From assembly GCA_944387035.1 (NCBI GenBank), contig CALXDJ010000002.1:1-64000 (forward strand): DNA of 64,000 bases, read 5' to 3'. Position 1 is the first letter of the stretch, and each line of letters starts with the position of its first letter. This stretch comes from an uncultured Oscillospiraceae bacterium (lineage in GTDB: Bacteria; Bacillota; Clostridia; Oscillospirales; Oscillospiraceae). The notes under the pieces are model-generated. The model had not been told where the DNA came from. It made no database searches and saw only the letters and a program-made list of their open reading frames with translations. The position numbers were made by a program, and so were the translations under genes. Of the stretch, positions 1 through 64,000 are shown in pieces.

Positions 1-360
1 GATTTTTTAAATTCTACAAATCCCTTATGAATATTAGATTAGAATGTCAGCGGCATCTATACTGTTTCGATATTCCACGTCGGAGCAAGCAACATGACGC
101 TTGCTCCGATATTTTTTATGCCTGCGCACGAAATACAGCTACCCGCTTTCCTCCCGCGAACCATGCCTGAACGATTCTGCCGCTTCTGATTTCATATATC
201 GGCTCCGCAGGTCCTTCCCCATTTTCTAACGTTCTAACGGGGGTCTTCATGGTTCCGGATCAAATTACCCCTCTTGCGTTTATGGGCTATGCGTGGTATG
301 CTTCTGCCGGGGCCCAGCCAATCCTGCCGTCCCAGCAAATCAGATCGGAGGAACGAGTGC
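1..360. other. Intergenic region before the GreA-like gene
   Basis: No coding sequence could be supported in this AT-rich stretch. It holds one intrinsic terminator (81-117), presumably ending a gene that lies left of the window. The in-frame ATGs at 274 and 289 upstream of the GreA-like gene have no ribosome binding site and are not taken as starts. No convincing promoter was picked out. Confidence 0.6.
81..117 (+). terminator. Rho-independent terminator
   Basis: Stem CGGAGCAAGC (81-90) pairs with GCTTGCTCCG (99-108), an 8-nt loop between them, followed by a T-rich tail. It would end a plus-strand transcript entering from the left of the window. Confidence 0.75.
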
Positions 361-867
361 ATGTATGACGAATTGACAGAAGTGGATATTCAGAAAATGC
401 AGGCCGAAATTGACCACCGGGTACGGGTCCTGCGCCCCCAGCTCATTGAAGAAGTCCAGACCGCCCGGGCCTTCGGTGACCTGAGCGAAAACTTTGAATA
501 TAAGTGCGCCAAGCAGGCGAAAAATCGCAATGAAAGCCGAATCCGCTATTTAGAGCGGATGATCCGCACCGCCAAGGTGATTCAGGTGCCTCAAACTCAG
601 GAGAACACTGTGGGGCTGTTTGACAAGGTCACGGTGTTCAATGAGATGGTAAACAAAGAAATGGTCCTGCGGATCGTCACCACGCTGCGCCAGGATGCCC
701 TCAAGGGCCTTATCAGCAAGGAGTCTCCGGTAGGCAAGGCTTTGATGGGACACCGGGCGGGTGATCGGGTGCGGGTGGATGTCGGCCCCGACACACACTA
801 TTTTATGGAAATCCGATCCATTGAAAAAGGTGAGGATGACGCATCGCTGGACATCAGCGCTTACTGA
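361..867 (+). CDS. GreA/GreB-family transcript cleavage factor
   Basis: 168 residues, close to the roughly 158 usual for GreA. The N-terminal half (about residues 1-75) is the antiparallel coiled coil that enters the RNA polymerase secondary channel; its tip is seen as GDLSENFEY, matching the GreA signature GDLSENAEY. Residues about 85-160 are the FKBP-like C-terminal domain. The family rescues backtracked polymerase by stimulating RNA cleavage. The start at 361 was chosen for the GGAGG seven bases upstream; an in-frame ATG at 274 has none. The rest of the coiled coil (KCAKQAKNRNES) is divergent from housekeeping GreA, so this may be a second, specialised copy. It heads a plus-strand run with the Spx-like and Dus genes. 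Confidence 0.88.
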   Translation: MYDELTEVDIQKMQAEIDHRVRVLRPQLIEEVQTARAFGDLSENFEYKCAKQAKNRNESRIRYLERMIRTAKVIQVPQTQENTVGLFDKVTVFNEMVNKEMVLRIVTTLRQDALKGLISKESPVGKALMGHRAGDRVRVDVGPDTHYFMEIRSIEKGEDDASLDISAY

Positions 868-917
868 TACGCCCACGATACCGCCGGCACACGCGCCGGA
901 CAAGGAGGTTTTTCACC

Positions 918-1268
918 ATGCTGTTTATCTGCTATCCCAAATGCTCCACCTGCCGCAAGGCACAGGACTGGCTGGATGCCCACGGCATCGCCTATACCCT
1001 GCGGGACATCAAGACCGACCGCCCCTCAGCCGAAGAACTGCGAACCTGGCAGACCCGTTCCGGTCTGCCTCTGCGGCGGTTTTTCAACACCAGCGGACTT
1101 CTTTATAAGTCCCTGGGCCTGAAAGACAAGCTCCCGGACATGGATGAGTCCGCCCAGCTGGAACTGCTTGCCAGCGACGGCATGCTGGTCCGCCGCCCCC
1201 TGCTGGTGGGCGAGTCTACTGTCCTGGTGGGATTCCGCCAGGCAGAGTGGGAGCAGGCTCTGTTATGA
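918..1268 (+). CDS. Spx/ArsC-family thioredoxin-fold protein
   Basis: 116 residues, the size of Spx, MgsR and YffB/ArsC-type proteins. Near the N-terminus it carries the CxxC pair in YPKCSTCRKAQ, then the family's NTSG segment (FFNTSGLLYK) and the RRPLLV region near residue 95. Spx-type members bind the RNA polymerase alpha subunit and act as redox-sensing regulators; ArsC-type members use the first cysteine to reduce arsenate. The CxxC favours Spx/MgsR or a generic reductase over true ArsC, but sequence alone does not decide. AAGGAGG at 901-907 supports the start. The stop overlaps the start of the next gene (ATGA), so translation of the two is probably coupled. Confidence 0.85.
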   Translation: MLFICYPKCSTCRKAQDWLDAHGIAYTLRDIKTDRPSAEELRTWQTRSGLPLRRFFNTSGLLYKSLGLKDKLPDMDESAQLELLASDGMLVRRPLLVGESTVLVGFRQAEWEQALL

Positions 1269-2230
1269 TGTCGCGGCTGGATTTTGCCCCCCTGGATGGT
1301 ATCACCAAAGTGGTCTTCCGGCGGGTATGGCACCGGCACTTCGGCGGTGCAGACCGGTATTTTATTCCCTTCTTTTCCCCCACCGACCAGCACATTCTTA
1401 CGCAAAGAGACCGGCGGGAGCTGGATCCGGAAGCCAACGGCGGACTGCCTCTGGTGCCCCAGGTGATGACCCGCCGGGCACCGGATTTTCTCTGGGCAGC
1501 AGAATTAGTGGAACAGATGGGCTATCGAGAGGTCAATCTGAACCTGGGCTGCCCCTCCGGCACCGTCACCGCCAAGGGCAAGGGCTCCGGATTTCTGGCA
1601 GACCCCGACGGGCTGGACCGCTTTTTTGACGAAGTATTCTCCCAGGTTCATCTGCCCGTATCCGTCAAGACCCGGCTGGGAATCCAGGACCCGGCGGAAT
1701 TCTCCCGTCTGATGGAAATCTACAATCGCTATCCCATCGCCTGTCTGACGATTCATCCTCGGGTGCAAAAGGAAAAATACCGGGGCACCGTCCACCGGGA
1801 CGTGTTCCATCAAGCCTTTTGTCAAAGCCGCAACCCCGTCTGTTACAACGGCGACCTGCGAACCGTAGAGGAAGTGGAGTCTCTGCGCCGCGAGATCCCC
1901 GACCTGGAGGCTCTCATGATCGGCCGGGGTGCGGTGGCAGACCCCGCCCTGCTGCGTAAGCTCCGCGGCGGCGCTCCTGCCACCCGGGAGGAACTCATGG
2001 CCTTTACCAAGGACCTCTATCAGGCCTATCAGGAATTCTACGGTCAGGCTGCCACAGCCTCCCAGCGGATGAAGGAAGTCTGGTTCTACCTCATCCACCT
2101 GTTTGAAGGCGGCGAAAAACTGGATAAACAGCTGCGCCGGTCCCGCGGCCCAGCAGCCTACGAGGCTCTGGAAGCCGCTATCTTCGCTCAGCTTCCCCTG
2201 CGGGATCACAGCGAAGGCGCACTCATCTGA
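1265..2230 (+). CDS. tRNA-dihydrouridine synthase
   Basis: 321 residues. A TIM-barrel flavoenzyme that reduces uridines in tRNA to dihydrouridine using FMN and NADPH. Visible hallmarks are the N-terminal FAPLDGITK (family: APMxGxTD), the catalytic-cysteine motif NLNLGCPSGTV, the phosphate/FMN-binding SVKTRLG and TIHPR segments, and MIGRGA near residue 225. The start at 1265 overlaps the stop of the Spx-like gene; the next ATG at 1268 is an equally possible start. The DusC-like GCPS motif is intact, so the enzyme should be active. A strong terminator follows at 2240. Confidence 0.93.
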   Translation: MMSRLDFAPLDGITKVVFRRVWHRHFGGADRYFIPFFSPTDQHILTQRDRRELDPEANGGLPLVPQVMTRRAPDFLWAAELVEQMGYREVNLNLGCPSGTVTAKGKGSGFLADPDGLDRFFDEVFSQVHLPVSVKTRLGIQDPAEFSRLMEIYNRYPIACLTIHPRVQKEKYRGTVHRDVFHQAFCQSRNPVCYNGDLRTVEEVESLRREIPDLEALMIGRGAVADPALLRKLRGGAPATREELMAFTKDLYQAYQEFYGQAATASQRMKEVWFYLIHLFEGGEKLDKQLRRSRGPAAYEALEAAIFAQLPLRDHSEGALI

Positions 2231-2239
2231 AACATCATG

Positions 2240-2288
2240 CACCGCGCCGCGGATGCCGGACCATCCGGTATCCGCGGCGCGGTGTTTT
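2240..2288. terminator. Bidirectional intrinsic terminator between converging genes
   Basis: CACCGCGCCGCGGAT (2240-2254) pairs exactly with ATCCGCGGCGCGGTG (2270-2284), extended by an inner GCCGGA/TCCGG stem, and a short T run follows on the plus strand. It separates the plus-strand Dus operon from the minus-strand lipoprotein. Confidence 0.85.
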
Positions 2289-2299
2289 CCAGTTTCCTC

Positions 2300-3253
2300 T
2301 CAGCTGCAATACTCATTAAAAGCATCGACGATGTCGTCGCAGCTCTCATGCACCACCATCATCACATAGTTTCCGTTGGAAACCACGCGGCTGCTGTTGG
2401 TCCACAGCTCCGTGGGACCGGGATACCAGGCACCACTCTCGGCCATATAGTCCACCCGGCTCTGGAGAATCGCCTTGACCGTCTCCACGTCGCTGCTGTT
2501 GGACACCTCCACCAGGCAGAACTCACCATTGTTCATACTCATCATGGTGCCCATGATCAGACACTGCTTGGTATCCACTTCGCTCATCCCGGGGTAGTAG
2601 CTGTCCAGGATCTCCCCGCTGAAGGCCTGAAGCGTCTGGAATTCATAGGTGCTGGTCATATCGTCATAAAAGGCCTGCAGATCCACAGAATCACTGGAGG
2701 CATTATCGGCGGGCTCTTCCGGCTTTTGCTCCGGCTTCTCGGCAGCGGGTTTCTCCCAGCGGCACCGCACGACGCAAGTGGCAGTATGATCTCCGGCGGT
2801 AACAGTGATCTGGGCAGCGCCGGGCGCCACAGCCGTCACTGTGCCGTCCTTCGCTACGGTAGCGACGGCAGGATTGCTGCTAACAAACACGGGCGAGTCC
2901 TTCGCGCCGGTGACCTCAAGACGGTAGGTACTGCCCTGTGAAAACAGGGTGAAATCCGTCCGGCTGAGCGTGATTCCCTCCTGCGCCTGGGGCGTCTCCT
3001 CTTCCGGAGCGGGCTGCTCGTCGGGCTGTTCCTCCGGCATCTGTTCCTCTCCGTCCGTCCCCGGTTCCGTCTCCTCCGGAGCAGTCTCCTCCGGGGTTGT
3101 CTCCTCGGGCGCGGTCTCTTCCTGTTCGCTGGAATCCGTCTGTTCGTTTTGAATGTTCTCCGCATCATTCTTCGAATCAGACTTCTGACCGCCGCAGGAC
3201 GCCAAGCTCAGCATCAGGGCCAACGCCGTCAGCAGGGCAAATAACTTTTTCAT
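2300..3253 (-). CDS. Secreted lipoprotein with BIG2-like and DUF4358-like domains
   Basis: 317 residues. The N-terminus is a lipoprotein signal (MKKLFALLTALAL, lipobox LASC at about residue 20). An acidic Glu/Pro/Thr linker (about 30-90) follows, then a bacterial Ig-like BIG2 domain (about 92-165: FVSSNPAVATV, VAPGAAQITV), a second charged linker, and a C-terminal domain (about 190-317) resembling DUF4358 (VETVKAILQSRVDY, YVMMVVHES). The layout fits a surface-tethered protein of unknown function. The start at 3253 is set by GGAGGAGG just upstream; an in-frame upstream extension to 3394 lacks a signal peptide. An ECF-type promoter at 3299-3324 suggests control by the sigma factor at 4319. Confidence 0.8.
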   Translation of the reverse strand: MKKLFALLTALALMLSLASCGGQKSDSKNDAENIQNEQTDSSEQEETAPEETTPEETAPEETEPGTDGEEQMPEEQPDEQPAPEEETPQAQEGITLSRTDFTLFSQGSTYRLEVTGAKDSPVFVSSNPAVATVAKDGTVTAVAPGAAQITVTAGDHTATCVVRCRWEKPAAEKPEQKPEEPADNASSDSVDLQAFYDDMTSTYEFQTLQAFSGEILDSYYPGMSEVDTKQCLIMGTMMSMNNGEFCLVEVSNSSDVETVKAILQSRVDYMAESGAWYPGPTELWTNSSRVVSNGNYVMMVVHESCDDIVDAFNEYCS

Positions 3254-3298
3254 GGTGTTCCTCCTCCTGGCCGGATCAACCCGGCTGTTTGAGGAATT

Positions 3299-3324
3299 AG
3301 ACGGGGGAGGCTGGAAAAAGTTCC
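3299..3324 (-). promoter_or_regulatory. ECF-type promoter for the lipoprotein gene
   Basis: On the minus strand GGAAC (3320-3324), followed by TTTTT, lies 16 bases from CGTCT (3299-3303). This is the GGAAC-N16-CGTC layout of many ECF sigma promoters. The expected transcription start is about 40 bases before the ATG at 3253. An ECF sigma gene lies 1 kb away. Confidence 0.6.
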
Positions 3325-3349
3325 GCCTGAAAAAAAGTTTTTTCGCCTG
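3314..3349. repeat. Short imperfect direct repeat in the divergent intergenic region
   Basis: Two near-copies: GAAAAAGTTCCGCCTG (3314-3329) and AAAAAAGTTTTTTCGCCTG (3331-3349). The first overlaps the -35 element of the ECF-type promoter. It could be an operator or a decayed second promoter; function unknown. Confidence 0.4.
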
Positions 3350-3436
3350 CAACAAATCCTCTTCGCCAAGTGTATGGAAGGTGAAGCGGTCCACCGCCGC
3401 TTTCCCTCAGGTTTTCAAACAGAAAGGATGGTTTTT

Positions 3437-4267
3437 ATGAAATGCTTTCGTTCCCTGCTGATGGCTCTGGCCCTGACTGGAATCCTCTGCGCGTCTGCCG
3501 GTGCCTACACCGGTACCTTCCCCGTGGAGGCAGACGGACAGTCTACCGGCGTCCAAGCCTGTCTTATGGTTCCCCTGCGGGCTGTGGCGGAGCCTCTGGG
3601 CTTTACCGTCACCTGGGATGACGGCGGCGTTCTGGTGGATAACGGCACCCTGCATACCCGGGTGGTAATCGGGCAGGACCGCTATACCCTTACCACCAGC
3701 ATCGACGGTCTGGTCGGTATGAGCGCTCCCTTCTCCCTGGGTGCCCCGCCGTACGTGGCAAACGGCGTCACATACGTCCCCGTGGCGCTCTTTGACGCTC
3801 TGCTGGGAGACGGGGCTGTCACCGTAACGGATTCGGGCACCGTCTCCATTCAGGCCCCCTCCTCCAGCAGCACTTCCCTGGCCAACCCCTTCACGGAATA
3901 CGACACACTGGCACAGGCGGAAGAGGCCGCCGGTTTTTCCCTGCAGATGCCGGACCGGGTTCCCAACTGGATGGATTCCATGCGCTTCCGCGTGGCAGAC
4001 GATACCATGATTGAGGTCCTGATTCAGGGCGGAGATCAGGAGCTGTGCATCCGCAAAGCACCCGGCGACAGCGACATCAGCGGAGACTTCACCGTTTATG
4101 AATGGACGCAAACCGTGGATGCCGACGGCATCACTCTGGAGCTGCGCGGTAACGGCGACTATGCCCGGGTTGCCATTTGGACCCGGGACGGGTATACTTT
4201 TTCCATCACCACCAACGCGGATCTCACCCCTGAAGCAATGACCGCGATGGCGGAATCCGTGGCGTAA
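3437..4267 (+). CDS. Secreted protein with copper-amine-oxidase-N-like stalk and DUF4367-like domains
   Basis: 276 residues. A Sec signal peptide (about 1-24, ending ASAGA) is followed by a stalk domain of the copper amine oxidase N-terminal type (about 28-140: MVPLRAVAEPLGFTVTW, YVPVALFDALLG). A short Ser linker leads to a C-terminal domain (about 155-276) like DUF4367, which is found in proteins linked to anti-sigma factors. That C-terminal domain is clearly paralogous to the one in the broken gene at 4893: both read ANP, AGF or VGF, then a late RDGY or HDGY segment. The start at 3437 has AGAAAGG eight bases upstream; ATG 3428 would overlap the SD. It lies 51 bases before the ECF sigma gene, so it probably belongs to the same signalling operon. 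Ligand unknown. Confidence 0.75.
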   Translation: MKCFRSLLMALALTGILCASAGAYTGTFPVEADGQSTGVQACLMVPLRAVAEPLGFTVTWDDGGVLVDNGTLHTRVVIGQDRYTLTTSIDGLVGMSAPFSLGAPPYVANGVTYVPVALFDALLGDGAVTVTDSGTVSIQAPSSSSTSLANPFTEYDTLAQAEEAAGFSLQMPDRVPNWMDSMRFRVADDTMIEVLIQGGDQELCIRKAPGDSDISGDFTVYEWTQTVDADGITLELRGNGDYARVAIWTRDGYTFSITTNADLTPEAMTAMAESVA

Positions 4268-4318
4268 TACCCCGCCGGAGATCCCTCCCGCTCTCCGGCG
4301 CAGCAAGGAGGCCTGTGC

Positions 4319-4915
4319 GTGTTGATCCAATTTCTCCCCGGAGTGCGGCCGCTGCCGCAAAGTCTGGCAGCACATCTGTACACCCGGATTTTGATGCTCT
4401 TCCCCGCCAAGGAAACGCCTGCCTCCGCGCAATCCGCAGCTCTGGCAGAACATGCACTGTGTACCTACGGGCAATCCATTCTCCGTTTGGCATACTCCTA
4501 TCTGCGCAACCAGTCCGACGCGGAAGACATTCTGCAGGAAACCCTGGTGCGTCTGCTGCGCAGCGCGCCGGAGTTTGAGACGCAGGAACATGAGAAAGCC
4601 TGGCTGCTGCATGTGGCAGCCAACCTGAGCAAAAACCGCCTGCGCTACAACCGCCTGCGCCGCGCAGACCCCCTGGAGGAAACACTCATCGCACAGGAGC
4701 GGCCAGACCTGGCCTTCGTCTGGGAGGCGGTATCGGCTCTGCCGGTGCGCTGGCGGGAGGTCCTGCACCTATACTACCAGGAGGAGTACTCCACGGCGGA
4801 GATTGCCCAGATTCTCTCCCGGAAGGAATCCCCCGTCCGTTCGGATCTCCGGCGGGCACGCATTCGGCTCAAGGAGGTGCTTCAAGACGATTATGACCTA
4901 TCAGAAGGCCTATAA
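4319..4915 (+). CDS. ECF-type RNA polymerase sigma factor
   Basis: 198 residues, the size of group 4 sigma factors. Region 2 is seen at about residues 45-110 (SYLRNQSDAEDILQETLVRL) and region 4 at about 140-190 with the helix-turn-helix EEYSTAEIAQILSRKE. The first 35 or so residues precede the sigma domains and are unusual. The start is GTG at 4319, supported by AAGGAGG at 4305-4311. The 3' end overlaps the start of the next gene (ATG 4893) by 23 bases, the usual coupling of an ECF sigma with its anti-sigma. A matching ECF promoter lies before the divergent lipoprotein gene at 3299-3324. No copy was found in front of this gene, so autoregulation is not shown. Confidence 0.9.
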   Translation: MLIQFLPGVRPLPQSLAAHLYTRILMLFPAKETPASAQSAALAEHALCTYGQSILRLAYSYLRNQSDAEDILQETLVRLLRSAPEFETQEHEKAWLLHVAANLSKNRLRYNRLRRADPLEETLIAQERPDLAFVWEAVSALPVRWREVLHLYYQEEYSTAEIAQILSRKESPVRSDLRRARIRLKEVLQDDYDLSEGL

Positions 4916-5511
4916 AGAAATCATGTCTCACATCACGCTGCGTGATTCTGCCCAGGCACGCATCCGGCAGCGGCTGCGGACGGAGGCCTCCCGGTCACCC
5001 CGCCGCTCGGTCTGGCGGACAGTGCTGCCTGCCGCGTGTCTGGCCCTCATGCTCACCGCCGGTGTTTTCTTGGCACTTCCCCGCCAGACACCCGCACCGC
5101 CGACCGGATCGGTCTCCAGCGGGGGGATTGCAAATCCAATCCGCTTCCTCCATAGATGCGCTTTGTGAACTGGTGGGCTTTTCCGTGCCGGAACCGGACT
5201 ATCTCCCCTTCCCCGTCACCCAGACCGAATATACCGCCCTGGCCGGAAACACCGCGCAGATCCGCTATTCCAACGATACCCAGGACATGACCTTCCGTAT
5301 GACCCCGGGTGATGAAGATCCCTCAGGAGATTATACCGACTATCCCGCATGTCAGGAGATCAGCGTCAACGGGGTCACCGTCACCCTCCGAGGCAGCGGA
5401 ACCGATTGGTCTCTGGCAGTCTGGTCCCATGACGGATACACCTGCTCCCTGCGGGTTTCCTCCCCCATGGATTTGGACTCCTTCACACAAACGCTGGAGG
5501 GTCTGCTCTAA
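4893..5511 (+). pseudogene. Frameshifted putative anti-sigma factor (DUF4367-like)
   Basis: Reading starts at ATG 4893, inside the sigma gene. The first frame gives a cytoplasmic N-terminus (MTYQKAYKEIMSHITL), one membrane helix (about residues 45-65), a Pro/Ser linker, then ANPI, and stops at 5168. From about 5145 the +1 frame continues with LCELVGFSVPEPD to 5511, which aligns with the C-terminal domain of the protein at 3437. The break lies at one CCAAT unit, next to AAT repeats. Restoring a second tandem CCAAT would rejoin ANPI to QSASSIDALC, giving exactly the spacing of the paralogue (ANPF plus 15 residues to GF). So loss of one 5-bp repeat, a sequencing error, or slippage is likely. Without the second half the protein lacks its extracellular domain but keeps the sigma-binding part. 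Confidence 0.7.
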
Positions 5512-5514
5512 TGA

Positions 5515-5550
5515 AACCGGCCGGTGACAGTTTTGTCACCGGCCGGTTCT
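5515..5550. terminator. Intrinsic terminator
   Basis: AACCGGCCGGTGACA (5515-5529) pairs perfectly with TGTCACCGGCCGGTT (5534-5548) around a GTTT loop. It lies between the converging sigma operon and the carbohydrate operon and may serve both, although T runs are short. Confidence 0.75.
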
Positions 5551-5571
5551 CTGTTTGGTTCACCGATTCTC

Positions 5572-6351
5572 TCACCGGGTCATCCGGTATGCCTCACCCT
5601 GGCACAACAGCACCAGCCGGCATTCCGGCGCCGCAGCTGGGATATGGTCCAGAATCTGCTGCGGGTCTCCGTGATGGAGCGGGAATGTCCAGAAATGGCA
5701 GGGAATGCAGACCCGGCAGCCCAGCATGCCGGCATATTCTGCCGCTTCTGCGCCGTCCATATTGCCAAATGCCCCGTTGATGGGCAAAATCGCCACCTCC
5801 GGATGCACGGACAGAGGCACCTGCAGTCTTTGCGGCGTCAGGGCGGTATCTCCGGCATAATACAAATGGGAAAATCCAAAGTCCAGAAGAAATCCCAGGG
5901 CCTCTGGGGCCAGTTCCCCATGGTCGCAGTCCACGGTCAGCAGCCCACACTCTTCCAACTCTACCCGGTCCCCTTTGCGCAGAACATGTACTTGCCCCAT
6001 ATCAAACCCCATCCGGGCCATCTGCTCCGCCACCGGGGCATTGGTATACACCTGCGTATGCGATCCTACCAGATCTCCCACCGCATCAACGTCAAAGTGG
6101 TCATTGTGCTCATGGGAGATCAGCAGCACATCCGGCTTGAGATCCTGCGCCCGGCACACCGGCGGCATCAGCCGCTTGAAGCCGTCTCCCTCTTCCGGGA
6201 TCAGCCGCCGCACGCAGTCTGAAAAATAGGGATCTATGACTATCCGGCGGCCGCCGGCGGTTTTAATGAGAAAGCCTGCCTGACCCAGCCAGAAAATCCC
6301 GGCCTCTCCATCTGCCACCGGATACTGTGCCACCCGTTCCAGAAAGTCCAT
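5572..6351 (-). CDS. UlaG-like metallo-beta-lactamase-fold hydrolase
   Basis: 259 residues. The metal site HxHxDH is seen as SHEHNDHFD (about residues 79-87), with further ligands in DCDHG (about 140), YAGDTAL (about 166) and PCHFW (about 217). WLGQAGFLIKTAGG at the N-terminus matches the L-ascorbate-6-phosphate lactonase (UlaG)/UPF0173 group. The likely reaction is hydrolysis of a sugar lactone or phosphoester; the true substrate is unknown. It begins 21 bases after deoC ends, with AAGGAGCG upstream, so it is probably the last gene of the carbohydrate operon. There it could open a lactone produced by the dehydrogenases encoded upstream (inference). Confidence 0.8.
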   Translation of the reverse strand: MDFLERVAQYPVADGEAGIFWLGQAGFLIKTAGGRRIVIDPYFSDCVRRLIPEEGDGFKRLMPPVCRAQDLKPDVLLISHEHNDHFDVDAVGDLVGSHTQVYTNAPVAEQMARMGFDMGQVHVLRKGDRVELEECGLLTVDCDHGELAPEALGFLLDFGFSHLYYAGDTALTPQRLQVPLSVHPEVAILPINGAFGNMDGAEAAEYAGMLGCRVCIPCHFWTFPLHHGDPQQILDHIPAAAPECRLVLLCQGEAYRMTR

Positions 6352-6372
6352 ACTGCCTCGCTCCTTTTGGAT

Positions 6373-7044
6373 TTACTGGCAGGCATCCGCCTCGCCCTGG
6401 CAGATCACCGCTGTGGAGCCAAACCCCACGCCCAGGCGATCCACGCCCAGATCCACATACCGCTTGGCCGCGGCATAGTCCCGGATTCCGCCGGAAGCCT
6501 TGACCTTGATCCGGCCGTCGGCGGCTTCCAGCATGGCCCGCACCGCCTCCTCGCTGGCTCCCGCAGCGGCAAAGCCTGTGGAGGTTTTGGCAAAAGCCGC
6601 CCCCGCAGCGGCGCAAACCTGGGTGCTCTTGCGAATCTGCTCCAGCGTCAGGCAGCAGGTCTCCAAAATGACCTTCACCGCCACGCCGCGGCGGGATCCC
6701 GCTTCCACCACTCCAGCCACATCAGCAGCCACTGCATCCCATTTTCCGGAACGGGCATAGCCATAGTTCATCACCATGTCGATTTCCGCCACGCCCTTTG
6801 CTGCGTACAGCTCCGCCAGAGCGGCCTTGCCCTCCGCCGTACTGTCTCCATGGGGGAAATCCAGCACGCAGGTAACCAATGTGTCGGTTCCCTCGCACAT
6901 TTCCCGGGCCAAGTCAATGTCGCAGGGGCGCACACATACGGAATATACCCGATGATCGATGCCCGCCTGAATGGCATCCCGCACTTCCTGCTCGGTGAGA
7001 TTGGGCTTGAGTACCGCGTGATCGAGATAGCGGCTGATATTCAT
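6373..7044 (-). CDS. deoC: Deoxyribose-phosphate aldolase
   Basis: 223 residues, the normal size of short class I DERA. It cleaves 2-deoxyribose 5-phosphate to glyceraldehyde 3-phosphate and acetaldehyde through a Schiff-base lysine. Visible motifs: LDHAVLKPNLTEQEV at the N-terminus, EIDMVMNYG, the Schiff-base lysine in FAKTSTGF, and VKASGGIRDY with the second active-site lysine. Its start overlaps the stop of the kinase gene upstream by four bases (ATGA), so the two are translationally coupled. A sugar kinase followed by DeoC is the standard deoxyribose route; here it sits in a larger operon whose full substrate range is not obvious. Confidence 0.95.
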   Translation of the reverse strand: MNISRYLDHAVLKPNLTEQEVRDAIQAGIDHRVYSVCVRPCDIDLAREMCEGTDTLVTCVLDFPHGDSTAEGKAALAELYAAKGVAEIDMVMNYGYARSGKWDAVAADVAGVVEAGSRRGVAVKVILETCCLTLEQIRKSTQVCAAAGAAFAKTSTGFAAAGASEEAVRAMLEAADGRIKVKASGGIRDYAAAKRYVDLGVDRLGVGFGSTAVICQGEADACQ

Positions 7045-7964
7045 GGTTCCTTCCTCCTCATCATGGTTTCCAGCGCCTGCCGGTCCGGCATCGATGGCTG
7101 CGAGCCGTGGCGGGACGCGGTCAGGGCTCCGGCAGCATTGCCCCGGAGCAGGGCTTCCGGCAGCGGCCGCCCCTCCGCCAGGGCCACGCAAAACGCCGCA
7201 TTGAACGAGTCGCCCGCAGCGGTGGAATCCACCGCGTTGACCGGATAGGGCGGCACCAGAGCCTCCCCCTCCGCTCCGGAATAAAAGCACCCATGCTCTC
7301 CCAGGGTGATAATCACGTTCCGGGCTCCCTTGCTTCTCAGGCACTCCGCCGCAGTGCGGCACCACACCTCCGGCGCCTGACCATTTTGTGCGCAGCCAGT
7401 GAAGAATTCCGCCTCCGTCTCGTTGGGGGTCCAAAATTCCACCAGATCAAAATACGACTCCGGCACAGCCCGGGCGGGCGCGGGATTGAGCACAGTCCGT
7501 ACCCCTGCCCGCGCAGCAATCTTCAGGGCTTCCGTCACGGCCTCCTCATTGACCTGCAGCTGAACGAGCAAAATATCAGATGCAGTGATCTGCGCTTCCG
7601 CCCGGCGGACCTCTTCCACGCGCATGGTCTCATTGGCCAGCGGCGCCACAATGATGGCATTGTGCCCCGCGTGGTCCACATGGACACAACAAGTACCCGT
7701 CTCCCCTTCCCGGAAGACGTACTCCGTACGAATGCCCTCCCGGCGCAGATTTTCCAGCAGGAAATCCCCCCGGGGATCCACGCCCACCTTGCCGATCATG
7801 GATACCTCTGCTCCCAGGCGGGCACACTGCACCGCCTGATTGCCGCCTTTTCCTCCGGCATAAAAGCCATTTCGGTCTCCGGTGACTGTCTCCCCCATGC
7901 GGGGCAGACGAGGTGCCCAGATAAAACAGTCGTAGAGCAAATCGCCCAAAACCGTAATCTTCAC
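7041..7964 (-). CDS. PfkB-family sugar kinase (ribokinase or deoxyribokinase type)
   Basis: 307 residues. It has the N-terminal glycine-rich PfkB signature AGGKGGNQAVQ and the C-terminal ATP/anion-hole signature DSTAAGDSFNAAF with catalytic Asp. This variant (AAGD) is common in ribokinases. It is one of two PfkB kinases in this operon (the other at 8955). Direct overlap with deoC suggests that this one makes 2-deoxyribose 5-phosphate or a similar phosphorylated pentose for the aldolase (inference). The start at 7964 lies one base from the stop of the cupin gene. Confidence 0.9.
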   Translation of the reverse strand: MKITVLGDLLYDCFIWAPRLPRMGETVTGDRNGFYAGGKGGNQAVQCARLGAEVSMIGKVGVDPRGDFLLENLRREGIRTEYVFREGETGTCCVHVDHAGHNAIIVAPLANETMRVEEVRRAEAQITASDILLVQLQVNEEAVTEALKIAARAGVRTVLNPAPARAVPESYFDLVEFWTPNETEAEFFTGCAQNGQAPEVWCRTAAECLRSKGARNVIITLGEHGCFYSGAEGEALVPPYPVNAVDSTAAGDSFNAAFCVALAEGRPLPEALLRGNAAGALTASRHGSQPSMPDRQALETMMRRKEP

Positions 7965-7965
7965 A

Positions 7966-8406
7966 TCATTTCTCCATTCTCTTGCGCAGATACTCCGAAT
8001 CCACGTACTTCATAGAGGTCCCCCAGGCATTCTTCCGCACGAAATACACATCGTTTTGTTCCTGCTGCGGCCAGAGGGTGAAGAGCTTAAACGGCGCTTT
8101 GTTCATGGTATTGTCAATCCAGTGGAATACATGGGGCGGGATAATGATGATATCACCCGGCTTGACCGGCACGCTGTCCTCATCCAGCCAAAGAATCCCG
8201 CTGCCCTCCACGATATAGTAAATCTCCGTGTTTTCATGGGCGCCGCCGCTGGTACGGCAGCCGCCCTTCAGCGTTCCTTCATTGATGTTGATGACCGGAA
8301 AGCCCGCCATTTCATCTCCGGTAAGCTGTTTGGAGCTGTATGTTTCATCGCACACATAGGGGACCACATTTTCCGCGTTGACCAGGGTCCATTGTTTCTT
8401 TTCCAT
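7966..8406 (-). CDS. Cupin-domain protein
   Basis: 146 residues forming a single cupin barrel. Motif 1 is seen around GGAHENTEIYYIVEGSG (His, Glu and Tyr positions) and motif 2 around KPGDIIIIPPHVFHW. Such small cupins act as sugar isomerases, epimerases, dioxygenases or metal-dependent sensors. C-terminal to the barrel is a basic tail ending RKRMEK. GGAGTTAC upstream gives a usable ribosome site. Its place between a kinase and an F5/8C-like protein suggests isomerisation or epimerisation of the sugar substrate, but no specific family is recognised. Confidence 0.8.
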   Translation of the reverse strand: MEKKQWTLVNAENVVPYVCDETYSSKQLTGDEMAGFPVININEGTLKGGCRTSGGAHENTEIYYIVEGSGILWLDEDSVPVKPGDIIIIPPHVFHWIDNTMNKAPFKLFTLWPQQEQNDVYFVRKNAWGTSMKYVDSEYLRKRMEK

Positions 8407-8435
8407 TGTAACTCCTCCAGACTTTTCCGCAGATT

Positions 8436-8942
8436 TTACGGATAAATTTTAATTTCACTGGTCTCGGTCCAGGGAATGGGCGTTCCGAAATTCTCCAGCA
8501 AGTCCATCCGCACAAACCGGGCTTCCACCGGTTCATCCAGCACAATCTCCTGCCAGCCTTCGGCCTTTTCCATCTCCACCCGTTTCAAGAAGGTCCAGGG
8601 AACCTCGTCAATCCGGTTCTCCTTCCGGCGCAGCTTCCGGGGCTCATCCGTATTGCTGATGTACAGATCAATGGTTTTGGCCAGCTCTTCCAGCACGCTG
8701 ATATCCAGCCCCACATTCCGGAAAATCCGGATGCGCCGAATCGTCTGGGTCTCTCCGAAAAAGCTCAGCACCACACTGGCCGGCCCCTTGGTATTGGCGC
8801 CCCAGGTCCCTCCGTTGCGCTCCGTGTCATCCCGGATCAAATTCACCACCCAAAAGGTGGGGTCCGACTCTGTATGGGTAGCCCACTCGATGCGGGTATA
8901 GTAGGAGCCATCCCTTCTTACCCCCAGCGGATACAGTTCCAT
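8436..8942 (-). CDS. Cytoplasmic F5/8 type C (discoidin)-like domain protein
   Basis: 168 residues and no signal peptide or membrane segment. The C-terminal part reads like the end of an F5/8C (CBM32-type, galactose-binding-like) domain: ARFVRMDLLENFG then TETSEIKIYP, the usual ARYVRL...SEFEVY pattern. The central part has the jelly-roll strand ASVVLSFFGETQTIRRIRI. F5/8C domains normally sit on secreted or surface proteins, so a free-standing intracellular copy inside a sugar operon is unusual. It could bind or modify the imported carbohydrate. No catalytic motif was recognised. The gap to the next gene upstream is 12 bases. Confidence 0.65.
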   Translation of the reverse strand: MELYPLGVRRDGSYYTRIEWATHTESDPTFWVVNLIRDDTERNGGTWGANTKGPASVVLSFFGETQTIRRIRIFRNVGLDISVLEELAKTIDLYISNTDEPRKLRRKENRIDEVPWTFLKRVEMEKAEGWQEIVLDEPVEARFVRMDLLENFGTPIPWTETSEIKIYP

Positions 8943-8954
8943 GGTGTCCCTCCT

Positions 8955-9884
8955 TCAGCCATATACCTTTTTGTAAAGCGCCTCAATCTCCGCGCGGCCC
9001 GGCATGGCCGGAGCCGTACCGCAGCGGGTCACGGAAAGCGCTCCTGTTACATTGCCGTAGCGCAGGGCGGTAAACAGATCCGCCCCTTCCGCCAGTGCCG
9101 TCACAAATCCGCCGTTGAACGCATCTCCGGCGCCGGTGGTGTCCACCGCTTCCACTTCCAATGGTGCCAGCAGCTCCCAGCGTTCCCGGTTCATGGCAAA
9201 GGCGCCCATGGCTCCCAGTGTGATAACCACCTGTTCCACACCCTGCTCCATCAGGATTTCCGCGGCCCGGCAAGCGTCCTCCGGCCCGGTAATCCGCACG
9301 CCGGTCAAAAATTCTGCCTCCGTCTCATTGGGGGTCATGATGGTGACCATGCGCACAATCTCCGGCGGAAGCTTGGCTGCCGGGGCTGGATTGAGTACCA
9401 CCGGCACCCCGGCCTCGTGGGCAATGCAAATCACCGCAAACAGTGCGTCGAAATTCACTTCCAGCTGTACCAGCAGCAAACCCGCCGACTGGATCAGAGG
9501 CCGCACCCGCTCCACATCCTGCGGGGTAATGCGGCCGCAGGCACCGCTGACCACTACGATCTCATTTTGCGCCGTGGTCTCATCCACGGTGATCAGCGCA
9601 CAGCCGCTCTCTCCGTCGGGGTCTTCCAGAATGTAGGCGGTGTCCATTCCCTCCTTATGATAGAAGTCCATGGCGACGGTCCCGAAGACATCCCGCCCCA
9701 CTTTGGTTACCAACGTGACATCCCCGCCGGCCCGGTGGGCAGCCACCGCCTGATTGGACCCTTTTCCGCCCGGCCCCATGGCAAACGATTTGCCCAGAAC
9801 CGTTTCTCCCGGTGTGGGCAGCCGGGGTGTCCGGGCTGTCAGATCCACCACAAAGCTGCCGAATACCACAATCCGTTTGTTCAT
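8955..9884 (-). CDS. PfkB-family sugar kinase (ribokinase type)
   Basis: 309 residues. The N-terminal signature MGPGGKGSNQAVAAHRAGG and C-terminal VDTTGAGDAFNGGF are both intact, with the catalytic Asp in GAGD. It is related to, but distinct from, the kinase at 7041, so the operon probably phosphorylates two different intermediates or two related sugars. The start at 9884 (MNKRIVVFG) has GGAAGGGGAG upstream; the longer in-frame start at 9911 has no ribosome site. Confidence 0.9.
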   Translation of the reverse strand: MNKRIVVFGSFVVDLTARTPRLPTPGETVLGKSFAMGPGGKGSNQAVAAHRAGGDVTLVTKVGRDVFGTVAMDFYHKEGMDTAYILEDPDGESGCALITVDETTAQNEIVVVSGACGRITPQDVERVRPLIQSAGLLLVQLEVNFDALFAVICIAHEAGVPVVLNPAPAAKLPPEIVRMVTIMTPNETEAEFLTGVRITGPEDACRAAEILMEQGVEQVVITLGAMGAFAMNRERWELLAPLEVEAVDTTGAGDAFNGGFVTALAEGADLFTALRYGNVTGALSVTRCGTAPAMPGRAEIEALYKKVYG

Positions 9885-9968
9885 ACCCGCTCCCCTTCCA
9901 CCGCGGTCCATCCGGGCAAAGCCCGGACTGGACCGTGTTGATGTTTCAAGCCTTTCTGCCGGCCAGCA

Positions 9969-11012
9969 TTAAAAATCCACCAAAATCTTAACCCGGCTGT
10001 CGTTATGCGTCTTCACCGCCGCAAATGCCTCCCGCACCTGTTCAAAGGGATACCGGTCCGTAATCATGGGGCGCAGGGAAATGTGGCCGCTGGCCAGCAT
10101 ATCCAGTACCATCCGCCCCATATTGGGTGTCCCGGCGGCACCAATGAGCGTACAGTTTTTGGAAATCAGCCGGTCCAGGTTGGCGTGGGGAATCTCCTGC
10201 TCATAGAAGCCCGGAATCACCAGGGTTCCACTGGGGCGGAGCATTTCCAGCAGATCATTGAACAGTTCCGGCGCGCCGGTCGTGTCCAGAATGACATCCA
10301 TGCCCCGTCCGTTGGTATGGCGCATCACCGCTTCCATCAGACTCTCGCGCTGGGTGTTGACCAGCACATCCGCTCCCATAGCCCTGCCGATCTCCAGCTT
10401 TTTATCCTTTCGGCCCGCCAGAATTACGGTTCCCACGCCCATGCCCTTGGCACAGGCCATGCCGCCCAGGCCAATGGGGCCGGTTCCCACAACCAGGAGG
10501 TTTTGTCCCGGCCCGATTCCGGCCCGGACCAGTCCGTACAAGCCGATACTGGCCGGCTCTACCAGGGCCGCTTCATCCAGTTCCACCCGCTCCGGCAGGC
10601 GGAATGTCAGCCGCTCCGGCATGAGCATGTACTCGGCAAACGCACCGGGCCAGCAATGGCCCGTCGTACCGATGGCCCGTCCGTTGACACAGCTCTGGTA
10701 TTCTCCCCGCAGGCAGTACTCGCACTCTCCGCACGAATAACCTGTGTCGCTGATCACCCGGTCACCGGGGTGGAGCCGCCAGGTTTCGCTGCCGGTTTCC
10801 ACCACAACGCCGGACCACTCATGCCCGATCCGCACCGGATAAATCGGGTCCATATCCTTTCCCAAATGCAGCGTGCCGTCTGCAATGGCCACGTCTGTTG
10901 CGCAGATACCGCAGTGGGCCACCCGCGCCAGAATCTCCCGGGGGCCGGGCACGGGACGCTCCATCTCCACCACGCGAAGTTCGCCGGGCTGGTACGCAAC
11001 TAAAACTTTCAT
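9969..11012 (-). CDS. Zinc-dependent medium-chain dehydrogenase (polyol or sugar)
   Basis: 347 residues, typical MDR length. Catalytic zinc ligands are in HCGICATD (Cys) and GHEWSG (His-Glu). The structural zinc site is the four-cysteine cluster CGECEYCLRGEYQSC (about residues 88-102). The Rossmann motif is VVGTGPIGLGGMA. Relatives are sorbitol/xylitol, L-threonine and galactitol-1-phosphate dehydrogenases. It follows the SDR gene by 12 bases. A pair of dehydrogenases of different folds in one transport operon suggests oxidation and reduction at different carbons, for example polyol to ketose (inference). Confidence 0.88.
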   Translation of the reverse strand: MKVLVAYQPGELRVVEMERPVPGPREILARVAHCGICATDVAIADGTLHLGKDMDPIYPVRIGHEWSGVVVETGSETWRLHPGDRVISDTGYSCGECEYCLRGEYQSCVNGRAIGTTGHCWPGAFAEYMLMPERLTFRLPERVELDEAALVEPASIGLYGLVRAGIGPGQNLLVVGTGPIGLGGMACAKGMGVGTVILAGRKDKKLEIGRAMGADVLVNTQRESLMEAVMRHTNGRGMDVILDTTGAPELFNDLLEMLRPSGTLVIPGFYEQEIPHANLDRLISKNCTLIGAAGTPNMGRMVLDMLASGHISLRPMITDRYPFEQVREAFAAVKTHNDSRVKILVDF

Positions 11013-11024
11013 AGCCCTCTCCTT

Positions 11025-11813
11025 TTAAAAGTCACGGGTATAACCGCAGATCCAGCCGCCGTCCACCACGTTGACCGTGCCGGTCATATAGGCGGAATCC
11101 TCTGAGGCCAGGAAGCAGGCCATCCCGGCAATGTCCTCCGGATTTCCAGGGCGATGCATGGGAATGTGGGACATCATGGCCTCCGCTTTCACCGCATCGG
11201 CATAGAACAGCTTCCGGGTCCCTTCAAACATAATGGAGCCCGGCGCAATGGCGTTGACCCGGATTTTCAGCGGCGCCAGCTCCAAAGCCATGGCCTTGGT
11301 AAGGTTAAACACGCCGGCCTTGGCTGCGGTAAAGGCACACTGCAGGCGCAGCGGGGCCAAGCCCACAATGGACCCGATATTGATGATGCTGCCGCCCCAG
11401 CCCTGCCGCTCCATCTGCAAGATGGCAGGTTTGGAACAGTAGTACACGCCATTGAGATCCACCTGAATAATCCGTTCCCACAGCTCATCGGAATACTGAT
11501 GGATGGGCTTCCGTTCCTCCGGTCCGCCGTTGATCCCGGCGTTATTCACCAGCACATCCAGCCGTCCGAACCGTTCCACCGTCTGCTCAATCATGTTCCG
11601 GGCACTGTCCTTGTCCGCCACATCCGCAATCACGGCTGTCGCAATTCCGCCCGCCGCGGTAATTTCATCCACAGTGGCCTGCAGGGTAGATAACGTCCGC
11701 CCTGCCGCAACCACACGCGCTCCATTCCGGGCAAAGGCTGTCGCCATGGCATGTCCGATGGCGCCGCCGGCGCCAGTTACGATGACAACTTGGTCGTTCA
11801 GATTAACCTGCAT
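11025..11813 (-). CDS. SDR-family oxidoreductase with Phe in place of the catalytic Tyr
   Basis: 262 residues with the classical SDR layout: cofactor motif TGAGGAIG (about 15-22), NNAG (about 89-92), active-site Ser in NIGSIVG, then a C-terminal substrate loop. It resembles gluconate 5-dehydrogenase-like SDRs. At the position of the catalytic Tyr (13 residues after the Ser, four before the Lys) the sequence is AFTAAKAG, where the family has YxxxK. The codon is TTT on the minus strand, so this is Phe. Lys is kept. The enzyme may be impaired, may use another acid, or may have turned to binding. It lies between a permease gene and the MDR dehydrogenase gene. Confidence 0.85.
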   Translation of the reverse strand: MQVNLNDQVVIVTGAGGAIGHAMATAFARNGARVVAAGRTLSTLQATVDEITAAGGIATAVIADVADKDSARNMIEQTVERFGRLDVLVNNAGINGGPEERKPIHQYSDELWERIIQVDLNGVYYCSKPAILQMERQGWGGSIINIGSIVGLAPLRLQCAFTAAKAGVFNLTKAMALELAPLKIRVNAIAPGSIMFEGTRKLFYADAVKAEAMMSHIPMHRPGNPEDIAGMACFLASEDSAYMTGTVNVVDGGWICGYTRDF

Positions 11814-11879
11814 ATCCTTCTCTCCCGTCTTATGAATTGGGTCCGCGACCCGGACTTTTTCATGAAAATTGTCTGATTC

Positions 11880-12872
11880 TCAGGCAGCAATTTTTCTCTT
11901 CTGCCGGTACAGATCACACAGCACCGCCGCCGCCATCAAAAATCCCTGCACCGCCACCTTCATGGTAGCCGGGCATCCCAGGAAAATAATGGCATTCTCC
12001 GCCACAAACACCAGTGTCACGCCAATGAGCACCCCCAGGGGGGAACCTTTGCCGCCGGCCAGACTCACGCCGCCTACAACGCAGCCGGCAATGGCCCGGA
12101 ACTCCCAGCCGTCTCCTGTCTCCGGAAGGCCCACACCCACATCCAGGGTGAGGAGCAGTCCCGCCACTGCCGAGAGCAGCGCCGAGATGATGTACGCCTC
12201 CATCCGCATGCGGTCGGCATAGATACCGGCCAGGATGGCCACCTCCCGATTGTCGCCCACCGCCAGAAGTCTGCGGCCCCACAGCGTCTTCTTAATGATG
12301 ACAAACACCACTGCGAAGATGATCACCATGATCCAAAAGTAAATGGGCATTCCCAAATACCGGCCGTCAAAAATCTCCACCAGGGTGCAGTCTTCCTGCG
12401 TGCTGAGAGAAAACTGATAGCCTTTGACGAAAAGATACCGTGCGCCGCCCACCATATACAGCGTGCCCATGGTGGCTACAAAATCCGGAATCTTCATATA
12501 GACCACCAGGAAACCGTTCAGCACACCCACCAGCAGGCAGGAAAGCAACGCAATCAAAATAGCCGGACCCATTCCCATCCCCTTGTCCACCACCAGGGAG
12601 GACATGATGATCCCCGCAAATCCCGCTACCTTTCCGGTGGAGATATCCACCTGTCCCACCATCAGCGGGAAACTGGCGCCCAAGGCGGTCAGGGCGATGA
12701 AGGTCAGCTGAGTAAACATCGAGGAGAAGTTTCCCACGGACAAGAAGGCCGGGCGCAGTGCCGTGGTCACCACAACGATTCCAATCAACGGAATCAGCAC
12801 GCCGAATTCATCTGTCCGTATCATCCGGTGCAAAGCGCCGGTCTTTGTTTTTTGTATTGCCTGCTCGTTCAT
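11880..12872 (-). CDS. Ribose-type ABC transporter permease
   Basis: 330 residues with about ten hydrophobic segments, of the RbsC/BPD_transp_2 family. The conserved cytoplasmic loop region AGCVVGGVSLAGGKG near residue 255 and the NGFLVVYMKIPDFVATMGT segment are typical. ATG 12872 is preferred because the AAGG lies eight bases before it; the ATGs at 12881 and 12878 are too close to that site. It is the second of two permease genes in a row, so the importer probably has a heterodimeric membrane part. Confidence 0.9.
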   Translation of the reverse strand: MNEQAIQKTKTGALHRMIRTDEFGVLIPLIGIVVVTTALRPAFLSVGNFSSMFTQLTFIALTALGASFPLMVGQVDISTGKVAGFAGIIMSSLVVDKGMGMGPAILIALLSCLLVGVLNGFLVVYMKIPDFVATMGTLYMVGGARYLFVKGYQFSLSTQEDCTLVEIFDGRYLGMPIYFWIMVIIFAVVFVIIKKTLWGRRLLAVGDNREVAILAGIYADRMRMEAYIISALLSAVAGLLLTLDVGVGLPETGDGWEFRAIAGCVVGGVSLAGGKGSPLGVLIGVTLVFVAENAIIFLGCPATMKVAVQGFLMAAAVLCDLYRQKRKIAA

Positions 12873-12900
12873 TGTCATCATCCTTCCCCCTGCCGTCGAG

Positions 12901-13887
12901 TCAGACCAGCTTCTTCGCTTCCAGCCGCTTGCGCTGAATATCCATGATGACGGACAGCACCAAAATCACACCGATCAGCACCAGCTGCAAATTGGTATTG
13001 ACGTCCAGAATCCGCAGGCAATACCACAGTGTATGGAACAGCAGCACACCCAGCGCAATGCCAAACGCGGATCCCGCTCCGCCGCTCATGGAAATCCCGC
13101 CGATGGCGCAGCAGATGATTGCCCGGAATTCCCGCCCGTTGCCGAAGGCTGCATTGGCCGCACCGGCGTTGAGCGTATCAAACAGTCCGCCCGCCGCTGC
13201 GAAGACACCCGCCAGAATGAAGGCGGCCAGCTTAACATGCCGGGCATTGATTCCAGCCATGACCGACGCTTCCTGATTGCCGCCCACAGAGCGGAGACTG
13301 TATCCGTAACGGGTCCGGCGAATCAATACATCCAGCAGGATGATCATGACCACAAAGATGAAAAACAGCCAGCTCAGACCCAGCGGCTTGGCGCGGGTAA
13401 ATTCCGAAAGCCCCAGGGAGGCGATGGACTGCGGTTCGCCATCTGATATGGTAACCGCCAGTCCCTGACAGATAAATTGCGTTGCCAGCGTGGTGATCCA
13501 GCTGCTCAGGCCCAGATAGCACACGCACAATCCGTTGATGGCGCCCACCACCGCACCGCTGAGCAGACAAATCAGGACGCAGGGCACCAGCCCCAGTCCC
13601 CAGCTGCTGGCAGCCAGACCGCACATCACGCCGGCCAGGCAGCCGTTCATACCAACGGACAAATCAATCTCGCCGGACATAATTACCAGGGATTCTCCCA
13701 TGGTCGCCGCGCCGATGAAGACGCTGCCCACCAAAATGGAGGAGATGTATCGCCAGGTCAGAAAATTGGGTTTGAGAATGGTTGTGACCACGCACAGGAT
13801 TAAAATGGGAATCAGAATGCCGATTTCCGGCGTCAGCAGCAATTTCAGTCCCAATCCCGACCGGTCGCTTCGTTCTTTCAGCCTCAT
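12901..13887 (-). CDS. Ribose-type ABC transporter permease
   Basis: 328 residues, RbsC family, related to the permease downstream (both carry EIGILIP- or EFGVLIP-like starts and a REFRAI..C.GG motif). About ten membrane segments; the CAIGGISMSGGAG loop is the EAA-like contact for the ATPase. Start ATG 13887 is preferred over GTG 13899, which overlaps the AGAAAGG ribosome site. It lies directly after the ATPase gene in the transport operon. Confidence 0.9.
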   Translation of the reverse strand: MRLKERSDRSGLGLKLLLTPEIGILIPILILCVVTTILKPNFLTWRYISSILVGSVFIGAATMGESLVIMSGEIDLSVGMNGCLAGVMCGLAASSWGLGLVPCVLICLLSGAVVGAINGLCVCYLGLSSWITTLATQFICQGLAVTISDGEPQSIASLGLSEFTRAKPLGLSWLFFIFVVMIILLDVLIRRTRYGYSLRSVGGNQEASVMAGINARHVKLAAFILAGVFAAAGGLFDTLNAGAANAAFGNGREFRAIICCAIGGISMSGGAGSAFGIALGVLLFHTLWYCLRILDVNTNLQLVLIGVILVLSVIMDIQRKRLEAKKLV

Positions 13888-13962
13888 CGCAAAACGCACC
13901 TTTCTGCTGTGCCGCAGCGCAGCGGCCAGCCATTTATTGTTGCTCTCTTTCGGGATCGAGAA

Positions 13963-15537
13963 TCATACCGCCGGCTGCCGCTGGGCGTTTCGGAACGTCT
14001 TCGTAGCCAGCTCCATAATCCGAATCTCCTGCGCTTCGCTCTTGTCCAACTCTCCTGCCACACGGCCTTCCGCCATAATGACCATACGGTCGCTCATCGC
14101 CATCAGTTCCGGAAGGTCCGAAGATACAATGATAATTGCCACACCGGTGGCCGCAAGCTGATTGATGAGCTGATAGATCTCATTCTTGGATCCCACATCA
14201 ATGCCTTTGGTCGGCTCATCCAGTATGATGACCTTGGGCTCGGCATTCAGCGCCCGGGCAATGACGACCTTTTGCTGATTGCCGCCGGAAAGGGTGGCCA
14301 CCCGGGTTCCCAGGCTGGGCGCCTTGATACTCAGATCCCGGAAATAGGGTTCCGCCCGTTCGCGGATCCGTTTGCCCATCACAAAGCATCCCCGGCTGAC
14401 TGCCTCCAGGTTGGAGATGATAATGTTTTTTTGAATATCCCAGCTGAAGTTCAGTCCATAGCGCTTGCGGTCCTCGCTGACCATACTGATGCCATGGCGC
14501 ACAGCGTCGGCGCTGCTGTGGATGTGAACCCGCTGCTGGTTCATAAAGATTTTCCCGGACTTGACCGGCATCATGCCATAGAGCGCCAGGCATACCTCAG
14601 ACCGTCCGGCACCTACCAGACCGCCCAATCCCAGCACCTCGCCTGCGTGCACCGAGAAGGACACCTGATGAATGAGGTCCCGGTTGGCAATGTAGGGATG
14701 CTCCACAGTCAGATCCTCCACACGGAGCACCTCTTCTCCAATCCTGCTCTCCCGCGTGGGGTACAGGTCCGATATCTGCCGTCCGATCATATCCGCAATG
14801 ATGCGCATCGCATCGTACTCTTCTTTTCGGAAGGTGCTGATGTTCTTGCCGTCCCGCAGGATCGTCACCCGGTCGGTCAGCTCCAGGATCTCCTCCATCT
14901 TATGCGTTACAAAGATCACGCTGGTGCCGCGCTCCTTCAAACTCCGCACCACCTGGAACAATCGCTCCACATCACTGGAAGAAAGCGAAGTCGTGGGCTC
15001 ATCCAAAATCAAAACGCGGGGTTCCGTGGCAAGCGCCCGGGCAATCATCAGCATCTGCTGCTGTCCCACCGACAGTTTGCGCACATCCGCTTTCGGGTCC
15101 AGATCAATCTGATTGATCCGAAGCAGCTCCTCACAAGCTGCATACATTCTCCGGAAGTCCACAAAGGGGGTTTTGCTTCCCGTCTTTTTCGTCTGGAGAT
15201 TCTCCAGGCGGAGATTGGACATATAGATGTTTTCTGCCACGCTGAAATTCTTCAGGACATTGATCTCCTGGGGCACATATCCAATCCCCTGCTCAATTGC
15301 ATCCAGCGGACTGGTCGGACGGATCTCCCGGCCTTCCAGCAGCAGTGTTCCCTCATACGTTCCCGCGGGATAAATCCCGTTGAGAATCTTGAGCAGAGTG
15401 GATTTTCCCGCGCCGTTTTCTCCGATCAGCCCCAGCACTTCCCCATAGTGCACATTCAGGCACACTGCGTCATTGGCCAAAACACCGGGAAAGCGTTTGG
15501 TAATATTCACTGCCTCCAATACATAATTCGACTCCAT
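13963..15537 (-). CDS. Sugar ABC transporter ATP-binding protein (RbsA/MglA type)
   Basis: 524 residues with two fused ATPase domains, normal for this family. Domain 1 (about 5-250): Walker A GENGAGKST, signature LSVGQQQ, Walker B LILDEPTTSLS. Domain 2 (about 260-510): degenerate Walker A GLVGAGRSE, signature LSGGNQQK, Walker B IILDEPTKGIDV. It powers import of a monosaccharide or similar small carbohydrate together with two permeases and the lipoprotein at 15659. The start at 15537 is preceded by GGAGAGG; the upstream in-frame extension to 15570 is less likely. Confidence 0.95.
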   Translation of the reverse strand: MESNYVLEAVNITKRFPGVLANDAVCLNVHYGEVLGLIGENGAGKSTLLKILNGIYPAGTYEGTLLLEGREIRPTSPLDAIEQGIGYVPQEINVLKNFSVAENIYMSNLRLENLQTKKTGSKTPFVDFRRMYAACEELLRINQIDLDPKADVRKLSVGQQQMLMIARALATEPRVLILDEPTTSLSSSDVERLFQVVRSLKERGTSVIFVTHKMEEILELTDRVTILRDGKNISTFRKEEYDAMRIIADMIGRQISDLYPTRESRIGEEVLRVEDLTVEHPYIANRDLIHQVSFSVHAGEVLGLGGLVGAGRSEVCLALYGMMPVKSGKIFMNQQRVHIHSSADAVRHGISMVSEDRKRYGLNFSWDIQKNIIISNLEAVSRGCFVMGKRIRERAEPYFRDLSIKAPSLGTRVATLSGGNQQKVVIARALNAEPKVIILDEPTKGIDVGSKNEIYQLINQLAATGVAIIIVSSDLPELMAMSDRMVIMAEGRVAGELDKSEAQEIRIMELATKTFRNAQRQPAV

Positions 15538-15586
15538 AGGTCCCCCTCTCCGCCTGTTGCCCAGCTTCATTCCTCCGGGGAAGCAG

Positions 15587-15624
15587 AGAGGGTGTTACCC
15601 GGAAACGCCCCTGTAACACCCTCT
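15587..15624 (-). promoter_or_regulatory. Intercistronic stem-loop between binding protein and ATPase genes
   Basis: AGAGGGTGTTAC (15587-15598) pairs with GTAACACCCTCT (15613-15624) around a 14-nt loop. There is no T run, so it is more like an mRNA-stabilising or partial attenuating hairpin, as often found after binding-protein genes to raise their expression over the rest of the operon. Confidence 0.55.
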
Positions 15625-15658
15625 GCCGCTTCCGGCGGCTCAGCCGCCTCATTGTGTG

Positions 15659-16729
15659 TTATTGGAAGAACTCCTCCACCTGCTTGGCAATGTCGCGGTG
15701 ATATGCCAAGCCGTTTTTGCCTTCGCCGTCCACCGTCACGACGGGTGCTTCCAGATCGGTCCACTCGGGAACCGTGCCGCCGCGGAAGATCGTATCCAGA
15801 TATTCCATGGTCTTGTAGGCCTCATCATACAGCGGCTGCGCCACGATGGCCTGCACCTTGCCCGCTTCCAGATAGTCCAGGTTTGCCTCGGTGGCATCCA
15901 TACCCACGATGAAGATCTCGCCATCCTGCTTGCCAGCCTTGGTGGCCGCATCTGCCCAGGTAATGGGAGAGTTGCCGGTAGTACCGAACGCGCCGATGAG
16001 ATCCGGATTGGACTGGATAATGGCCAGGTTGGTCGCGGTGGCTGCATCCACCACGCCGCCTTCCAGCTGCACATCCAGGACCTTGATCTTGCTCAGGTCG
16101 TATGTACCGTTGAGGGACTCCCAGGTCTCCCGGAAAGAGTCGGTCGCCGCGTTTTCCGTCACGTTTTTGGTATTCTGCGTCAGGGCCACGCTGCCCTCCT
16201 TGCCGTCAAGATTCTTCGCCATCAGCTCCGCCACCTGCTTGCCATACAGCACCGGATCGCAGGCCATGTTGAAAGACAATCCCTCGGGATACTTTCCATC
16301 CTCCTGCTGATGGTTGAAATGCGGAATACCTACCACCACACCCTGGCTGGCCAGGCTGGCGATGGTCTGGTAACAGCTGGAGTCGCCCGCCCACAGCAGC
16401 AGGCCGTTTCCGCCCTCTGCCGCGAAGGCCTCCGCTGCGGCAAAAGCCTCACTGAGGTCGCCGCCCTCAGTTCCAATGACCTTGGCATTGGTATACCCCA
16501 GTGCCTCCGCAGCCTTCAAAAAGCCCAGCTGGACAATTCGGTGTACAGGATGGTTCATATTGTCCATGCAGATCGCCACATAATAGTCCTCGGGATTGAA
16601 TTCCCCTGCCGGCTGCTCCCCTCCCTGGGACTCTTCCGTCCCCGTGGAACCGCCGCAGCCAACCAGTGCCGCCATCATCAAAACGGCCAAACCCAACGCC
16701 ATCATTTTCCGGAACAGATTCTTTTTCAT
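15659..16729 (-). CDS. Sugar ABC transporter substrate-binding lipoprotein
   Basis: 356 residues. It has a lipoprotein signal peptide (MKKNLFRKMMALGLAVLMM, lipobox LVGC at about 28) followed by a periplasmic-binding fold of the ribose/LacI type (about 45-350). It would capture the substrate outside the cell for the permeases encoded downstream; the ligand is not deducible by eye. The start at 16729 gives a clean signal peptide. Its ribosome site is poor (GAGG two bases away, AAAGG thirteen away), and a TTCCGCC/GGCGGAA hairpin at 16746-16762 overlaps the AAAGG, so translation may be modulated. Confidence 0.88.
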   Translation of the reverse strand: MKKNLFRKMMALGLAVLMMAALVGCGGSTGTEESQGGEQPAGEFNPEDYYVAICMDNMNHPVHRIVQLGFLKAAEALGYTNAKVIGTEGGDLSEAFAAAEAFAAEGGNGLLLWAGDSSCYQTIASLASQGVVVGIPHFNHQQEDGKYPEGLSFNMACDPVLYGKQVAELMAKNLDGKEGSVALTQNTKNVTENAATDSFRETWESLNGTYDLSKIKVLDVQLEGGVVDAATATNLAIIQSNPDLIGAFGTTGNSPITWADAATKAGKQDGEIFIVGMDATEANLDYLEAGKVQAIVAQPLYDEAYKTMEYLDTIFRGGTVPEWTDLEAPVVTVDGEGKNGLAYHRDIAKQVEEFFQ

Positions 16730-16967
16730 ATCCTCGACCATACCTTTCCGCCGCCGGCGGAACCACCCGCCGTCCGGCACACCAATGTTGCTGCATTTCG
16801 GGAATTGTTGTATCTCGGTCTTTGCAAGAGATTGTTCGGCAAATGTAGTGCCGCGTGTGCTTTGCCGCCGGATCCATACTGCGGTGCTTCATCGGACCAC
16901 CGCCCCCTCTGCCTCCCTTCTTCCATCAATCTTCGCCTGCACACTCCGGAATTTTCTTTGAAGCGGT

Positions 16968-18047
16968 TTAAATCAGAATGTCCGCATTCATTACGTCCCC
17001 CAGCTTTTTCTCATACAGCTCCAGATTGCTGCGCAGTACGATTTGGGGGTCCAGCAAGATTTCTGTCTCCTCAAACCGCCGCCCTTCCACCAGGTATTCG
17101 AACAGGTACCTCGTAGCCAAGCGTCCCTGCATAAACGGATTCTGGAAGATCGTAGCCAACACCAGCCCGGAGCGGACAAACTCGATCATCTGCGGGAAAA
17201 TATCCGATGCCACAATCCGAATTTTCCCCGCATATCCCAGTTCCACCAGATGATTGCAGAATGTCACGGAGTTGGCGGTGGCTAGGTAGATGCCCTCCAG
17301 ATCCGGATGTTCCGAGAGCAGCTGTTCGGCCAGTAAATAGGCGCGGGACGGGAGATCGTGATGCTCATATACGCCCGCAAAGCACAGCCCCTGACGGGTG
17401 ACCTCCTCCATAAATCCCTGTGCGGTCCGGCTGTGAACCCAGGATGTCAGCTGACCGGTTACCAGCGCCACATTTCGCCCCGGTCCCAGTACCGTCCCCA
17501 GCAGCTCTCCTGCCATGGCACCCGCCACGCGGCCATTGCTTTGTACACTGAACAGACGGCTCCTGTGGTCCAGATCCGTGGTCATGGTCACCACCTTCAT
17601 GCGCCCCAGCTCCAGCTGCTGAATCATTTCAGACAGCGCCTGCTCGCCCTCAGGCGGAACCATCAGCGCACCGTCATACCCCTTATATGCAGCCTCCTGC
17701 AGACGCTGGGCAAACTGGGACGGGTCCCGGGGAATGGTCCGCATTTCCACGCTGACATGATAGTCCTGCAGGTCCGCCACGGCTTTCTGAATCCCCCGGC
17801 GCACCTCATTGTCGTAGTCGTGGATCAGTTCCGGGAAAAATGCAATAAATCGTTTTTCCTTCCGGGACAAACTGGCCGCTGTCTTGCTGGCCTTGTACCC
17901 CATCTCCCGGGCTGTCTCCAGAATCCGCTTGCGCGTCTCCTCGTTGACATCTTCCTTGCCGTTGAGCGCCCGGCTGACCGTGGCAATGGATAGATTCATC
18001 TTCTGCGCAATGTCATATATCGTCAGTTTTCCGCCATTGGAATTCAT
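16968..18047 (-). CDS. LacI-family transcriptional regulator
   Basis: 359 residues. The N-terminal helix-turn-helix is YDIAQKMNLSIATVSRALNG (about 11-30) with a hinge through about 65, then a sugar-binding-protein-like effector domain ending before about 350. Start ATG 18047 has AGGGGG seven bases upstream; TTG 18053 is an alternative. It lies directly upstream of the binding-protein gene, in the same direction, with 238 bases between and no clear promoter or terminator there. It probably represses the carbohydrate operon and itself through the palindrome at 18062-18100. Effector unknown, probably the transported sugar or its phosphate. Confidence 0.92.
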   Translation of the reverse strand: MNSNGGKLTIYDIAQKMNLSIATVSRALNGKEDVNEETRKRILETAREMGYKASKTAASLSRKEKRFIAFFPELIHDYDNEVRRGIQKAVADLQDYHVSVEMRTIPRDPSQFAQRLQEAAYKGYDGALMVPPEGEQALSEMIQQLELGRMKVVTMTTDLDHRSRLFSVQSNGRVAGAMAGELLGTVLGPGRNVALVTGQLTSWVHSRTAQGFMEEVTRQGLCFAGVYEHHDLPSRAYLLAEQLLSEHPDLEGIYLATANSVTFCNHLVELGYAGKIRIVASDIFPQMIEFVRSGLVLATIFQNPFMQGRLATRYLFEYLVEGRRFEETEILLDPQIVLRSNLELYEKKLGDVMNADILI

Positions 18048-18061
18048 GTTCAATCCCCCTT

Positions 18062-18100
18062 CGTTTTCGTAAGCGGTTTCCGTAAGCGCTTACGAAAACG
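18062..18100. promoter_or_regulatory. Nested palindromic LacI-type operator before lacI
   Basis: CGTTTTCGTAAGCG (18062-18075) is an exact inverted copy of CGCTTACGAAAACG (18087-18100). Nested inside is the perfect 14-bp palindrome CGTAAGCGCTTACG (18081-18094), with the central CG step of LacI-family sites. Both sites lie 15-55 bases before the regulator start, fitting autoregulation and control of the operon. Confidence 0.8.
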
Positions 18101-18233
18101 GGTAAAAAATATGGCACCCGCTGGAGATGTTAATTTTTCACCCGGACTGCCATTTCTTGTCTCTGGCGAAGCCTGCTTCGCCGTTTTATTTGATTGTTGC
18201 TGCTGCCGGAACCGCTGCCGACTCTCTAGGCCC

Positions 18234-18262
18234 ACATTACCACGCATTTATGCAAGATGCAA
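18234..18262 (-). promoter_or_regulatory. Possible promoter for the LacI-led operon
   Basis: TTGCAT (18257-18262) and TAATGT (18234-18239), spacer 17, on the minus strand. Both boxes match the sigma-A consensus only partly. The nested operator lies downstream of it, where a bound repressor would block elongation or clearance. Confidence 0.4.
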
Positions 18263-18469
18263 TATCTTTTTTCTCGTTTCTGGTTTTTTTCGTATATTTC
18301 ACAGAATTTTTCCAAGTTTTTTCATAGATTACGCACCAAATACTGCCCCAGTTTTTCCACAGCATCTTTTCTTCCCACTGAACAGCGGGAAGCTTCTGCC
18401 GTTTTGCACAGCATACCCAGGCCCACACGCCGCCCCCTGCCGAAACACGATCTCTCTCCGCCACAGCAC

Positions 18470-18502
18470 CGCCCCCGGAGGACAACAGGTCCTCCGGGGG
18501 CG
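18470..18502. terminator. Strong GC hairpin after the cyclase-family gene
   Basis: CGCCCCCGGAGGAC (18470-18483) pairs with GTCCTCCGGGGGCG (18489-18502), loop 5 nt. No T run follows on the minus strand, so it may terminate weakly or protect the 3' end of the second ABC operon. Confidence 0.5.
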
Positions 18503-18529
18503 TGGTTTACAGGATTAAGATCGCAAATC

Positions 18530-19192
18530 TCAGACAGCAGCCACTGCACGGGCAGGGGCACCGGAGAATCCCTGGAGCTTCAGGGGGAACGTCATCAGAT
18601 AGCACTCGCCCCGCTCCGTCAGTTCATTGGGAATCCGGATCTCCTCCAGAATCCAAATACCGGCGGAAAGCAGTGCCTCATGGCAGGGTCGGCCTGTGCC
18701 TTCGTACCAGCCGCCCATACTCATGGCGTCAATGCCCACACCCTTGATCCCCTTGTCCCGGAGCCACTGAGCGGCCTCGCCGGTGAGATAGGGCCAATCG
18801 TACTGATACTCCTGGTCAAAGCTGCGCTTGGGACCCCAGCCAGTGGCAAAGAGGACAATGCTGTCCTTCCCGATCCGGTCTGCGTAAGGGGCCAGATGCG
18901 CAACGGTGATGCCCTCCTTGGGGTGAATCACACTCCGCAGGTCCACGATCACCGCAGTTCCCTGAAACAGGGAAACATCCAGCTGATCGACGGTCTGGCC
19001 GTCAGGGAAAAAGTGGAACGGTGCATCCAGATGGGTGCCGGTATGGCTGTTGAGCCGGATCTGCTCGGCGTTGAAGCGGTCCTTGTCGTAACTGGCCTCA
19101 TACTTGACCACGGTGGGCTCGTAGGTGGGCCAGCCCGGGCAATGATCGTACACCGGCTGAGACAGATCATAAAATTTCGTAAACGGTGCCAT
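18530..19192 (-). CDS. Cyclase-family (kynurenine-formamidase-like) metal hydrolase
   Basis: 220 residues. The metal-binding signature HTGTHLDAPFHF (about 50-61) is intact and identifies the cyclase/KynB superfamily, which hydrolyses formamides, lactones or amides, including isatin hydrolases. A second conserved region is GIKGVGIDAMSMGG near 150. It is the last gene of the second ABC operon, 17 bases after the binding-protein gene, so it probably acts on the imported compound or a product of it. The tryptophan-pathway partners of true KynB are absent here, so a formamidase role is not assumed. Confidence 0.85.
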   Translation of the reverse strand: MAPFTKFYDLSQPVYDHCPGWPTYEPTVVKYEASYDKDRFNAEQIRLNSHTGTHLDAPFHFFPDGQTVDQLDVSLFQGTAVIVDLRSVIHPKEGITVAHLAPYADRIGKDSIVLFATGWGPKRSFDQEYQYDWPYLTGEAAQWLRDKGIKGVGIDAMSMGGWYEGTGRPCHEALLSAGIWILEEIRIPNELTERGECYLMTFPLKLQGFSGAPARAVAAV

Positions 19193-19209
19193 GTTGTTTC
19201 GCCTCGCTC

Positions 19210-20199
19210 TTATTCTTCCGTCAGAGCCACTTCCACCAGGGTGTCATACACCTCGTCGATGTTGTCCTTGGTGACCAGGAGGGTATCCAGAGTGATCTCC
19301 TTTTCCACTTCCTCACCAGCCAGGTAAGAGGTCACAGCCTGGGCGGAGTAACGACCCATCAGCACGGGCTGCTGAGCGGAGGTACCGGCCACTTTCCCCT
19401 CGCGGATGGCTTCCACGATCTCAGGAGAGCAGTCAAATGCGGCGACCAGAACGTCGGTTCTGCCGGCAGCTTCCAGAGCGGACACGGCGCCCATGGTGGG
19501 GTCCTCGGAGTGGCAGAAGATGGCGCCCAGGTTGGGATGAGCCGTGATCAGGTCCTGTGCATAGGTCTCGCCCTCAGAGCGGTTGACCTTTTCCATCTGC
19601 TTGAAGTCCACGTCCACCAGGTTGTTGGTAGCGATGCCCTCGTCGAAGCCGTCCTTGCGGAGCACGCCGTTGATGCGGGCCTGGTTCAGTGTGATCTGAG
19701 CCACCTCGGTGCCGGGCTCCAGCTGAGAGGCAATGTACTCGCCGATGGCCTTGCCGCCGGCCAGGTTATCCGTGCTGATGTAAGAGACGTACTCACCGGA
19801 GTCGGTACCGATATCGCAGATGACCACCGGCACGCCGGCCTCTTCCGCCGCGGAGAGCACCGACACGCAGGAAGCGCTGTCCGTGGGGGAGATGATGATG
19901 GCGTCGACCTGCTTGGTCAGGGCGTCCTGGGCGTTGGAGAGCTGGGTATTGGCGTCGTCCTTGGAGTCGTAGGTCACGCACTCAATGCCGGACTTGCCCA
20001 GTTCATCCTCAATACCATAGCGCACATACCGCCAGAAGGGAACATCCAGGGAGGGGGTCAAATAGGCAACCTTCGCGGACGCGGCGCTCTCTTCCCCGTC
20101 TCCGGAGTCTCCTGTGGACTGTTCCGTGCTGCCGCCGCAGCCGGCCAGCAGTCCCATCAACATCGTTGCGCAGAGCAAGAGTTCCAATGCTTTCTTCAT
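19210..20199 (-). CDS. Ribose-type ABC transporter substrate-binding lipoprotein
   Basis: 329 residues with signal peptide and lipobox LLAGC (about 20), a Ser/Gly/Asp linker and a type I periplasmic-binding fold (VAYLTPSLDVPFW, DAIIISPTDSASCV, FDCSPEIVEAIREG). It differs clearly from the binding protein at 15659, so the two importers take different ligands. GGAGG lies in front of ATG 20199. It is encoded after the ATPase and permease of the same system, with the cyclase-family hydrolase following. Confidence 0.9.
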   Translation of the reverse strand: MKKALELLLCATMLMGLLAGCGGSTEQSTGDSGDGEESAASAKVAYLTPSLDVPFWRYVRYGIEDELGKSGIECVTYDSKDDANTQLSNAQDALTKQVDAIIISPTDSASCVSVLSAAEEAGVPVVICDIGTDSGEYVSYISTDNLAGGKAIGEYIASQLEPGTEVAQITLNQARINGVLRKDGFDEGIATNNLVDVDFKQMEKVNRSEGETYAQDLITAHPNLGAIFCHSEDPTMGAVSALEAAGRTDVLVAAFDCSPEIVEAIREGKVAGTSAQQPVLMGRYSAQAVTSYLAGEEVEKEITLDTLLVTKDNIDEVYDTLVEVALTEE

Positions 20200-20214
20200 T
20201 TCATGTTCCTCCTT

Positions 20215-21204
20215 TTATTTTGTGGTCTTTCTGACTTTGAGCTTGGACAATTTCTCCGCCAGCACAGCCACCACGATCACCGCGCCGATCGCAGTTCCCT
20301 GCCAGTAGGGATTCACACCCAGAATGTTGAGGGCGTTGCGCAGGAAGCCCACCAGGAACACACCGATGACAGTGCCCCAGAGGGTGCCCTTGCCGCCGCT
20401 CATGCTGGTTCCGCCGATGACGGCCGCCGCGATGGCGTCCATCTCCATGCCGTCGCCGTAGGTGGCGTCGCAGGCCATAAGACGGCTGGTCATGATCCAG
20501 GCCGCCAGGCCGCACATGAGGCCGGAGATCACATAGGCCATCATGATGTTGAACTTAACGTTGATGCCGGTGAGCCGGGCAGACTCCGCGTTGGAGCCGA
20601 TGGCATACAAAAACCGGCCGAACTTGGTCTTGCCCATAATCCAGATGAAAATGGCAAACATGCCGAAGATGAAGAGGATGTACACCGGGAAAAACCCGCC
20701 GATCTTGCCCTTGCCCAGCACGCTGTATACCTCCGGGAACTTGGAGGCGGTATTGGCGTTGGAAATGACATAGTCCAGACTCCGGCAGATCTGCATGGTG
20801 CCCAGGGTCACGATAAAGGCCGGCAGCTGCAGATAACCGATGAGCACACCGTTCACCAGGCCCACCAGCATGCCGATGACCAGGATCACCGCCACACCCA
20901 AAATCACATTCTGGGTGTTCATCAGCACCATACAGCCCACCATGCCGGAAAGGCCCAGGGTCGCACCCACGGACAGGTCAATGCCGGAGGTGATGATCAC
21001 GATGGTCATGCCGATGGCCAGCAGTGCCGTGGAGGACACCTGGCTCATCACGTTCATGATGTTCTGCGTGGTGAGGAAGTAGGGAGACGCGAAGCTCAGC
21101 ACCACGAAGAAAACGGCAAAGATCGCCAGCATGGAAAGCTCCGTCTTGTACTCGCCGGCAATCCGCCGGCCCATGCCGCCCTGCAAGGAATGTTCTTTGT
21201 TCAT
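20215..21204 (-). CDS. Ribose-type ABC transporter permease
   Basis: 329 residues, RbsC/BPD_transp_2 family with about ten membrane segments. Conserved landmarks: GIDLSVGATLGLSGM, LQLPAFIVTLGTM and AAAVIGGTSMSGGKGTLWG. Its start overlaps the stop of the ATPase gene by four bases (ATGA). A single permease here implies a homodimeric channel, in contrast to the two permeases of the LacI-linked system. Confidence 0.92.
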   Translation of the reverse strand: MNKEHSLQGGMGRRIAGEYKTELSMLAIFAVFFVVLSFASPYFLTTQNIMNVMSQVSSTALLAIGMTIVIITSGIDLSVGATLGLSGMVGCMVLMNTQNVILGVAVILVIGMLVGLVNGVLIGYLQLPAFIVTLGTMQICRSLDYVISNANTASKFPEVYSVLGKGKIGGFFPVYILFIFGMFAIFIWIMGKTKFGRFLYAIGSNAESARLTGINVKFNIMMAYVISGLMCGLAAWIMTSRLMACDATYGDGMEMDAIAAAVIGGTSMSGGKGTLWGTVIGVFLVGFLRNALNILGVNPYWQGTAIGAVIVVAVLAEKLSKLKVRKTTK

Positions 21205-22730
21205 GCCTTCTCAACTCCTATGGTAGAATAATATCCGATCTTTTCTTCGGTGGCTTCCTGAGCCGTCAATCTGGCGGTCACGCGGCCCTCCCGCATAACG
21301 TAGATCGTGTCGCACACACCCATGACCTCGGGGATCTCGGAGGAGACCAGGATGATGGCCATGCCCCGGGCTGCCAGGGACCGCAAAATTGCGTAGATAT
21401 CCGACTTGGCGCCGATATCCACGCCTCGGGTGGGCTCATCGATGATCAGTACCTTGGGATCCAGCAAAATCCACTTGGCCAGCAGGACCTTTTGCTGGTT
21501 GCCGCCGCTGAGGTTCTTGACCAGCAGATCGATATTGGCGGTCTTGATCTCCATGCGGCGGACCATCTCGTTGCAGTCCGCCTCCTCCGCCCGGCGGTTC
21601 AGCACGGCGCCGCCCCGGGCTGCCAGCTTGGCAAGGCCCACGTTCTTCAACACGCTGAGCTCCTGAATCAATCCCTCAGTCTTGCGGTCCTCCGGCACGA
21701 AGCCCAGTCCCGCAGCCACGGAGGCCTTGATGCTCCGGCCGGTGATCTCCTGGCCATCTATCAGAACCTGGCCGCCGCTGCGGGGGTCCACATTGAAGAT
21801 GGCCCGCATCAATTCTGTCCGCCCGGCGCCTACCAGGCCGGAAAATCCGACAATCTCACCCTGGCGGACCTGGAAGGAGATGTCCCGGACATAGTTGTTC
21901 TGGTCCGTGATGCCCCGGGCCTCAAAGGCCACCGGCGCATGGGTCCAATCAGGCTTTTCCCCTGTGCTGCCCGCACCGTAAAGGTCTTCTACTTCCCGGC
22001 CCACCATGGCCCGGATCAGCTCGTCCTGGGCCAGGGAGGCAGTCTCCACGCCCTTGAGGATCAGCCGTCCGTCCCGCAGGACCGTGATGCGGTCAGAGAT
22101 CTCATAGATCTCATTGATCTTGTGGGAAACAATGATGAATCCCACACCCTCAGCCTTGAGCTTGCGGACGATGCCGAAGAGAATCTCAATCTCCTTGACC
22201 GACAGAGACGCGGTCGGCTCATCCAGGATGATAACCCGGGCCTGAGTGGAGACGGCCTTGAGAATCTCAATGACCTGCATCTGGGCCACCGACAGCCGGG
22301 AGACCTTGGCATAGGGATCGATGGTTTTCTCCATGCCGAACAGAGCCAGCAGCGAGTACGTCTGTGCCGCCATGGCCTTCTTATCAGCCAGGAAACCGCC
22401 CTTGTAATACTTTTTGTCCGCCAGGAAGATATTCTCCGCAATGGACAGGTCCGGCAGGAGGCTGAACTCCTGGGTCACGATGGACACACCGTGGTCCACT
22501 GCCTCCCGGACGCTGGCAAAGTTCTCCACCTTGCCGTTTACCTTCAGCTCACCGCCGTCGGACTGATAGATTCCCGCAATGATCTTGGAAAGTGTGGACT
22601 TGCCCGCGCCGTTTTCTCCCATCAGCGCGTGGACCTCTCCCTGCCGCAGCTCAAAGTCGATGCCTTCGATGGCCACTACGCCGGAGAACACTTTTTTCAT
22701 ATTGGTGGCCTCAATCAAGACCTCACTCAC
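21201..22730 (-). CDS. Ribose-type ABC transporter ATP-binding protein
   Basis: 509 residues with two ATPase domains. Domain 1: Walker A GENGAGKST, signature LSVAQMQ, Walker B ILDEPTASLS. Domain 2: degenerate Walker A GLVGAGRTE, signature LSGGNQQK, Walker B IIDEPTRGVDIG. The start is taken as GTG 22730, eight bases after AAAGGGG; GTG 22739 lies inside that ribosome site. A good promoter lies at 22780-22808. First gene of the ATPase-permease-binding protein-hydrolase operon. Confidence 0.93.
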   Translation of the reverse strand: MSEVLIEATNMKKVFSGVVAIEGIDFELRQGEVHALMGENGAGKSTLSKIIAGIYQSDGGELKVNGKVENFASVREAVDHGVSIVTQEFSLLPDLSIAENIFLADKKYYKGGFLADKKAMAAQTYSLLALFGMEKTIDPYAKVSRLSVAQMQVIEILKAVSTQARVIILDEPTASLSVKEIEILFGIVRKLKAEGVGFIIVSHKINEIYEISDRITVLRDGRLILKGVETASLAQDELIRAMVGREVEDLYGAGSTGEKPDWTHAPVAFEARGITDQNNYVRDISFQVRQGEIVGFSGLVGAGRTELMRAIFNVDPRSGGQVLIDGQEITGRSIKASVAAGLGFVPEDRKTEGLIQELSVLKNVGLAKLAARGGAVLNRRAEEADCNEMVRRMEIKTANIDLLVKNLSGGNQQKVLLAKWILLDPKVLIIDEPTRGVDIGAKSDIYAILRSLAARGMAIILVSSEIPEVMGVCDTIYVMREGRVTARLTAQEATEEKIGYYSTIGVEKA

Positions 22731-22779
22731 GCTATTCACCCCTTTTTCCGGCCACAGCCTGTATTTTATTTACAAAATA

Positions 22780-22808
22780 ACTATAACACGCTCAAATTTT
22801 TTGTGCAA
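22780..22808 (-). promoter_or_regulatory. Sigma-A promoter of the second ABC operon
   Basis: On the minus strand -35 TTGCAC (22803-22808), 17-base spacer, -10 TATAGT (22780-22785). The -10 is strong and the -35 weak, typical of an activated promoter. The palindrome at 22823-22855 lies just upstream of the -35. Confidence 0.6.
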
Positions 22809-22822
22809 ATACCAAAAAAACA

Positions 22823-22855
22823 TGCGTATCCATAGATTGAATCTATGGATACGCA
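22823..22855 (-). terminator. 33-bp palindrome: terminator of the LysR operon and possible operator
   Basis: TGCGTATCCATAGATT (22823-22838) and AATCTATGGATACGCA (22840-22855) are exact inverted copies around one base. On the minus strand a run of seven T follows, so it can terminate transcription after the LysR gene. Its long symmetry, ATAGATT core and place 15 bases above the -35 of the ABC operon also fit a binding site for the LysR protein or the response regulator. Confidence 0.65.
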
Positions 22856-22872
22856 CGATTTCCGGGTCGAAC

Positions 22873-23766
22873 TCAACTTTGATTGAGGGTCTGGAGATAC
22901 CGTCTGGCCAACGGCCGCAGGACCGTGTCGGCCTTTTTGATCCAGCCCACCCACAGGGGCTTGCCATCGGCCAGCGGGCGGGTAACGATACCCCGGCGCT
23001 CCTCCAAAACCGGGTCCCACAGGGGCAATCCCACTGCGCAGGCCTGGGTGGATTCCAGCATCCGCACCAGCATCAGGCTGTCATTGACCACGATCTGCCG
23101 GTCCGCCTGAAGCAGCAGCACCCCCTCCTCGGAGACATAGGACGCACCGCCGCCGCTTTCATAAACCACCAGGGGATAGGGCGCCAGATCCTTGGATTCC
23201 ACCTGCTCCAGGCTGCAAAGCGGATGATCCCGGCGCAGCAGCACGCAGGGCTGGGTATGGGTAATGCCATAGAACTCCAGCTGCTCATTGTGCAGTGTCT
23301 TGATCATGGCAGGCTCCTTGTCGTCGGCGAAGTGGACAAAGCCGATCTCGCTGCGTCCCGCCGCCACATCGGCAATGACGTCAGCCATGCGGCCTTCCAG
23401 GATCTGGGCGTTGTAATAGGGCTCCTCCAGATCCCGCAGGAAGCGGGCGAAGGCCGCTCCCGCCATGGAGTAATGCTGCATACTGATGGAGAACACTTTC
23501 CGCTCCGGGCGCTTTTCCACGTACTTGCCCTGGACCATGGCCATTTGCTCGTACACCGTTCGGATATCGCCCAGGAACTCTTCGCCCCGCTCTGTCACTG
23601 TCACGCCGGAACGCCCTCGCTGAAAGATCTGGAAGCCCACTTCCTTTTCCACGGACTGAATGGCATGGGTCAGACTGGGCTGGGCCACATAGAGCTGCTT
23701 GGCCGCCTCACTGATAGAGGCGCAGCGGGCCACCACCAACAGGTATTTGATCTCCTTGAGTGTCAT
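22873..23766 (-). CDS. LysR-family transcriptional regulator
   Basis: 297 residues. The N-terminal winged HTH (CASISEAAKQLYVAQPSLTHAI, positions about 15-36) and a C-terminal effector-binding domain are complete. It is expressed from the same transcript as the response regulator, whose stop codon it overlaps (ATGA at 23763-23766). It probably controls the ABC operon that begins 140 bases downstream, with the imported ligand or a metabolite as co-inducer (inference). Confidence 0.93.
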   Translation of the reverse strand: MTLKEIKYLLVVARCASISEAAKQLYVAQPSLTHAIQSVEKEVGFQIFQRGRSGVTVTERGEEFLGDIRTVYEQMAMVQGKYVEKRPERKVFSISMQHYSMAGAAFARFLRDLEEPYYNAQILEGRMADVIADVAAGRSEIGFVHFADDKEPAMIKTLHNEQLEFYGITHTQPCVLLRRDHPLCSLEQVESKDLAPYPLVVYESGGGASYVSEEGVLLLQADRQIVVNDSLMLVRMLESTQACAVGLPLWDPVLEERRGIVTRPLADGKPLWVGWIKKADTVLRPLARRYLQTLNQS

Positions 23767-24464
23767 TTGGTCCCCTTTCCCCGCCGCCGGTACACCATCA
23801 CCGGTTTGGGTCCGGTGGTAATGTCCACAGAACTGGCCACCTCATGGGCTTCAATGAGCTCGCTTAAATAGCGGCGCACCGTCACCCGGGACAAGCCCGT
23901 CCGGTCCGCCAGCGTCTCGGCGGAAAGGGCCGTTTCCCCCTGGGCATCCAGGCAGTCCAGAAGGGCCTGGTACTTCTCTTCCCGCAGCCCCTTGCGCTCC
24001 AGCCGGTCCCGGCGGGAGGCGGCCGCCGCCTCCCCGGGAGTGGAAAAGACGGTATCGATGCCCTTTTGGTCCAATCCGCTCATGGCATTGAGAATGCGGT
24101 GGCGCTGCTCGAAACGCTCCAGAGCCTCGGCAAAGCGGGCAGCCTCAAAGGGCTTGAGCAGATAGTCCACCACGCCGAAAGGCAGCACCTCCCGAATATT
24201 CCCGGCGTCGCTGGCCGCCGTGACCACAATAACATCCACTTGAAAATTCTCTTTGCGCAGGCGGTACAAGAACTCCTTGCCGTTCATTTTAGGCATGAAC
24301 AAGTCCAGAACGATCAGATCCACAGGGTTAAGCCAGATATAATTGAGCGCTTCCTGGCCGTTGGAGAAGATGGCTTTGACCTGAAACTCCGGGTTTTTCT
24401 CCACATACTCCTTGGTTCCCCGGGCAATTTCCGGCTCGTCCTCTACAATGATTACTCGGTACAT
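23763..24464 (-). CDS. Response regulator of the CitB/DcuR type
   Basis: 233 residues. Receiver domain about 1-120, with acidic pair VEDEPE, phosphoacceptor Asp in LDLFMP, conserved Thr/Ala segment VVTAAS and Lys in LLKPF. The C-terminal part (about 165-225) holds an HTH, SAETLADRTGLSRVTVRRYL, as in CitB/DctR-type regulators of carboxylate uptake. Its partner kinase overlaps it by 13 bases upstream, and the LysR gene overlaps it downstream. Confidence 0.93.
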   Translation of the reverse strand: MYRVIIVEDEPEIARGTKEYVEKNPEFQVKAIFSNGQEALNYIWLNPVDLIVLDLFMPKMNGKEFLYRLRKENFQVDVIVVTAASDAGNIREVLPFGVVDYLLKPFEAARFAEALERFEQRHRILNAMSGLDQKGIDTVFSTPGEAAAASRRDRLERKGLREEKYQALLDCLDAQGETALSAETLADRTGLSRVTVRRYLSELIEAHEVASSVDITTGPKPVMVYRRRGKGTK

Positions 24465-26083
24465 GCGTCTTCCGCCCCCTCCGTCCAGGCCCGGAACGAG
24501 ACGGTGATGGACGTGCCCTCACCCCGCTCCGTATCCACCTCCACAGTGCCCCGGTATTTGTCCACCAGTTCCTTAACCAAAAACAATCCCGTCCCCCTCT
24601 GTGCGCCCTTAGTGGAGAAGTTGCGCTCAAACAGGTGGGCCCGGACCTCTTCGGACATGCCGCGTCCGGTATCCGTCACGGTGAGGATGGTGTATCGCTC
24701 GTCGATGAACAGCCCCAGGCTGATCTCTTTCACCAGTGTGTCGCTCTGGCGTAGCTCATCGATGGCGTTTTGCAGGAGATTGCCCAGCACCGTCACATAG
24801 CAGTCAAAGGACACGCCCTCCGTGAGGTTTTTGCAGTAGCTGTCGGCCTGGAGCTCCAGTTTGATGCCGCAGCTGCCGGCCTCCACCATTTTTCCGATAA
24901 TGATGGCAGCGATGCCGGTGGACTCAATCTCCTTGGTAACCTTGCTGATATTGACGGAGGCTGCCCCCACATTGTGCATAATGAAGTTCTTGGCCTCGTT
25001 GGGATCCTGCTGTTCCAGATACCCCAAAATCACATGGAGCTTGTTGTTGAACTCATGGTTGAACGAACGCAGCGTGTCCACCATGTGGTGGGTTTCCGAG
25101 AGCTCCTGTCCCAGTCGCCGTACCTCCGTGACGTTCCGGGAAATAGAGGCTGCGCCGATAAGCCGCCCGTTTTCATATACCGGAATCCGGCTGGCCACGT
25201 ATTCCTCGCCGCGGATGCGGACACTGAGGTTATACTGGGCGGTACCGGTCTCCAGCACCCGCACCAGTGCCGTCTCCGGGAAGATGGCCTTGAGCTCGCC
25301 CTCATAGTGGTGCAGCCGCGCAGACCAGCCCATCATCTTCAAAAAGGCCTTGTTCATCATGATGACCTCGCCCTTGAGGTTGATGGCCACAATGGCCTCA
25401 TCCAGGGCATCGAGCACCTCATTGCGCTCATCGGCCAGACGGCGGTACTCCTCCACCCGGCGGCCCTGAAGGACCCGCAGCGTCCGCCGGCGGATGGAAA
25501 CTGCCACGAAAATTCCCACAAATGCCGTCACGAAGGACACCACCATATACCCATAGAGCAGGTGCTGCACATCCTCCGTGGAGGACTGGTGAAATACCGA
25601 CAAAATCACGTATCCCAGCAGAGAGCCGTTCTGCCCCCGCACCGGGGCATAGGCCATCTCCAGTCCGTATCCGGTCCGCTCCACGGTGACAATGTAAGGT
25701 CCCTCCCCCGCCAGAACCCGGTCCTCGCCGCCAAAACGCAGGGTCCGCCCCACAAAGGCCGTGTTGGGATAGTACAAGCAGGTATTGAGCGTATTGCACA
25801 CCGCCACAAAGTCCAAATTGGGAATGGACTTGATGTAGATGTTGAGATAATTGCTCAGGTACTCATCTCCCTCTCCGGCCTGCAGGGCCGACACCACGTT
25901 TTTTGCCCGGGCCAGGGTGACGCATTCGTCCAGCAGCTCCTCTTCCTGCTGCTGATTGCTGTGACTCAAGGTTACCGTGAGCATCACCACCAGGCACAGA
26001 GCAGCCGTCACCACAATCCCGAAGATCTGGATGAGATAGAGCTGGTTTTCAATATCCAATTTTGTCTTGAGCCGTTTGAACAT
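24452..26083 (-). CDS. Sensor histidine kinase of the CitA/DcuS type
   Basis: 543 residues. First membrane helix about 16-40, extracytoplasmic Cache-like sensor about 45-175, second helix about 180-205, PAS domain about 225-335, then the SpoOB-type dimerisation helix with phosphoacceptor His in FNHEFNNKLHVILG, and a HATPase with N-box LGNLLQNAIDEL and G-box DTGRGMS. Members sense di- and tricarboxylates or other small acids directly. Start ATG 26083 has GGGAG upstream. The adjacent importer belongs to the sugar-type ABC class rather than the usual carboxylate carriers, so the signal may be atypical. Confidence 0.92.
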   Translation of the reverse strand: MFKRLKTKLDIENQLYLIQIFGIVVTAALCLVVMLTVTLSHSNQQQEEELLDECVTLARAKNVVSALQAGEGDEYLSNYLNIYIKSIPNLDFVAVCNTLNTCLYYPNTAFVGRTLRFGGEDRVLAGEGPYIVTVERTGYGLEMAYAPVRGQNGSLLGYVILSVFHQSSTEDVQHLLYGYMVVSFVTAFVGIFVAVSIRRRTLRVLQGRRVEEYRRLADERNEVLDALDEAIVAINLKGEVIMMNKAFLKMMGWSARLHHYEGELKAIFPETALVRVLETGTAQYNLSVRIRGEEYVASRIPVYENGRLIGAASISRNVTEVRRLGQELSETHHMVDTLRSFNHEFNNKLHVILGYLEQQDPNEAKNFIMHNVGAASVNISKVTKEIESTGIAAIIIGKMVEAGSCGIKLELQADSYCKNLTEGVSFDCYVTVLGNLLQNAIDELRQSDTLVKEISLGLFIDERYTILTVTDTGRGMSEEVRAHLFERNFSTKGAQRGTGLFLVKELVDKYRGTVEVDTERGEGTSITVSFRAWTEGAEDACTE

Positions 26084-26108
26084 GGGGATGCTCCCTTCTT
26101 GCTCCGTC

Positions 26109-27149
26109 TCACGCCCAGGGGTCCACGGCCACCTTGATGACGCCGTCAGCCCGGCTTTCAAAGAGGCGGTAGGCCTCCTCAATATCCCGCAGGGGGAAGG
26201 TATGGGTAATGAGCGGCGTGGTATCCAGCTTGCCCTGCGCGATGAGCTCCAGAATCTCGCCGCAGCGGCAGCCGTCCACACCGCCGGTCTTGAAGGTGAG
26301 ATTTTTGCCGTACATCTCCGGCAGGGGCAGTGTCTGGGGCCCGTCGTAAAGGGCCACCACCGTCACCACGGCGTTGGGCCGGGCGCACTGCCAGGCCAGG
26401 CGGAAGGTCTCCGCACTGCCCGCCACCTCCAGCACGGCATCGGCGCCGCCGTGGGCGCTGTACGCCGCCGTCAGCTCCCGGACCTGCTCCGGTCCCACGG
26501 TCATCACCTGGGGCCAGTGGGCCCGGACCAGCGCCAGCCGGGACGGGTCCTTGTCGCACACAATCACCCGCCGGGGCGACTGGAGCAACACGCACTCCAG
26601 CGTGCAGATTCCGGTGGGACCCGCCCCCAGAATGAGCACGGTGTCCTCCGGGCCCACGGGCGTAATCTGGGATGCCCAGTAGCCGGTAGCCAGAATATCC
26701 CCCACAAACAGGGCCTGGCGGTCTGTAACGGTGTCGGGAATGGGGTCCAGCCCCTGGTCGGCATAGGGTACCCGGACATACTGGGCCTGTCCGCCGTCAA
26801 TCCGGCAGCCCAACGCCCAGCCGCCGTTGGGATCTGTGCAGTTATTCACCCAGCCGTGCTGGCAGAAAAAGCAGGACCCGCAGAAGGTCTCCACATTCAC
26901 CGTCACCCGGTCTCCTGGCCGCACCCTCTGGACGGCATCCCCCACTTCTTCCACCACGCCTACCATCTCATGGCCCACAGTGATTCCGGGCACAGCCCGG
27001 GGCACGGAGCCATGCAGGATATGCAGGTCACTGGTGCAGATGCTGGCAAGGCTCACCCGCACCACGGCATCCCGGGCGTCCTGCACCGCCGGCCGGGGCT
27101 TTTCCATCAGAGCAAACGTTCCTTGTTTTACATATGTATAAGCCAGCAT
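26109..27149 (-). CDS. Zinc-dependent medium-chain alcohol dehydrogenase
   Basis: 346 residues. Catalytic zinc region SICTSDLH and GHEMVG, structural zinc cluster CGSCFFCQHGWVNNC (about 88-102), Rossmann motif ILGAGPTGIC. It resembles threonine/butanediol/isopropanol-type MDR enzymes. Start ATG 27149 is supported by AAAAGGAGAGG; an in-frame ATG at 27197 is not. It lies 25 bases before the kinase gene, so the order dehydrogenase-kinase-regulator-LysR suggests one transcript and a link to the compound handled by the ABC system downstream. Confidence 0.88.
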   Translation of the reverse strand: MLAYTYVKQGTFALMEKPRPAVQDARDAVVRVSLASICTSDLHILHGSVPRAVPGITVGHEMVGVVEEVGDAVQRVRPGDRVTVNVETFCGSCFFCQHGWVNNCTDPNGGWALGCRIDGGQAQYVRVPYADQGLDPIPDTVTDRQALFVGDILATGYWASQITPVGPEDTVLILGAGPTGICTLECVLLQSPRRVIVCDKDPSRLALVRAHWPQVMTVGPEQVRELTAAYSAHGGADAVLEVAGSAETFRLAWQCARPNAVVTVVALYDGPQTLPLPEMYGKNLTFKTGGVDGCRCGEILELIAQGKLDTTPLITHTFPLRDIEEAYRLFESRADGVIKVAVDPWA

Positions 27150-27193
27150 CGTGTCCTCTCCTTTTCTTCCTGACCATTTGATGTTCTCGAATC

Positions 27194-29281
27194 TCACTCA
27201 ATCTGCAGCTGTCCGGCCCGGAGGGCGGCCGTGAGAGACAGTTTCCGCCGTCCCCCATCCTGAAACGACACCACAATGACGTCTCCGTTCCTCTGGACCA
27301 CTTGTCCCCTGCCAAAGCGCCGGTGACGCACCGGCACGCCGGGCTGATAGCCCTCCGCCTCCCGCTCAACGGACCGGGACGCCGGGGCAGCTGGTTTGGG
27401 ACACGGCCGCAGAATCCGCTTTACCACCCGGGGCAGCGTCACGGGCCCCAGCACTTCCTGTGCAAACACGGAGGGCAGCTCCGCCTTGCGAAAACGCACC
27501 AGGCTCAGACGGTCCTTGGCCCGGGTCATTCCTACGTAAAAAAGGCGCCGCTCTTCCTCCCACGCAGCCTGTTCCTCCGGTGTGGCATCCTTCCCGGGCA
27601 CCGCCCGGGGAAAAATGCCGTCGGCCACATCCATCAAGATGACATGCCGGTACTCCAATCCCTTGCTGGAGTGAATGGTGGAGAGAATCAGGGGGCTTTC
27701 CGGTGCCTCCGCGCCTGTACGAACCACCTGTTCCAGCACCTCCAGCCGCTCCAGAAGCGCAAGAGGCGTGGCCTCCCGGGCGCCCAAAGCCTCCAGGATC
27801 TCCGTCCGTCCAGCATCCATCTTCCGCTCTTCCAGATAGTCGCCGTACCCCATGAAGTGGACGATGCGGTAGATTGCCCGGTCCCCGGATTCCCTGAGCA
27901 ATCCCTGCATATGAGTAAGCAGCGCCCGGCACTGCCGGGCCGTCCAGGGCGGTACCGTCTCCATCCCGGCAATATAGGCAAGCAGGGGTTCCTCCGGCCC
28001 GGCCAAGCGTACCGCCTCCTCCGCCGCGGCCCGGCTGATCCCAGCGCCCAGCTTGTAGTACACCCGTAAAAACCGTTCCCCGTCCCGGGGCTGCTGCGCC
28101 AGACGGATGATGTCGGTCAAATCCCGAATGGTGCGGTGGGTGAAGAAAGTCCCGTCCATCTGGCGGCATCGGTACGGGATTCCCTCCCGGTCCAGCAGAT
28201 CGATCAGAGGCAGGGCGCTGTCGTTGTCCCGGTACAAGATGGCGGTTTCCTCCCGGCACTGCGTTCCCATCCGGGCCAGCAGCGCGTACTGCTCCTGCCG
28301 GTTGTAGACACTGATGGTCTCAAGATCCGGTCCCGCTCCCCGCACGGCAGTCATATGCTTGGGGCGGCGCTGCTGGTTTTTCTGAATGAACCGGTCCGCC
28401 GCCTCCACAATCTGCCGGGTAGAACGGTAATTGCGCTCCAGATACAGCACACGTCCGCCGTAGGTCCTTTCAAAATCCAGCAGGGCCTGGGGATAGGCAG
28501 CCCGGAATCCATAGATGCTCTGATCCTCATCGCCCACCATGAAGAGATTGCCGCCCTTTCCGGCCAGCAGCTCAATGACGGCATGCTGAATCTTGGAAGT
28601 ATCCTGGGCTTCATCCACACAGATATAGCGATACTTCGTCCGCAGCCGATTGAGCAGCTCCGGATATCGCAGGAGAATCTGCCGGGCATAGACCATCTGA
28701 TCGTCATAGTCCATCCATTTCTCCCGGCGCAGCGTCTCGCAGTAGGCCCGGTAGATGGGTGGAAAGTCCACCCCCTCGACCTCCACCTCCTGGATTTCCT
28801 CATCCCGGAGCATCTGGTTTTTCACATAGGCAATGGCCGTTTGAATGGCTTTCACGGTGCCCTCATTGGCAAATTCCCCTGACTGGTGCCGGGCAATCTC
28901 GGCAACGAGAGCACTCTGGCGGCCAGCGTCGGATAACAGCTCAAACGCCTGCCGCCCCATCATCCGCTCATACAACCGGATGATTCGGCTGCATACCCCG
29001 TTGATCGTATAAAATGCCAGGGGCTCCTCCCTGCCGAATACCGTCATAAACCTCTGGCGCATATCCCGTGCAGCACTGACGGTATAGGTCATGGTAAGGA
29101 TCTGCTCCGGCAGAACCCCCAACGCATAGCACAGATATCCGATCCGGGTGACCAGCGCGGTGGTCTTTCCGCTGCCGGGCACCGCCAGCAGCAATACCGG
29201 CCCTTCCACGGCCTGGACAGCAGCAGACTGCTGCGGGTCCAACGAGATATGAAATTGTTCCTGGAACTGCGAAAACGTCAT
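27194..29281 (-). CDS. UvrD/PcrA-type superfamily 1 DNA helicase
   Basis: 695 residues. Motif I (Walker A) AVPGSGKTTAL, motif II DEAQD, motif III GDEDQSIYGFR, motif IV-like LERNYRST, motif V TIHSSKGLEYR, motif VI VGMTRAKDRL. The C-terminal tail (about 640-695: PVRHRRFGRGQVVQR) resembles the Tudor-like RNA-polymerase-binding end of PcrA. It is a 3'-5' helicase for repair or recombination. Start ATG 29281 has GGAGGAG just upstream. A second PcrA elsewhere in the genome is possible. Confidence 0.9.
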   Translation of the reverse strand: MTFSQFQEQFHISLDPQQSAAVQAVEGPVLLLAVPGSGKTTALVTRIGYLCYALGVLPEQILTMTYTVSAARDMRQRFMTVFGREEPLAFYTINGVCSRIIRLYERMMGRQAFELLSDAGRQSALVAEIARHQSGEFANEGTVKAIQTAIAYVKNQMLRDEEIQEVEVEGVDFPPIYRAYCETLRREKWMDYDDQMVYARQILLRYPELLNRLRTKYRYICVDEAQDTSKIQHAVIELLAGKGGNLFMVGDEDQSIYGFRAAYPQALLDFERTYGGRVLYLERNYRSTRQIVEAADRFIQKNQQRRPKHMTAVRGAGPDLETISVYNRQEQYALLARMGTQCREETAILYRDNDSALPLIDLLDREGIPYRCRQMDGTFFTHRTIRDLTDIIRLAQQPRDGERFLRVYYKLGAGISRAAAEEAVRLAGPEEPLLAYIAGMETVPPWTARQCRALLTHMQGLLRESGDRAIYRIVHFMGYGDYLEERKMDAGRTEILEALGAREATPLALLERLEVLEQVVRTGAEAPESPLILSTIHSSKGLEYRHVILMDVADGIFPRAVPGKDATPEEQAAWEEERRLFYVGMTRAKDRLSLVRFRKAELPSVFAQEVLGPVTLPRVVKRILRPCPKPAAPASRSVEREAEGYQPGVPVRHRRFGRGQVVQRNGDVIVVSFQDGGRRKLSLTAALRAGQLQIE

Positions 29282-29341
29282 AAACTCCTCCGAGGGCGGA
29301 CGCCGGACACATCCCCGGCGCAGGACTTGCATAGAGAAAGT

Positions 29342-29347
29342 ATTATA
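29342..29347 (-). promoter_or_regulatory. -10 box upstream of the helicase gene
   Basis: TATAAT on the minus strand, about 60 bases before the helicase ATG. No good -35 element was seen at the right spacing. Confidence 0.35.
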
Positions 29348-29393
29348 GCATAATTCGCCGCAAATTACCACCGCTCCCCAGAAAAGGAAAAAA

Positions 29394-29420
29394 GCCGCCG
29401 GAGCAGATTGCTCCGGCGGC
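29394..29420 (-). terminator. Terminator of the phage-like cluster
   Basis: GCCGCCGGAGCA (29394-29405) pairs with TGCTCCGGCGGC (29409-29420), loop GAT, followed on the minus strand by six T. It marks the downstream end of the phage-like operon. Confidence 0.85.
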
Positions 29421-29433
29421 TGTACGCCGTTTT

Positions 29434-30129
29434 TTAATCTTTTTCCACGGCGCGGTACAAAAACATCAGCGCCTGTTCCCGGGTGCACAGGCTCTGGTAC
29501 TGCTTGCGCCCCTGAAGATCACCCATCAGGATGTTTTTCCGCTCCGCCCATTCCCGGGCATCGCGTCCTTCCTGAGAGTCGTTGGCCGGTCCCAGGTCGG
29601 CCCGGCTTTCCAGCCAGGCGTTGGCCATACGGTTGAAGGTTGCCTGATCCATTTCGTCCTCCTCTTCGTAATCGGGCCGATAGGCCCCCAGTGCCAGGCC
29701 CTGGCTGCGGATGCGCTTTTGGACCTGGCCGCCATTGGCGTCACTCAAGGCGCCTGTGTTCCCCTCGATCGTCACCAAAGAAGTGCCGTCCAGGCACTCC
29801 ACCAAGCCAATGTGCTCCGGGCCGCCCTGGCCGGAAAACCGTAAAAATACCAAATCTCCCGGCTGGTAGTCCGTAACGAACTGACCATGGCTCTTGGCAT
29901 ACGTCATCAGAGCGGAACAGGAGGCAGTACGGCCGCCTCCGTAGAAAAGCTCCGGTGCACCGGCGGTCTGAAACAGCCACCATAGAAACACACAGCACCA
30001 GGGATACGCTCCGCCGGAAACCTCCCTGCCGTAATAGGCAGTATTATACTTCACATGGTTGCTGCCCGCCGGGGACTCCGCTGTCCCCAGCTCTTTCCGG
30101 GCCAGCGCCAGGATTGTCTCAGCTGTCAT
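29434..30129 (-). CDS. CHAP-domain endolysin
   Basis: 231 residues. N-terminal CHAP peptidase/amidase: catalytic Cys in YPWCCVFLWW (about 43-52) and His in PEHIGLVE (about 112). After an acidic linker the C-terminal 70 residues contain REWAERKNILMGDLQG and CTREQALMFLYR, which look like one S-layer-homology-type wall-binding motif. It cleaves peptidoglycan and would release particles. Start ATG 30129 is supported by AAAAGGAGG; ATG 30165 overlaps the upstream gene. No holin gene was found beside it. Last gene of the phage-like cluster. Confidence 0.85.
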   Translation of the reverse strand: MTAETILALARKELGTAESPAGSNHVKYNTAYYGREVSGGAYPWCCVFLWWLFQTAGAPELFYGGGRTASCSALMTYAKSHGQFVTDYQPGDLVFLRFSGQGGPEHIGLVECLDGTSLVTIEGNTGALSDANGGQVQKRIRSQGLALGAYRPDYEEEDEMDQATFNRMANAWLESRADLGPANDSQEGRDAREWAERKNILMGDLQGRKQYQSLCTREQALMFLYRAVEKD

Positions 30130-30164
30130 GGAATCCTCCTTTTCGGATCTTGTCTGCAGGCCGG

Positions 30165-30737
30165 TCATGCCTCTGCGGGCGGGGACATCTGGAAGGTATC
30201 CCAGGTAAATCCCTCCGCCTCCACCGAATCCCACGTGTACATACCTCGCTCGCACTCATCCCATGTCAGATACCGGAAGTAGAACTCCACCTCCAAATGG
30301 CACGGCAGGATATCCAGTACAATATCCCGAATCTGCGCAAACTCCGGCGGCTCGCCGCCGACGTCCGGAAAGATCACCCGCAGGTGTCCAGTGTCCACCT
30401 CCAGGGCCCGGGCCCGGATGCCGCAGCCGGAAATCGTGAGATTGATGGTCTCCGGAGTGAGGCTGTCTGCATCAATCTGCAGCAGGGCCGCAATGGCCTT
30501 GCGTCGTTCCTCGGGGGTATCAGCAGCAGGGCGGCGGGCAAACAGTGCCTCCCGGCGTGTCAGTCCCTCTTCCTGAGCCGTGGCCGTCAGGGCCTCCCGC
30601 TCCGTCCGCTCCAGCTGCTGGCTTACCGTGTCCAGACCGGCCCCCAGTGCGAAGATCTCCGCACCGCTGACGCTTTCCTCAGAAAGGTCATAAATACCCA
30701 GCGGCTCCAGCAGCTCCCGCAAAAACACTTCATACAT
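30165..30737 (-). CDS. Phage tail protein, DUF2313/YmfQ-like (XkdU position)
   Basis: 190 residues. The N-terminal part (YEVFLRELLEPLGIYDL) and the middle segment EERRKAIAALLQIDADSLT resemble DUF2313 proteins, which sit at the outer baseplate next to the J protein and connect to fibres. It follows the baseplate J gene by three bases. In PBSX and Mu the fibre genes follow at this point; here the endolysin follows directly. Confidence 0.72.
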   Translation of the reverse strand: MYEVFLRELLEPLGIYDLSEESVSGAEIFALGAGLDTVSQQLERTEREALTATAQEEGLTRREALFARRPAADTPEERRKAIAALLQIDADSLTPETINLTISGCGIRARALEVDTGHLRVIFPDVGGEPPEFAQIRDIVLDILPCHLEVEFYFRYLTWDECERGMYTWDSVEAEGFTWDTFQMSPPAEA

Positions 30738-30740
30738 ATC

Positions 30741-31796
30741 TTATGCTCCCATCTGCGTGACGGTCATCTCCCCCAGCACCGGCAGCACCGTGGCGTCGCC
30801 GTCCACATCCTCCGCCGGGGAAACGATCCGATAATTCTCCACGCCCTCCAGATGATAAAGCTTGTCGCCCAGCTCAGCCAAACGCACCGGCATGCCCAAA
30901 AGCCGCCCGGAGAAAAAGCCCAGGAGCATCTGCTCGGCTTCAGTCTTGACGGCGTCGAAATCCCCGTCTCCCACATCCAGCTCCACGGTCACATCCACCG
31001 TTTTTTCCGTGGGAGCCTTGACCTGGACATCCACGGCAATCTCCCGTTTGACCGCCAAGTCCGCCTGAACCGCTGCAATCAGCTCCTCCTCCGGAGTACC
31101 GCTCTCAGCAGCAATGTACACGTCCACAGTCCCGATGCCCCGGGCCCTGCCCACAGCTTTGGCCGCTGCCACACCAGTATGGGACATGGCGGTCGTCTCG
31201 TACCAGGCGGCATTGGCGCCATTGGGCAGGCGCCGGTAGCTGGCCAGGATGCGCTCCCGCAGGACCTCGTCGTCCTCGGCATCGCTGCCGCCGGAGAAGG
31301 CTGCCGGATTGGAGCATCCCGTCACTGCCACCGGACAGGCGGTAAGGATGTTCACCGCACCAGCCACCACATTTCCTTGGGCGCCGCCTTCCAGGGCTTC
31401 AGCCGGTGCATCGGCGTACAACAATTCCGGAGTGAGCACCGCTTCCTCCGTTGTTTGAAAGCGGGTGCCGTCAGCGGACATACACACGGTCCCCGCCGGA
31501 ACCCGGAGCTCCCCGGCCGGGGCAGACTCCACATAAAAGCGCAGCACACCCACAGCCTTGGATGCCGGCAGCCGTGTCAGGCCCCGCATGTCGGCGTGGC
31601 GGTCCAGATAAACGCCTTCTGCTGTCTGGGGAAAGCTCTGGTCCAGTACCCAGTCGGCCTGGATTTCCAGGGCCTGAATCTGAGCCGCAGCAGCCCACAG
31701 CCGCACAGCCAGATCGCACCCATCCTCCGGAACGAATCCTGCCCTCTGGGCCATGTCTGCCTTGAGTGTTTCATAAATTTCTTCCACAGTCTTCAT
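30741..31796 (-). CDS. Baseplate J-like wedge protein
   Basis: 351 residues, matching XkdT/gpJ. Typical segments: the N-terminal LDRHADMRGLTRLPAS and the central SDAEDDEVLRERILASYRR, GANAAWYETTAM and IGTVDVYIA. It forms the baseplate wedge linking sheath ring to periphery. Ribosome site GAGAGG upstream of ATG 31796. It sits between the gp25-like and DUF2313-like genes, in canonical order. Confidence 0.88.
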   Translation of the reverse strand: MKTVEEIYETLKADMAQRAGFVPEDGCDLAVRLWAAAAQIQALEIQADWVLDQSFPQTAEGVYLDRHADMRGLTRLPASKAVGVLRFYVESAPAGELRVPAGTVCMSADGTRFQTTEEAVLTPELLYADAPAEALEGGAQGNVVAGAVNILTACPVAVTGCSNPAAFSGGSDAEDDEVLRERILASYRRLPNGANAAWYETTAMSHTGVAAAKAVGRARGIGTVDVYIAAESGTPEEELIAAVQADLAVKREIAVDVQVKAPTEKTVDVTVELDVGDGDFDAVKTEAEQMLLGFFSGRLLGMPVRLAELGDKLYHLEGVENYRIVSPAEDVDGDATVLPVLGEMTVTQMGA

Positions 31797-31811
31797 GGTT
31801 TTTGTCCTCTC

Positions 31812-32162
31812 TCACACCTGCACCTCCAGCATTACATCCAGCCCGGTGTCCTGGCAGGAAAGCCGTACCTGCAGCTCCGCGGTGCCGCCGGGCTGCGGTG
31901 TCAGAATAACCTCCTCCACATCTACAGGCTCCTGGGCCAGGGCCTCGGTAACATACTGCACCGCAGCGGCAGATCGCTGGGAGGTAGGGAGACTGCCCAG
32001 CTGATAGAGACGGCTGCCCAGCTCCGGCCAGAAGGGAAAACTCCCCCGCCGGGCCGTCAGGCGAAAGAGAACCCTCTGGGCCAGGGCTTCCCTGCCGGAT
32101 ACCCGGTGCACCCCACCGATACCGTCGGGCACATAGTCACCATTTTTCAGTTCCAGTTCCAT
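31812..32162 (-). CDS. gp25/DUF2634-like baseplate wedge protein (gpW/XkdS type)
   Basis: 116 residues. It carries the conserved core QRVLFRLTARRGSFPFWPEL and GSRLYQLG, characteristic of the gp25-like wedge proteins that prime sheath polymerisation. One base separates it from the upstream gpV-like gene. Confidence 0.82.
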   Translation of the reverse strand: MELELKNGDYVPDGIGGVHRVSGREALAQRVLFRLTARRGSFPFWPELGSRLYQLGSLPTSQRSAAAVQYVTEALAQEPVDVEEVILTPQPGGTAELQVRLSCQDTGLDVMLEVQV

Positions 32163-32163
32163 C

Positions 32164-32589
32164 TCACGCGCCTCCTTGTGTTCCGCTCAGGGACCGGTCC
32201 GTCACCTTGGCAGCGGAAAACTCGCCGGACACCCAGACTTCCCCGGAAATCTCCACACGTCCCCGCAGCTCAATGGTCCCGTCGGACCGCAGGTAGACGG
32301 AAGTATCACCGGGGCCATGCAGATAGAGTTCTCCCGGGCGCATACCGGATGGAGGTGCCTCCTGCCGCATCCCGGCCACACACAGCTCCTCACCGCCGGG
32401 TCCGCCCCGGATCACCAGCACTGCCGATCCGTTTTCCGGCATCCACACACAACCGCCGGGTCCATAGACCGGCAGATCCCGGACCTCACCCCGGGTAACC
32501 ACACCCACATTGCTGCCGGCAATGGTGGTTACACCCAGATCCGCGTCCACAGTGGACGGGGCCGGGCGCATCTTTTGAGAAATCCACAT
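32164..32589 (-). CDS. gpV-like baseplate spike protein
   Basis: 141 residues. The N-terminal part has an OB-fold pattern (VGVVTRGEVRDLPVYGPGG, AVLVIRGGP), followed by a repetitive beta-rich tail (GELYLHGPGDTSVYLRSDG, ELRGRVEISGEVWVSGEF) that fits a short trimeric spike. Position after the late-control-D protein and before gp25 supports a central spike. Homology is judged by pattern and order, not by a strong motif. Confidence 0.65.
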   Translation of the reverse strand: MWISQKMRPAPSTVDADLGVTTIAGSNVGVVTRGEVRDLPVYGPGGCVWMPENGSAVLVIRGGPGGEELCVAGMRQEAPPSGMRPGELYLHGPGDTSVYLRSDGTIELRGRVEISGEVWVSGEFSAAKVTDRSLSGTQGGA

Positions 32590-32591
32590 CG

Positions 32592-33536
32592 TTACTCCAG
32601 CTCCTTTGCTTTGAGCGTCACCACAGCTCCTCGATCTTGGGAAAAGTCATTTTCCGCCTCCGCCACCCGAAAGGTTCCGTTCAGACCCAGCCGGGGCAGA
32701 TCCAGGTCCAACCGGTCCCCGGGAAACGCCAGGAAGCTGCCGGGCAGGCATATCGTCACCTCAGACTCATCCTGCCGGGACTGCTCAATTTGATATTCGC
32801 CGGTATAGCGCATGGCAGCCCAGGTACTCTGCCCGGGGGTATAGACCACCCGGCGGCACTGACCGCCCTTTTGAATCATGTCAGGGTTCTCCACGCTGTA
32901 CGACACGCCCCGGGTCTTATCAATGACCAATACCTCGGTCAGCACGCCGTAGTGGTTTTCCCGAAAGGAACAGGACAGCACCGGAGCCCCTTCTCCAACT
33001 GCCAGACGCCTGGTCTGGGTCTCGGGCACCGCCAGGAGTTTGCCGTCCCGGGCAAAGCGGGGTGAAAACCCGCCATAGGTCCGGCAGAAATTGTCCAGCG
33101 CCTTCCACTGACTGGACCCGGAAGCCACGGTATAGACGGAATTGGCCCATACCGGGGCCACAGCGTCACAGGTGATGCCGTAAGGCGTCACGTGGCAGCG
33201 GATGATTTCCTCCAGTGTGGCACTCTGATAGGTCACAGGCCGTGACTCGTTGTCCAGCAGCCGGGCGGCATAGCCTCTTCCCATGATGGTGGCCCGAAGG
33301 CCATCCTCATCCAGATCCACGGTATACTCATCCACAATCCCCCGCAATACCGTCTGCCCGGCTTCAATGGCGGCAAAGCCCGCCGCCAGGCGCAATACCG
33401 GCGCCATGTCCGCCTCGTAGAGCACGGTCATGGAGTAGCTGTCACAAGGAACACTTCCGGTATGGGTCACGGTCCAGGCCAGAGGCTGGGGCAAATCGTA
33501 GACGTGGTGGTCTGCTGTAAAGATTCGGCCCGTCAT
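32592..33536 (-). CDS. Baseplate hub protein (late control D/XkdQ type)
   Basis: 314 residues. The N-terminal part ([19 protein letters not shown]) and the mid region [19 protein letters not shown] resemble the gpD/gp27-like hub of contractile tails; the C-terminal [19 protein letters not shown] is typical of the XkdQ group. It plugs the tail tube onto the baseplate. Start ATG 33536 overlaps the upstream stop by four bases. Confidence 0.78.
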
Positions 33537-34135
33537 GGGATCACCACCTTGTCTCCCGGATAGATGAGATTGGGGTTTTTGATGCCGGGGTTGGCGGCAA
33601 TGAGGGCTTGCAGTGAGACGCCCCAACGCTGGGCAATGCCCCAGAGGGTGTCTCCCTTCTTCACGGTATATACTCCTCCGCCGGAGGTTGTCTGGGCACC
33701 AGACTGACCGCCGGTCCAGGGGGCGGTGCCGCCGTCATCGTTTTCCGTCAGGGCACTTTCATAACCGTCCCAGTCCTCCCAGAAGGCAAAGCGGTATTTC
33801 ACATAGTCCGGCAGCGGCTGTTGGGTCACCTGAAGCTCTACAAAATAGGCCCGTTCCGCGGGCCAGACGGGATGGACCAGCAGCCCAGGTCCCTCCTGAC
33901 GAAACACCTCCGCCAGGCGCAGGAACTCCGCGTAGGCGTCGGCTCCGGCAAAGGCGCCTTCTCCCTCCAGAACCCGGTACGCGCCGCCCAGATCCTGAAG
34001 GACACAGCGTCCAAACGGCACCGCGTGGACCGCCATTCTCCGGCGGTACTCCACCGAGTAAATCTCAGGGTTATGGGGCCAGGTATAGTCCTTGAACCGC
34101 ATCGGTGTCAGACGCAAACCGGTCCCTCCTTTCAT
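33533..34135 (-). CDS. LysM-containing tail/baseplate protein (XkdP/gpX type)
   Basis: 200 residues. N-terminal domain: [24 protein letters not shown]-type start region and [19 protein letters not shown] Gly/Thr linker leads to a C-terminal LysM (about 155-200: [31 protein letters not shown]). In PBSX this gene follows the tape measure. It is thought to stabilise the hub and is cell-wall-binding by family. It overlaps the gene before it by four bases. Confidence 0.85.
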
Positions 34136-34818
34136 GGATAAAGTTCAAATCCGCCGTCATAGCGGCGGGCGTCCCGCTCAAAGGCCCGGGACATTGCCGC
34201 CGGAGTGGCATGGGAGGATCGGGGCGTTGTCCCAGACAGCTCCGTCACCATCCGAACCTGCGCCCCCTCCTGCGGATCCGTACGCTGCCTCGTCCGGGAT
34301 TCTGTTTTCTCCCTCCCTTGCAGGAAGGAGCCCACTTCTGGAAAGTTTCCTTCTAACAGCGCCAGCCTGGATCGAGGCTGTATCCCCCGCAGTGAATCGG
34401 ACTGGCCATCGTCCCAGGTCACCGTTGTCCGATAGTCTGTCTGCATGCTGGGGCGTACCGACGTCCGCGTCATCCCAGGCTCCGCTCTCCAATCAGCGAA
34501 GGTCTCTGCACTTCCGGCAATTTGCCTGGTTGCAGCACTCCGGCGGGGAGTTGGGCGGAGCGGGATTCCCGCTCCAACCCATTCCCCGGCAGGAGCCCCC
34601 GCCATCCAGGCAGCCTCTGCCGCCGGAATGCCACGCTCCAGCTCTACCCCTGTCTCCGGGTAATCCGCATCCATTTCTTCCAGCATTGTCCCCTGCTCCG
34701 CGAAACTCTCGGAGCGCACCGCCGGCTGGACGGCAGACTCCTCCCGGGGCAAACTTCCCAGCATCAGCCGGGCCAGGGCATTGCGCTGGCGGCACAGCTC
34801 CTGCCAAATGTAGTTCAT
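34132..34818 (-). CDS. Unknown disordered protein in the tape-measure position
   Basis: 228 residues, not recognised. Only the first 25 residues ([19 protein letters not shown]) look helical. The middle is rich in Pro, Arg, Ser, Thr and Glu and looks disordered. The end, [20 protein letters not shown], is a compact charged/aromatic tail that looks like a conserved docking peptide. There is no membrane helix and no long coiled coil. Both ends overlap neighbours by four bases (ATGA), so it is a real gene of the operon. The order tube, chaperone, this gene, LysM protein puts it exactly where a tape measure of 600 or more residues is expected. It could be a very short ruler, a remnant, or an unrelated adaptor. 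Confidence 0.6.
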
Positions 34819-35129
34819 AGCGCCTCCTTCTGCAGCGCGTCAAACCGCGCCGCGTCGAATGCCGGGTTCATAGCCGCCGGGTCGGCGGGCTCCGTCTGGG
34901 ATGCCAGCCGTTCCAGCAGCCGTTCCATCTGGCGGCCTGTGAGCGTGGTCAAGACCTCCTCCTCGTCAGCGAAAGCTGGAGCGCCTTCCCGATAGCAGCA
35001 CGCCGCCAGTACCCGGGCGTTGCACAAAAGCGTCCGCTCCAGGGGGTCATCCGCCGCCTCCCGGCAATCCCTCCACAGCGCCAGCAGACGGGCCGCGGAC
35101 AGCGGCCGCAGCTCATCCACCGGGATCAT
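34815..35129 (-). CDS. Putative tail assembly chaperone (XkdN position)
   Basis: 104 residues, helical and acidic. It has the pattern of phage tail assembly chaperones: NARVLAACCYREGAPAFADE followed by EEVLTTLTGRQMERLLERLA. It lies directly after the tail tube gene (ATGA overlap) and before the tape-measure slot. The usual frameshifted longer product was not obvious by eye. Confidence 0.65.
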   Translation of the reverse strand: MIPVDELRPLSAARLLALWRDCREAADDPLERTLLCNARVLAACCYREGAPAFADEEEVLTTLTGRQMERLLERLASQTEPADPAAMNPAFDAARFDALQKEAL

Positions 35130-35515
35130 GCCGAGGCCTCGATACGCTTGGAGGCCACCACGGTGATCTTCTCGGCCACCATGGCGTTGAGCTGGCCGTC
35201 CTCCTCGATGGCACTCCACTCACAGCCGCTGTAAATGATTCTGCGGTCCGGCTTGCAGATCACCAGGGAGAAATCCTTGAGCTCATAGAAGTTGATGCCA
35301 TCGGAGATGGCGTCATCGGTGGCATAGAGGCGGGTGAGCTCCAGAACGTACTTGCGCTGGCCCTCAATGGTGGCCACCGGCTCACTTTCACCGAAGGCCT
35401 CCACGCTCTGGGACGACTTGGTAGCCTTGACGGAGTAGCTCTGCACTACCGCGACTTTTTTACCGTCCAGCTCCAGATAGATGTCGGAGCTGGTGGGGAA
35501 TCCTTTCATATCCAT
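35126..35515 (-). CDS. Tail tube protein (XkdM type)
   Basis: 129 residues. MKGFPTSSDIYLELDGKKV and VEAFGESEPVAT match the XkdM core tail protein of PBSX-like elements, which stacks as hexamers inside the sheath. GGAGG lies six bases before ATG 35515. It follows the sheath gene by 12 bases. Confidence 0.88.
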   Translation of the reverse strand: MDMKGFPTSSDIYLELDGKKVAVVQSYSVKATKSSQSVEAFGESEPVATIEGQRKYVLELTRLYATDDAISDGINFYELKDFSLVICKPDRRIIYSGCEWSAIEEDGQLNAMVAEKITVVASKRIEASA

Positions 35516-35527
35516 GTCCTTCCTCCC

Positions 35528-36589
35528 TTACACCGTGATATGGACGGTGAGATAAATCTGATTGAGGCCGTGTGCCACAGCAAAGCTGAATTCCACCAGG
35601 CAGACGGTGGGGTCATCAGCGGAAGCGCTGACCGTCACCTCACCGTAGCTGTCGATGATCTCAGCTGCCGCCTTTTTCTCCAGCTCCACAATAACCTGAG
35701 AGCGAATGGCACTGCGGTTGCGGACCGTATTTTTCGTCCGGGAAAACTTACTGCGCAGAGCTGTGCGGATGGTGGGAATCAGGTCGTCCACAATGAGGAT
35801 GGTAGTCAGTTCCCGCCAGGTGGTGTCGGTGACATCACCGGTGGTGGTGCGGGTGGTAATGCCCCGAACGGGAGAGAGGACGCCGCCGCTGCTCTCCAGA
35901 GGCGTCACGCCGCCCCGGACCAGCAGGTCGATGTCATTGTCCCCATAGTCGGTACTCACACCGCCCAGTCCCCGAATCTCAGCACCGTTGAGGGGAACAG
36001 CGGAATCGGTATTGGATGCAATCACGCCTGCCAGTGCGGCGGCGGCAAAAGCACCGGGGAGGGTCTCCCCTGCCTCATCCAGCACATCCGGTCCCACTAA
36101 GACCATGCGCTCACTGTTCAGGGCTGCGGCATGCTCCACCAGGGCCGATGCCTCCTCCCCGCTGCCGCCCACCACGCCGATACGCTCTTTGCGGCTGGCG
36201 GAGGCAGTTTCCACCGCCGTGCGCAGGGCCTGATGGACCGCCTCGTCGGTGCTGTCGCACACCACGATCTGGACATCCTGTCGGCCCAGAGCGTCAAAGG
36301 CCGCCTGGTAGTCGGCCACCTCACCGGCCTCAGCCACCCGGACCGCTGCCACGGTAGATGCACCATTGGCAAAGAGCAGCCGCAGCATCGTGCTCATCCC
36401 GGGGGTCTCGTCCTCACCGAAGGCGCTTACGCCGGCAGCATAGCTGGTGAGAATCACCACCTCCCCCTCGGTCCCCGCGGAAGCCTTGGCCGCCACGCCG
36501 ATGGCCCGGCTGGCCTGACCGGCGGAGACTACCGTGGATGCGTCGTAGGTCGAGTAAACACCCGGCCGTTCATGGATCAATTCGCTCAC
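35528..36589 (-). CDS. Contractile tail sheath protein (XkdK type)
   Basis: 353 residues, short for a sheath and near the minimal core size. Typical N-terminus: ERPGVYSTYDAS; C-terminal domain: LTTILIVDDLIPTIRTALRS and the C-terminal strand-exchange arm (LVEFSFAVAHGLNQIYLTV). The start is GTG 36589, overlapping the upstream stop (GTGA). It shows that the encoded particle has a contractile tail. Confidence 0.92.
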   Translation of the reverse strand: MSELIHERPGVYSTYDASTVVSAGQASRAIGVAAKASAGTEGEVVILTSYAAGVSAFGEDETPGMSTMLRLLFANGASTVAAVRVAEAGEVADYQAAFDALGRQDVQIVVCDSTDEAVHQALRTAVETASASRKERIGVVGGSGEEASALVEHAAALNSERMVLVGPDVLDEAGETLPGAFAAAALAGVIASNTDSAVPLNGAEIRGLGGVSTDYGDNDIDLLVRGGVTPLESSGGVLSPVRGITTRTTTGDVTDTTWRELTTILIVDDLIPTIRTALRSKFSRTKNTVRNRSAIRSQVIVELEKKAAAEIIDSYGEVTVSASADDPTVCLVEFSFAVAHGLNQIYLTVHITV

Positions 36590-37077
36590 TGTTTCATAAC
36601 TCCTTTCAACGTGAAGTCCAGGAATGTCTCGCCATCCTCCTGAGCCAGGGCGATAAAGACCGCCCTGCACTGCAGGCTGCCCCGGCGCAGAAACATTCCC
36701 GTCTCTTTTTCCCAGCAGATGGCCTCCCAGCGCAGCTCTCCGGGCCGGATTCCAGCAGGCAGCCCGCCCAACAGCACCTCGGCGGCCTGTTCGCAGATCT
36801 GCTCACAGTCGGAGGCGCCGGGGGCCCGGATCTCCACGGAGATCTCCCCGTCAAGAAGCTTGCCGTAGCACTCGGTCACGGTGCCTTGCTCCGGATCATA
36901 CTGCTGGCCCAGGTAGTTGCAAAATCCCAGGGCGGTTCCCTCGGCGGCGCCTACGGCCACGACCGTCGAAGCCGTATCCCGGGGAGCCCTGCGGTCCGGA
37001 AAGGCCGCCAGGGCGTGCAGCCCGACATCGCACAGCGCGTCGATGACGGCCTGCCGGATCTGTGTCAGTTCCTTCAC
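36586..37077 (-). CDS. Tail completion/neck protein (XkdJ position)
   Basis: 163 residues. Start GTG 37077, set by AGGAGG and overlapping the previous stop. LTQIRQAVIDALCDVG at the N-terminus and the central SVEIRAPGASDCEQICEQAA resemble the tail terminator-type proteins that cap the tube. Assignment rests mostly on order. Confidence 0.6.
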   Translation of the reverse strand: MKELTQIRQAVIDALCDVGLHALAAFPDRRAPRDTASTVVAVGAAEGTALGFCNYLGQQYDPEQGTVTECYGKLLDGEISVEIRAPGASDCEQICEQAAEVLLGGLPAGIRPGELRWEAICWEKETGMFLRRGSLQCRAVFIALAQEDGETFLDFTLKGVMKQ

Positions 37078-37388
37078 TGTGGTTCCTCCTGTTCCAGGGA
37101 CGCCCACCAGTATAAAACGGACGTCCCCACCGCATAGGCCCGGCTGCTGCACACCCGAAAAGCGGAGTTCTCCCACTCCACCCGATCCCCGGGGGACAGA
37201 GGCAGCGTCCCCAAGTAGATCCACCGCCGCCCGTCCAGAAAACCGATGGAGCTCATGCCGTCGGGCACTTGCTCATCCCGGGACGGATCCGGCTGTAAAA
37301 ACGCCCGGATCGTATGGATCTGTTCATCCTGATACACTGTCAGGACCTGGCCGTACCGGGCGGCCAGACGTTCAATTGCCTCCTTCAT
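37074..37388 (-). CDS. Small neck/head-closure protein
   Basis: 104 residues, beta-rich: LTVYQDEQIHTIRAFLQ, RRWIYLGTLPLSPGDRVEW. The PGDRVEW segment and size resemble head-closure (Ne1/stopper, XkdI-type) proteins. Start ATG 37388 overlaps the upstream stop by four bases. Confidence 0.55.
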   Translation of the reverse strand: MKEAIERLAARYGQVLTVYQDEQIHTIRAFLQPDPSRDEQVPDGMSSIGFLDGRRWIYLGTLPLSPGDRVEWENSAFRVCSSRAYAVGTSVLYWWASLEQEEPQ

Positions 37389-37753
37389 CCCCGCACACTC
37401 CTGAAGCTGAAGCTTCCCGACTGGGCGTAGGGAGCCATAAGTTCCTCCGCGGTATCCCGCAGGGCCTGGGCGCAGGCACTGCGGTCGGCGGCGCTGGATG
37501 TACTGACGGAGATTTCTCCGGCGGAGAAGGAGGAGGCGGCAGCACTGCCGCCCTCCCCTGTCAGGAAATCCGCCGCCGCGGAGAACGCCGCAGCGCATAC
37601 GAAGGCCTGGCCGCAGTCTTCCACCGTCACACCCTCCCGCAGCCGTGCCTGCCAGCGCTGCCGGGCGGCGGTGCACAGGGCCGTCAGCAGCATCTGGCGG
37701 TCCTCCGCCGCGCCGGTGAGGATCACCGTCATGTCCAGAATTTCCTGGTCCAT
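37385..37753 (-). CDS. Head-tail connector protein
   Basis: 122 residues, helical (ILTGAAEDRQMLLTALCTAA, GQAFVCAAAFSAAADFL). Size, composition and place right after the major capsid gene fit the gp6/adaptor-type connector. No decisive motif. Confidence 0.55.
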   Translation of the reverse strand: MDQEILDMTVILTGAAEDRQMLLTALCTAARQRWQARLREGVTVEDCGQAFVCAAAFSAAADFLTGEGGSAAASSFSAGEISVSTSSAADRSACAQALRDTAEELMAPYAQSGSFSFRSVRG

Positions 37754-37758
37754 GGCGC

Positions 37759-38790
37759 TTATACCGTCAGGACCTTGGAGGCCTCGCCGAAGAGTTTGGC
37801 AAAGCCGGAGATGGACGTAATGGCAGCACGCTCGAGCTGACGGTCAATGAGCTTGTCATACTCCACGGTCACCTGGCTGCCGCAGATCTGCTCCAGGGCG
37901 TAACCCTTGTCCAGGCCGATGAGGGTTCCCTGGGGAACGGCGGCGGAGCGCAGGAGTTTGGCGCCCAGGGGACTGGTAAGATTGCCGGTACCCTGGAAGT
38001 TGAGGCCCGTCAGGGGATTCTGGAACTCGGAGAGCTTGAGCATAGCAAGCATCACGTCCGTGCTCACCAGCATGGTGTTCATGGTGTAGGGATCAAACTG
38101 GCTCCAGAAGTCCAGCAGGGCCTCATAGCTCAGCGTCCCCTTGGACCCGGAGATGGGAGAGGTCCCAATGGTGAATTTCTCAGCGGCGTTGTCGTTGCCG
38201 TCACCGTTGAGCAGCACCTCCACGGCATCCTGGAGATGCTGGCGGCCGATGTAGGCGCCGATCTGGCGCAGAGTCACGGAGAACAGGTCCAGCCGCTGGA
38301 AACGGATGGCCTCATAGGAAGCCACCAGCATGCGGCCCCGCTTGTGCAGGCGCACCAGGTTCTCCTGGGTCCGGACCGTGGTCTGGGGAATCTCGGCACC
38401 CTCCTCCACCCGGCGCAGTGCCTTCTGGTCCCCGGTGGGAATGGAGGCGATGGTGCGGTAGTCCATACCGTCGAAGTTGGTGACGGTGGCGGTGATGTGG
38501 GGCAGAATGCTCTCTTCCTCCAGGCCCTGGCGGACTACACGGGAGACGAACTCCGGGAAGAGCACCGCGGAGTCGGTGCTGTGGAAGAACTTTTCCACCA
38601 GATCACTGCCGGCGCCCTTAACCTTGATGTCAAAGCGCTTGAGCTGGCGCTGGAAGGCGTCCAGGCCCTCCAGGGGCGTGCCGCGGTAGTGCTCGCTGGG
38701 ATCCAGCTCCTCCAGGGTCTGGGTGAAGGTATGGCCGCTGCGGCCGTACATGCCCTTTTCCAGGCGGATATTTTCAAACTGATAGGTCAT
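37759..38790 (-). CDS. Major capsid protein (HK97 fold, PBSX type)
   Basis: 343 residues. N-terminal helical region, then the E-loop/A-domain pattern: FHSTDSAVLFPEFVSRVVRQG, VRLHKRGRMLVASYEAIRFQR, and LVSTDVMLAMLKLSEF. It lacks a long delta domain, so any scaffold would be separate. It forms the shell that receives packaged DNA. Strong ribosome site (AAGGAGGAG) upstream. Confidence 0.85.
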   Translation of the reverse strand: MTYQFENIRLEKGMYGRSGHTFTQTLEELDPSEHYRGTPLEGLDAFQRQLKRFDIKVKGAGSDLVEKFFHSTDSAVLFPEFVSRVVRQGLEEESILPHITATVTNFDGMDYRTIASIPTGDQKALRRVEEGAEIPQTTVRTQENLVRLHKRGRMLVASYEAIRFQRLDLFSVTLRQIGAYIGRQHLQDAVEVLLNGDGNDNAAEKFTIGTSPISGSKGTLSYEALLDFWSQFDPYTMNTMLVSTDVMLAMLKLSEFQNPLTGLNFQGTGNLTSPLGAKLLRSAAVPQGTLIGLDKGYALEQICGSQVTVEYDKLIDRQLERAAITSISGFAKLFGEASKVLTV

Positions 38791-38804
38791 GATTCATCTC
38801 CTCC

Positions 38805-39152
38805 TTACAGTGCAAAGGTCACGGTTTTACCGCTCTCATCCACGTCCACCACCAGGAAACTGCGGCCCTCGGCAGCGGTTTTCACACCGCCGGCGCCGTC
38901 GGCGGCCAGAGTGGACCACCCCAGAGCCGGGGCGCTCTCGCCGGAGTATCCGGCGGTAATCATGCCGCCCAGAGCCACAGAGCAGGCAAGGCCGTCCCGG
39001 GCGGTGGAGAGCACCATGCCGCAGAAGCTCTCTCCGTCGGAGCAGGTGCTCACCGTGCCGTTGGCACTGATTTTGACCAACTCACCTTCGGCCAGATGGT
39101 CGCAGGCGAAGGTGGCGGCCCACTGGCCGATTCCCTCATAAGAAATGTTCAT
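38805..39152 (-). CDS. Putative capsid decoration protein
   Basis: 115 residues, beta-rich and Gly/Ala-rich: VKISANGTVSTCSDGESFCG, SFLVVDVDESGKTVTFAL. It resembles DUF2190/head decoration-like proteins encoded just before the major capsid gene. Start ATG 39152 chosen because AAGGAGG lies six bases upstream; ATG 39158 touches that site. Confidence 0.6.
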   Translation of the reverse strand: MNISYEGIGQWAATFACDHLAEGELVKISANGTVSTCSDGESFCGMVLSTARDGLACSVALGGMITAGYSGESAPALGWSTLAADGAGGVKTAAEGRSFLVVDVDESGKTVTFAL

Positions 39153-39181
39153 CGTCATCCTCCTTGTATTTCATTCGTCCA

Positions 39182-40036
39182 TCAGACGAGGAATGCGGAT
39201 TCATCTTCCCCGGCGGCGGCCCCATTCAGGCGGCGCAGCTGGGGTTCGGTGCCGAAGCGCCGTGCGGTTCGGGCCTCATAGACCCGTTTAAGCTCCAAGA
39301 GCTCAGGCTCCTCCAGGCGCTGGGCGGCCTTGGAGAAGATGGTGCCGTCCAGATCATCGTCGGCCAGCATGGCCAGGCGCACCACCTCCCGGCGCAGGGC
39401 CTGGAGATAGCGCTGGCCCATCTCCGCCTGGCGGCGCAGCTGGGAGAGCTCATCGCGCTCCGGGCCGAAGTGCTTGACCACACCGGCATTGCGCTGGGCA
39501 GGCACGGCCACAAAGGACCATTCGTAGGCGTCGGTGGGGTCCTTGAGCTCGGCGAAGCAGAGCTTTCCGTCATAAGTCTGACCCCGGACATGGGTGCAGG
39601 TGCCGCTTTCGGCGCCGCAGATGGAGCACACGCTCCGTCCCATGCTGCACCCCACGCTGACTTCTTTTTTGATCCCGCCGTCGATCTCGGCGATAAGGTC
39701 GGCGTTTTTCTCGGTGCGCAGCAGATATGCCCAGGCCTTGAGCCATTGATAGGAATCCTGGGCGGCGGTGCGCCGGGCAGGCTCCCGGATCACCTCCGTG
39801 CGGTAGATCCGGGCAGTCTGCCCCTGGGCGGACCACTGGTGATCGAAGATCCCGCTTTTGCCCACAAACAGCTCGCCCAGCTTGGTCAGGGCGTCCGTGT
39901 CGAAGCGTTCAAAATCCCGGTCCACCTCATTGTCGCAAAGGCGCACACTGAAGATGTACACCTGCTCTTCGGTCAGTTCCGTTCTGGCAAAGCGGTTGAT
40001 CTGTGCCAGTTCCTCTTGTGTGATGTTCACTTGCAT
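39182..40036 (-). CDS. Putative prohead protease (XkdF-like) with a CxxC..CxH zinc-knuckle-like insertion
   Basis: 284 residues. The first half (FDTDALTKLGELFVGKSGIF, then DHQW) resembles caudoviral prohead proteases. The possible catalytic His is at about 66 and Ser at about 127 in KKEVSVGCSMG. A CSICGAESGTCTH cluster (about 137-149) could bind zinc, an uncommon feature. The C-terminal helical part (about 200-284) could be a fused scaffold or delta region. It overlaps the portal gene by 10 bases. Assignment rests on pattern and gene order. Confidence 0.6.
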   Translation of the reverse strand: MQVNITQEELAQINRFARTELTEEQVYIFSVRLCDNEVDRDFERFDTDALTKLGELFVGKSGIFDHQWSAQGQTARIYRTEVIREPARRTAAQDSYQWLKAWAYLLRTEKNADLIAEIDGGIKKEVSVGCSMGRSVCSICGAESGTCTHVRGQTYDGKLCFAELKDPTDAYEWSFVAVPAQRNAGVVKHFGPERDELSQLRRQAEMGQRYLQALRREVVRLAMLADDDLDGTIFSKAAQRLEEPELLELKRVYEARTARRFGTEPQLRRLNGAAAGEDESAFLV

Positions 40037-41178
40037 CCCTCCGCTCGGTTGTTTTCGATTTCCAGTTTTCTGGCCTGCTGGTGATAGAGTGCCGCACGGG
40101 CCTCCTCCACCTCATCCTGGAGATTGATCTCATCCCACAGCGCCTCCACGGAGCCGGGATAGCCGTGCATCCGCAGCCACAGGCGGCAGATCCGCTCCAC
40201 CGCCGGGGTCAGGGACCGGCGGATGGCGGTAATCTCCGTGGTGAGCAGATCCGCCTGCTGCGCACTCATGCGTTCAGTGGAGCTCCAGTTAAGCCCCAGC
40301 ATGAAGGGCGGAATGCCGGTCTTGGCCACCACCTGTTCCAAAATCTGCCGCACGGGCACCTCGCTGTCCAGAATGGGTGCATCCGCGCCGATGACCTGGA
40401 TGCCCACATCCCCCACGGCCACAAAGTCCCGGACGCTGCCGTGCTTGGTCTGCTGCATGGCCCGGGACCACTCCTGGGCCAGCTGACGGCTGCGCTGGGC
40501 AGCCTGACCACCCTCGGCGCCGCGGCAGGTGACGGCAAAGCGCACATTGCCGCACCGCTCCCAGTTGACGCCGATGGTGTGGTAAATCTTCATCAGGATG
40601 TCACTGAGAAACGGCAGTCCCCGCAGCAGCGACACACCGTAGGGGTGATCAGTCTCCGGGTTCAGGGGGGTAAAGAGCAGCAGCTCCTGATGGGGCAAGG
40701 GCTCCATGCGTCCGCTCTCGTCAGGCCCGCAGATGGTGAAGGCCAGAGGATGCTCCCCCTCCCGGATCTCGATGTCCTCCACCCGGCCGCACAGCAGTGC
40801 GGCAATATCCCGTCCATCCCGCCGGGGGACGATTTCTCCCACAGCCCGGCCGCAGGTGAGCAGGGAATCCAGATAGCAGTCCAAAAATGCGTTGATACCG
40901 TACTGTCCCCGTCCCGTAGGAACCGTACGCAGGAATTCGGACAGGGCCTTTTGTGCCTGCCGGTCCGTGCATACCGCATTCACGCCGCCGGTCATGCGGA
41001 TCAATTTGTAAATAGCCGCATCCACCACCGGCACGGCCTCCCGCACCGCCCGGTAAATCCGGGTCTCAGCACTGCTCAAAGGCACACAGCTGCCCAAAAT
41101 GCCAAAGGGATGATACTCCCCATCCCGGAGCTGGACCGTTACCGGATCCGGGGTGTGCCTGCGCTTGAACCAATTCAT
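40027..41178 (-). CDS. Phage portal protein
   Basis: 383 residues. It contains the portal pattern YKLIRMTGGVNAV, GRAVGEIVPRRDG, LLRGLPFLSDILMKIYHTIG and PPFMLGLNWSSTERMSAQQAD, followed by the C-terminal TPAVERICRLWLRM helix. It forms the dodecameric DNA channel at the capsid vertex. Start ATG 41178 has GAGAGG upstream. It is rather short for a portal but has no gap. Confidence 0.85.
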   Translation of the reverse strand: MNWFKRRHTPDPVTVQLRDGEYHPFGILGSCVPLSSAETRIYRAVREAVPVVDAAIYKLIRMTGGVNAVCTDRQAQKALSEFLRTVPTGRGQYGINAFLDCYLDSLLTCGRAVGEIVPRRDGRDIAALLCGRVEDIEIREGEHPLAFTICGPDESGRMEPLPHQELLLFTPLNPETDHPYGVSLLRGLPFLSDILMKIYHTIGVNWERCGNVRFAVTCRGAEGGQAAQRSRQLAQEWSRAMQQTKHGSVRDFVAVGDVGIQVIGADAPILDSEVPVRQILEQVVAKTGIPPFMLGLNWSSTERMSAQQADLLTTEITAIRRSLTPAVERICRLWLRMHGYPGSVEALWDEINLQDEVEEARAALYHQQARKLEIENNRAEGCK

Positions 41179-41198
41179 GTTTCGTTCGCCTCTCTTTC

Positions 41199-42434
41199 TT
41201 AACCACTCCGCCGTTCCACACATACCGCTGCAAAGCCACTGCTCTCGCCATAAAGGTCCATGGCAAAGTAGCGCATGTCGTCCATGGCGTGGTCGTGCTC
41301 TTTTTTGGGAGCATCCCGGTCCCCCCGTTCTTCCCAGCAGTACAGGGCCATCTCCCGCAGGCAGTCCCCGCAGGGGCGGCATAAAACCAGCGTGCCCTGC
41401 CGCAGCAGATCGGCGGTAACCCGGATTCCGTCGGACACATCGTTATTGGCTTTGACCACAGGAAATCCACGGCGCCGTAAGGCCTCAATGAAGCTAGCAG
41501 CAGAGGGATCCACGATGATGCGGCTGACCGGACGTCCGGCGCACAGGGCAGTCAGATCTTCCACATACTCAGCGTCGGTCTTCTGATGTCCTGCCCGGCG
41601 GGAATCGTAGTAATATTCCTCCACCCGGTACCATACCGCTCCCTTTCGTCCCCAAAGGCCGAAGGAGGCGGGGTTTGCCGTCCCGTAGTCCACGGAAATC
41701 CGCCACTCGTCAAAGGGCCCCTCCGGGGCCGACCGGGCGTCCCGCTCGGGGTCAAAGAAGTCATAAACCAACCCCCGCGCGGCGGTCCACTCGCCCAAAA
41801 CAAAACGCCGGTAAAAGACTCCGGAGTAAGCCCGCCGGTAGCGGGCCCGGATTCTGGGGGTGAGGGCCGGATTATCCTCCATGGTAAAATGGAGATACAG
41901 CGTCCGCCGCTGCTTGGCCCGGCGAATCCATTCCTGGTAGAGCCAGTGCTGAGGTCCCTCCGGGTTGCAGTTGAGCCACAGCCGGCTGCCCGGAACAGAG
42001 CACCGGGCACAAGCCTGCTCCACAAAACTGCGGGGCATCAGGGCCGCCTCGTCCAGCAGCACACCGGCCAGGGTGCTGCCCTGAATGAGAGCGGCACTGG
42101 ACTCATCCCGCCCGCCGAAGAGGAGGAAGGTGTTCTCCCGCCCGCCGAAACGCACGGTCAGCAGGTTTTCTGAGCGTTTTTCCCGTACCGTCATGCCCAG
42201 CCGCCGCAAAAAGGGCACCAGTTCTCCCAGCAGATTGCGCCGGATGGAGGCGATGGTCTTGCCGCACAGGCCAAACTGCCGCCCGTCAAAGGCACTCTGC
42301 GCCCAAAGGAAGAAAGAAAGTCCCATGGAAAAGGTCTTTCCGCTTCGCACAGCACCATCGCAGATAATAGTCTCCCAGTCTCCCCGCATCCACCAGGTCA
42401 GAACCTTGCGCTGCTTGGGGGAAAACCGGATCAC
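41199..42434 (-). CDS. Terminase large subunit (PBSX type)
   Basis: 411 residues. ATPase: Walker A CDGAVRSGKTFSM (about 25-37) and Walker B GVLLDEAALM (about 125). Nuclease domain: ISVDYGTANP (first catalytic Asp), IIVDPSAAS, and HDHAMDDMRYFAMD near the end with the late Asp pair. All catalytic segments are present, so DNA packaging could work. The start is GTG 42434, three bases beyond the stop of the small subunit. Confidence 0.92.
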   Translation of the reverse strand: MIRFSPKQRKVLTWWMRGDWETIICDGAVRSGKTFSMGLSFFLWAQSAFDGRQFGLCGKTIASIRRNLLGELVPFLRRLGMTVREKRSENLLTVRFGGRENTFLLFGGRDESSAALIQGSTLAGVLLDEAALMPRSFVEQACARCSVPGSRLWLNCNPEGPQHWLYQEWIRRAKQRRTLYLHFTMEDNPALTPRIRARYRRAYSGVFYRRFVLGEWTAARGLVYDFFDPERDARSAPEGPFDEWRISVDYGTANPASFGLWGRKGAVWYRVEEYYYDSRRAGHQKTDAEYVEDLTALCAGRPVSRIIVDPSAASFIEALRRRGFPVVKANNDVSDGIRVTADLLRQGTLVLCRPCGDCLREMALYCWEERGDRDAPKKEHDHAMDDMRYFAMDLYGESSGFAAVCVERRSG

Positions 42435-42435
42435 T

Positions 42436-42894
42436 TCACTCGTGGTCCCACCCCGCTTCCTCGCCTCCTTCTGCCAGTGCCTGATACAAGGCCTGTGCAT
42501 CTGTTCCGCCGCCGGTCTCCAGCAGGGCGCAAAGGCTCTCCAGGGCCCGGACACGGTCCACCAGCTTGAGTTCCACGCCGCCTTTGTCGCTTACCCGTAC
42601 CTCTGTCACTGCGGACAAATCCAATGTATCCACATCGGTATCCCGGCCTCCCAGAGCCAGCTTTACCGCATCATTGGCCTGACCAAAGGCCAACTGCGCC
42701 AAACGCCGCACGGCGTCTTCCCGGCGGATCTGACTGGAAGCGTTTTCCCGCATTTTCTCCAGGCGGGTTTGAATGAATCGGTTTCCCAGCATGGAAAATC
42801 CATCCTGACTCCCAGCCGCCCGCGCCGCCCGTTCCGGATCCATAGTGCGCAGATAAGCCTGGCAGAATGTGCCATAGCCTCGTTGTTGTTCCAC
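42436..42894 (-). CDS. Terminase small subunit
   Basis: 152 residues. N-terminal helix-turn-helix-like part (GTFCQAYLRTMDPERAARAA) and the rest helical (RREDAVRRLAQLAFGQANDA), as in terminase_2-type proteins that recognise DNA for packaging. Start GTG 42894 with GGGAGGG eight bases upstream. First gene of the phage-like operon; no regulator, integrase or replication gene precedes it. Confidence 0.8.
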   Translation of the reverse strand: MEQQRGYGTFCQAYLRTMDPERAARAAGSQDGFSMLGNRFIQTRLEKMRENASSQIRREDAVRRLAQLAFGQANDAVKLALGGRDTDVDTLDLSAVTEVRVSDKGGVELKLVDRVRALESLCALLETGGGTDAQALYQALAEGGEEAGWDHE

Positions 42895-42927
42895 GTTGTG
42901 TTCCCTCCCGAATCAGTCTTCACATAC

Positions 42928-42965
42928 CGGGACGCATCCCGATTTTTTTGCACCGTTTATGTCAA
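42928..42965 (-). promoter_or_regulatory. Possible promoter/operator of the phage-like operon
   Basis: A perfect -35 TTGACA lies at 42960-42965 on the minus strand, but no acceptable -10 is found at 16-18 bases; that place is filled by the inverted repeat CGGGA/TCCCG (42928-42941). It may be an activator- or alternative-sigma-dependent promoter, or a repressor site. Confidence 0.4.
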
Positions 42966-42995
42966 AAGAAGGGGAAAATTTTTTTAACGTAAAAA

Positions 42996-43026
42996 AAGAG
43001 CCCCAGGCAAAACGCCTGGGGCTCTT
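42996..43026. terminator. Intrinsic terminator between phage-like cluster and PH gene
   Basis: AAGAGCCCCAGGC (42996-43008) pairs with GCCTGGGGCTCTT (43014-43026), loop AAAAC. On the minus strand a run of seven T follows, so it ends the gene at 43086 and insulates the phage-like operon from it. Confidence 0.88.
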
Positions 43027-43085
43027 CTTGGAATATGCAATTGTATATTCAGCAGCTCCCGGCTCCGCCCGGGACGAAGAACTGC

Positions 43086-43664
43086 TTAGGCAGCCCGTCT
43101 GCAGCCCAGATCCTTGAGCACGGCGGCAGCAGAGGCGGCAGAGCTTCCGATATTGTAGAAAATCATGCCATCCACATGATCCCGGTTTTTCATTGCCTCA
43201 GGATCCTCCATGGGATGACTCGCCCGCCAGCGGACATACTTCTTTGCATCGGCAAAGATGGCGCTGCCCAGCACAAGGGTCTCCTGATCACTCAGATCGG
43301 TTACGATTTCATACTGATCCACGTCAGCAAGATCCATGTAATAGAACATTCCGCCTTTGGTCATATGGATGATCCGCTGATTGGTGATCCAGTATCTATT
43401 TTTCATCAAGCTGGATTTCTCAACGACCGGAGTCAGAACGACCACCAGGGCACACGCAGCCACTACTGCAACCAATCCCATACGGGGCGGCATCTGAGAC
43501 TGCATATGAGCGATCAGGATGCCGGCTGCAATGATAACGGTCAATGCCCACTTACGCAGAATCTGCATTCTGCTCCCATTGTCCATCAGCGGAAACTCAG
43601 CGGGCTGTCCCTGCCAGCGGATGGTTTCGCCCTCCCGCAGGTATTCGTTCAGTTTCTTTTCCAT
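43086..43664 (-). CDS. PH-like domain membrane protein, copy 1
   Basis: 192 residues. The N-terminus reads LREGETIRWQGQP, two membrane helices follow (about 37-55 and 60-80), then a bacterial PH-like part (KNRYWITNQRIIHMTKGGMF). It is a paralogue of the gene at 43797: both share REGE.IRWQG, RYWITN or HYWITN and a WRASHP or WFACHP motif. Start ATG 43664 is preferred to GTG 43697. Function unknown; possibly membrane-anchored sensing or stress-related. Confidence 0.7.
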   Translation of the reverse strand: MEKKLNEYLREGETIRWQGQPAEFPLMDNGSRMQILRKWALTVIIAAGILIAHMQSQMPPRMGLVAVVAACALVVVLTPVVEKSSLMKNRYWITNQRIIHMTKGGMFYYMDLADVDQYEIVTDLSDQETLVLGSAIFADAKKYVRWRASHPMEDPEAMKNRDHVDGMIFYNIGSSAASAAAVLKDLGCRRAA

Positions 43665-43796
43665 CTTGTTTCTGCACTCCTTTTTGGTGAAATTCACTGT
43701 TCACAGTATAGCAGGAGTTTCCGTTCAGCCGCTGACAATCAGGCAAAGGATCCTGCTAAGGTGCCGTGAATCCACCCCGGATTTATGTTTGCATTT

Positions 43797-44372
43797 CTAA
43801 ACACCCGCCGCATCCTGTCCTGGCACAAGCCATACAAGGGCATCCTTTGCATTCAGCAATCCATAAAATACCATACTCACCGCCTGGCCTTCCGCTTCTC
43901 CGGGCCGAAGCTGTCCCCGAGGATGACACGCAAACCAGCGCATTTGCCTCCTTGTTTCTCCAGGAGCCTCTCCCAAAATGAGAGAATGCATTCCATTCTC
44001 TCCCTGCACCAGGCAGACATCATCAATCTCTTTGAGCTCCATACTGCAAATCCGATGTTCCCGCGTCATTGCAATTGCTCTTTCATTGGTGATCCAGTAG
44101 TGCTGTCCTCGTAAAGCCCACCATTCCAGAACCGGTGCTGCCAGCAAAGCAGCTGTCCCCAGTACAATGGCTATGGCGGCAGCAGGTCCGACCCCGGCAT
44201 CCTCCCGGCCGGCCAGAGCCAGCAGCACACCTCCCGCCACCAGCGTGCACAGCCATTTTCCGAGAATCGTTCTTCGAGCCAGAGGTTCCAGCAGTGAAAA
44301 CGCCCCCGTGCGTCCCTGCCATCGAATGTATTCTCCTTCCCGCAGCTCAGGGTCCAGCTGATCCTCTTTCAT
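43797..44372 (-). CDS. PH-like domain membrane protein, copy 2
   Basis: 191 residues, with the same layout as the copy at 43086: LREGEYIRWQGRTG start, two hydrophobic helices (about 38-85) and QHYWITNERAIAMTREHRI. They are about one third identical by eye, so the duplication is not recent. GGAGG lies upstream of ATG 44372. Both could be membrane-associated adaptors. No functional residue is recognised. Confidence 0.7.
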   Translation of the reverse strand: MKEDQLDPELREGEYIRWQGRTGAFSLLEPLARRTILGKWLCTLVAGGVLLALAGREDAGVGPAAAIAIVLGTAALLAAPVLEWWALRGQHYWITNERAIAMTREHRICSMELKEIDDVCLVQGENGMHSLILGEAPGETRRQMRWFACHPRGQLRPGEAEGQAVSMVFYGLLNAKDALVWLVPGQDAAGV

Positions 44373-44512
44373 ATGCCGTCTCCCTCCGTCATGTTCAATT
44401 GGAAATCTAAAACCACTATATCCAAAGGGACCGCTCAGGTGCTGCCAAATCCCCGCGCAAGATTGTTAAGGAGTTGTCAATTTTTTTAGCAACAATTTAA
44501 CGCACATCATGT

Positions 44513-44518
44513 TATAAT
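44513..44518 (+). promoter_or_regulatory. -10 box before the KdpD-like gene
   Basis: TATAAT 43 bases before the GTG start at 44561. No consensus -35 is seen at 17 bases, which suggests an activator-dependent promoter. Confidence 0.45.
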
Positions 44519-44560
44519 AAAGAATACGAAACAGTTTTGTCGGCGGGAGGACCCTTACAC

Positions 44561-45643
44561 GTGCATACCAAAAAGACGAAATTCAAATTGTCCACCTGGT
44601 TTCCCTTTTCCTGGCGGGACCTGCTGATCACCGGTGTCATTTTGCTGTGCGCAGCAGAGCTGTGTATTTTGCTGCAAATGGCAAATACCAGTGACGGATT
44701 TGCCTCTCCGGTGTTTGTACTGGCGGTGCTGCTGATCTCCCGCCTGACCACCGGATATCTGTACGGGCTGATTGCGTCAGTCTCGGGCGTGGTGTGTGTC
44801 AACTTCATTTTTACATATCCATATTGGGCAGTGAACTTCACCATTTCCGGCTATCCTCTGACTTTCTTTACATTTTTGATGGTCTCCGTGATCACCTGTA
44901 CCCTGACCACGCAAGCCCGCCAGCAGGAGCGGCTGCGCAGCGAAAACGAAAAAGAGAAAATGCGGGCAAATCTGTTGCGTTCTGTATCGCATGATATCCG
45001 CACACCGCTGACCTCCATCGTGGGCTCCACCTCAGCCGTGCTGGAGAATCCGGGTCTTTCCGTAGAGGAGCGGCAAGAGCTGCTGGAGGACGCCCGGGAT
45101 GAGGCACAGTGGCTGATCCGGGTGGTGGAGAATCTGCTCTCCATCACGCGCATCGGCGCAGACCAGGCGCAGATCACCAAGGAGCCGGAGGCAGCAGAAG
45201 AAGTGATGGGTGAAGCAGTGCGCAAATTCCGCAAGCGCTTTCCCGGCACATCGGTGTGTGTATCGGTCCCGGATGACTTGCTGCTGGTCCCTATGGATGC
45301 CATTTTGATCGAGCAAGTGCTCTCCAACCTGTTGGAAAATGCTATTTTTCACGGTAAGGCGGTGCATGTGAAGCTGTCGGTCCAGAAAGATGGACCTTAT
45401 GCCCGGTTTTCCGTGTGGAACGATGGATACCACATTCCGGATAAAGACCTCCCCACGCTGTTTGAAGGGACGCTGAAACACAGCGAATCCACCGATTGTG
45501 ACGGCAAGCGGAGCATGGGGCTGGGACTGTCGGTATGCCAGGCCATCGTACATGCCCATGGCGGCAACATTGAAGCAAGGAATACAGAAGACGGAGTGGA
45601 ATTTGCCTTCCGTCTGCCATGCAGCGAGGAGGAGCAGGTATGA
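44561..45643 (+). CDS. KdpD-like sensor histidine kinase, short form
   Basis: 360 residues. Four membrane helices (about 15-110; the DUF4118-like region, FVLAVLLISRLTTGYLYG and VNFIFTYPYWAVNFT), then the dimerisation helix with phosphoacceptor His in SVSHDIRTPLTSI and a HATPase with N-box LSNLLENAIFH and G-box GMGLGLSVCQ. True KdpD has another 350 or more residues (KdpD and Usp domains) in front; they are missing here. Start GTG 44561 after GGGAGG; TTG 44537 is less likely. It overlaps the regulator gene by four bases. Confidence 0.88.
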   Translation: MHTKKTKFKLSTWFPFSWRDLLITGVILLCAAELCILLQMANTSDGFASPVFVLAVLLISRLTTGYLYGLIASVSGVVCVNFIFTYPYWAVNFTISGYPLTFFTFLMVSVITCTLTTQARQQERLRSENEKEKMRANLLRSVSHDIRTPLTSIVGSTSAVLENPGLSVEERQELLEDARDEAQWLIRVVENLLSITRIGADQAQITKEPEAAEEVMGEAVRKFRKRFPGTSVCVSVPDDLLLVPMDAILIEQVLSNLLENAIFHGKAVHVKLSVQKDGPYARFSVWNDGYHIPDKDLPTLFEGTLKHSESTDCDGKRSMGLGLSVCQAIVHAHGGNIEARNTEDGVEFAFRLPCSEEEQV

Positions 45644-46347
45644 ACATTCGGGAAAAGATTTTAATCGTGGAAGACGAAAAAAGCATTGCGCATTTTATCT
45701 CCACGGTACTGAACAACAATGGTTACGAGGCTCTGCTGGCCCGTTCCGGAGCGGAAGCGCAGTCCATGATTTCCTCTCACTGTCCGGATCTCATTATTCT
45801 GGATCTGGGATTGCCGGACATGGATGGACTGGATATTCTGCGGCATCTGCGCAGCTGGTCCAGCCTGCCGGTGGTGGTAGTATCGGCCCGGTCGCACGAA
45901 AAAGACAAAGTCACCGCTTTGGACCTGGGCGCAGATGACTATCTGACCAAACCTTTCGGCACGGATGAACTCCTTGCCCGGGTGCGTACAGCCATCCGCC
46001 ACACCCGTACGGTTTCCGGCAACAGTGAAATCGCCCAGAAAGGCACGTACACGGTGGGTGAGCTGACCATTGACTACAACAAGCACCAGGTGTTGGTGCG
46101 GGGTGAGAACGTCCATCTCACCCTCAGTGAGTTTCGGATCGTCGCCCTGCTTGGCAAATACGCCGGCAAAGTGCTGACCTACGACTCCATCATCAAGGAG
46201 CTGTGGGGCCCCCGGGCGGGAGGAAACAATCAGATTCTCCGGGTCAACATGGCCAACATCCGCCGCAAGATTGAGGAAAACCCCGCCGAACCCAAATACC
46301 TCTTTACGGAGGTGGGTGTGGGATACCGCCTGGCCGAAGGAGAATAA
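45640..46347 (+). CDS. KdpE-like OmpR-family response regulator
   Basis: 235 residues. Receiver: VEDEK pair, phosphoacceptor Asp in ILDLGLPDMDG, Lys in YLTKPFG. C-terminal winged helix (about 130-232): LTLSEFRIVALLGKYAGKVLTYDSII-type segment and LRVNMANIRRKIE. Start ATG 45640, after GAGGAGGAG and overlapping the kinase stop. No kdpFABC, trk or ktr genes lie in the window, so its target is unknown. Confidence 0.92.
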   Translation: MNIREKILIVEDEKSIAHFISTVLNNNGYEALLARSGAEAQSMISSHCPDLIILDLGLPDMDGLDILRHLRSWSSLPVVVVSARSHEKDKVTALDLGADDYLTKPFGTDELLARVRTAIRHTRTVSGNSEIAQKGTYTVGELTIDYNKHQVLVRGENVHLTLSEFRIVALLGKYAGKVLTYDSIIKELWGPRAGGNNQILRVNMANIRRKIEENPAEPKYLFTEVGVGYRLAEGE

Positions 46348-46389
46348 TAAAGAATGCCTGCCGCCCATGAGCGGCAGGCATTCTTTATT
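46346..46389. terminator. Shared bidirectional terminator
   Basis: AATAAAGAATGCCTGCCGC (46346-46364) pairs exactly with GCGGCAGGCATTCTTTATT (46371-46389). The stem overlaps the stop codons of both converging genes (KdpE-like and LysR) and has A/T-rich flanks in both directions. Confidence 0.88.
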
Positions 46390-47287
46390 GCAGCTCAGCG
46401 GAGGATTCTTCCTCCCTGTGGCGTTTTACAAAGGCCTCCACATAGCGCATGAAGTTCCGGGTCACCGGGGAAGCAGTCTTCACCTGGGGAACTCCCATGC
46501 CCAGCATCCGGTCCTGAGCGGGCTCCATCGGCAGGGCCACGGCGTCATTGGGGTAGTGACGCAGCAGCAGTTCCGAGAGAATGGACACTCCCAGCCCCTG
46601 GGTAACCATATTGATGATGGCATAGTCGCTGCACGCGGAGAAGAGGATGTGGGGCCAATGGGGCATCTTGTCCAGAATGAACCGCACCTCGCCGTCATAA
46701 TCCGGCATCGGCATGATGAACTCCTCGTCCACCAGCGCCTCCAGCGGAACAGAGGTATGCTGTGTCAACGGATGGTTCGGCGGCACCAGCACCAGCATCC
46801 GGTCCCGGCACAGCGGCAGCCATTCAAAGTCCTTTCCCTCCCCGCCTGCGTAGATGCAAAGCTCCGCCTGGCGGTTTGCCATAATCTCCTCGATGGCGCC
46901 GGACCCCATCTCGGTGATCTGAATCTCCACGTTGGGATAGTCTTTTTGGAAATCGCGGATGATTTCCGGAAGCCAGTAGGTTGCCACACTGGGATACGCG
47001 GCAATGCGGATCCGGCCGGTATCAGCGCCTTTGATCTTGGCAATATGCTGCTCCAGGGATTCGTTGGTATTGAGCAGCTGGCGGATAATGGGCAGCAGCA
47101 GCTCCCCCTCGCTGTTGGGCAGGATTCCCGTGGAGGTGCGGACCATCAGGGGAAACCCCACTTCCTCTTCCAGGGACTGCATCATATGGCTCATACCAGA
47201 CTGGGTATACCCCAGCTGTTCAGCCGCTTTGGACAAACTTCCCAGTTCCACCGCCCGCACATAGGCCTCGTATTTTCGGATATTCAT
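46385..47287 (-). CDS. LysR-family transcriptional regulator
   Basis: 300 residues. HTH: LGSLSKAAEQLGYTQSGMSH (about 15-34). The effector domain runs from about 90 to 290. GCAAGGAGG upstream of ATG 47287. It is transcribed convergently to the KdpDE-like genes and divergently from the LysM-GH18 gene at 47429, a possible target. Effector unknown. Confidence 0.92.
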   Translation of the reverse strand: MNIRKYEAYVRAVELGSLSKAAEQLGYTQSGMSHMMQSLEEEVGFPLMVRTSTGILPNSEGELLLPIIRQLLNTNESLEQHIAKIKGADTGRIRIAAYPSVATYWLPEIIRDFQKDYPNVEIQITEMGSGAIEEIMANRQAELCIYAGGEGKDFEWLPLCRDRMLVLVPPNHPLTQHTSVPLEALVDEEFIMPMPDYDGEVRFILDKMPHWPHILFSACSDYAIINMVTQGLGVSILSELLLRHYPNDAVALPMEPAQDRMLGMGVPQVKTASPVTRNFMRYVEAFVKRHREEESSAELQ

Positions 47288-47334
47288 GCAGTGCCTCCTT
47301 GCTATGCCGATGAAGAAGTGAACAATCGCCTATT

Positions 47335-47363
47335 ATAATATCTCATAGCTTTTGGAAAGGCAA
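47335..47363 (-). promoter_or_regulatory. Promoter of the LysR gene at 46385
   Basis: On the minus strand -35 TTGCCT (47358-47363), spacer 17, -10 TATTAT (47335-47340), about 45 bases before the ATG. Confidence 0.55.
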
Positions 47364-47428
47364 GCGCCAGATCCTGTTCATAAGCAAATTGAGGTGCGCA
47401 TAGGCTTGGACAGGAGGTGACGTTCAAG

Positions 47429-48703
47429 ATGAAGATTCATGTGGTGCAGGCCGGTGAGAGCGTGTGGTCCATTGCCTCGGACTACGGGGTAGACCCTGAC
47501 CGGCTGGCCGCAGACAATGAGGTTCCACCCAGTGGGGCGCTGGCAGTGGGACAGACGCTGGTGGTCCGGTTTCCGCGGCAGGTGCATGTTGTGCGTTCCG
47601 GCGAGACTCTGACCTCCATTGCCGCCGCATACGGTACCAGCGTCCGGACCCTTTGGCGCAAAAACTGGCCGTTGGGCGGTTCTGAACAAATCTATCCGGG
47701 ACAGGTTCTGGTCATTTCGGACTGCTCCGAGCCGCTGGGCACAGCAGTGTCCCATGGATATGCCTATCCGCATATTGACAGCGGACTCCTGCATGCCCAA
47801 CTGCCGTACCTAAGCACATTGGCACCCTTTTCCTATGGACTGACTGCGGACGGACGCCTGCACGCCCCGGAAGATGCCGCTCTGCTTGCCGCTGCCCGGC
47901 AGTATGGAGTCCAACCGGTGATGAGTCTGTCCTCTTTGACGGAGGAGGGGGAATTCAGCACCGAACGTGCGGCATTGGTCCTGACAGACAGCGCAGTGCA
48001 GGACGAACTCATACTGGAGGTCTTTCAGGTCCTGCGTGCAAAGGGATACCGGGGATTGGATGTGGATTTTGAATATTTGCCTGCATCCCTGGCCCAGCCA
48101 TACGCAGCCTTTTTGCATCGGCTGCACCGGCTGCTCCGCTCCCGGGGATTGTTTCTTTGGACCGCTCTGGCGCCTAAAACCTCCGCGTCCCAGACGGGAA
48201 TCCTCTACGAGGGCCACGACTATGCAGCCATCGGCGCAGCGGTAGACGGCGCCCTGTTGATGACCTACGAATGGGGATACGCACAGGGACCGCCCATGGC
48301 AGTGGCACCGCTGCCCAGTGTCCGGGCTGTCCTGGACTATGCGGTAACGGCAATTCCCCCCGAAAAGCTACTCCTGGGCATTCCAAATTACGGCTATGAC
48401 TGGCCGCTGCCGTTTGTCTCCGGCACCACCCGTGCCCGGTCTCTGTCCAATCAGCAGGCCATTGCACTGGCGGTAGAGCAAGGTGCAGAAATTTTCTATG
48501 ATGAGACAGCACAATCCCCATACTTCCATTATACAGACAACGCAGGAACGGCCCATGCGGTATGGTTTGAGGATGCCCGCAGTTTAGACGCCAAACTGCG
48601 GCTCATTCAGGAGTATGGACTCATGGGCGCAGGATTCTGGAATTTGATGCGTCCCTTTTCCCAGACCTGGCTGGTGCTGGACAGTCTCTACCAAATCCGA
48701 TAA
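47429..48703 (+). CDS. LysM-GH18 spore-type peptidoglycan hydrolase (YaaH/SleL-like)
   Basis: 424 residues. Two N-terminal LysM repeats (about 1-45: HVVQAGESVWSIASDYG; about 50-95: HVVRSGETLTSIAAAYG), then a GH18 barrel (about 105-420) with the catalytic motif GLDVDFEYL (the Glu is the acid/base), matching N-acetylglucosaminidases that lyse spore cortex fragments. There is no signal peptide, as in SleL/YaaH, which are packed into the coat. Start ATG 47429 has AGGAGGTG upstream. A sporulation promoter was not identified. Confidence 0.88.
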   Translation: MKIHVVQAGESVWSIASDYGVDPDRLAADNEVPPSGALAVGQTLVVRFPRQVHVVRSGETLTSIAAAYGTSVRTLWRKNWPLGGSEQIYPGQVLVISDCSEPLGTAVSHGYAYPHIDSGLLHAQLPYLSTLAPFSYGLTADGRLHAPEDAALLAAARQYGVQPVMSLSSLTEEGEFSTERAALVLTDSAVQDELILEVFQVLRAKGYRGLDVDFEYLPASLAQPYAAFLHRLHRLLRSRGLFLWTALAPKTSASQTGILYEGHDYAAIGAAVDGALLMTYEWGYAQGPPMAVAPLPSVRAVLDYAVTAIPPEKLLLGIPNYGYDWPLPFVSGTTRARSLSNQQAIALAVEQGAEIFYDETAQSPYFHYTDNAGTAHAVWFEDARSLDAKLRLIQEYGLMGAGFWNLMRPFSQTWLVLDSLYQIR

Positions 48704-48706
48704 AAA

Positions 48707-48733
48707 GCCCCGGGTACCGATGGTACCCGGGGC
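48707..48733. terminator. Convergent intrinsic terminator
   Basis: GCCCCGGGTACC (48707-48718) pairs with GGTACCCGGGGC (48722-48733), loop GAT. Five T follow on the minus strand and a weaker T tail on the plus strand. It ends the GH18 gene and the membrane-protein gene. Confidence 0.85.
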
Positions 48734-48746
48734 AAACTTTACGGTC

Positions 48747-49508
48747 TTAAAGCTGCTTGACGGTATAATAAACAGCCAAAGCAAAAATCACGCCAGCCAG
48801 AATCCACATAGCGTAATAGGAAACCAGGGAATTGATCAAAACCGTCACAACTGCAGCGGCAGACAATCCACAGGCCACATAGATCGGCAGGGGATCTGCT
48901 CCGGAAGGCAGAAGCTGAAGCTTGCCCAACTTGCCGTCGGCAGCCATAGCCTTATGTGCCACAAAGGCCGCGGCAGCAATCACCAGAAGATAAACAACCG
49001 TCAAAGCCTTGAAGTAGGTTCCCGTGTAAATGCTGGTTACTTCCCGGCGCAGGACCCACATCGCCAGAAGTGAGACGCCCAGAATCGTCAGGGCCACCGC
49101 ACACTCCCGGTCATAGAGTGACCAAAGGATCCCCAGCAGCATCACCACCGGAACGGCTACATACAGCAACGTCAGCACAGAAAGATTGATCCGCACCACA
49201 GCGCTTACGGCAGCCAGGAACACGCCGGCCCCCAGGATTACCCAGCCGATCTTCCGTTTTTTCTGATCAGCACGCCAGAGGAAGCTCAGCACGGCGCCAA
49301 TTGCGGCAACGGCCACGCCGGCCCAAGCCAACCCAATGAGATAGCTGTCCCAGGCAACCACCTGCTTACCGGTTCCGTTGATATAGAATCTGCGAATAAT
49401 TAAAAGATACAGCTCCGCCACGCATCCTGCGAGGAAGAATTTCATCGCCCCGTTCATGGGTTCTTCCCGTTTAGCGGGCCGCGGTCTGCTGTTCGGATTC
49501 TTTGCCAT
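48747..49508 (-). CDS. Multi-pass membrane protein of unknown function
   Basis: 253 residues with about seven predicted hydrophobic segments (for example VVMLLGILWSLY, ALTVVYLLVIAAAAFVAHKA, AMWILAGVIFALAVYY) after a basic 20-residue N-terminus. Not assigned to a family. It lies alone, with a terminator behind it and the divergent ApbE operon in front, across a 226-base gap. GGAGG precedes ATG 49508. Confidence 0.7.
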   Translation of the reverse strand: MAKNPNSRPRPAKREEPMNGAMKFFLAGCVAELYLLIIRRFYINGTGKQVVAWDSYLIGLAWAGVAVAAIGAVLSFLWRADQKKRKIGWVILGAGVFLAAVSAVVRINLSVLTLLYVAVPVVMLLGILWSLYDRECAVALTILGVSLLAMWVLRREVTSIYTGTYFKALTVVYLLVIAAAAFVAHKAMAADGKLGKLQLLPSGADPLPIYVACGLSAAAVVTVLINSLVSYYAMWILAGVIFALAVYYTVKQL

Positions 49509-49649
49509 TTATGATGACCTCCAGGGAGTTTTCTCCAAAAATGTCCCATCAGGAAATGTTCCTTCCGCCGACACACCCAGATAGTATAACAGACTTTCTT
49601 GATATTTGCAAGGGTAACCTCGTCCACTTTTCATGTTTTTCCCCTGCAA

Positions 49650-49692
49650 AACCGGATTTCCGGTTGTGATCTCCTCCCCGGCGTGCTATACT
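49650..49692 (+). promoter_or_regulatory. Promoter of the ApbE operon with overlapping palindrome
   Basis: -35 TTGTGA (49664-49669), 17-base spacer, -10 TATACT (49687-49692), about 42 bases before the apbE ATG. The inverted repeat AACCGGATTTCCGGTT-like element at about 49650-49665 touches the -35 and could be an operator. Confidence 0.55.
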
Positions 49693-49734
49693 GATGGATT
49701 GTAAACAACGGAATCCCATATACCGAGGTATCAC

Positions 49735-50766
49735 ATGAAATATAGAGCAAGATCTTTTGCCGCATTGTCTCTGGCGCTGATGCTCAGTGCCTGCGGTTCC
49801 TCCCAGCCTGAAACTCTGAGTATCCTCGCCATGGATACTGCCATGACCTTCAGCGTCTATGGTGACGACGCCGATACCGTTCTCTCCGACGCCAGTCTGG
49901 AAGTGCGGCGGCTGGACGCTTTGCTTTCCCGGACCAATCCGGAAAGTGCGGTCACGCATCTCAACGCCGGGGATCAAATCCAAGTCGGTGAAGAGGTCTG
50001 CGGGCTCATCGCCGCCGCGCAGGAGTATTCTGCAGCAACTGAAGGCGCCTTTGACATCACGCTGGCACCGGTATCCACCGCCTGGGGCTTTACCACGGAC
50101 TCCTACCAGGTCCCCTCTCAGGAAGAACTGGATGCCTTGCTTGCACATGTGGGCATGGAGCATATCCACCTGACGGAGGATACCGCCACGCTGGACCCCG
50201 GCACTCAGATCGACCTGGGCGCCATTGCCAAGGGCTACGCCTCCGATCAGCTGGGGGCCTTGTTCCAGCGCAGCGGTGTGGAGCGGGGCTGGGTGTCTCT
50301 GGGCGGCAATGTCCTGGCCTGGGGCAGCCGTCCGGACGGTGATCCCTGGGAAGTCGGCATTCAGGACCCCGCCCATCCGGACGAGAGCAGTGCTCTGGTC
50401 TGCTCGCTGTTTTTGCAGGACGCTTTTGCAGTGACCTCCGGCAGTTATCAGCGGTATTTTGAGCAGGATGGGAAACGCTATCATCATATCCTCGATCCCA
50501 AAACCGGCGCGCCGGCGGAAAGCGGACTGGTGTCAGTGACTGTGGTGGCAGATTATGCTCCCGGCAACGGCACGATGTGTGACGCTCTGTCCACAGCGTT
50601 GTTTGTTATGGGGGAAGAGGACGCGCTCTCCTTCTGGCGCAGCGGGACGTATGATTTTGAACTGGTGCTGGTGACGGAAGATGGCCGGGTCCTGGTAACA
50701 GAAGGCCTGGCAGACCGGTACGCTCCGGCGGAGGGAAGCACATATGTCTTTGAAACCGTCTCCTAA
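49735..50766 (+). CDS. apbE: FAD:protein FMN transferase lipoprotein
   Basis: 343 residues. Lipoprotein signal peptide (lipobox MLSAC at about 20). Then the ApbE domain: MDTAMTFSVYG, SRTNPESAVTHLN, EGAFDITLAPV, DLGAIAKGYASDQLG, WVSLGGNVLAWG and YHHILDPKTGAP (the metal and FAD-binding region). It attaches FMN covalently to Thr of extracytoplasmic partner proteins. It is the first gene of a unit with a NusG-II protein (23-bp overlap) and a Gx transporter. No flavinylated FMN_bind partner is in the window. Confidence 0.93.
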   Translation: MKYRARSFAALSLALMLSACGSSQPETLSILAMDTAMTFSVYGDDADTVLSDASLEVRRLDALLSRTNPESAVTHLNAGDQIQVGEEVCGLIAAAQEYSAATEGAFDITLAPVSTAWGFTTDSYQVPSQEELDALLAHVGMEHIHLTEDTATLDPGTQIDLGAIAKGYASDQLGALFQRSGVERGWVSLGGNVLAWGSRPDGDPWEVGIQDPAHPDESSALVCSLFLQDAFAVTSGSYQRYFEQDGKRYHHILDPKTGAPAESGLVSVTVVADYAPGNGTMCDALSTALFVMGEEDALSFWRSGTYDFELVLVTEDGRVLVTEGLADRYAPAEGSTYVFETVS

Positions 50767-51151
50767 GCTCCATCCGGTAGGCTGGGACCTGCTGGTGGTG
50801 ATCGCGGTCGTCATTCTGGCGGTATCCGTGGGGATCGGACTGCTGGGCACCTCGGAATCCGGCCCGTTGACGGCAGTCATCTCGGCAGATGGCCAACCGG
50901 AAGAGCGGGTCGTGCTCTCCTCGCTGACGGAACCGGAGGAACGGGTCCTCCACAGCGGAGGGTATACCCTCCACCTGGTGCTCAGTGCCGACGGGGTGGA
51001 GATGACCACTTCGGATTGTCCCACCCAGGAGTGTGTCCATACCGGGAAGATTACCCGGAGCGGACAGAGCATCGTGTGCCTGCCGGCCCGGGTGATCGTC
51101 ACTCTGGAGGGCGGCGCACCGGCGTCCGGTCCGGACGTGGTGATCGGTTAG
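50744..51151 (+). CDS. NusG-domain-II membrane-anchored protein
   Basis: 135 residues. One N-terminal membrane helix (about 14-36), then an external small domain with the two-cysteine motif CPTQECVHTGK typical of stand-alone NusG domain II proteins. These co-occur with ApbE, FMN_bind and Gx proteins in bacteria with extracellular or flavin-based electron transfer. Start ATG 50744 lies in the end of apbE, in another frame, and its ribosome site is GGAGGG. Confidence 0.85.
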   Translation: MSLKPSPKLHPVGWDLLVVIAVVILAVSVGIGLLGTSESGPLTAVISADGQPEERVVLSSLTEPEERVLHSGGYTLHLVLSADGVEMTTSDCPTQECVHTGKITRSGQSIVCLPARVIVTLEGGAPASGPDVVIG

Positions 51152-51161
51152 GAGGTATGCC

Positions 51162-51677
51162 ATGAAGCTGACAACCCGGGAATTAACCCTGTGCGCCGTG
51201 CTGACGGCCATGGCTCTGGCGCTTTCCTATCTGGAGAGTTTCTTTCCTCTCTCACTGGCCATCCCCATCCCGGGGATCAAGCTGGGCCTTGCCAACATTG
51301 TCACTCTGTTTGCTCTCTATGCCCTGGGCCCGGGGCAGGCGCTGATGATCCTGCTGGCCCGGTGCCTGCTGGGGGCGGTATTTGCCGGAAATATGAGCGC
51401 ACTGATTTTCTCGGTGCTGGGCGGTGTCACCGCCATGGTGGTGATGATCCTGCTCTCCCGCTGCGGACGACTTTCTATATACGGTGTGTCTGTGGGCGGT
51501 GCGGCGGCCCATAGCTGCGGCCAGGTGGCGGCAGCGGTGCTGACTCTGGGCAACACAGCCCCCATTTACTATCTGCCGGTGCTGCTGGGTGTCTCTTTGT
51601 TCACCGGAGCTCTGACCGGATTGATCGCGGCGTGTTTGTTCCGGGCGCTGGCCCATACGGCTTTGATGAAAGGATGA
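51162..51677 (+). CDS. Gx transporter-family membrane protein
   Basis: 171 residues, about five membrane helices. MKLTTRELTLCAVLTAMALAL-type start, ESFFPLSLAIPIPGIKLGLANI and LARCLLGAVFAGNMSALIFS match the Gx transporter family (once called heptaprenyl diphosphate synthase component I). It resembles an ECF-type S component and is the third member of the ApbE-NusG-II-Gx trio. GGAGG before the ATG. Confidence 0.88.
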   Translation: MKLTTRELTLCAVLTAMALALSYLESFFPLSLAIPIPGIKLGLANIVTLFALYALGPGQALMILLARCLLGAVFAGNMSALIFSVLGGVTAMVVMILLSRCGRLSIYGVSVGGAAAHSCGQVAAAVLTLGNTAPIYYLPVLLGVSLFTGALTGLIAACLFRALAHTALMKG

Positions 51678-51683
51678 ACGGAG

Positions 51684-52769
51684 ATGGATGACCAAAAACG
51701 AGAGGAGCTTCTGGCTCAGCAAATGGAAGTCATTCGCCGGATGACGGAGCACAACCTGGCCCGGATGGGTCAGGATTTTTGGGGGGCTCCCCTTTCTGAC
51801 GGGCCAACTTCTGCAAAAGATCCATCGGCCCCCACACCGGAACCCCCTAAGCAGAACGGGGATGCTGCTCCGGCCCAGGCAGAAAAATCCCAGCCGCAGG
51901 AACAGGCCGTTCAGGAACCGGAACCGCTGGAAACAATTTTAGCGGAACTGGACGGCTATATCGGCCTTGCCGCCGTCAAGGAAGAGGTGCATAATCTCAT
52001 CAATCTGGTGCGGGTGCATCAGATGCGCCGAGCCCATGATCTCCCCACGCCGGAGCTGTCACTGCACATGGTGTTCTCCGGCAATCCGGGAACCGGCAAA
52101 ACCACGGTAGCCCGGATCATGGCCCGGATCTATCATTCTCTGGGAATTCTCTCCAAGGGACAGCTGGTAGAGGTGGACCGCAGCGGCCTGGTGGCGGGCT
52201 ATGTAGGGCAGACAGCTCTCAAGACCTCTCAGGTCTTGGAAAAGGCGCTGGGCGGCGTGCTGTTCATCGATGAGGCCTACGCCCTGAACGGAAACGGCGG
52301 GCAGGATTTCGGCCAGGAGGCCATCGACACCATCTTGAAAGCCATGGAGGACCACCGGGATGATCTGGTGGTCATTGTAGCGGGGTATGAAGACCTGATG
52401 GACGCCTTTATCCACTCCAACCCAGGGCTGGAATCCCGGTTCAACCGTTTTCTGCACTTTGCAGACTATACGGTGGAGGAAATGTGCGCAATTTTCGATA
52501 TGCAGTGCCGTAAGGGCTGTTATACCCTGACACCGGAGGCCCGGGACCAGGTGCGCCGCGCCCTGGAAGCAGCCGACACGGATGGAATTTCCTTCGGCAA
52601 CGCCCGCGGTGTGCGGAACCTCTTCGAGCGGGTGCTGGTGCAGCAGGCCAACCGGCTGGCATCGGCCGATGCTCCCACCCGTGAGATGCTGATGGAACTG
52701 ACTGCCGAAGATGTGGCGGCAGCCGCCGCAGGCATGACAGAACCAAACGTACCCAATACAGAATCCTGA
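51684..52769 (+). CDS. CbbX/SpoVK-type AAA ATPase
   Basis: 361 residues. A variable N-terminus rich in Pro, Glu and Gln (about 30-85) is followed by the AAA module (about 90-355): Walker A GNPGTGKTT, Walker B VLFIDEAYAL, sensor region VIVAGYEDLM, arginine finger LESRFNRF. The relatives are CbbX/CfxQ rubisco activases and the sporulation protein SpoVK. No rubisco is present, so a sporulation or remodelling role is more likely. It is six bases downstream of the Gx gene, in the same direction, although function need not be shared. Confidence 0.9.
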   Translation: MDDQKREELLAQQMEVIRRMTEHNLARMGQDFWGAPLSDGPTSAKDPSAPTPEPPKQNGDAAPAQAEKSQPQEQAVQEPEPLETILAELDGYIGLAAVKEEVHNLINLVRVHQMRRAHDLPTPELSLHMVFSGNPGTGKTTVARIMARIYHSLGILSKGQLVEVDRSGLVAGYVGQTALKTSQVLEKALGGVLFIDEAYALNGNGGQDFGQEAIDTILKAMEDHRDDLVVIVAGYEDLMDAFIHSNPGLESRFNRFLHFADYTVEEMCAIFDMQCRKGCYTLTPEARDQVRRALEAADTDGISFGNARGVRNLFERVLVQQANRLASADAPTREMLMELTAEDVAAAAAGMTEPNVPNTES

Positions 52770-52770
52770 G

Positions 52771-52806
52771 AAAATGGAGCCGGGGAGGATTCCCCGGCTC
52801 CATTTT
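52771..52806. terminator. Bidirectional intrinsic terminator
   Basis: AAAATGGAGCCGGGGA (52771-52786) pairs with TCCCCGGCTCCATTTT (52791-52806), loop GGAT. It has T-rich tails in both directions, so it ends the AAA ATPase gene and the lar operon. Confidence 0.9.
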
Positions 52807-52822
52807 TCGTTTTATGAGGATA

Positions 52823-54247
52823 TCAGAGACTCTCGATGGCCGCCCGCAGGGTCTCAATGCTCATTCCCTTCTCGGAAGCGATCCGGACCAGATCTTCATA
52901 CTCCAGCTTGGACCGGGTCACGCCGTAGCCTGTGGAAACCTTTCTCCGCACAGTGCCGTAGGGTGTGGAGAGCGTTTCCAGAGTGCGGTCCAGCACATAG
53001 CGCCGGGCCATGGTCTCCCGGATCCCCAAGGTAGAGGTGTGACGGAACAGCAATTCCACCATGTGTTCCCGATCCTGCTCCCGGCACAGGACGCGAATCA
53101 GCGTACCGGGGCGGGATTTTTTCATTCCCACCGGGATGGTAAACACATCCAGGGCTCCCTGGGAGAGCAAGCTCTCCATGGCATAGCCGATCTGCTCAGC
53201 GGTCATGTCGTCCACATTGCAGGAAAGCTCCGTCACGGAATCGGTCCGGTCCTCGGAATCTCCCAGCATGGCCCGCACGCAGTTGGCCTGGGGGAAGTCC
53301 TTCTTGCCCATGCCGTAGCCAATGGCCCGGGTGCGCATAGCGGGCATGGAATCGAAGCGGGTCACAAAATGCTTGAGCAGCGCCGCACCTGTGGGGGTGC
53401 ACAGCTCACCCTGAATGCTGCCGCCATACACCGGCACTCCCTGGAGAATATACGCAGTGGCAGGCGCCGGCACAGGCAAAATCCCGTGGGCACAGCGAAC
53501 CTGTCCGCTGCCCACATGCACCGGGGAAGCCACCACCTCATCGGGCCCCAAACGATGCATCAGCAGGCACACCGCCGTGATATCCGCCACAGCGTCCATA
53601 GTCCCCACCTCATGGAAGTGGATCTGCTCCACCGGCACACCATGGGCATGGCTCTCCGCCTGGGCAATGAGACCATAGACCGCCAGCACATCCTCCCGCA
53701 CACGCTCCGGCAGATTCAGATGGTCCCGCACCAGATGGGCAATGTCCCCCAGGCTGGTGTGGCTGTGACCATGGGAGTGTTCGTGGTGATGCGTATGTCC
53801 ATGATCATGGTCGTGGTTGTGATCGTGCCCATGCTCGTGGTCGTGGTCATGGCCATGATCGTGCTCATGGCCATGGTCGTGCTCATGCTCGTGATCGTGG
53901 GTATGGTCGTGATCATGCTCATGGTCGTAATCGTGCTCATGCTCGTGATCGTGGGTATGGCCGTGATCATGCTCATGCTCGTGACTGTGCTCATGGAGCT
54001 CTGCGCCCTCGCTCCGGCCGCAGGCTACATCATGGCTTTCCTCTTCTTGGCCGTCCACACAGATGCGCAGATGCGTACCGGTGATTCCGCATTTGACAGC
54101 GCTCTCCCGCTCCGCCCGGACGCCGGGGATTCCCAGGGCGTTGAACTCCCGCAAAAACCCATCCGGGTCCGGCAGCAGCTCCAGCAATGCGGCAGCCAGC
54201 ATATCGCCGGCCGCACCCATTCCGCAGTCCAGATACAGTGTTTTCAT
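52823..54247 (-). CDS. larC: Nickel chelatase of the pincer-cofactor pathway
   Basis: 474 residues in a single unbroken frame, whereas some LarC genes are split into LarC1/LarC2 by a programmed frameshift. LarC inserts nickel into the thiolated pyridinium cofactor. Family blocks: MKTLYLDCGMGAAGDMLAAA at the start, EQIHFHEVGTMDAVADI, CTPTGAALLK, and LSCNVDDMTAEQIG. A His-rich insertion lies at about residues 85-163 (see repeat). It is the last gene of the metal operon, three bases after larB. LarA (lactate racemase) is not in the window. Confidence 0.95.
   Translation of the reverse strand: MKTLYLDCGMGAAGDMLAAALLELLPDPDGFLREFNALGIPGVRAERESAVKCGITGTHLRICVDGQEEESHDVACGRSEGAELHEHSHEHEHDHGHTHDHEHEHDYDHEHDHDHTHDHEHEHDHGHEHDHGHDHDHEHGHDHNHDHDHGHTHHHEHSHGHSHTSLGDIAHLVRDHLNLPERVREDVLAVYGLIAQAESHAHGVPVEQIHFHEVGTMDAVADITAVCLLMHRLGPDEVVASPVHVGSGQVRCAHGILPVPAPATAYILQGVPVYGGSIQGELCTPTGAALLKHFVTRFDSMPAMRTRAIGYGMGKKDFPQANCVRAMLGDSEDRTDSVTELSCNVDDMTAEQIGYAMESLLSQGALDVFTIPVGMKKSRPGTLIRVLCREQDREHMVELLFRHTSTLGIRETMARRYVLDRTLETLSTPYGTVRRKVSTGYGVTRSKLEYEDLVRIASEKGMSIETLRAAIESL
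53759..53995 (-). repeat. His-rich low-complexity insert of larC
   Basis: About 79 residues made mostly of H-D, H-E and H-G pairs with about 40 histidines, encoded by a degenerate CATGATCGTGG-like microsatellite. His-rich inserts in LarC and other nickel chaperones store or buffer Ni(II). The repetitive DNA is likely to vary in length between strains. Confidence 0.85.
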
Positions 54248-54250
54248 CCC

Positions 54251-55012
54251 TCAGCGCTCCTTTTTTCCATCCATATGGTTGATCATGCTGGCCAGATACC
54301 CGGCGCCGAAGCCGTTGTCGATGTTGACCACAGACACACCGCTGGCGCAGGAATTGAGCATGGAGAGCAGCGCGGACAAGCCGTGGAACGACGCGCCGTA
54401 GCCCACGCTGGTGGGCACAGCGATAACCGGGCAGTCAGCCAGTCCGCCGATGACACTGGCCAGCGCCCCCTCCATACCGGCGATGGCGATGATGACGCTG
54501 GCGGTCATGATCTCGTCCAGATGAGCCAGGGTCCGGTGCAAACCTGCCACCCCCACATCATAGAGCCGTACCACCTCATTGCCCAATACCTGGGCGGTGA
54601 GGGCCGCCTCCTCCGCCACCGGCACATCGCTGGTGCCGCCGGTAGTCACCACAATCTTGCCCAGACCGCTGGGCTGCGGCAGCGCTCCCAGTATGCCCAC
54701 CCGGGCCTCCGCGTGATACTCCATGGGATGAACTGCCGCCACAGCCTGTGCCGCCTCCGGGGACATCCGCGTGATGAGGATCGAGTCCTGCCCATTGTCC
54801 CGCATAACCTGCACAATCCCGCAGATCTGCTCCGGGGTCTTGCCCGCACCGTAGATCACTTCCGCAGCTCCCTGCCGAATCTTACGGTGCAGGTCCACCT
54901 TGGCATAACCGATGTCCTCAAAGGGCGCCCGCTTAACCTTGAGCAATGCCTCATCCACACTCATGTTCCCGGCGCTGACCGCCTCCAGAATCTGCTTAAT
55001 CTCGTTATTCAC
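54251..55012 (-). CDS. larB: Nicotinic-acid adenine dinucleotide carboxylase/hydrolase
   Basis: 253 residues. LarB carboxylates and hydrolyses NaAD as the first step of the nickel-pincer cofactor pathway. Recognised by VIYGAGKTPEQI, VTTGGTSDVPVAEEAA, DVGVAGLHRTL and the PurE-like AIAGMEGALASVIGGL and VPTSVGYGASFHG segments. Start GTG 55012, with GGAGG six bases before; it overlaps larE by eight bases. An in-frame start at 55129 is rejected. Confidence 0.95.
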   Translation of the reverse strand: MNNEIKQILEAVSAGNMSVDEALLKVKRAPFEDIGYAKVDLHRKIRQGAAEVIYGAGKTPEQICGIVQVMRDNGQDSILITRMSPEAAQAVAAVHPMEYHAEARVGILGALPQPSGLGKIVVTTGGTSDVPVAEEAALTAQVLGNEVVRLYDVGVAGLHRTLAHLDEIMTASVIIAIAGMEGALASVIGGLADCPVIAVPTSVGYGASFHGLSALLSMLNSCASGVSVVNIDNGFGAGYLASMINHMDGKKER

Positions 55013-55754
55013 CGCGCACCTCCAGATCCAGTACCATCGCACGGTAGTACGGTTTGAGTTTTTGGAGAATCTCTTCTCTGCGTTCCAGCACCAGTGCCAG
55101 CTGCTCCGGCCGGACCTGAATGCGGGCACAGCCGTCCAGCAGCCGCACCCGGAAATCGGAAAAGCCCAGAGCAGTCAGTTCCGCTTCGGCAGTTTCGGTG
55201 GCAGCCAGCTTTTCGGCCGTAATCACCTCACCGGTGGGAATCCGGGTTGCCAGACACGCATAGGCGGGCTTGTCCCAGGTAAACAGCCCCGCCTCCCGGG
55301 ACCGGGCGCGGATCTCCGCCTTGGTCAACCCGCACTCCCGCAGGGGAGACCGGACGGACAGCTCCCGCAGAGCCCGCATACCGGGACGGTCTCCGGCATC
55401 GTCGGAGGCGTTGGTGCCGTCTATCACCAAGTCAAAGCCGTCCGCGGCGGCAGCCTGCAAAATAGCGGAGAAAATTGCCCGCTTGCAGTGGTAGCAGCGC
55501 TGGGGCAGATTGGCGCAGACCTCCTCCCGGTCCAAAATGTCCAGAGGCAGCACCGTCATCTCCGCGCCCAGCTCCCGGACAAGGCGCAGAGCGTCCTCCC
55601 GCTCAAAGGCGGGCTGGAAGGCGGTCTGAACGTAATAGGCCCGAACCTGGGCACCGCACGCCCGGGCAGCGTAGAGCAGGTAGGCTGAGTCCACGCCTCC
55701 GGAAAAGGCCAGAGCCACCCGGGGATTCTCATGAAAAAAAGTTTCCAGCGTCAT
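55005..55754 (-). CDS. larE: Pyridinium-3,5-biscarboxylate sulfurtransferase
   Basis: 249 residues. PP-loop ATPase motif AFSGGVDSAYLL near the N-terminus activates the carboxylate. LarE then donates sulfur from a cysteine (sacrificial) or through an Fe-S cluster. Here cysteines lie in QRCYHCKRAIF and in KPAYACLATRIP, the second being the position used by sacrificial LarE. The cysteine number leaves either mechanism open. GGAGG before ATG 55754. A 58-base gap separates it from the FmdE gene. Confidence 0.94.
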   Translation of the reverse strand: MTLETFFHENPRVALAFSGGVDSAYLLYAARACGAQVRAYYVQTAFQPAFEREDALRLVRELGAEMTVLPLDILDREEVCANLPQRCYHCKRAIFSAILQAAAADGFDLVIDGTNASDDAGDRPGMRALRELSVRSPLRECGLTKAEIRARSREAGLFTWDKPAYACLATRIPTGEVITAEKLAATETAEAELTALGFSDFRVRLLDGCARIQVRPEQLALVLERREEILQKLKPYYRAMVLDLEVRGE

Positions 55755-55812
55755 GGTTTTCCTCCGCAGATTTGAAATGCCCCTCCCGGAATCTCGCCGG
55801 TCCGGGCTGATC

Positions 55813-56334
55813 TCATACCCGGAAGCGGTCATAGGCCGGATAGCAGTCGGGGCAAAGGGGTTTCCCATTGTGCATCCGAACCCAGTTGGCACCGGTGCGC
55901 TCCCCGCAGCCGGCGCAGATGTAGGAATCAAAGAGCCGCGCCCGTTCCGGCAGGGCGATGCGGGTGGGCTTGACGTCAAAGAGCTCCTCCGGCTCCCGGC
56001 TCTGATAGTACTGGAAGGACTCCTCCCGGTTCATCTCTCCGGGCTTATCCCGAAGCACCAGCCGCACAGACTTGCCGGTGCCGCGATGATAAAAGGAAAA
56101 TGCCTGCTTGCCGGTCATGTGGAACAGGAGATTTCCCTTTCCAATGCTGCATCCCAGCAGCACCTGAATGGCGTCTACGCCGCAGGCATCGTTTTCGCTG
56201 ATGCACACGGTCTCCTCATCAGTGCACTCCGGAAGATCCAGCAGCCGCGCGGCATACTGGGCAGCCTTATAGCCGATGGTCAGTCCGCCGCAGGCGTGGC
56301 CGTGGAAGGCCACGCATTTTTCCCAATCCGTCAT
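55813..56334 (-). CDS. FmdE-family metal-associated protein
   Basis: 173 residues. The first 120 residues show the FmdE core: CVAFHGHACGGLTIGYKAA and SENDACGVDAIQVLLGCSIG, with conserved His and Cys that can bind a metal. The last part is a zinc-ribbon: ICAGCGERTGANW and LCPDCYPAY (four Cys). FmdE relatives occur with molybdenum/tungsten enzymes and with metal importers. It stands between the importer and larEBC on one transcript, so delivery or sensing of the transported metal is a reasonable guess. Confidence 0.85.
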   Translation of the reverse strand: MTDWEKCVAFHGHACGGLTIGYKAAQYAARLLDLPECTDEETVCISENDACGVDAIQVLLGCSIGKGNLLFHMTGKQAFSFYHRGTGKSVRLVLRDKPGEMNREESFQYYQSREPEELFDVKPTRIALPERARLFDSYICAGCGERTGANWVRMHNGKPLCPDCYPAYDRFRV

Positions 56335-56349
56335 AAACTTACTCCTTCG

Positions 56350-57099
56350 TTATTCGATAATCACAATCCGCCGGCCGCCTACATCCATGACTTTGGCGCA
56401 CACGCCGTAAACAGATTCAATGGTATGTTGATCCACCACTTCCAGCCCGCCGTAGCGATATCCGCTGCCATCCTTGAGGAAGAAGAAACGGTCGCAGTAG
56501 CGCAAGGCCAGATTCAGATCGTGGATGACGATCAGCACCGTGATGTGCTGTTCCCGGGCCACTTCCCGGACCAGTTCCATCATCTCGTACTGATTCCGGG
56601 GGTCCAGATTGCTGGTGGGCTCATCCAGCAGCAGCACTTTGGGTCTCTGCACCAGGGCCCGGGCCAGCATCACCTTTTGCAGCTCACCGCCGGAGAGCTC
56701 ATCCAGACTGCGCAGCTCCAGGGCCTCCAGCCCCACCCGGTGGATCATGGCGGTGCACAGCCGCAGGTCCTCTTCCCCCACGGCCCAGCGGATATAGGGC
56801 TTGCGCCCCAGCAGCACGCAGTCAAAGACGGTGGTCTGGCTCATCTCGTTTTTCTGGGCCACATATGCCACGCTCCGCGCCAGTTCCCGGCGGGACATAT
56901 TCCCCACGGCCTTGCCGTCAATGAGGACGCTGCCGCTGTCCGGGGTGCGGATGCGATTGATGCAGGTGATGAGGGTGCTCTTTCCGGCACCGTTATTGCC
57001 CAGAATCCCCACGCACTCGCCGCTCTGGGCGGTAAATCCCACATGGGAGAGCACCGGATGATGCCCATAGGAAAAAGACAGATTCTGTACTTCGATCAT
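56350..57099 (-). CDS. FecE/BtuD-type ABC transporter ATP-binding protein
   Basis: 249 residues. Walker A GNNGAGKSTL, signature LSGGELQKVMLARAL, Walker B VLLLDEPTSNLD, H-loop VIHDL. These serve metal-chelate importers (iron siderophore, cobalamin, molybdate or nickel chelates). The start overlaps the permease stop by four bases. Confidence 0.93.
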   Translation of the reverse strand: MIEVQNLSFSYGHHPVLSHVGFTAQSGECVGILGNNGAGKSTLITCINRIRTPDSGSVLIDGKAVGNMSRRELARSVAYVAQKNEMSQTTVFDCVLLGRKPYIRWAVGEEDLRLCTAMIHRVGLEALELRSLDELSGGELQKVMLARALVQRPKVLLLDEPTSNLDPRNQYEMMELVREVAREQHITVLIVIHDLNLALRYCDRFFFLKDGSGYRYGGLEVVDQHTIESVYGVCAKVMDVGGRRIVIIE

Positions 57100-58175
57100 T
57101 TGACACTCCCCCGTTTCATGATGAGATACAAAAACAGCGGCGCACCCAGGAAGGACGTCAGAGCGCCGATGGGCAGCACCACCGGCGGGATCAATACCCG
57201 GCAGGCAATGTCGGAAGCCAGCAGCAGCACAGCGCCCGCCATAGCGGAGCAGGGAATGAGAAAACGGTAATCATTGCCCACAAACACCCGCATGATATGG
57301 GGTGCAATGAGGCCGATGAAGCTGATGCAGCCCACAAAGGCCACAGAGACAGAGGCGATCAGGGCGCACACAGCCATGCTGGCCGGAATCAAGAACTCCA
57401 CCGGCACCCCCAGACTCCGTGCAGTGTGGATGCCGCTTTCCATGGCATTGTAGTTCCAGCGGTGGAAGAGGAAAAAGGCCAAAGCCAGCAGGCACAGCAG
57501 ACCGATGAGGGCGATCTCCTGCCAGCCGGCCCGCCCCAGGCTGCCGAAGGTCCAGTACACCACGGTGGCCACCATGACGTCGTCGGCGAAGTATTGTACC
57601 AGGGTAGTGCCTCCGGTAAACATGGAGCTGATGGCCACACCGACCAGCACCATGGTGGAGGGGGTAACGCCCCGAACGCGGGAGAGGGCCAGAATCAGCA
57701 CCGTGGTAGCCATACCGCCTAAAAACGCACAGGCGGTAACCAGATAGGGGTTGGAAATGGTCAGGGCGGCGGAAGAACCGCCGGAATTGATTTGGCTGCC
57801 TGCCCCCAAACAGATAATCGCCACAGCGGCGCCGAAGGACGCTCCTTGGGAGACGCCCAGAGTGGAGGCGGAAGCCAATGGATTGCGCAGGACATTCTGC
57901 ATCACACACCCGGACATGGCCAGAGCCGCACCCACCACCACAGCAGCGGCAATGCGCGGCATCCGGACATTCCAGATGATGGTCAGGGTCTCCCGGCTGC
58001 CATATCCAACCAGAGCCCCCAGAATCTGTCCCAAGCTCAGGCCAGCGGAGCCTGCCGCCAGAGATGCCAGGCAGGCCAGGGCCATGACCGCGGCGCAAAT
58101 CGCCACAAAGCCCCATTTTCGCCGGACATACTGCCGGTAAGGTGCGGAAAGCTCCGCCAGCTGGTCTTTTTTCAT
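57096..58175 (-). CDS. FecCD/BtuC-type ABC transporter permease
   Basis: 359 residues, about ten membrane helices. Family blocks: VRMPRIAAAVVVGAALAMSG, NPLASASTLGVSQGASFGAA and GCISFIGLIAPHIMRV. It forms the membrane channel of the metal-chelate importer. The start is four bases after the binding-protein stop. Confidence 0.93.
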   Translation of the reverse strand: MKKDQLAELSAPYRQYVRRKWGFVAICAAVMALACLASLAAGSAGLSLGQILGALVGYGSRETLTIIWNVRMPRIAAAVVVGAALAMSGCVMQNVLRNPLASASTLGVSQGASFGAAVAIICLGAGSQINSGGSSAALTISNPYLVTACAFLGGMATTVLILALSRVRGVTPSTMVLVGVAISSMFTGGTTLVQYFADDVMVATVVYWTFGSLGRAGWQEIALIGLLCLLALAFFLFHRWNYNAMESGIHTARSLGVPVEFLIPASMAVCALIASVSVAFVGCISFIGLIAPHIMRVFVGNDYRFLIPCSAMAGAVLLLASDIACRVLIPPVVLPIGALTSFLGAPLFLYLIMKRGSVK

Positions 58176-58179
58176 GGAT

Positions 58180-59358
58180 TCATTCCCCTATCGTAATGGT
58201 TCCGTAGTAAAGGCCTCCATCCTCCATCTGGTCAAAGAAATCTTGTCCCAGCATGGCCTCCATGATCTCACCGCCCTTTTCCCGGATATCCACATCAGCA
58301 AAGCGGTCGGGATAAAGCACGATTCCCGCGTAATAGGCATTGATGAGCAGATAGGTGATGTTGGGGCCGGCGGAGTTGGAGGAAGGCATGGTATAAACCT
58401 GTCCCTCCTGAACGGCTCGGAGGGAGTCAAAGAAACCGGGATTGCTGCGGTACTCGTCGTTAACCAAGTCCATGTTGCTGGGGTCCAGGAAGATGATATC
58501 GGGGTCCCACTGGAGGATCTGCTCCAGATCTACTTCAAAGCCGTTCTGACCCACATAGGCGGTGCCGGACTCCTGAGCGGTCTGGAGCGCTTCGCCGGTG
58601 ACACTCTCCAAAAACTCATCGGCCACATTGTTGGCGTGGACCGCCAAAAACGGCGGGAAGTTCACATAGGTAAAGGGGAAGCCGTGACGGCCGTTGAAGG
58701 TGACGGCGCCGGTGTAAACCGCGGGCTTATTTTCCTCGGGTACATCTCCGGTGCGCTGCTCCAGATCCGCCTTGCACGCATCGATGAAGGAGAGCACCTC
58801 CTCACAGCGCTCCTGGGCACCCACCACATCGGCAAACAGCCGCAGTGTCTCATAGAAGCCCTCGTCGATGAAGGCCTGGGTGCGATAGCGGACGCTGACC
58901 ACCGGAATACCGGTCTGGCGCTGGAGCTCGTCGGCAGCCTCGGCGGAAAAACCTGCCAGGATGACGTCGGGATTGGCCTGGATAATCTGCTCGGGATAGC
59001 CGTTGTTCTCGCCGCTGCCGCCGCCGGCCCCCACGGAAGGCAGCTGTGCCAGCTGGTCGTGATAGACGGGGCTGTAGTCATAGCGGACGGACATGGCTTC
59101 AATATCCATATCCTCCGCGCCCACCATCATATCCACCACGTCCAGATAGGCGGCAAAGCGGGGGGCCATGGATCCCAAACACACAATGGATTCCACCTGG
59201 GCGGGAATCTCCACCTCCCGGTTCCATACATCCGTGACAATCCGGGTCTCAGCAGCACTGGAATCGGTTTCCGCATCCTGGGATTGGGGCGCGGCACCGC
59301 AGGCGGCGAGGCCAAGCAGCAGTGCCGCAGCGGTCAGCAAAGTCAGAAGTCGTTTCAT
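58180..59358 (-). CDS. Metal-chelate ABC transporter binding lipoprotein (FecB/BtuF fold)
   Basis: 392 residues. Lipoprotein signal (LLLGLAAC, Cys at about 20). Then the helical-backbone binding fold: VESIVCLGSMAPRFAAYL, QIIQANPDVILAG, QWDPDIIFLDP. The ligand cannot be read directly. Being the first gene of an operon ending in larEBC makes nickel or a nickel chelate the simplest candidate, with molybdate/tungstate or iron as alternatives. AAAGG upstream of ATG 59358. Transcript control by the leader at 59359-59528 is likely. Confidence 0.88.
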   Translation of the reverse strand: MKRLLTLLTAAALLLGLAACGAAPQSQDAETDSSAAETRIVTDVWNREVEIPAQVESIVCLGSMAPRFAAYLDVVDMMVGAEDMDIEAMSVRYDYSPVYHDQLAQLPSVGAGGGSGENNGYPEQIIQANPDVILAGFSAEAADELQRQTGIPVVSVRYRTQAFIDEGFYETLRLFADVVGAQERCEEVLSFIDACKADLEQRTGDVPEENKPAVYTGAVTFNGRHGFPFTYVNFPPFLAVHANNVADEFLESVTGEALQTAQESGTAYVGQNGFEVDLEQILQWDPDIIFLDPSNMDLVNDEYRSNPGFFDSLRAVQEGQVYTMPSSNSAGPNITYLLINAYYAGIVLYPDRFADVDIREKGGEIMEAMLGQDFFDQMEDGGLYYGTITIGE

Positions 59359-59528
59359 TTCAGCATTCCTTTCTCATGTCGCAGTAAGCGCATCCCCCTT
59401 GACAAACAAAAAAAGCATACGGCCTTCCCTGTGGAAAGGTCGTATGCCTTGGACATACTGGTTTGTGCGGGGGCTTGCAGGATGGGGCAGGAAGCTTCGG
59501 CTTCCGATGTTTGCTTGGTACAAACGTT
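59359..59528 (-). promoter_or_regulatory. Candidate riboswitch leader of the fec-fmdE-lar operon
   Basis: About 170 nt of leader RNA (minus strand). P1: GUUUGU (59520-59525) pairs with ACAAAC (59461-59466) and closes a domain of about 65 nt. P2: GGAAGC-CGAA-GCUUCC (59490-59505), a GNRA-like tetraloop hairpin. Between P2 and P1 lies a C-rich strand with no clear helix. An antiterminator hairpin GUAUGUCC/GGCAUAC (59442-59458) is mutually exclusive with the terminator at 59415-59447. This is the layout of a transcription-terminating riboswitch. I do not recognise the class; it is not an evident cobalamin, NiCo or Moco consensus. Confidence 0.6.
59405..59447 (-). terminator. Leader terminator (attenuator) of the metal operon
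   Basis: On the minus strand, GCATACGACCTTTCC and GGAAGGCCGTATGC form a hairpin (59415-59447) with loop ACAG, followed by seven T (59408-59414). It lies 56 bases before the first gene, so it would stop transcription before the operon unless the antiterminator forms. Confidence 0.85.
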
Positions 59529-59534
59529 TTTTTC

Positions 59535-59563
59535 ATTATACAAATTTTTCCCTTCCCTGTCAA
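59535..59563 (-). promoter_or_regulatory. Consensus sigma-A promoter of the metal operon
   Basis: TTGACA (59558-59563), 17-base spacer, TATAAT (59535-59540): both boxes match consensus perfectly. Transcription should start near 59528. Such a strong constitutive promoter followed by a leader terminator implies that control is exerted mostly at the RNA level. Confidence 0.9.
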
Positions 59564-59691
59564 CCCATTCCACATGCTCCGCCGCCTGCCTACCGTCTTG
59601 GGTTCCCGGGTGTTTTCCGGCATAAAATGCGGTTCCCTGCAAAGGCTAACCTCATTGCAGACTCTTACACTGACTGGTACAGGAGGTGCGC

Positions 59692-61128
59692 ATGGATTCC
59701 ATTTGGTCCACAACCAGTTCCCTCCGGGAGCGCAGCCGTCTTCCCGGAGACCGGGAGACCCAGGTAGCCGTGATAGGCGGCGGGATGGCAGGAATACTGA
59801 TTGCCCATACACTGCAGGCAGCGGGACTGCGGGTCGCAGTACTGGAAGCCGGGCGAATCGGCAGCGGCCAGAGCCAACATACCACTGCCAAAGTCACCGC
59901 CCAGCACGGCATGTGCTATGACCGCCTGATCCGGAAATTGGGCGCTCAAAAAGCCCGCCAGTATGCCCAGGCCAATCTGGCAGCATGCAAAGCTCTGGAT
60001 GACCTGATTACCACCCGAGGCATTGACTGTGACTGGCAGCGGCAAAACGCCTATGTCTATGGGGACGATCCTGCCGCTCTGGACCGGGAAGCCCGGGCAG
60101 CAGCTCTCCTGGGCCTGCCCGCGGACCGGACTGATGCATCCTCCCTGCCCTTTCCTGCTGCCGGTGCAGTGCGGTTTTCCGATCAGGCGCAGTTCCATCC
60201 GCTGAAATTTTTGGGGGCGTTGGCAGACGGCCTTACCGTTTACGAACAAACGCCCGTACTCCGGGTGGAGCGCGACCATCTGGTAACGCCCTGGGGCACC
60301 GTCCGGGCGGACCGGATTATCTTTGCCTGTCATTTTCCTTTTGTGAATATTCCGGGTCTGTACTTTACCCGGATGTATCAAGAACGTTCCTATGTGCTGG
60401 CATTGGAGCACACGCCTCCTGTCGATGGCATGTGGATCAGCGCCGACGGGAGCGGCTGTTCCCTGCGCACCTGGGGCACATACTTGCTGCTGGGCGGCGG
60501 GCATCACCGCTCCGGTGCCCATCCGGGCCCCAGCCGGTATGACTGGCTCCGGACCCAAGCCAGAACCTTTTTCCCAAAGAGTCCTGAGCGGGCCTGCTGG
60601 TCCGCTCAGGACTGCATGACTCCCGACGGCGTCCCGTATATCGGCCGCTATGCCGCCGGCCGCCTCAACTGGTATGTGGCCACCGGCTTCAACAAATGGG
60701 GGATGACCTCCTCCATGGCGGCAGCTCTGATCCTGCGGGATCTTTTGTGCAGCGGCACTTCCCCCTGGGCCCAGGTCTTTGATCCGGGCCGATTTGGCAC
60801 TACCGCGCTGCGGGGCGTGGCATCTCAGAGCGGACAAGCCGCTGTGCATCTGGCCCGGTACTTTTTCCAGATCCCCAGCGAAACCGCTTCCCAGCTCTCC
60901 CCCGGGCAGGGCGGCATTCTGTTTTACCAGGGCAAAAAATTGGGAGGCTATCGGGACCTGGATGGTTCACTCTATCTGGTGGATCTGCGCTGTCCGCACC
61001 TGGGCTGCCAGCTGGAGTGGAACCCGGATGAACGCAGTTGGGATTGTCCCTGCCACGGTTCCCGGTTCGATGCCCGGGGGCAGCTGCTCTCGGGCCCGGC
61101 ACAGGAGGGGATTGTCCATGAAGGATGA
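59692..61128 (+). CDS. YhfW-like FAD-dependent oxidoreductase with C-terminal Rieske domain
   Basis: 478 residues. An N-terminal DAO-type FAD fold starts with VAVIGGGMAGILIAHTL (about 27-43), and the FAD-linked C-terminal block is DGVPYIGRYA. The last 80 residues are a Rieske [2Fe-2S] domain with intact ligands CPHLGC and CPCHGS. This fusion is like Bacillus YhfW. The substrate is not known. The start at 59692 follows AGGAGGTG; GTG 59686 lies inside the ribosome site. The stop overlaps the next gene by 11 bases. Confidence 0.9.
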   Translation: MDSIWSTTSSLRERSRLPGDRETQVAVIGGGMAGILIAHTLQAAGLRVAVLEAGRIGSGQSQHTTAKVTAQHGMCYDRLIRKLGAQKARQYAQANLAACKALDDLITTRGIDCDWQRQNAYVYGDDPAALDREARAAALLGLPADRTDASSLPFPAAGAVRFSDQAQFHPLKFLGALADGLTVYEQTPVLRVERDHLVTPWGTVRADRIIFACHFPFVNIPGLYFTRMYQERSYVLALEHTPPVDGMWISADGSGCSLRTWGTYLLLGGGHHRSGAHPGPSRYDWLRTQARTFFPKSPERACWSAQDCMTPDGVPYIGRYAAGRLNWYVATGFNKWGMTSSMAAALILRDLLCSGTSPWAQVFDPGRFGTTALRGVASQSGQAAVHLARYFFQIPSETASQLSPGQGGILFYQGKKLGGYRDLDGSLYLVDLRCPHLGCQLEWNPDERSWDCPCHGSRFDARGQLLSGPAQEGIVHEG

Positions 61129-61966
61129 GTTTTGCGGTTGGTACTTCAAGTGCCAGGCGGGAGCGCAGACCCTGGCGCTGATCCCGGCAGTCCACTCGCA
61201 CGCAGGTGTGCAAACCTGTTCCGTGCAGCTGATTACCGACCACGGCAACTGGAATGTCGCGCTTCCGGCAGCAGGATGCCGGATGTCACGGCGGCGTCCT
61301 CTGGCCCGATTGGACCGGAGTCTCTTTTCTCCGCGGGGAATCCATCTGGATCTGCGGGACCCTCAGTGCTGTGCCTGGGGGAACGTGTGGTTTGGTCCCC
61401 CTTCCCCCATTCGTTATGACATTATGGGTCCCTTCGCCTGGGTGCCATTTCTGGAGTGCCGTCACCGGATCTTCAGCATGCGTCACCGGGTGACAGGGCG
61501 TCTGGTAATCAATGACACGGAATACCGCTTTGCCGATGCGGCGGGGTATATCGAGGGAGACCGGGGCTGTTCCTTCCCCCGGCATTACGCCTGGACTCAG
61601 TGCTTTTTCTCCCAGGGTTCCCTGATGCTCTCCGCTGCGGAGATTCCCTTGGGGCCGGTCCGGTTTACCGGGGCCATTGCGGTGGTCCATTTGGGGCAGA
61701 CGGAGTACCGTTTGGCCACCTACCTGGGTGCGGCAGCGGAGATTGGGCACAGGCAGATCACCCTGCGTCAAGGCGGCCTGGAACTGACTGCCGCCTTGCT
61801 GGAAACCTCCGGTTATTCCCTGCAGGCCCCGGTAGGCGGAGCCATGACCCGACAAATCCGGGAAAACGCCGCTTGCCATGCCCGTTACCGCCTGACTTTG
61901 GACGGCCGGCAGATTCTCAGCTTCGAGAGCCATCTGGCATCCTTCGAGTATGAATATCCCTTCTGA
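61118..61966 (+). CDS. Tocopherol-cyclase-like protein
   Basis: 282 residues, no signal peptide. The central motif GYIEGDRGCSFPRHYAWTQ matches the tocopherol-cyclase-like family pattern (GY.E.DWG..FP..Y.W.Q), here with Arg in place of Trp. It has a lipocalin-like beta-sandwich feel: HLGQTEYRLATYLGAAAEI and LTLDGRQILSFES. Tocopherol is not made by such bacteria, so the substrate is unknown; related Firmicute copies of this family exist. Its start lies in the end of the FAD/Rieske gene (11-bp overlap), pointing to joint function. Confidence 0.8.
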   Translation: MKDEFCGWYFKCQAGAQTLALIPAVHSHAGVQTCSVQLITDHGNWNVALPAAGCRMSRRRPLARLDRSLFSPRGIHLDLRDPQCCAWGNVWFGPPSPIRYDIMGPFAWVPFLECRHRIFSMRHRVTGRLVINDTEYRFADAAGYIEGDRGCSFPRHYAWTQCFFSQGSLMLSAAEIPLGPVRFTGAIAVVHLGQTEYRLATYLGAAAEIGHRQITLRQGGLELTAALLETSGYSLQAPVGGAMTRQIRENAACHARYRLTLDGRQILSFESHLASFEYEYPF

Positions 61967-62005
61967 TCTCCCTCCGGCACATCTCCGGCGCCCCCAGCAA
62001 GGATC

Positions 62006-62038
62006 AAGGCCCGCGGCAAAATGCCGCGGGCCTTTTTT
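62006..62038 (+). terminator. Intrinsic terminator
   Basis: AAGGCCCGCGGCA (62006-62018) pairs with TGCCGCGGGCCTT (62022-62034), loop AAA, followed by six T. It ends the FAD/Rieske operon. Confidence 0.92.
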
Positions 62039-62102
62039 CATTTCCTGTTTTCTGCCGTCAGGCTTCTGCCAAACCAGGTGCTCGATGCCGGAATCCGGCA
62101 TG

Positions 62103-63383
62103 TCACAAAGCAGCCAGAACTTCTTCCGCAGCCTGGATGGTATAGGTCAGCTCTTCCTGCGTATGGGCAGCAGAAACGAACATCGCCTCAAACTGTGCAG
62201 GCGCCAGAGCGATCCCCTTTTGAAGCATCCCGGCAAAATACCGGGCATAGGCCTGGAGGTCGCTTCCCTTGGCGTCCACGAAGGTCGTGACGGGAGTCGG
62301 CGTGAAGAACGGCGCACACAGACTCTCAACGTGGTTGATCTGAACGGCGGCTCCGGTTTTCTGTGCAGCCCGGGTCAGTCCCTCAGCCAGGAACGCTCCC
62401 TTCTCGGAAAGCTGCGTGTAGACCTCGGGGTGATCCTTGAGATAATGCATCTGGGCAAGGCCCGCCGCCATGGCCACGGGATTGCCGCTGAGGGTTCCGG
62501 CCTGATAGACAGGGCCGCAGGGAGCCACCTGCTCCATCAGTGCCCGGCTGCCGCAGTAGGCGCCCACGGGCATACCGCCGCCGATGATCTTGCCGAAGGT
62601 AACCAAATCCGCATGTACCCCGTAGTAAGCCTGCGCACCGCCCAGGGCCAAGCGGAAACCGGTGATGACCTCATCGAACACCAGCAGAGCTCCGCTCTTG
62701 TCGCACAGCTTTCGCAGCCCCTCCAAAAATCCCGGGGCAGGGCCTACCACACCCATGTTGGCAGCCACAGGCTCTACAATGATGCAGGCCACCTGTTCCG
62801 GCCAGGCGTCAAGCAAGGCCTCCACGCTGGCCAGATCGTTAAACTGGGCGGTGAGGGTGTGCTTGACGATATCCTCCGGCACTCCGGCGCTGCTGGGATG
62901 TCCTCCCGCCAGAGCGGAGGACCCGGCGGCCACCAGCAGACAGTCGCTGTGTCCGTGATAGCAGCCCTCGAACTTGATAATCTTGTCCCGACCGGTGGCG
63001 CCCCGGGCCAGCCGGATGGCGGACATCACAGCCTCGGTACCGGAGTTGACCATGCGCACCATTTCAATGCCCGGCACCAGCTCCACCATGAGCTCGGCAA
63101 TCTCCACCTCCCGGGGAGTAGGTGCGCCGAAAGACAGTCCGTCCCGGACAGCTTTCTCCACCGCCTCCCGGATCACGGGGTGGTTATGGCCCAGAATCAT
63201 GGGGCCCCAGGAGCAGACGTAGTCCAAATAATCCCGGCCGTCCACATCATAGACGTGGCTGCCCTGGGCTCTCTGGATAAAGCGGGGCGTCAGCCCTACG
63301 GAACGGTAGGCCCGGACGGGGGAATTCACGCCGCCGGGCAGTACCCGGCAGGCGGCAGTAAACAGCTGCTGTGAAGTATCCAT
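62103..63383 (-). CDS. hemL: Glutamate-1-semialdehyde 2,1-aminomutase
   Basis: 426 residues. PLP enzyme of the C5 route to 5-aminolevulinate. Seen: [20 protein letters not shown], the PLP lysine in [17 protein letters not shown], and [19 protein letters not shown]. The start overlaps the stop of hemB by one base (TGATG). It would feed tetrapyrrole synthesis, here probably for cobalamin or siroheme rather than heme in an anaerobe (inference). Confidence 0.96.
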
Positions 63384-64000
63384 CAGCCCAGATCCCCCTT
63401 CCGCATGGCGTCAGCCAGCTCTTTGGCATAGTAGGTAATCAGCATGTTGGCCCCGGCACGGAATACACTGACGGCGCTCTCGCACATAATCCGGTACTCG
63501 TCAACCAGTCCCGCGGCAGCCGCTGCCTTAATCATGGCATACTCGCCGGAGACAGAGTAGGCGCAAAGGGGCAGCTCAAAGGTGTCCGCACACTCCCGGA
63601 TCACGTCCAGATAATTCATAGCGGGCTTGACCATCAAGATGTCGGCCCCCTCCTCCACATCCAGGGCGCACTCCTTCAGGGCCTCTTTGCGGTTGTGAGG
63701 ATCCATCTGATAGCCCTTGCGGTCTCCAAAGGCAGGGGCGGAACCTGCGGCGGCCCGGAAGGGGCCATAGAATGCGGAGGCATACTTGGCGGCATAGGAC
63801 ATGATCGGTGTCATGGTGTGGCCGTGGGCGTCCAGAACGGCACGGATGGCGGCAATGCGGCCATCCATCATGTCGCTGGGCGCTACCATATCGGCGCCCG
63901 CTTCCACATGGCTCAGAGCGGTCTTGGCCAGCACTTCCAGGGTCTCGTCATTGTCCACTTCCCGGCCATGCAGAATGCCGCAGTGGCCATGATCGGTGTA
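63383..64000 (-). CDS. hemB: Porphobilinogen synthase, 3' part (cut by the window edge)
   Basis: The last 205 codons are visible; the 5' end lies right of the window. Residues TDHGHCGIL enter at the edge, as in HemB, and both active-site lysines are present: [14 protein letters not shown] and [12 protein letters not shown]. It condenses two 5-aminolevulinates into porphobilinogen. It overlaps hemL by one base, so the two are cotranscribed. Confidence 0.95.

Follow-up and report, generated by a model that had tools for sequence, protein, structure and literature searches.

What decides whether the metal importer and the lar genes of this locus are read? In the window, by which we mean the whole analysed stretch of 64,000 nucleotides, these genes lie on the minus strand behind a promoter and a leader RNA that the original prediction took for a candidate orphan riboswitch. 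Here, we found that the leader is real, that it resembles a divergent member of a family of RNAs absent from Rfam, and that it probably decides whether nickel-related genes are read.

Anatomy of the leader and its operon

The FecBCD-FmdE-LarEBC operon that had been proposed does follow the leader, with Pfam and NCBIfam matches giving the order fecB-fecCD-fecE-fmdE-larE-larB-larC. The elements of the leader and the genes behind it are as follows (G237 is the closest relative, described below).

59535..59563, minus strand: promoter TTGACA-17-TATAAT, 12 of 12 consensus positions
59509..59525, minus strand: P1 hairpin GUUUGU-ACCAA-GCAAAC, 6 bp with a pentaloop; from folding, the G237 counterpart and helix covariation in 21 rows
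59506..59508, minus strand: P1-P2 spacer of 3 nt, identical spacing in 21 of 21 alignment rows
59490..59505, minus strand: P2 hairpin GGAAGC-CGAA-GCUUCC, 6 bp with an NGAA tetraloop; from folding and covariation
59459..59489, minus strand: C-rich linker of 31 nt, containing CCCCCGCAC at 59473-59465
59442..59458, minus strand: P4 antiterminator hairpin GUAUGUC-CAA-GGCAUAC; from pair probability in folding and helix covariation in 38 rows
59408..59450, minus strand: intrinsic terminator using the 3' arm of P4, with a U7 tract at 59414-59408; from folding
58180..59358, minus strand: fecB-like substrate-binding protein (PF01497)
57096..58175, minus strand: FecCD permease (PF01032)
56350..57099, minus strand: FecE-like ATPase (PF00005)
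55813..56334, minus strand: FmdE-domain protein (PF02663)
55005..55754, minus strand: larE (TIGR00268, 243.1 bits, cut-off 150; start read from the sequence)
54251..55012, minus strand: larB (NF033503, 285.7 bits, cut-off 175; start read from the sequence)
52823..54247, minus strand: larC with a long His/Asp-rich insert (PF01969, TIGR00299, NF052512)

The promoter, which had been called perfect, is present at 59563-59535 of the minus strand, and shuffles of the leader region held promoter-like sites at a mean of 0.2. The P2 tetraloop hairpin claimed earlier forms in folds as GGAAGC-CGAA-GCUUCC, and the C-rich joining strand is likewise present in the window, its C-rich element recurring in many relatives. 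Folding of the window leader was more stable than that of 200 out of 200 dinucleotide shuffles (z -3.33). A pattern of P1 (6 bp, A..AA loop), 3 nt and P2 (6 bp,.GAA loop), composed after inspection of the sequence, occurred once in the window when both strands were scanned, and in none of 20,000 leader shuffles.

The predicted exclusion between antiterminator and terminator was also borne out in folding models: the GUAUGUC/GGCAUAC hairpin shares its 3' arm with the terminator hairpin, after which seven U follow. The median pair probability of P4 was 0.93 in the RNA ending at P4 and 0.0 in the full leader, where the terminator takes the P4 arm with a probability of 0.99. The window leader thus carries a P4 that is exclusive with the terminator and stands before metal-import and lar genes. 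A simple terminator scan did not return the window terminator, which we ascribe to an internal mismatch in its stem; the folding programs do form it.

The original prediction could not match the leader to a known class, and neither could Rfam. In a comparison with 4227 Rfam families at the gathering score, neither the whole window nor a set of 20 loci gave any match, and a set of 12 loci gave one tRNA only; the families compared included the Moco, NiCo, cobalamin, THF and T-box classes. Permissive matches of the window leader were weak and unrelated, and we took them as noise.

The insert of larC (window positions 53740-54010, minus strand) is very long and His/Asp-rich with DHEH-type repeats; to judge from these residues, it likely binds metal.

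Relatives of the leader and conservation of its hairpins

The fecB search across 300 genomes of the window's family returned 41 with a match at E <= 1e-40, the window's own included. Stretches before fecB were inspected at 30 of the 41 loci. Apart from the window's, a leader of this kind stands there in one genome alone, G237 (Flavonifractor sp. An100), where an operon of the same gene order follows. Its P1 lies in the same place with the loop AGGAA, its P2 is non-canonical, and its P4, GUAUGUC-AAAA-GGCAUAC, stands over a terminator of the same kind as the window's. The local hairpin GUUUGU-A(CC/GG)AA-GCAAAC is kept between the two, and the P1 pattern GTTTGTANNAAGCAAAC is found in only 2 of the 300 family genomes, again the window's and G237. 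The original prediction had drawn P1 as a long-range helix, GUUUGU/ACAAAC. This helix is not conserved, and we rejected it, since ACAAAC is missing in G237, the closest homologue, while the local P1 hairpin stays. We also discarded an exact 19-nt pattern: it occurs in 29 stretches of the genome collection, by our arithmetic about what uniform bases would give, and among the 5 of these 29 stretches that were inspected Flavonifractor sp. An100 was the sole homologue.

More members came from the lar genes. The larE search gave a match at E <= 1e-40 in 151 of the 300 family genomes. Upstream of larE, 28 stretches were read by eye and yielded 9 leaders (two of the 28, L077 and L089, are not true upstream regions, the contig ending there), and 60 further stretches were screened by script, with 10 inspected and 9 leaders found. 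The upstream stretches of G145, G066 and G202 have hairpins and a terminator without P4 and were excluded from the count. Together with the window, G237, G050 and two genomes of one genus with the order larE-larB-larC-fmdE-fecB-fecCD-fecE and the leader before larE (G210, G082), this makes 23 members.

A first covariance model, restricted to P1-P2 and built from 13 seeds, was run on the 300 family genomes, 86 of which had a match at E <= 0.3. Twenty of its places were inspected and gave 12 members and 8 chance matches, and 20 weaker ones gave 2 members (G123, G050), the rows of lower rank being inspected only in these two sets. The model does not use gene context or the P4/terminator part, which are therefore an independent check on members. 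At E <= 0.01 it returned 29 rows, 23 context-supported and 6 not; 18 of the 29 were neither seeds nor near-copies, and 12 of these 18 were supported. Among the non-seed rows at E <= 0.001, 6 of 7 were supported, one of the six (G144) being cut after P2. A second model, with 21 seeds, was run on two sets of 255 genomes, one taken from the order and the other from the class; 26 loci were inspected and gave 10 members, and five more rows had no locus.

Judged on anatomy and on the genes around them, the members number 46 in total. The window's own family holds 36, the remaining families of its order hold 9, and 1 comes from elsewhere in the class. Four of the 46 are weak or cut: G144 ends at a contig end after P2, G247 has a non-canonical P2 and P4, and G501 and G333 have P4 and a terminator before larE with no promoter beside P1, so that the P1-P2 match in these two may be due to chance.

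The window copy is itself divergent, with the P1 loop ACCAA and the P4 loop CAA. It has the geometry of the ANGAA/NGAA-loop leaders, P1 and P2 lying about 3 nt apart, but with this ACCAA loop it scores only 18.4 bits (E 0.029, for the window) against a covariance model that it helped to seed, and the genome scans at their cut-offs returned neither the window leader nor that of G237. Its membership rests not on the score but on its anatomy and geometry, its gene content, its gene-order relatives, P4 with the terminator, and the canonical P1 loop of G237.

Across the family the typical layout is P1 and P2 3 nt apart, a linker, and P4 with a 3' arm that doubles as the terminator 5' arm. Most loops of P1 and P4 read ANGAA or AGAA, most of those of P2 read NGAA or CAGA, and they usually carry AA before the closing G. 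In the 21-row P1/P2 alignment, from which members with another P1-P2 spacing were excluded, 95.5% of cells are paired and the covariation is 0.839 against 0.194 in shuffled rows, with 0 of 500 shuffles as high and values of 0.06-0.20 when partners are slid. The number of pairs changed on both sides, a weaker measure than the score, was reached by 126 of 500 shuffles. For P4, in 38 rows, 86.4% of cells are paired and the covariation is 0.528 against 0.344 (0 of 500 shuffles as high; 25 of 500 reaching the number of pairs changed on both sides); sliding the partners gave 0.03-0.27, a slide of +2 still pairing 54.5% of cells. Part of this covariation is due to selection, as alignment and seed rows were picked for their hairpin look. 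Covariation across homologues thus supports the local P1, P2 and P4, but not the long-range P1.

The linker measures 19-114 nt (median 43, 44 members) and is rich in C runs and U runs. Of 44 linkers, 36 contain CCC (22.5 on average and at most 29 after shuffling) and 9 contain CCCCGC (1.3 on average and at most 5 after shuffling). An 8-nt motif CCCcGCRY scored 39.7 in 39 linkers, where 8 sets of shuffled linkers gave 18.7 (sd 1.9). The motif or the C run is missing in several members.

In the thermodynamic model P4 forms in 34 of 44 leaders when the RNA ends at P4, and in the full leader the terminator captures the P4 3' arm in 41 of 44, both states holding in 31. The three terminator exceptions (G093, G465, G701) have no T tract that we could find, and 10 of the 44 leaders do not favour P4 even when the RNA ends there.

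When the leaders of genus g23 (L109, L114, L116, L119) are folded, P1 and P2 lie inside an extra long-range helix, for example ACACUGGG/CCCGGUGU.

Genes behind the leaders

Lar genes or importers of the Fec, Nik or CbiM type follow 35 of the 46 members. The first gene is larE in 23, and the fec-fmdE-lar arrangement comes first in 2 (the window and G237). FecCD is first, with no lar seen, in 2 (G065, G313; PF01032), CbiM in 1 (G475; PF01891 plus PDGLE), and a family-5 binding protein in 4 (G222, G106, G172, G387), of which G106 continues with ABC genes and then larEBC. A pair of small membrane proteins precedes the lar genes in 3 (G197, G495, G465), and an ECF S component is first in 9 (G275, G014, G091, G068, G058, G123, G511, G531, G701). 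One first gene has no Pfam or NCBIfam family (G093) and one is cut (G144).

The gene orders vary, with the leader in front. Besides fec-fmdE-lar in the window and G237, we found lar-fmdE-fec (G045, G210, G082, G115, G214), lar followed by Nik-type ABC genes (G200, G182, G022, G284, G143, G246, G074, G250), and Nik-type genes followed by lar (G106). Eight of the larE-first loci continue after larC with a binding protein of family 5 and with ABC genes; three of these binding proteins were scanned (L193, L194, L199), and their best NCBIfam model was nickel_nikA, at 159-161 bits where the cut-off is 393. For the nik-first binding proteins scanned (L209, L233) Opp4A ranked slightly above the nickel models. 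The nickel_nikA scores of these binding proteins are about 127-167 bits overall, below the cut-off of 393, and we call them "Nik-type" as a likely name, judged by sequence likeness. The FecCD proteins match BtuC best, below its cut-off, and CbiM is a cobalt-type family; cobalt or cobalamin may be the signal for the FecCD and CbiM members. As a whole, the regulon reads as nickel-type uptake plus synthesis of the nickel-pincer nucleotide (NPN). The family offers a way into the nickel homeostasis of Flavonifractor and related bacteria, and it predicts which importers of the Fec, Nik and ECF types may have a part in nickel metabolism.

The ECF S assignment rests on PF12822 in the four of nine proteins that were scanned and on similarity in the rest. 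The folate-family model lies below its cut-off, and a sequence comparison with solved structures gave no relatives but one weak, unrelated match. An alignment of eight of the nine conserves P(M/I)H and LCG, motifs that do not identify the substrate. Five ECF S genomes (G275, G014, G091, G068, G058) gave no larE match at E <= 1e-40, and LarA is above its cut-off in 2 of these 5, namely G275 and G014. LarA (PF09861) was rejected as a co-marker; several genomes without a confirmed motif carry it too.

Orphan ECF S components are seen under this RNA at L167, L177, L179, L181, L184, L218, L232, L248 and L258. In three families the small membrane protein pair separates the RNA from the lar genes (L178, L210, L231, L241); the two proteins scanned, those of L178, matched no Pfam or NCBIfam family. 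The pair is perhaps a nickel transporter.

Antitermination and rival explanations

Our preferred reading, which we hold with even confidence, is transcription antitermination by a loop-recognising factor that answers nickel or NPN supply. P1 and P2 would fold first. P4 would then fold during transcription and block the terminator, as both need the same strand; an unstabilised P4 would be displaced by the stronger terminator, and transcription would stop before fecB. A trans-acting factor would recognise the loops of P1, P2 and P4 (ANGAA/AGAA, NGAA) and hold P4 when nickel or NPN is scarce, so that the polymerase reads through. This direction is proposed because it is the economical one for importers and cofactor synthesis. 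What is established is that hairpins and loops are conserved, that P4 and the terminator exclude each other when folding is modelled, and which genes the leaders precede; we infer the binding of a factor, its protein nature, the nickel or NPN signal and the direction of the response.

A loop-recognising factor suits the leader, since the loops of its three hairpins are alike and the length of the linker varies widely. Factor-held antitermination is familiar from the BglG/LicT RAT, a single imperfect hairpin that is stabilised by a factor and overlaps a terminator. The likeness lies in the hairpin overlapping the terminator; here, however, P1, P2 and P4 all carry similar small loops. No protein factor for the leader was found in this analysis.

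The rival that survives best is a riboswitch made of RNA only, in which Ni2+ (or Co2+), NPN or something related would sit in a pocket built from P1, P2, P4 and the C-rich linker, and the bound ligand would set P4 against the terminator. A regulon of metal and cofactor genes fits it, and the CCCCGC element fits too, as the linker C-run motif could belong to an aptamer. It also draws support from members in three genomes that are at least 92% complete and have no ANTAR match, and from the fact that no protein factor was identified. However, the linker ranges over 19-114 nt and several members lack the C run, no conserved multi-stem junction was seen, and an aptamer does not usually have three similar loops. 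We regard this reading as possible, with a chance that falls short of even. The loop-binding factor seems preferable to us because the look-alike loops, one of them on the antiterminator itself, resemble factor-held antiterminator systems. Of the original prediction, the attenuation leader tied to metal-import and lar genes stands, while "riboswitch" is at most a candidate name, since the most conserved features, the three look-alike loops, point at least equally to a binding factor. The family thus poses a clean question, a loop-binding factor versus a direct ligand.

Known riboswitches offer partial parallels. The NiCo (czcD) riboswitch is also a metal-related leader RNA, but it controls exporters, whereas importers and NPN synthesis lie behind the present leader, which has no Rfam match to it. 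The Moco, cobalamin and THF riboswitches share the cofactor or transport context, again without an Rfam match, and one target, the ECF S component, bears a weak likeness to the folate family. Direct sensing of NPN (or RNA-bound Ni2+) by a riboswitch class that controls cofactor synthesis and metal import, with the ECF S component as an additional target, seems doubtful to us; if it were true, the ECF S target would import the cofactor or a precursor. A search of titles and the openings of abstracts found no such leader and no published RNA-level control of NPN synthesis; an earlier description may exist outside these papers.

In architecture, the closest system is that of the ANTAR-domain antiterminator proteins, which bind two small hairpins, the second overlapping the terminator. 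The dual-hairpin targets of EutV, NasR and AmiR resemble the leader in their small look-alike hairpins, short spacing between two of them, and a last hairpin overlapping the terminator, as P4 does in 41 of 44 leaders; ANTAR proteins are also found in 32 of 38 motif-bearing genomes against 11 of 22 others. According to PMC3369931, ANTAR-target RNAs, which are alike in general architecture, consist of two hairpins whose loops have six nucleotides, the first being A and the fourth G. The leader loops are instead ANGAA/NGAA rather than such hexaloops, a third hairpin follows 19-114 nt downstream, the genes behind the leader are metal and lar genes, and six motif-bearing genomes have no ANTAR match, including G197 (100% complete), G531 (97%) and G701 (92%). 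We thus consider ANTAR proteins an unlikely factor here, and give this explanation a very small probability.

Even less probable is an unregulated attenuator or insulator, that is, a terminator hairpin with chance upstream pairings. The covariation, the recurrence of similar loops across P1, P2 and P4, and the narrow range of genes behind the leaders speak against it. Leader-peptide attenuation, through a short frame that in the window runs from the AUG in GUAUGUCC, inside P4, to a stop overlapping the fecB ATG, is the least probable of all and was rejected as not conserved, for no ribosome site was seen by eye, the frame differs in G237 and many P4 rows lack the AUG.

Other features were seen near the fec and lar loci. 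The fecB gene of G227 has a different long leader (L029:1200-1500), which carries a promoter and a strong hairpin with U after it; no Rfam match was found for this leader. Many fecB relatives without the RNA leader have an operator-like palindrome, ATCCCCC(n)GGGG..CTTGC, which appears to overlap the -35 box (L009, L013, L015, L017, L019, L020, L021, L022, L024, L025, L027, L031). The pattern was matched at 13 of 30 fecB-upstream loci (in L014 the listed match is another site), where its density in the window would predict about 0.04 per stretch; as a sequence motif it suggests a DNA-binding regulator of the same transporters. Finally, a small protein gene adjoins lar or fec operons in several genera (L064, L065, L130/L202, L120, L140, L029); its cluster comprises 7 loci, and the protein is probably DUF3842.
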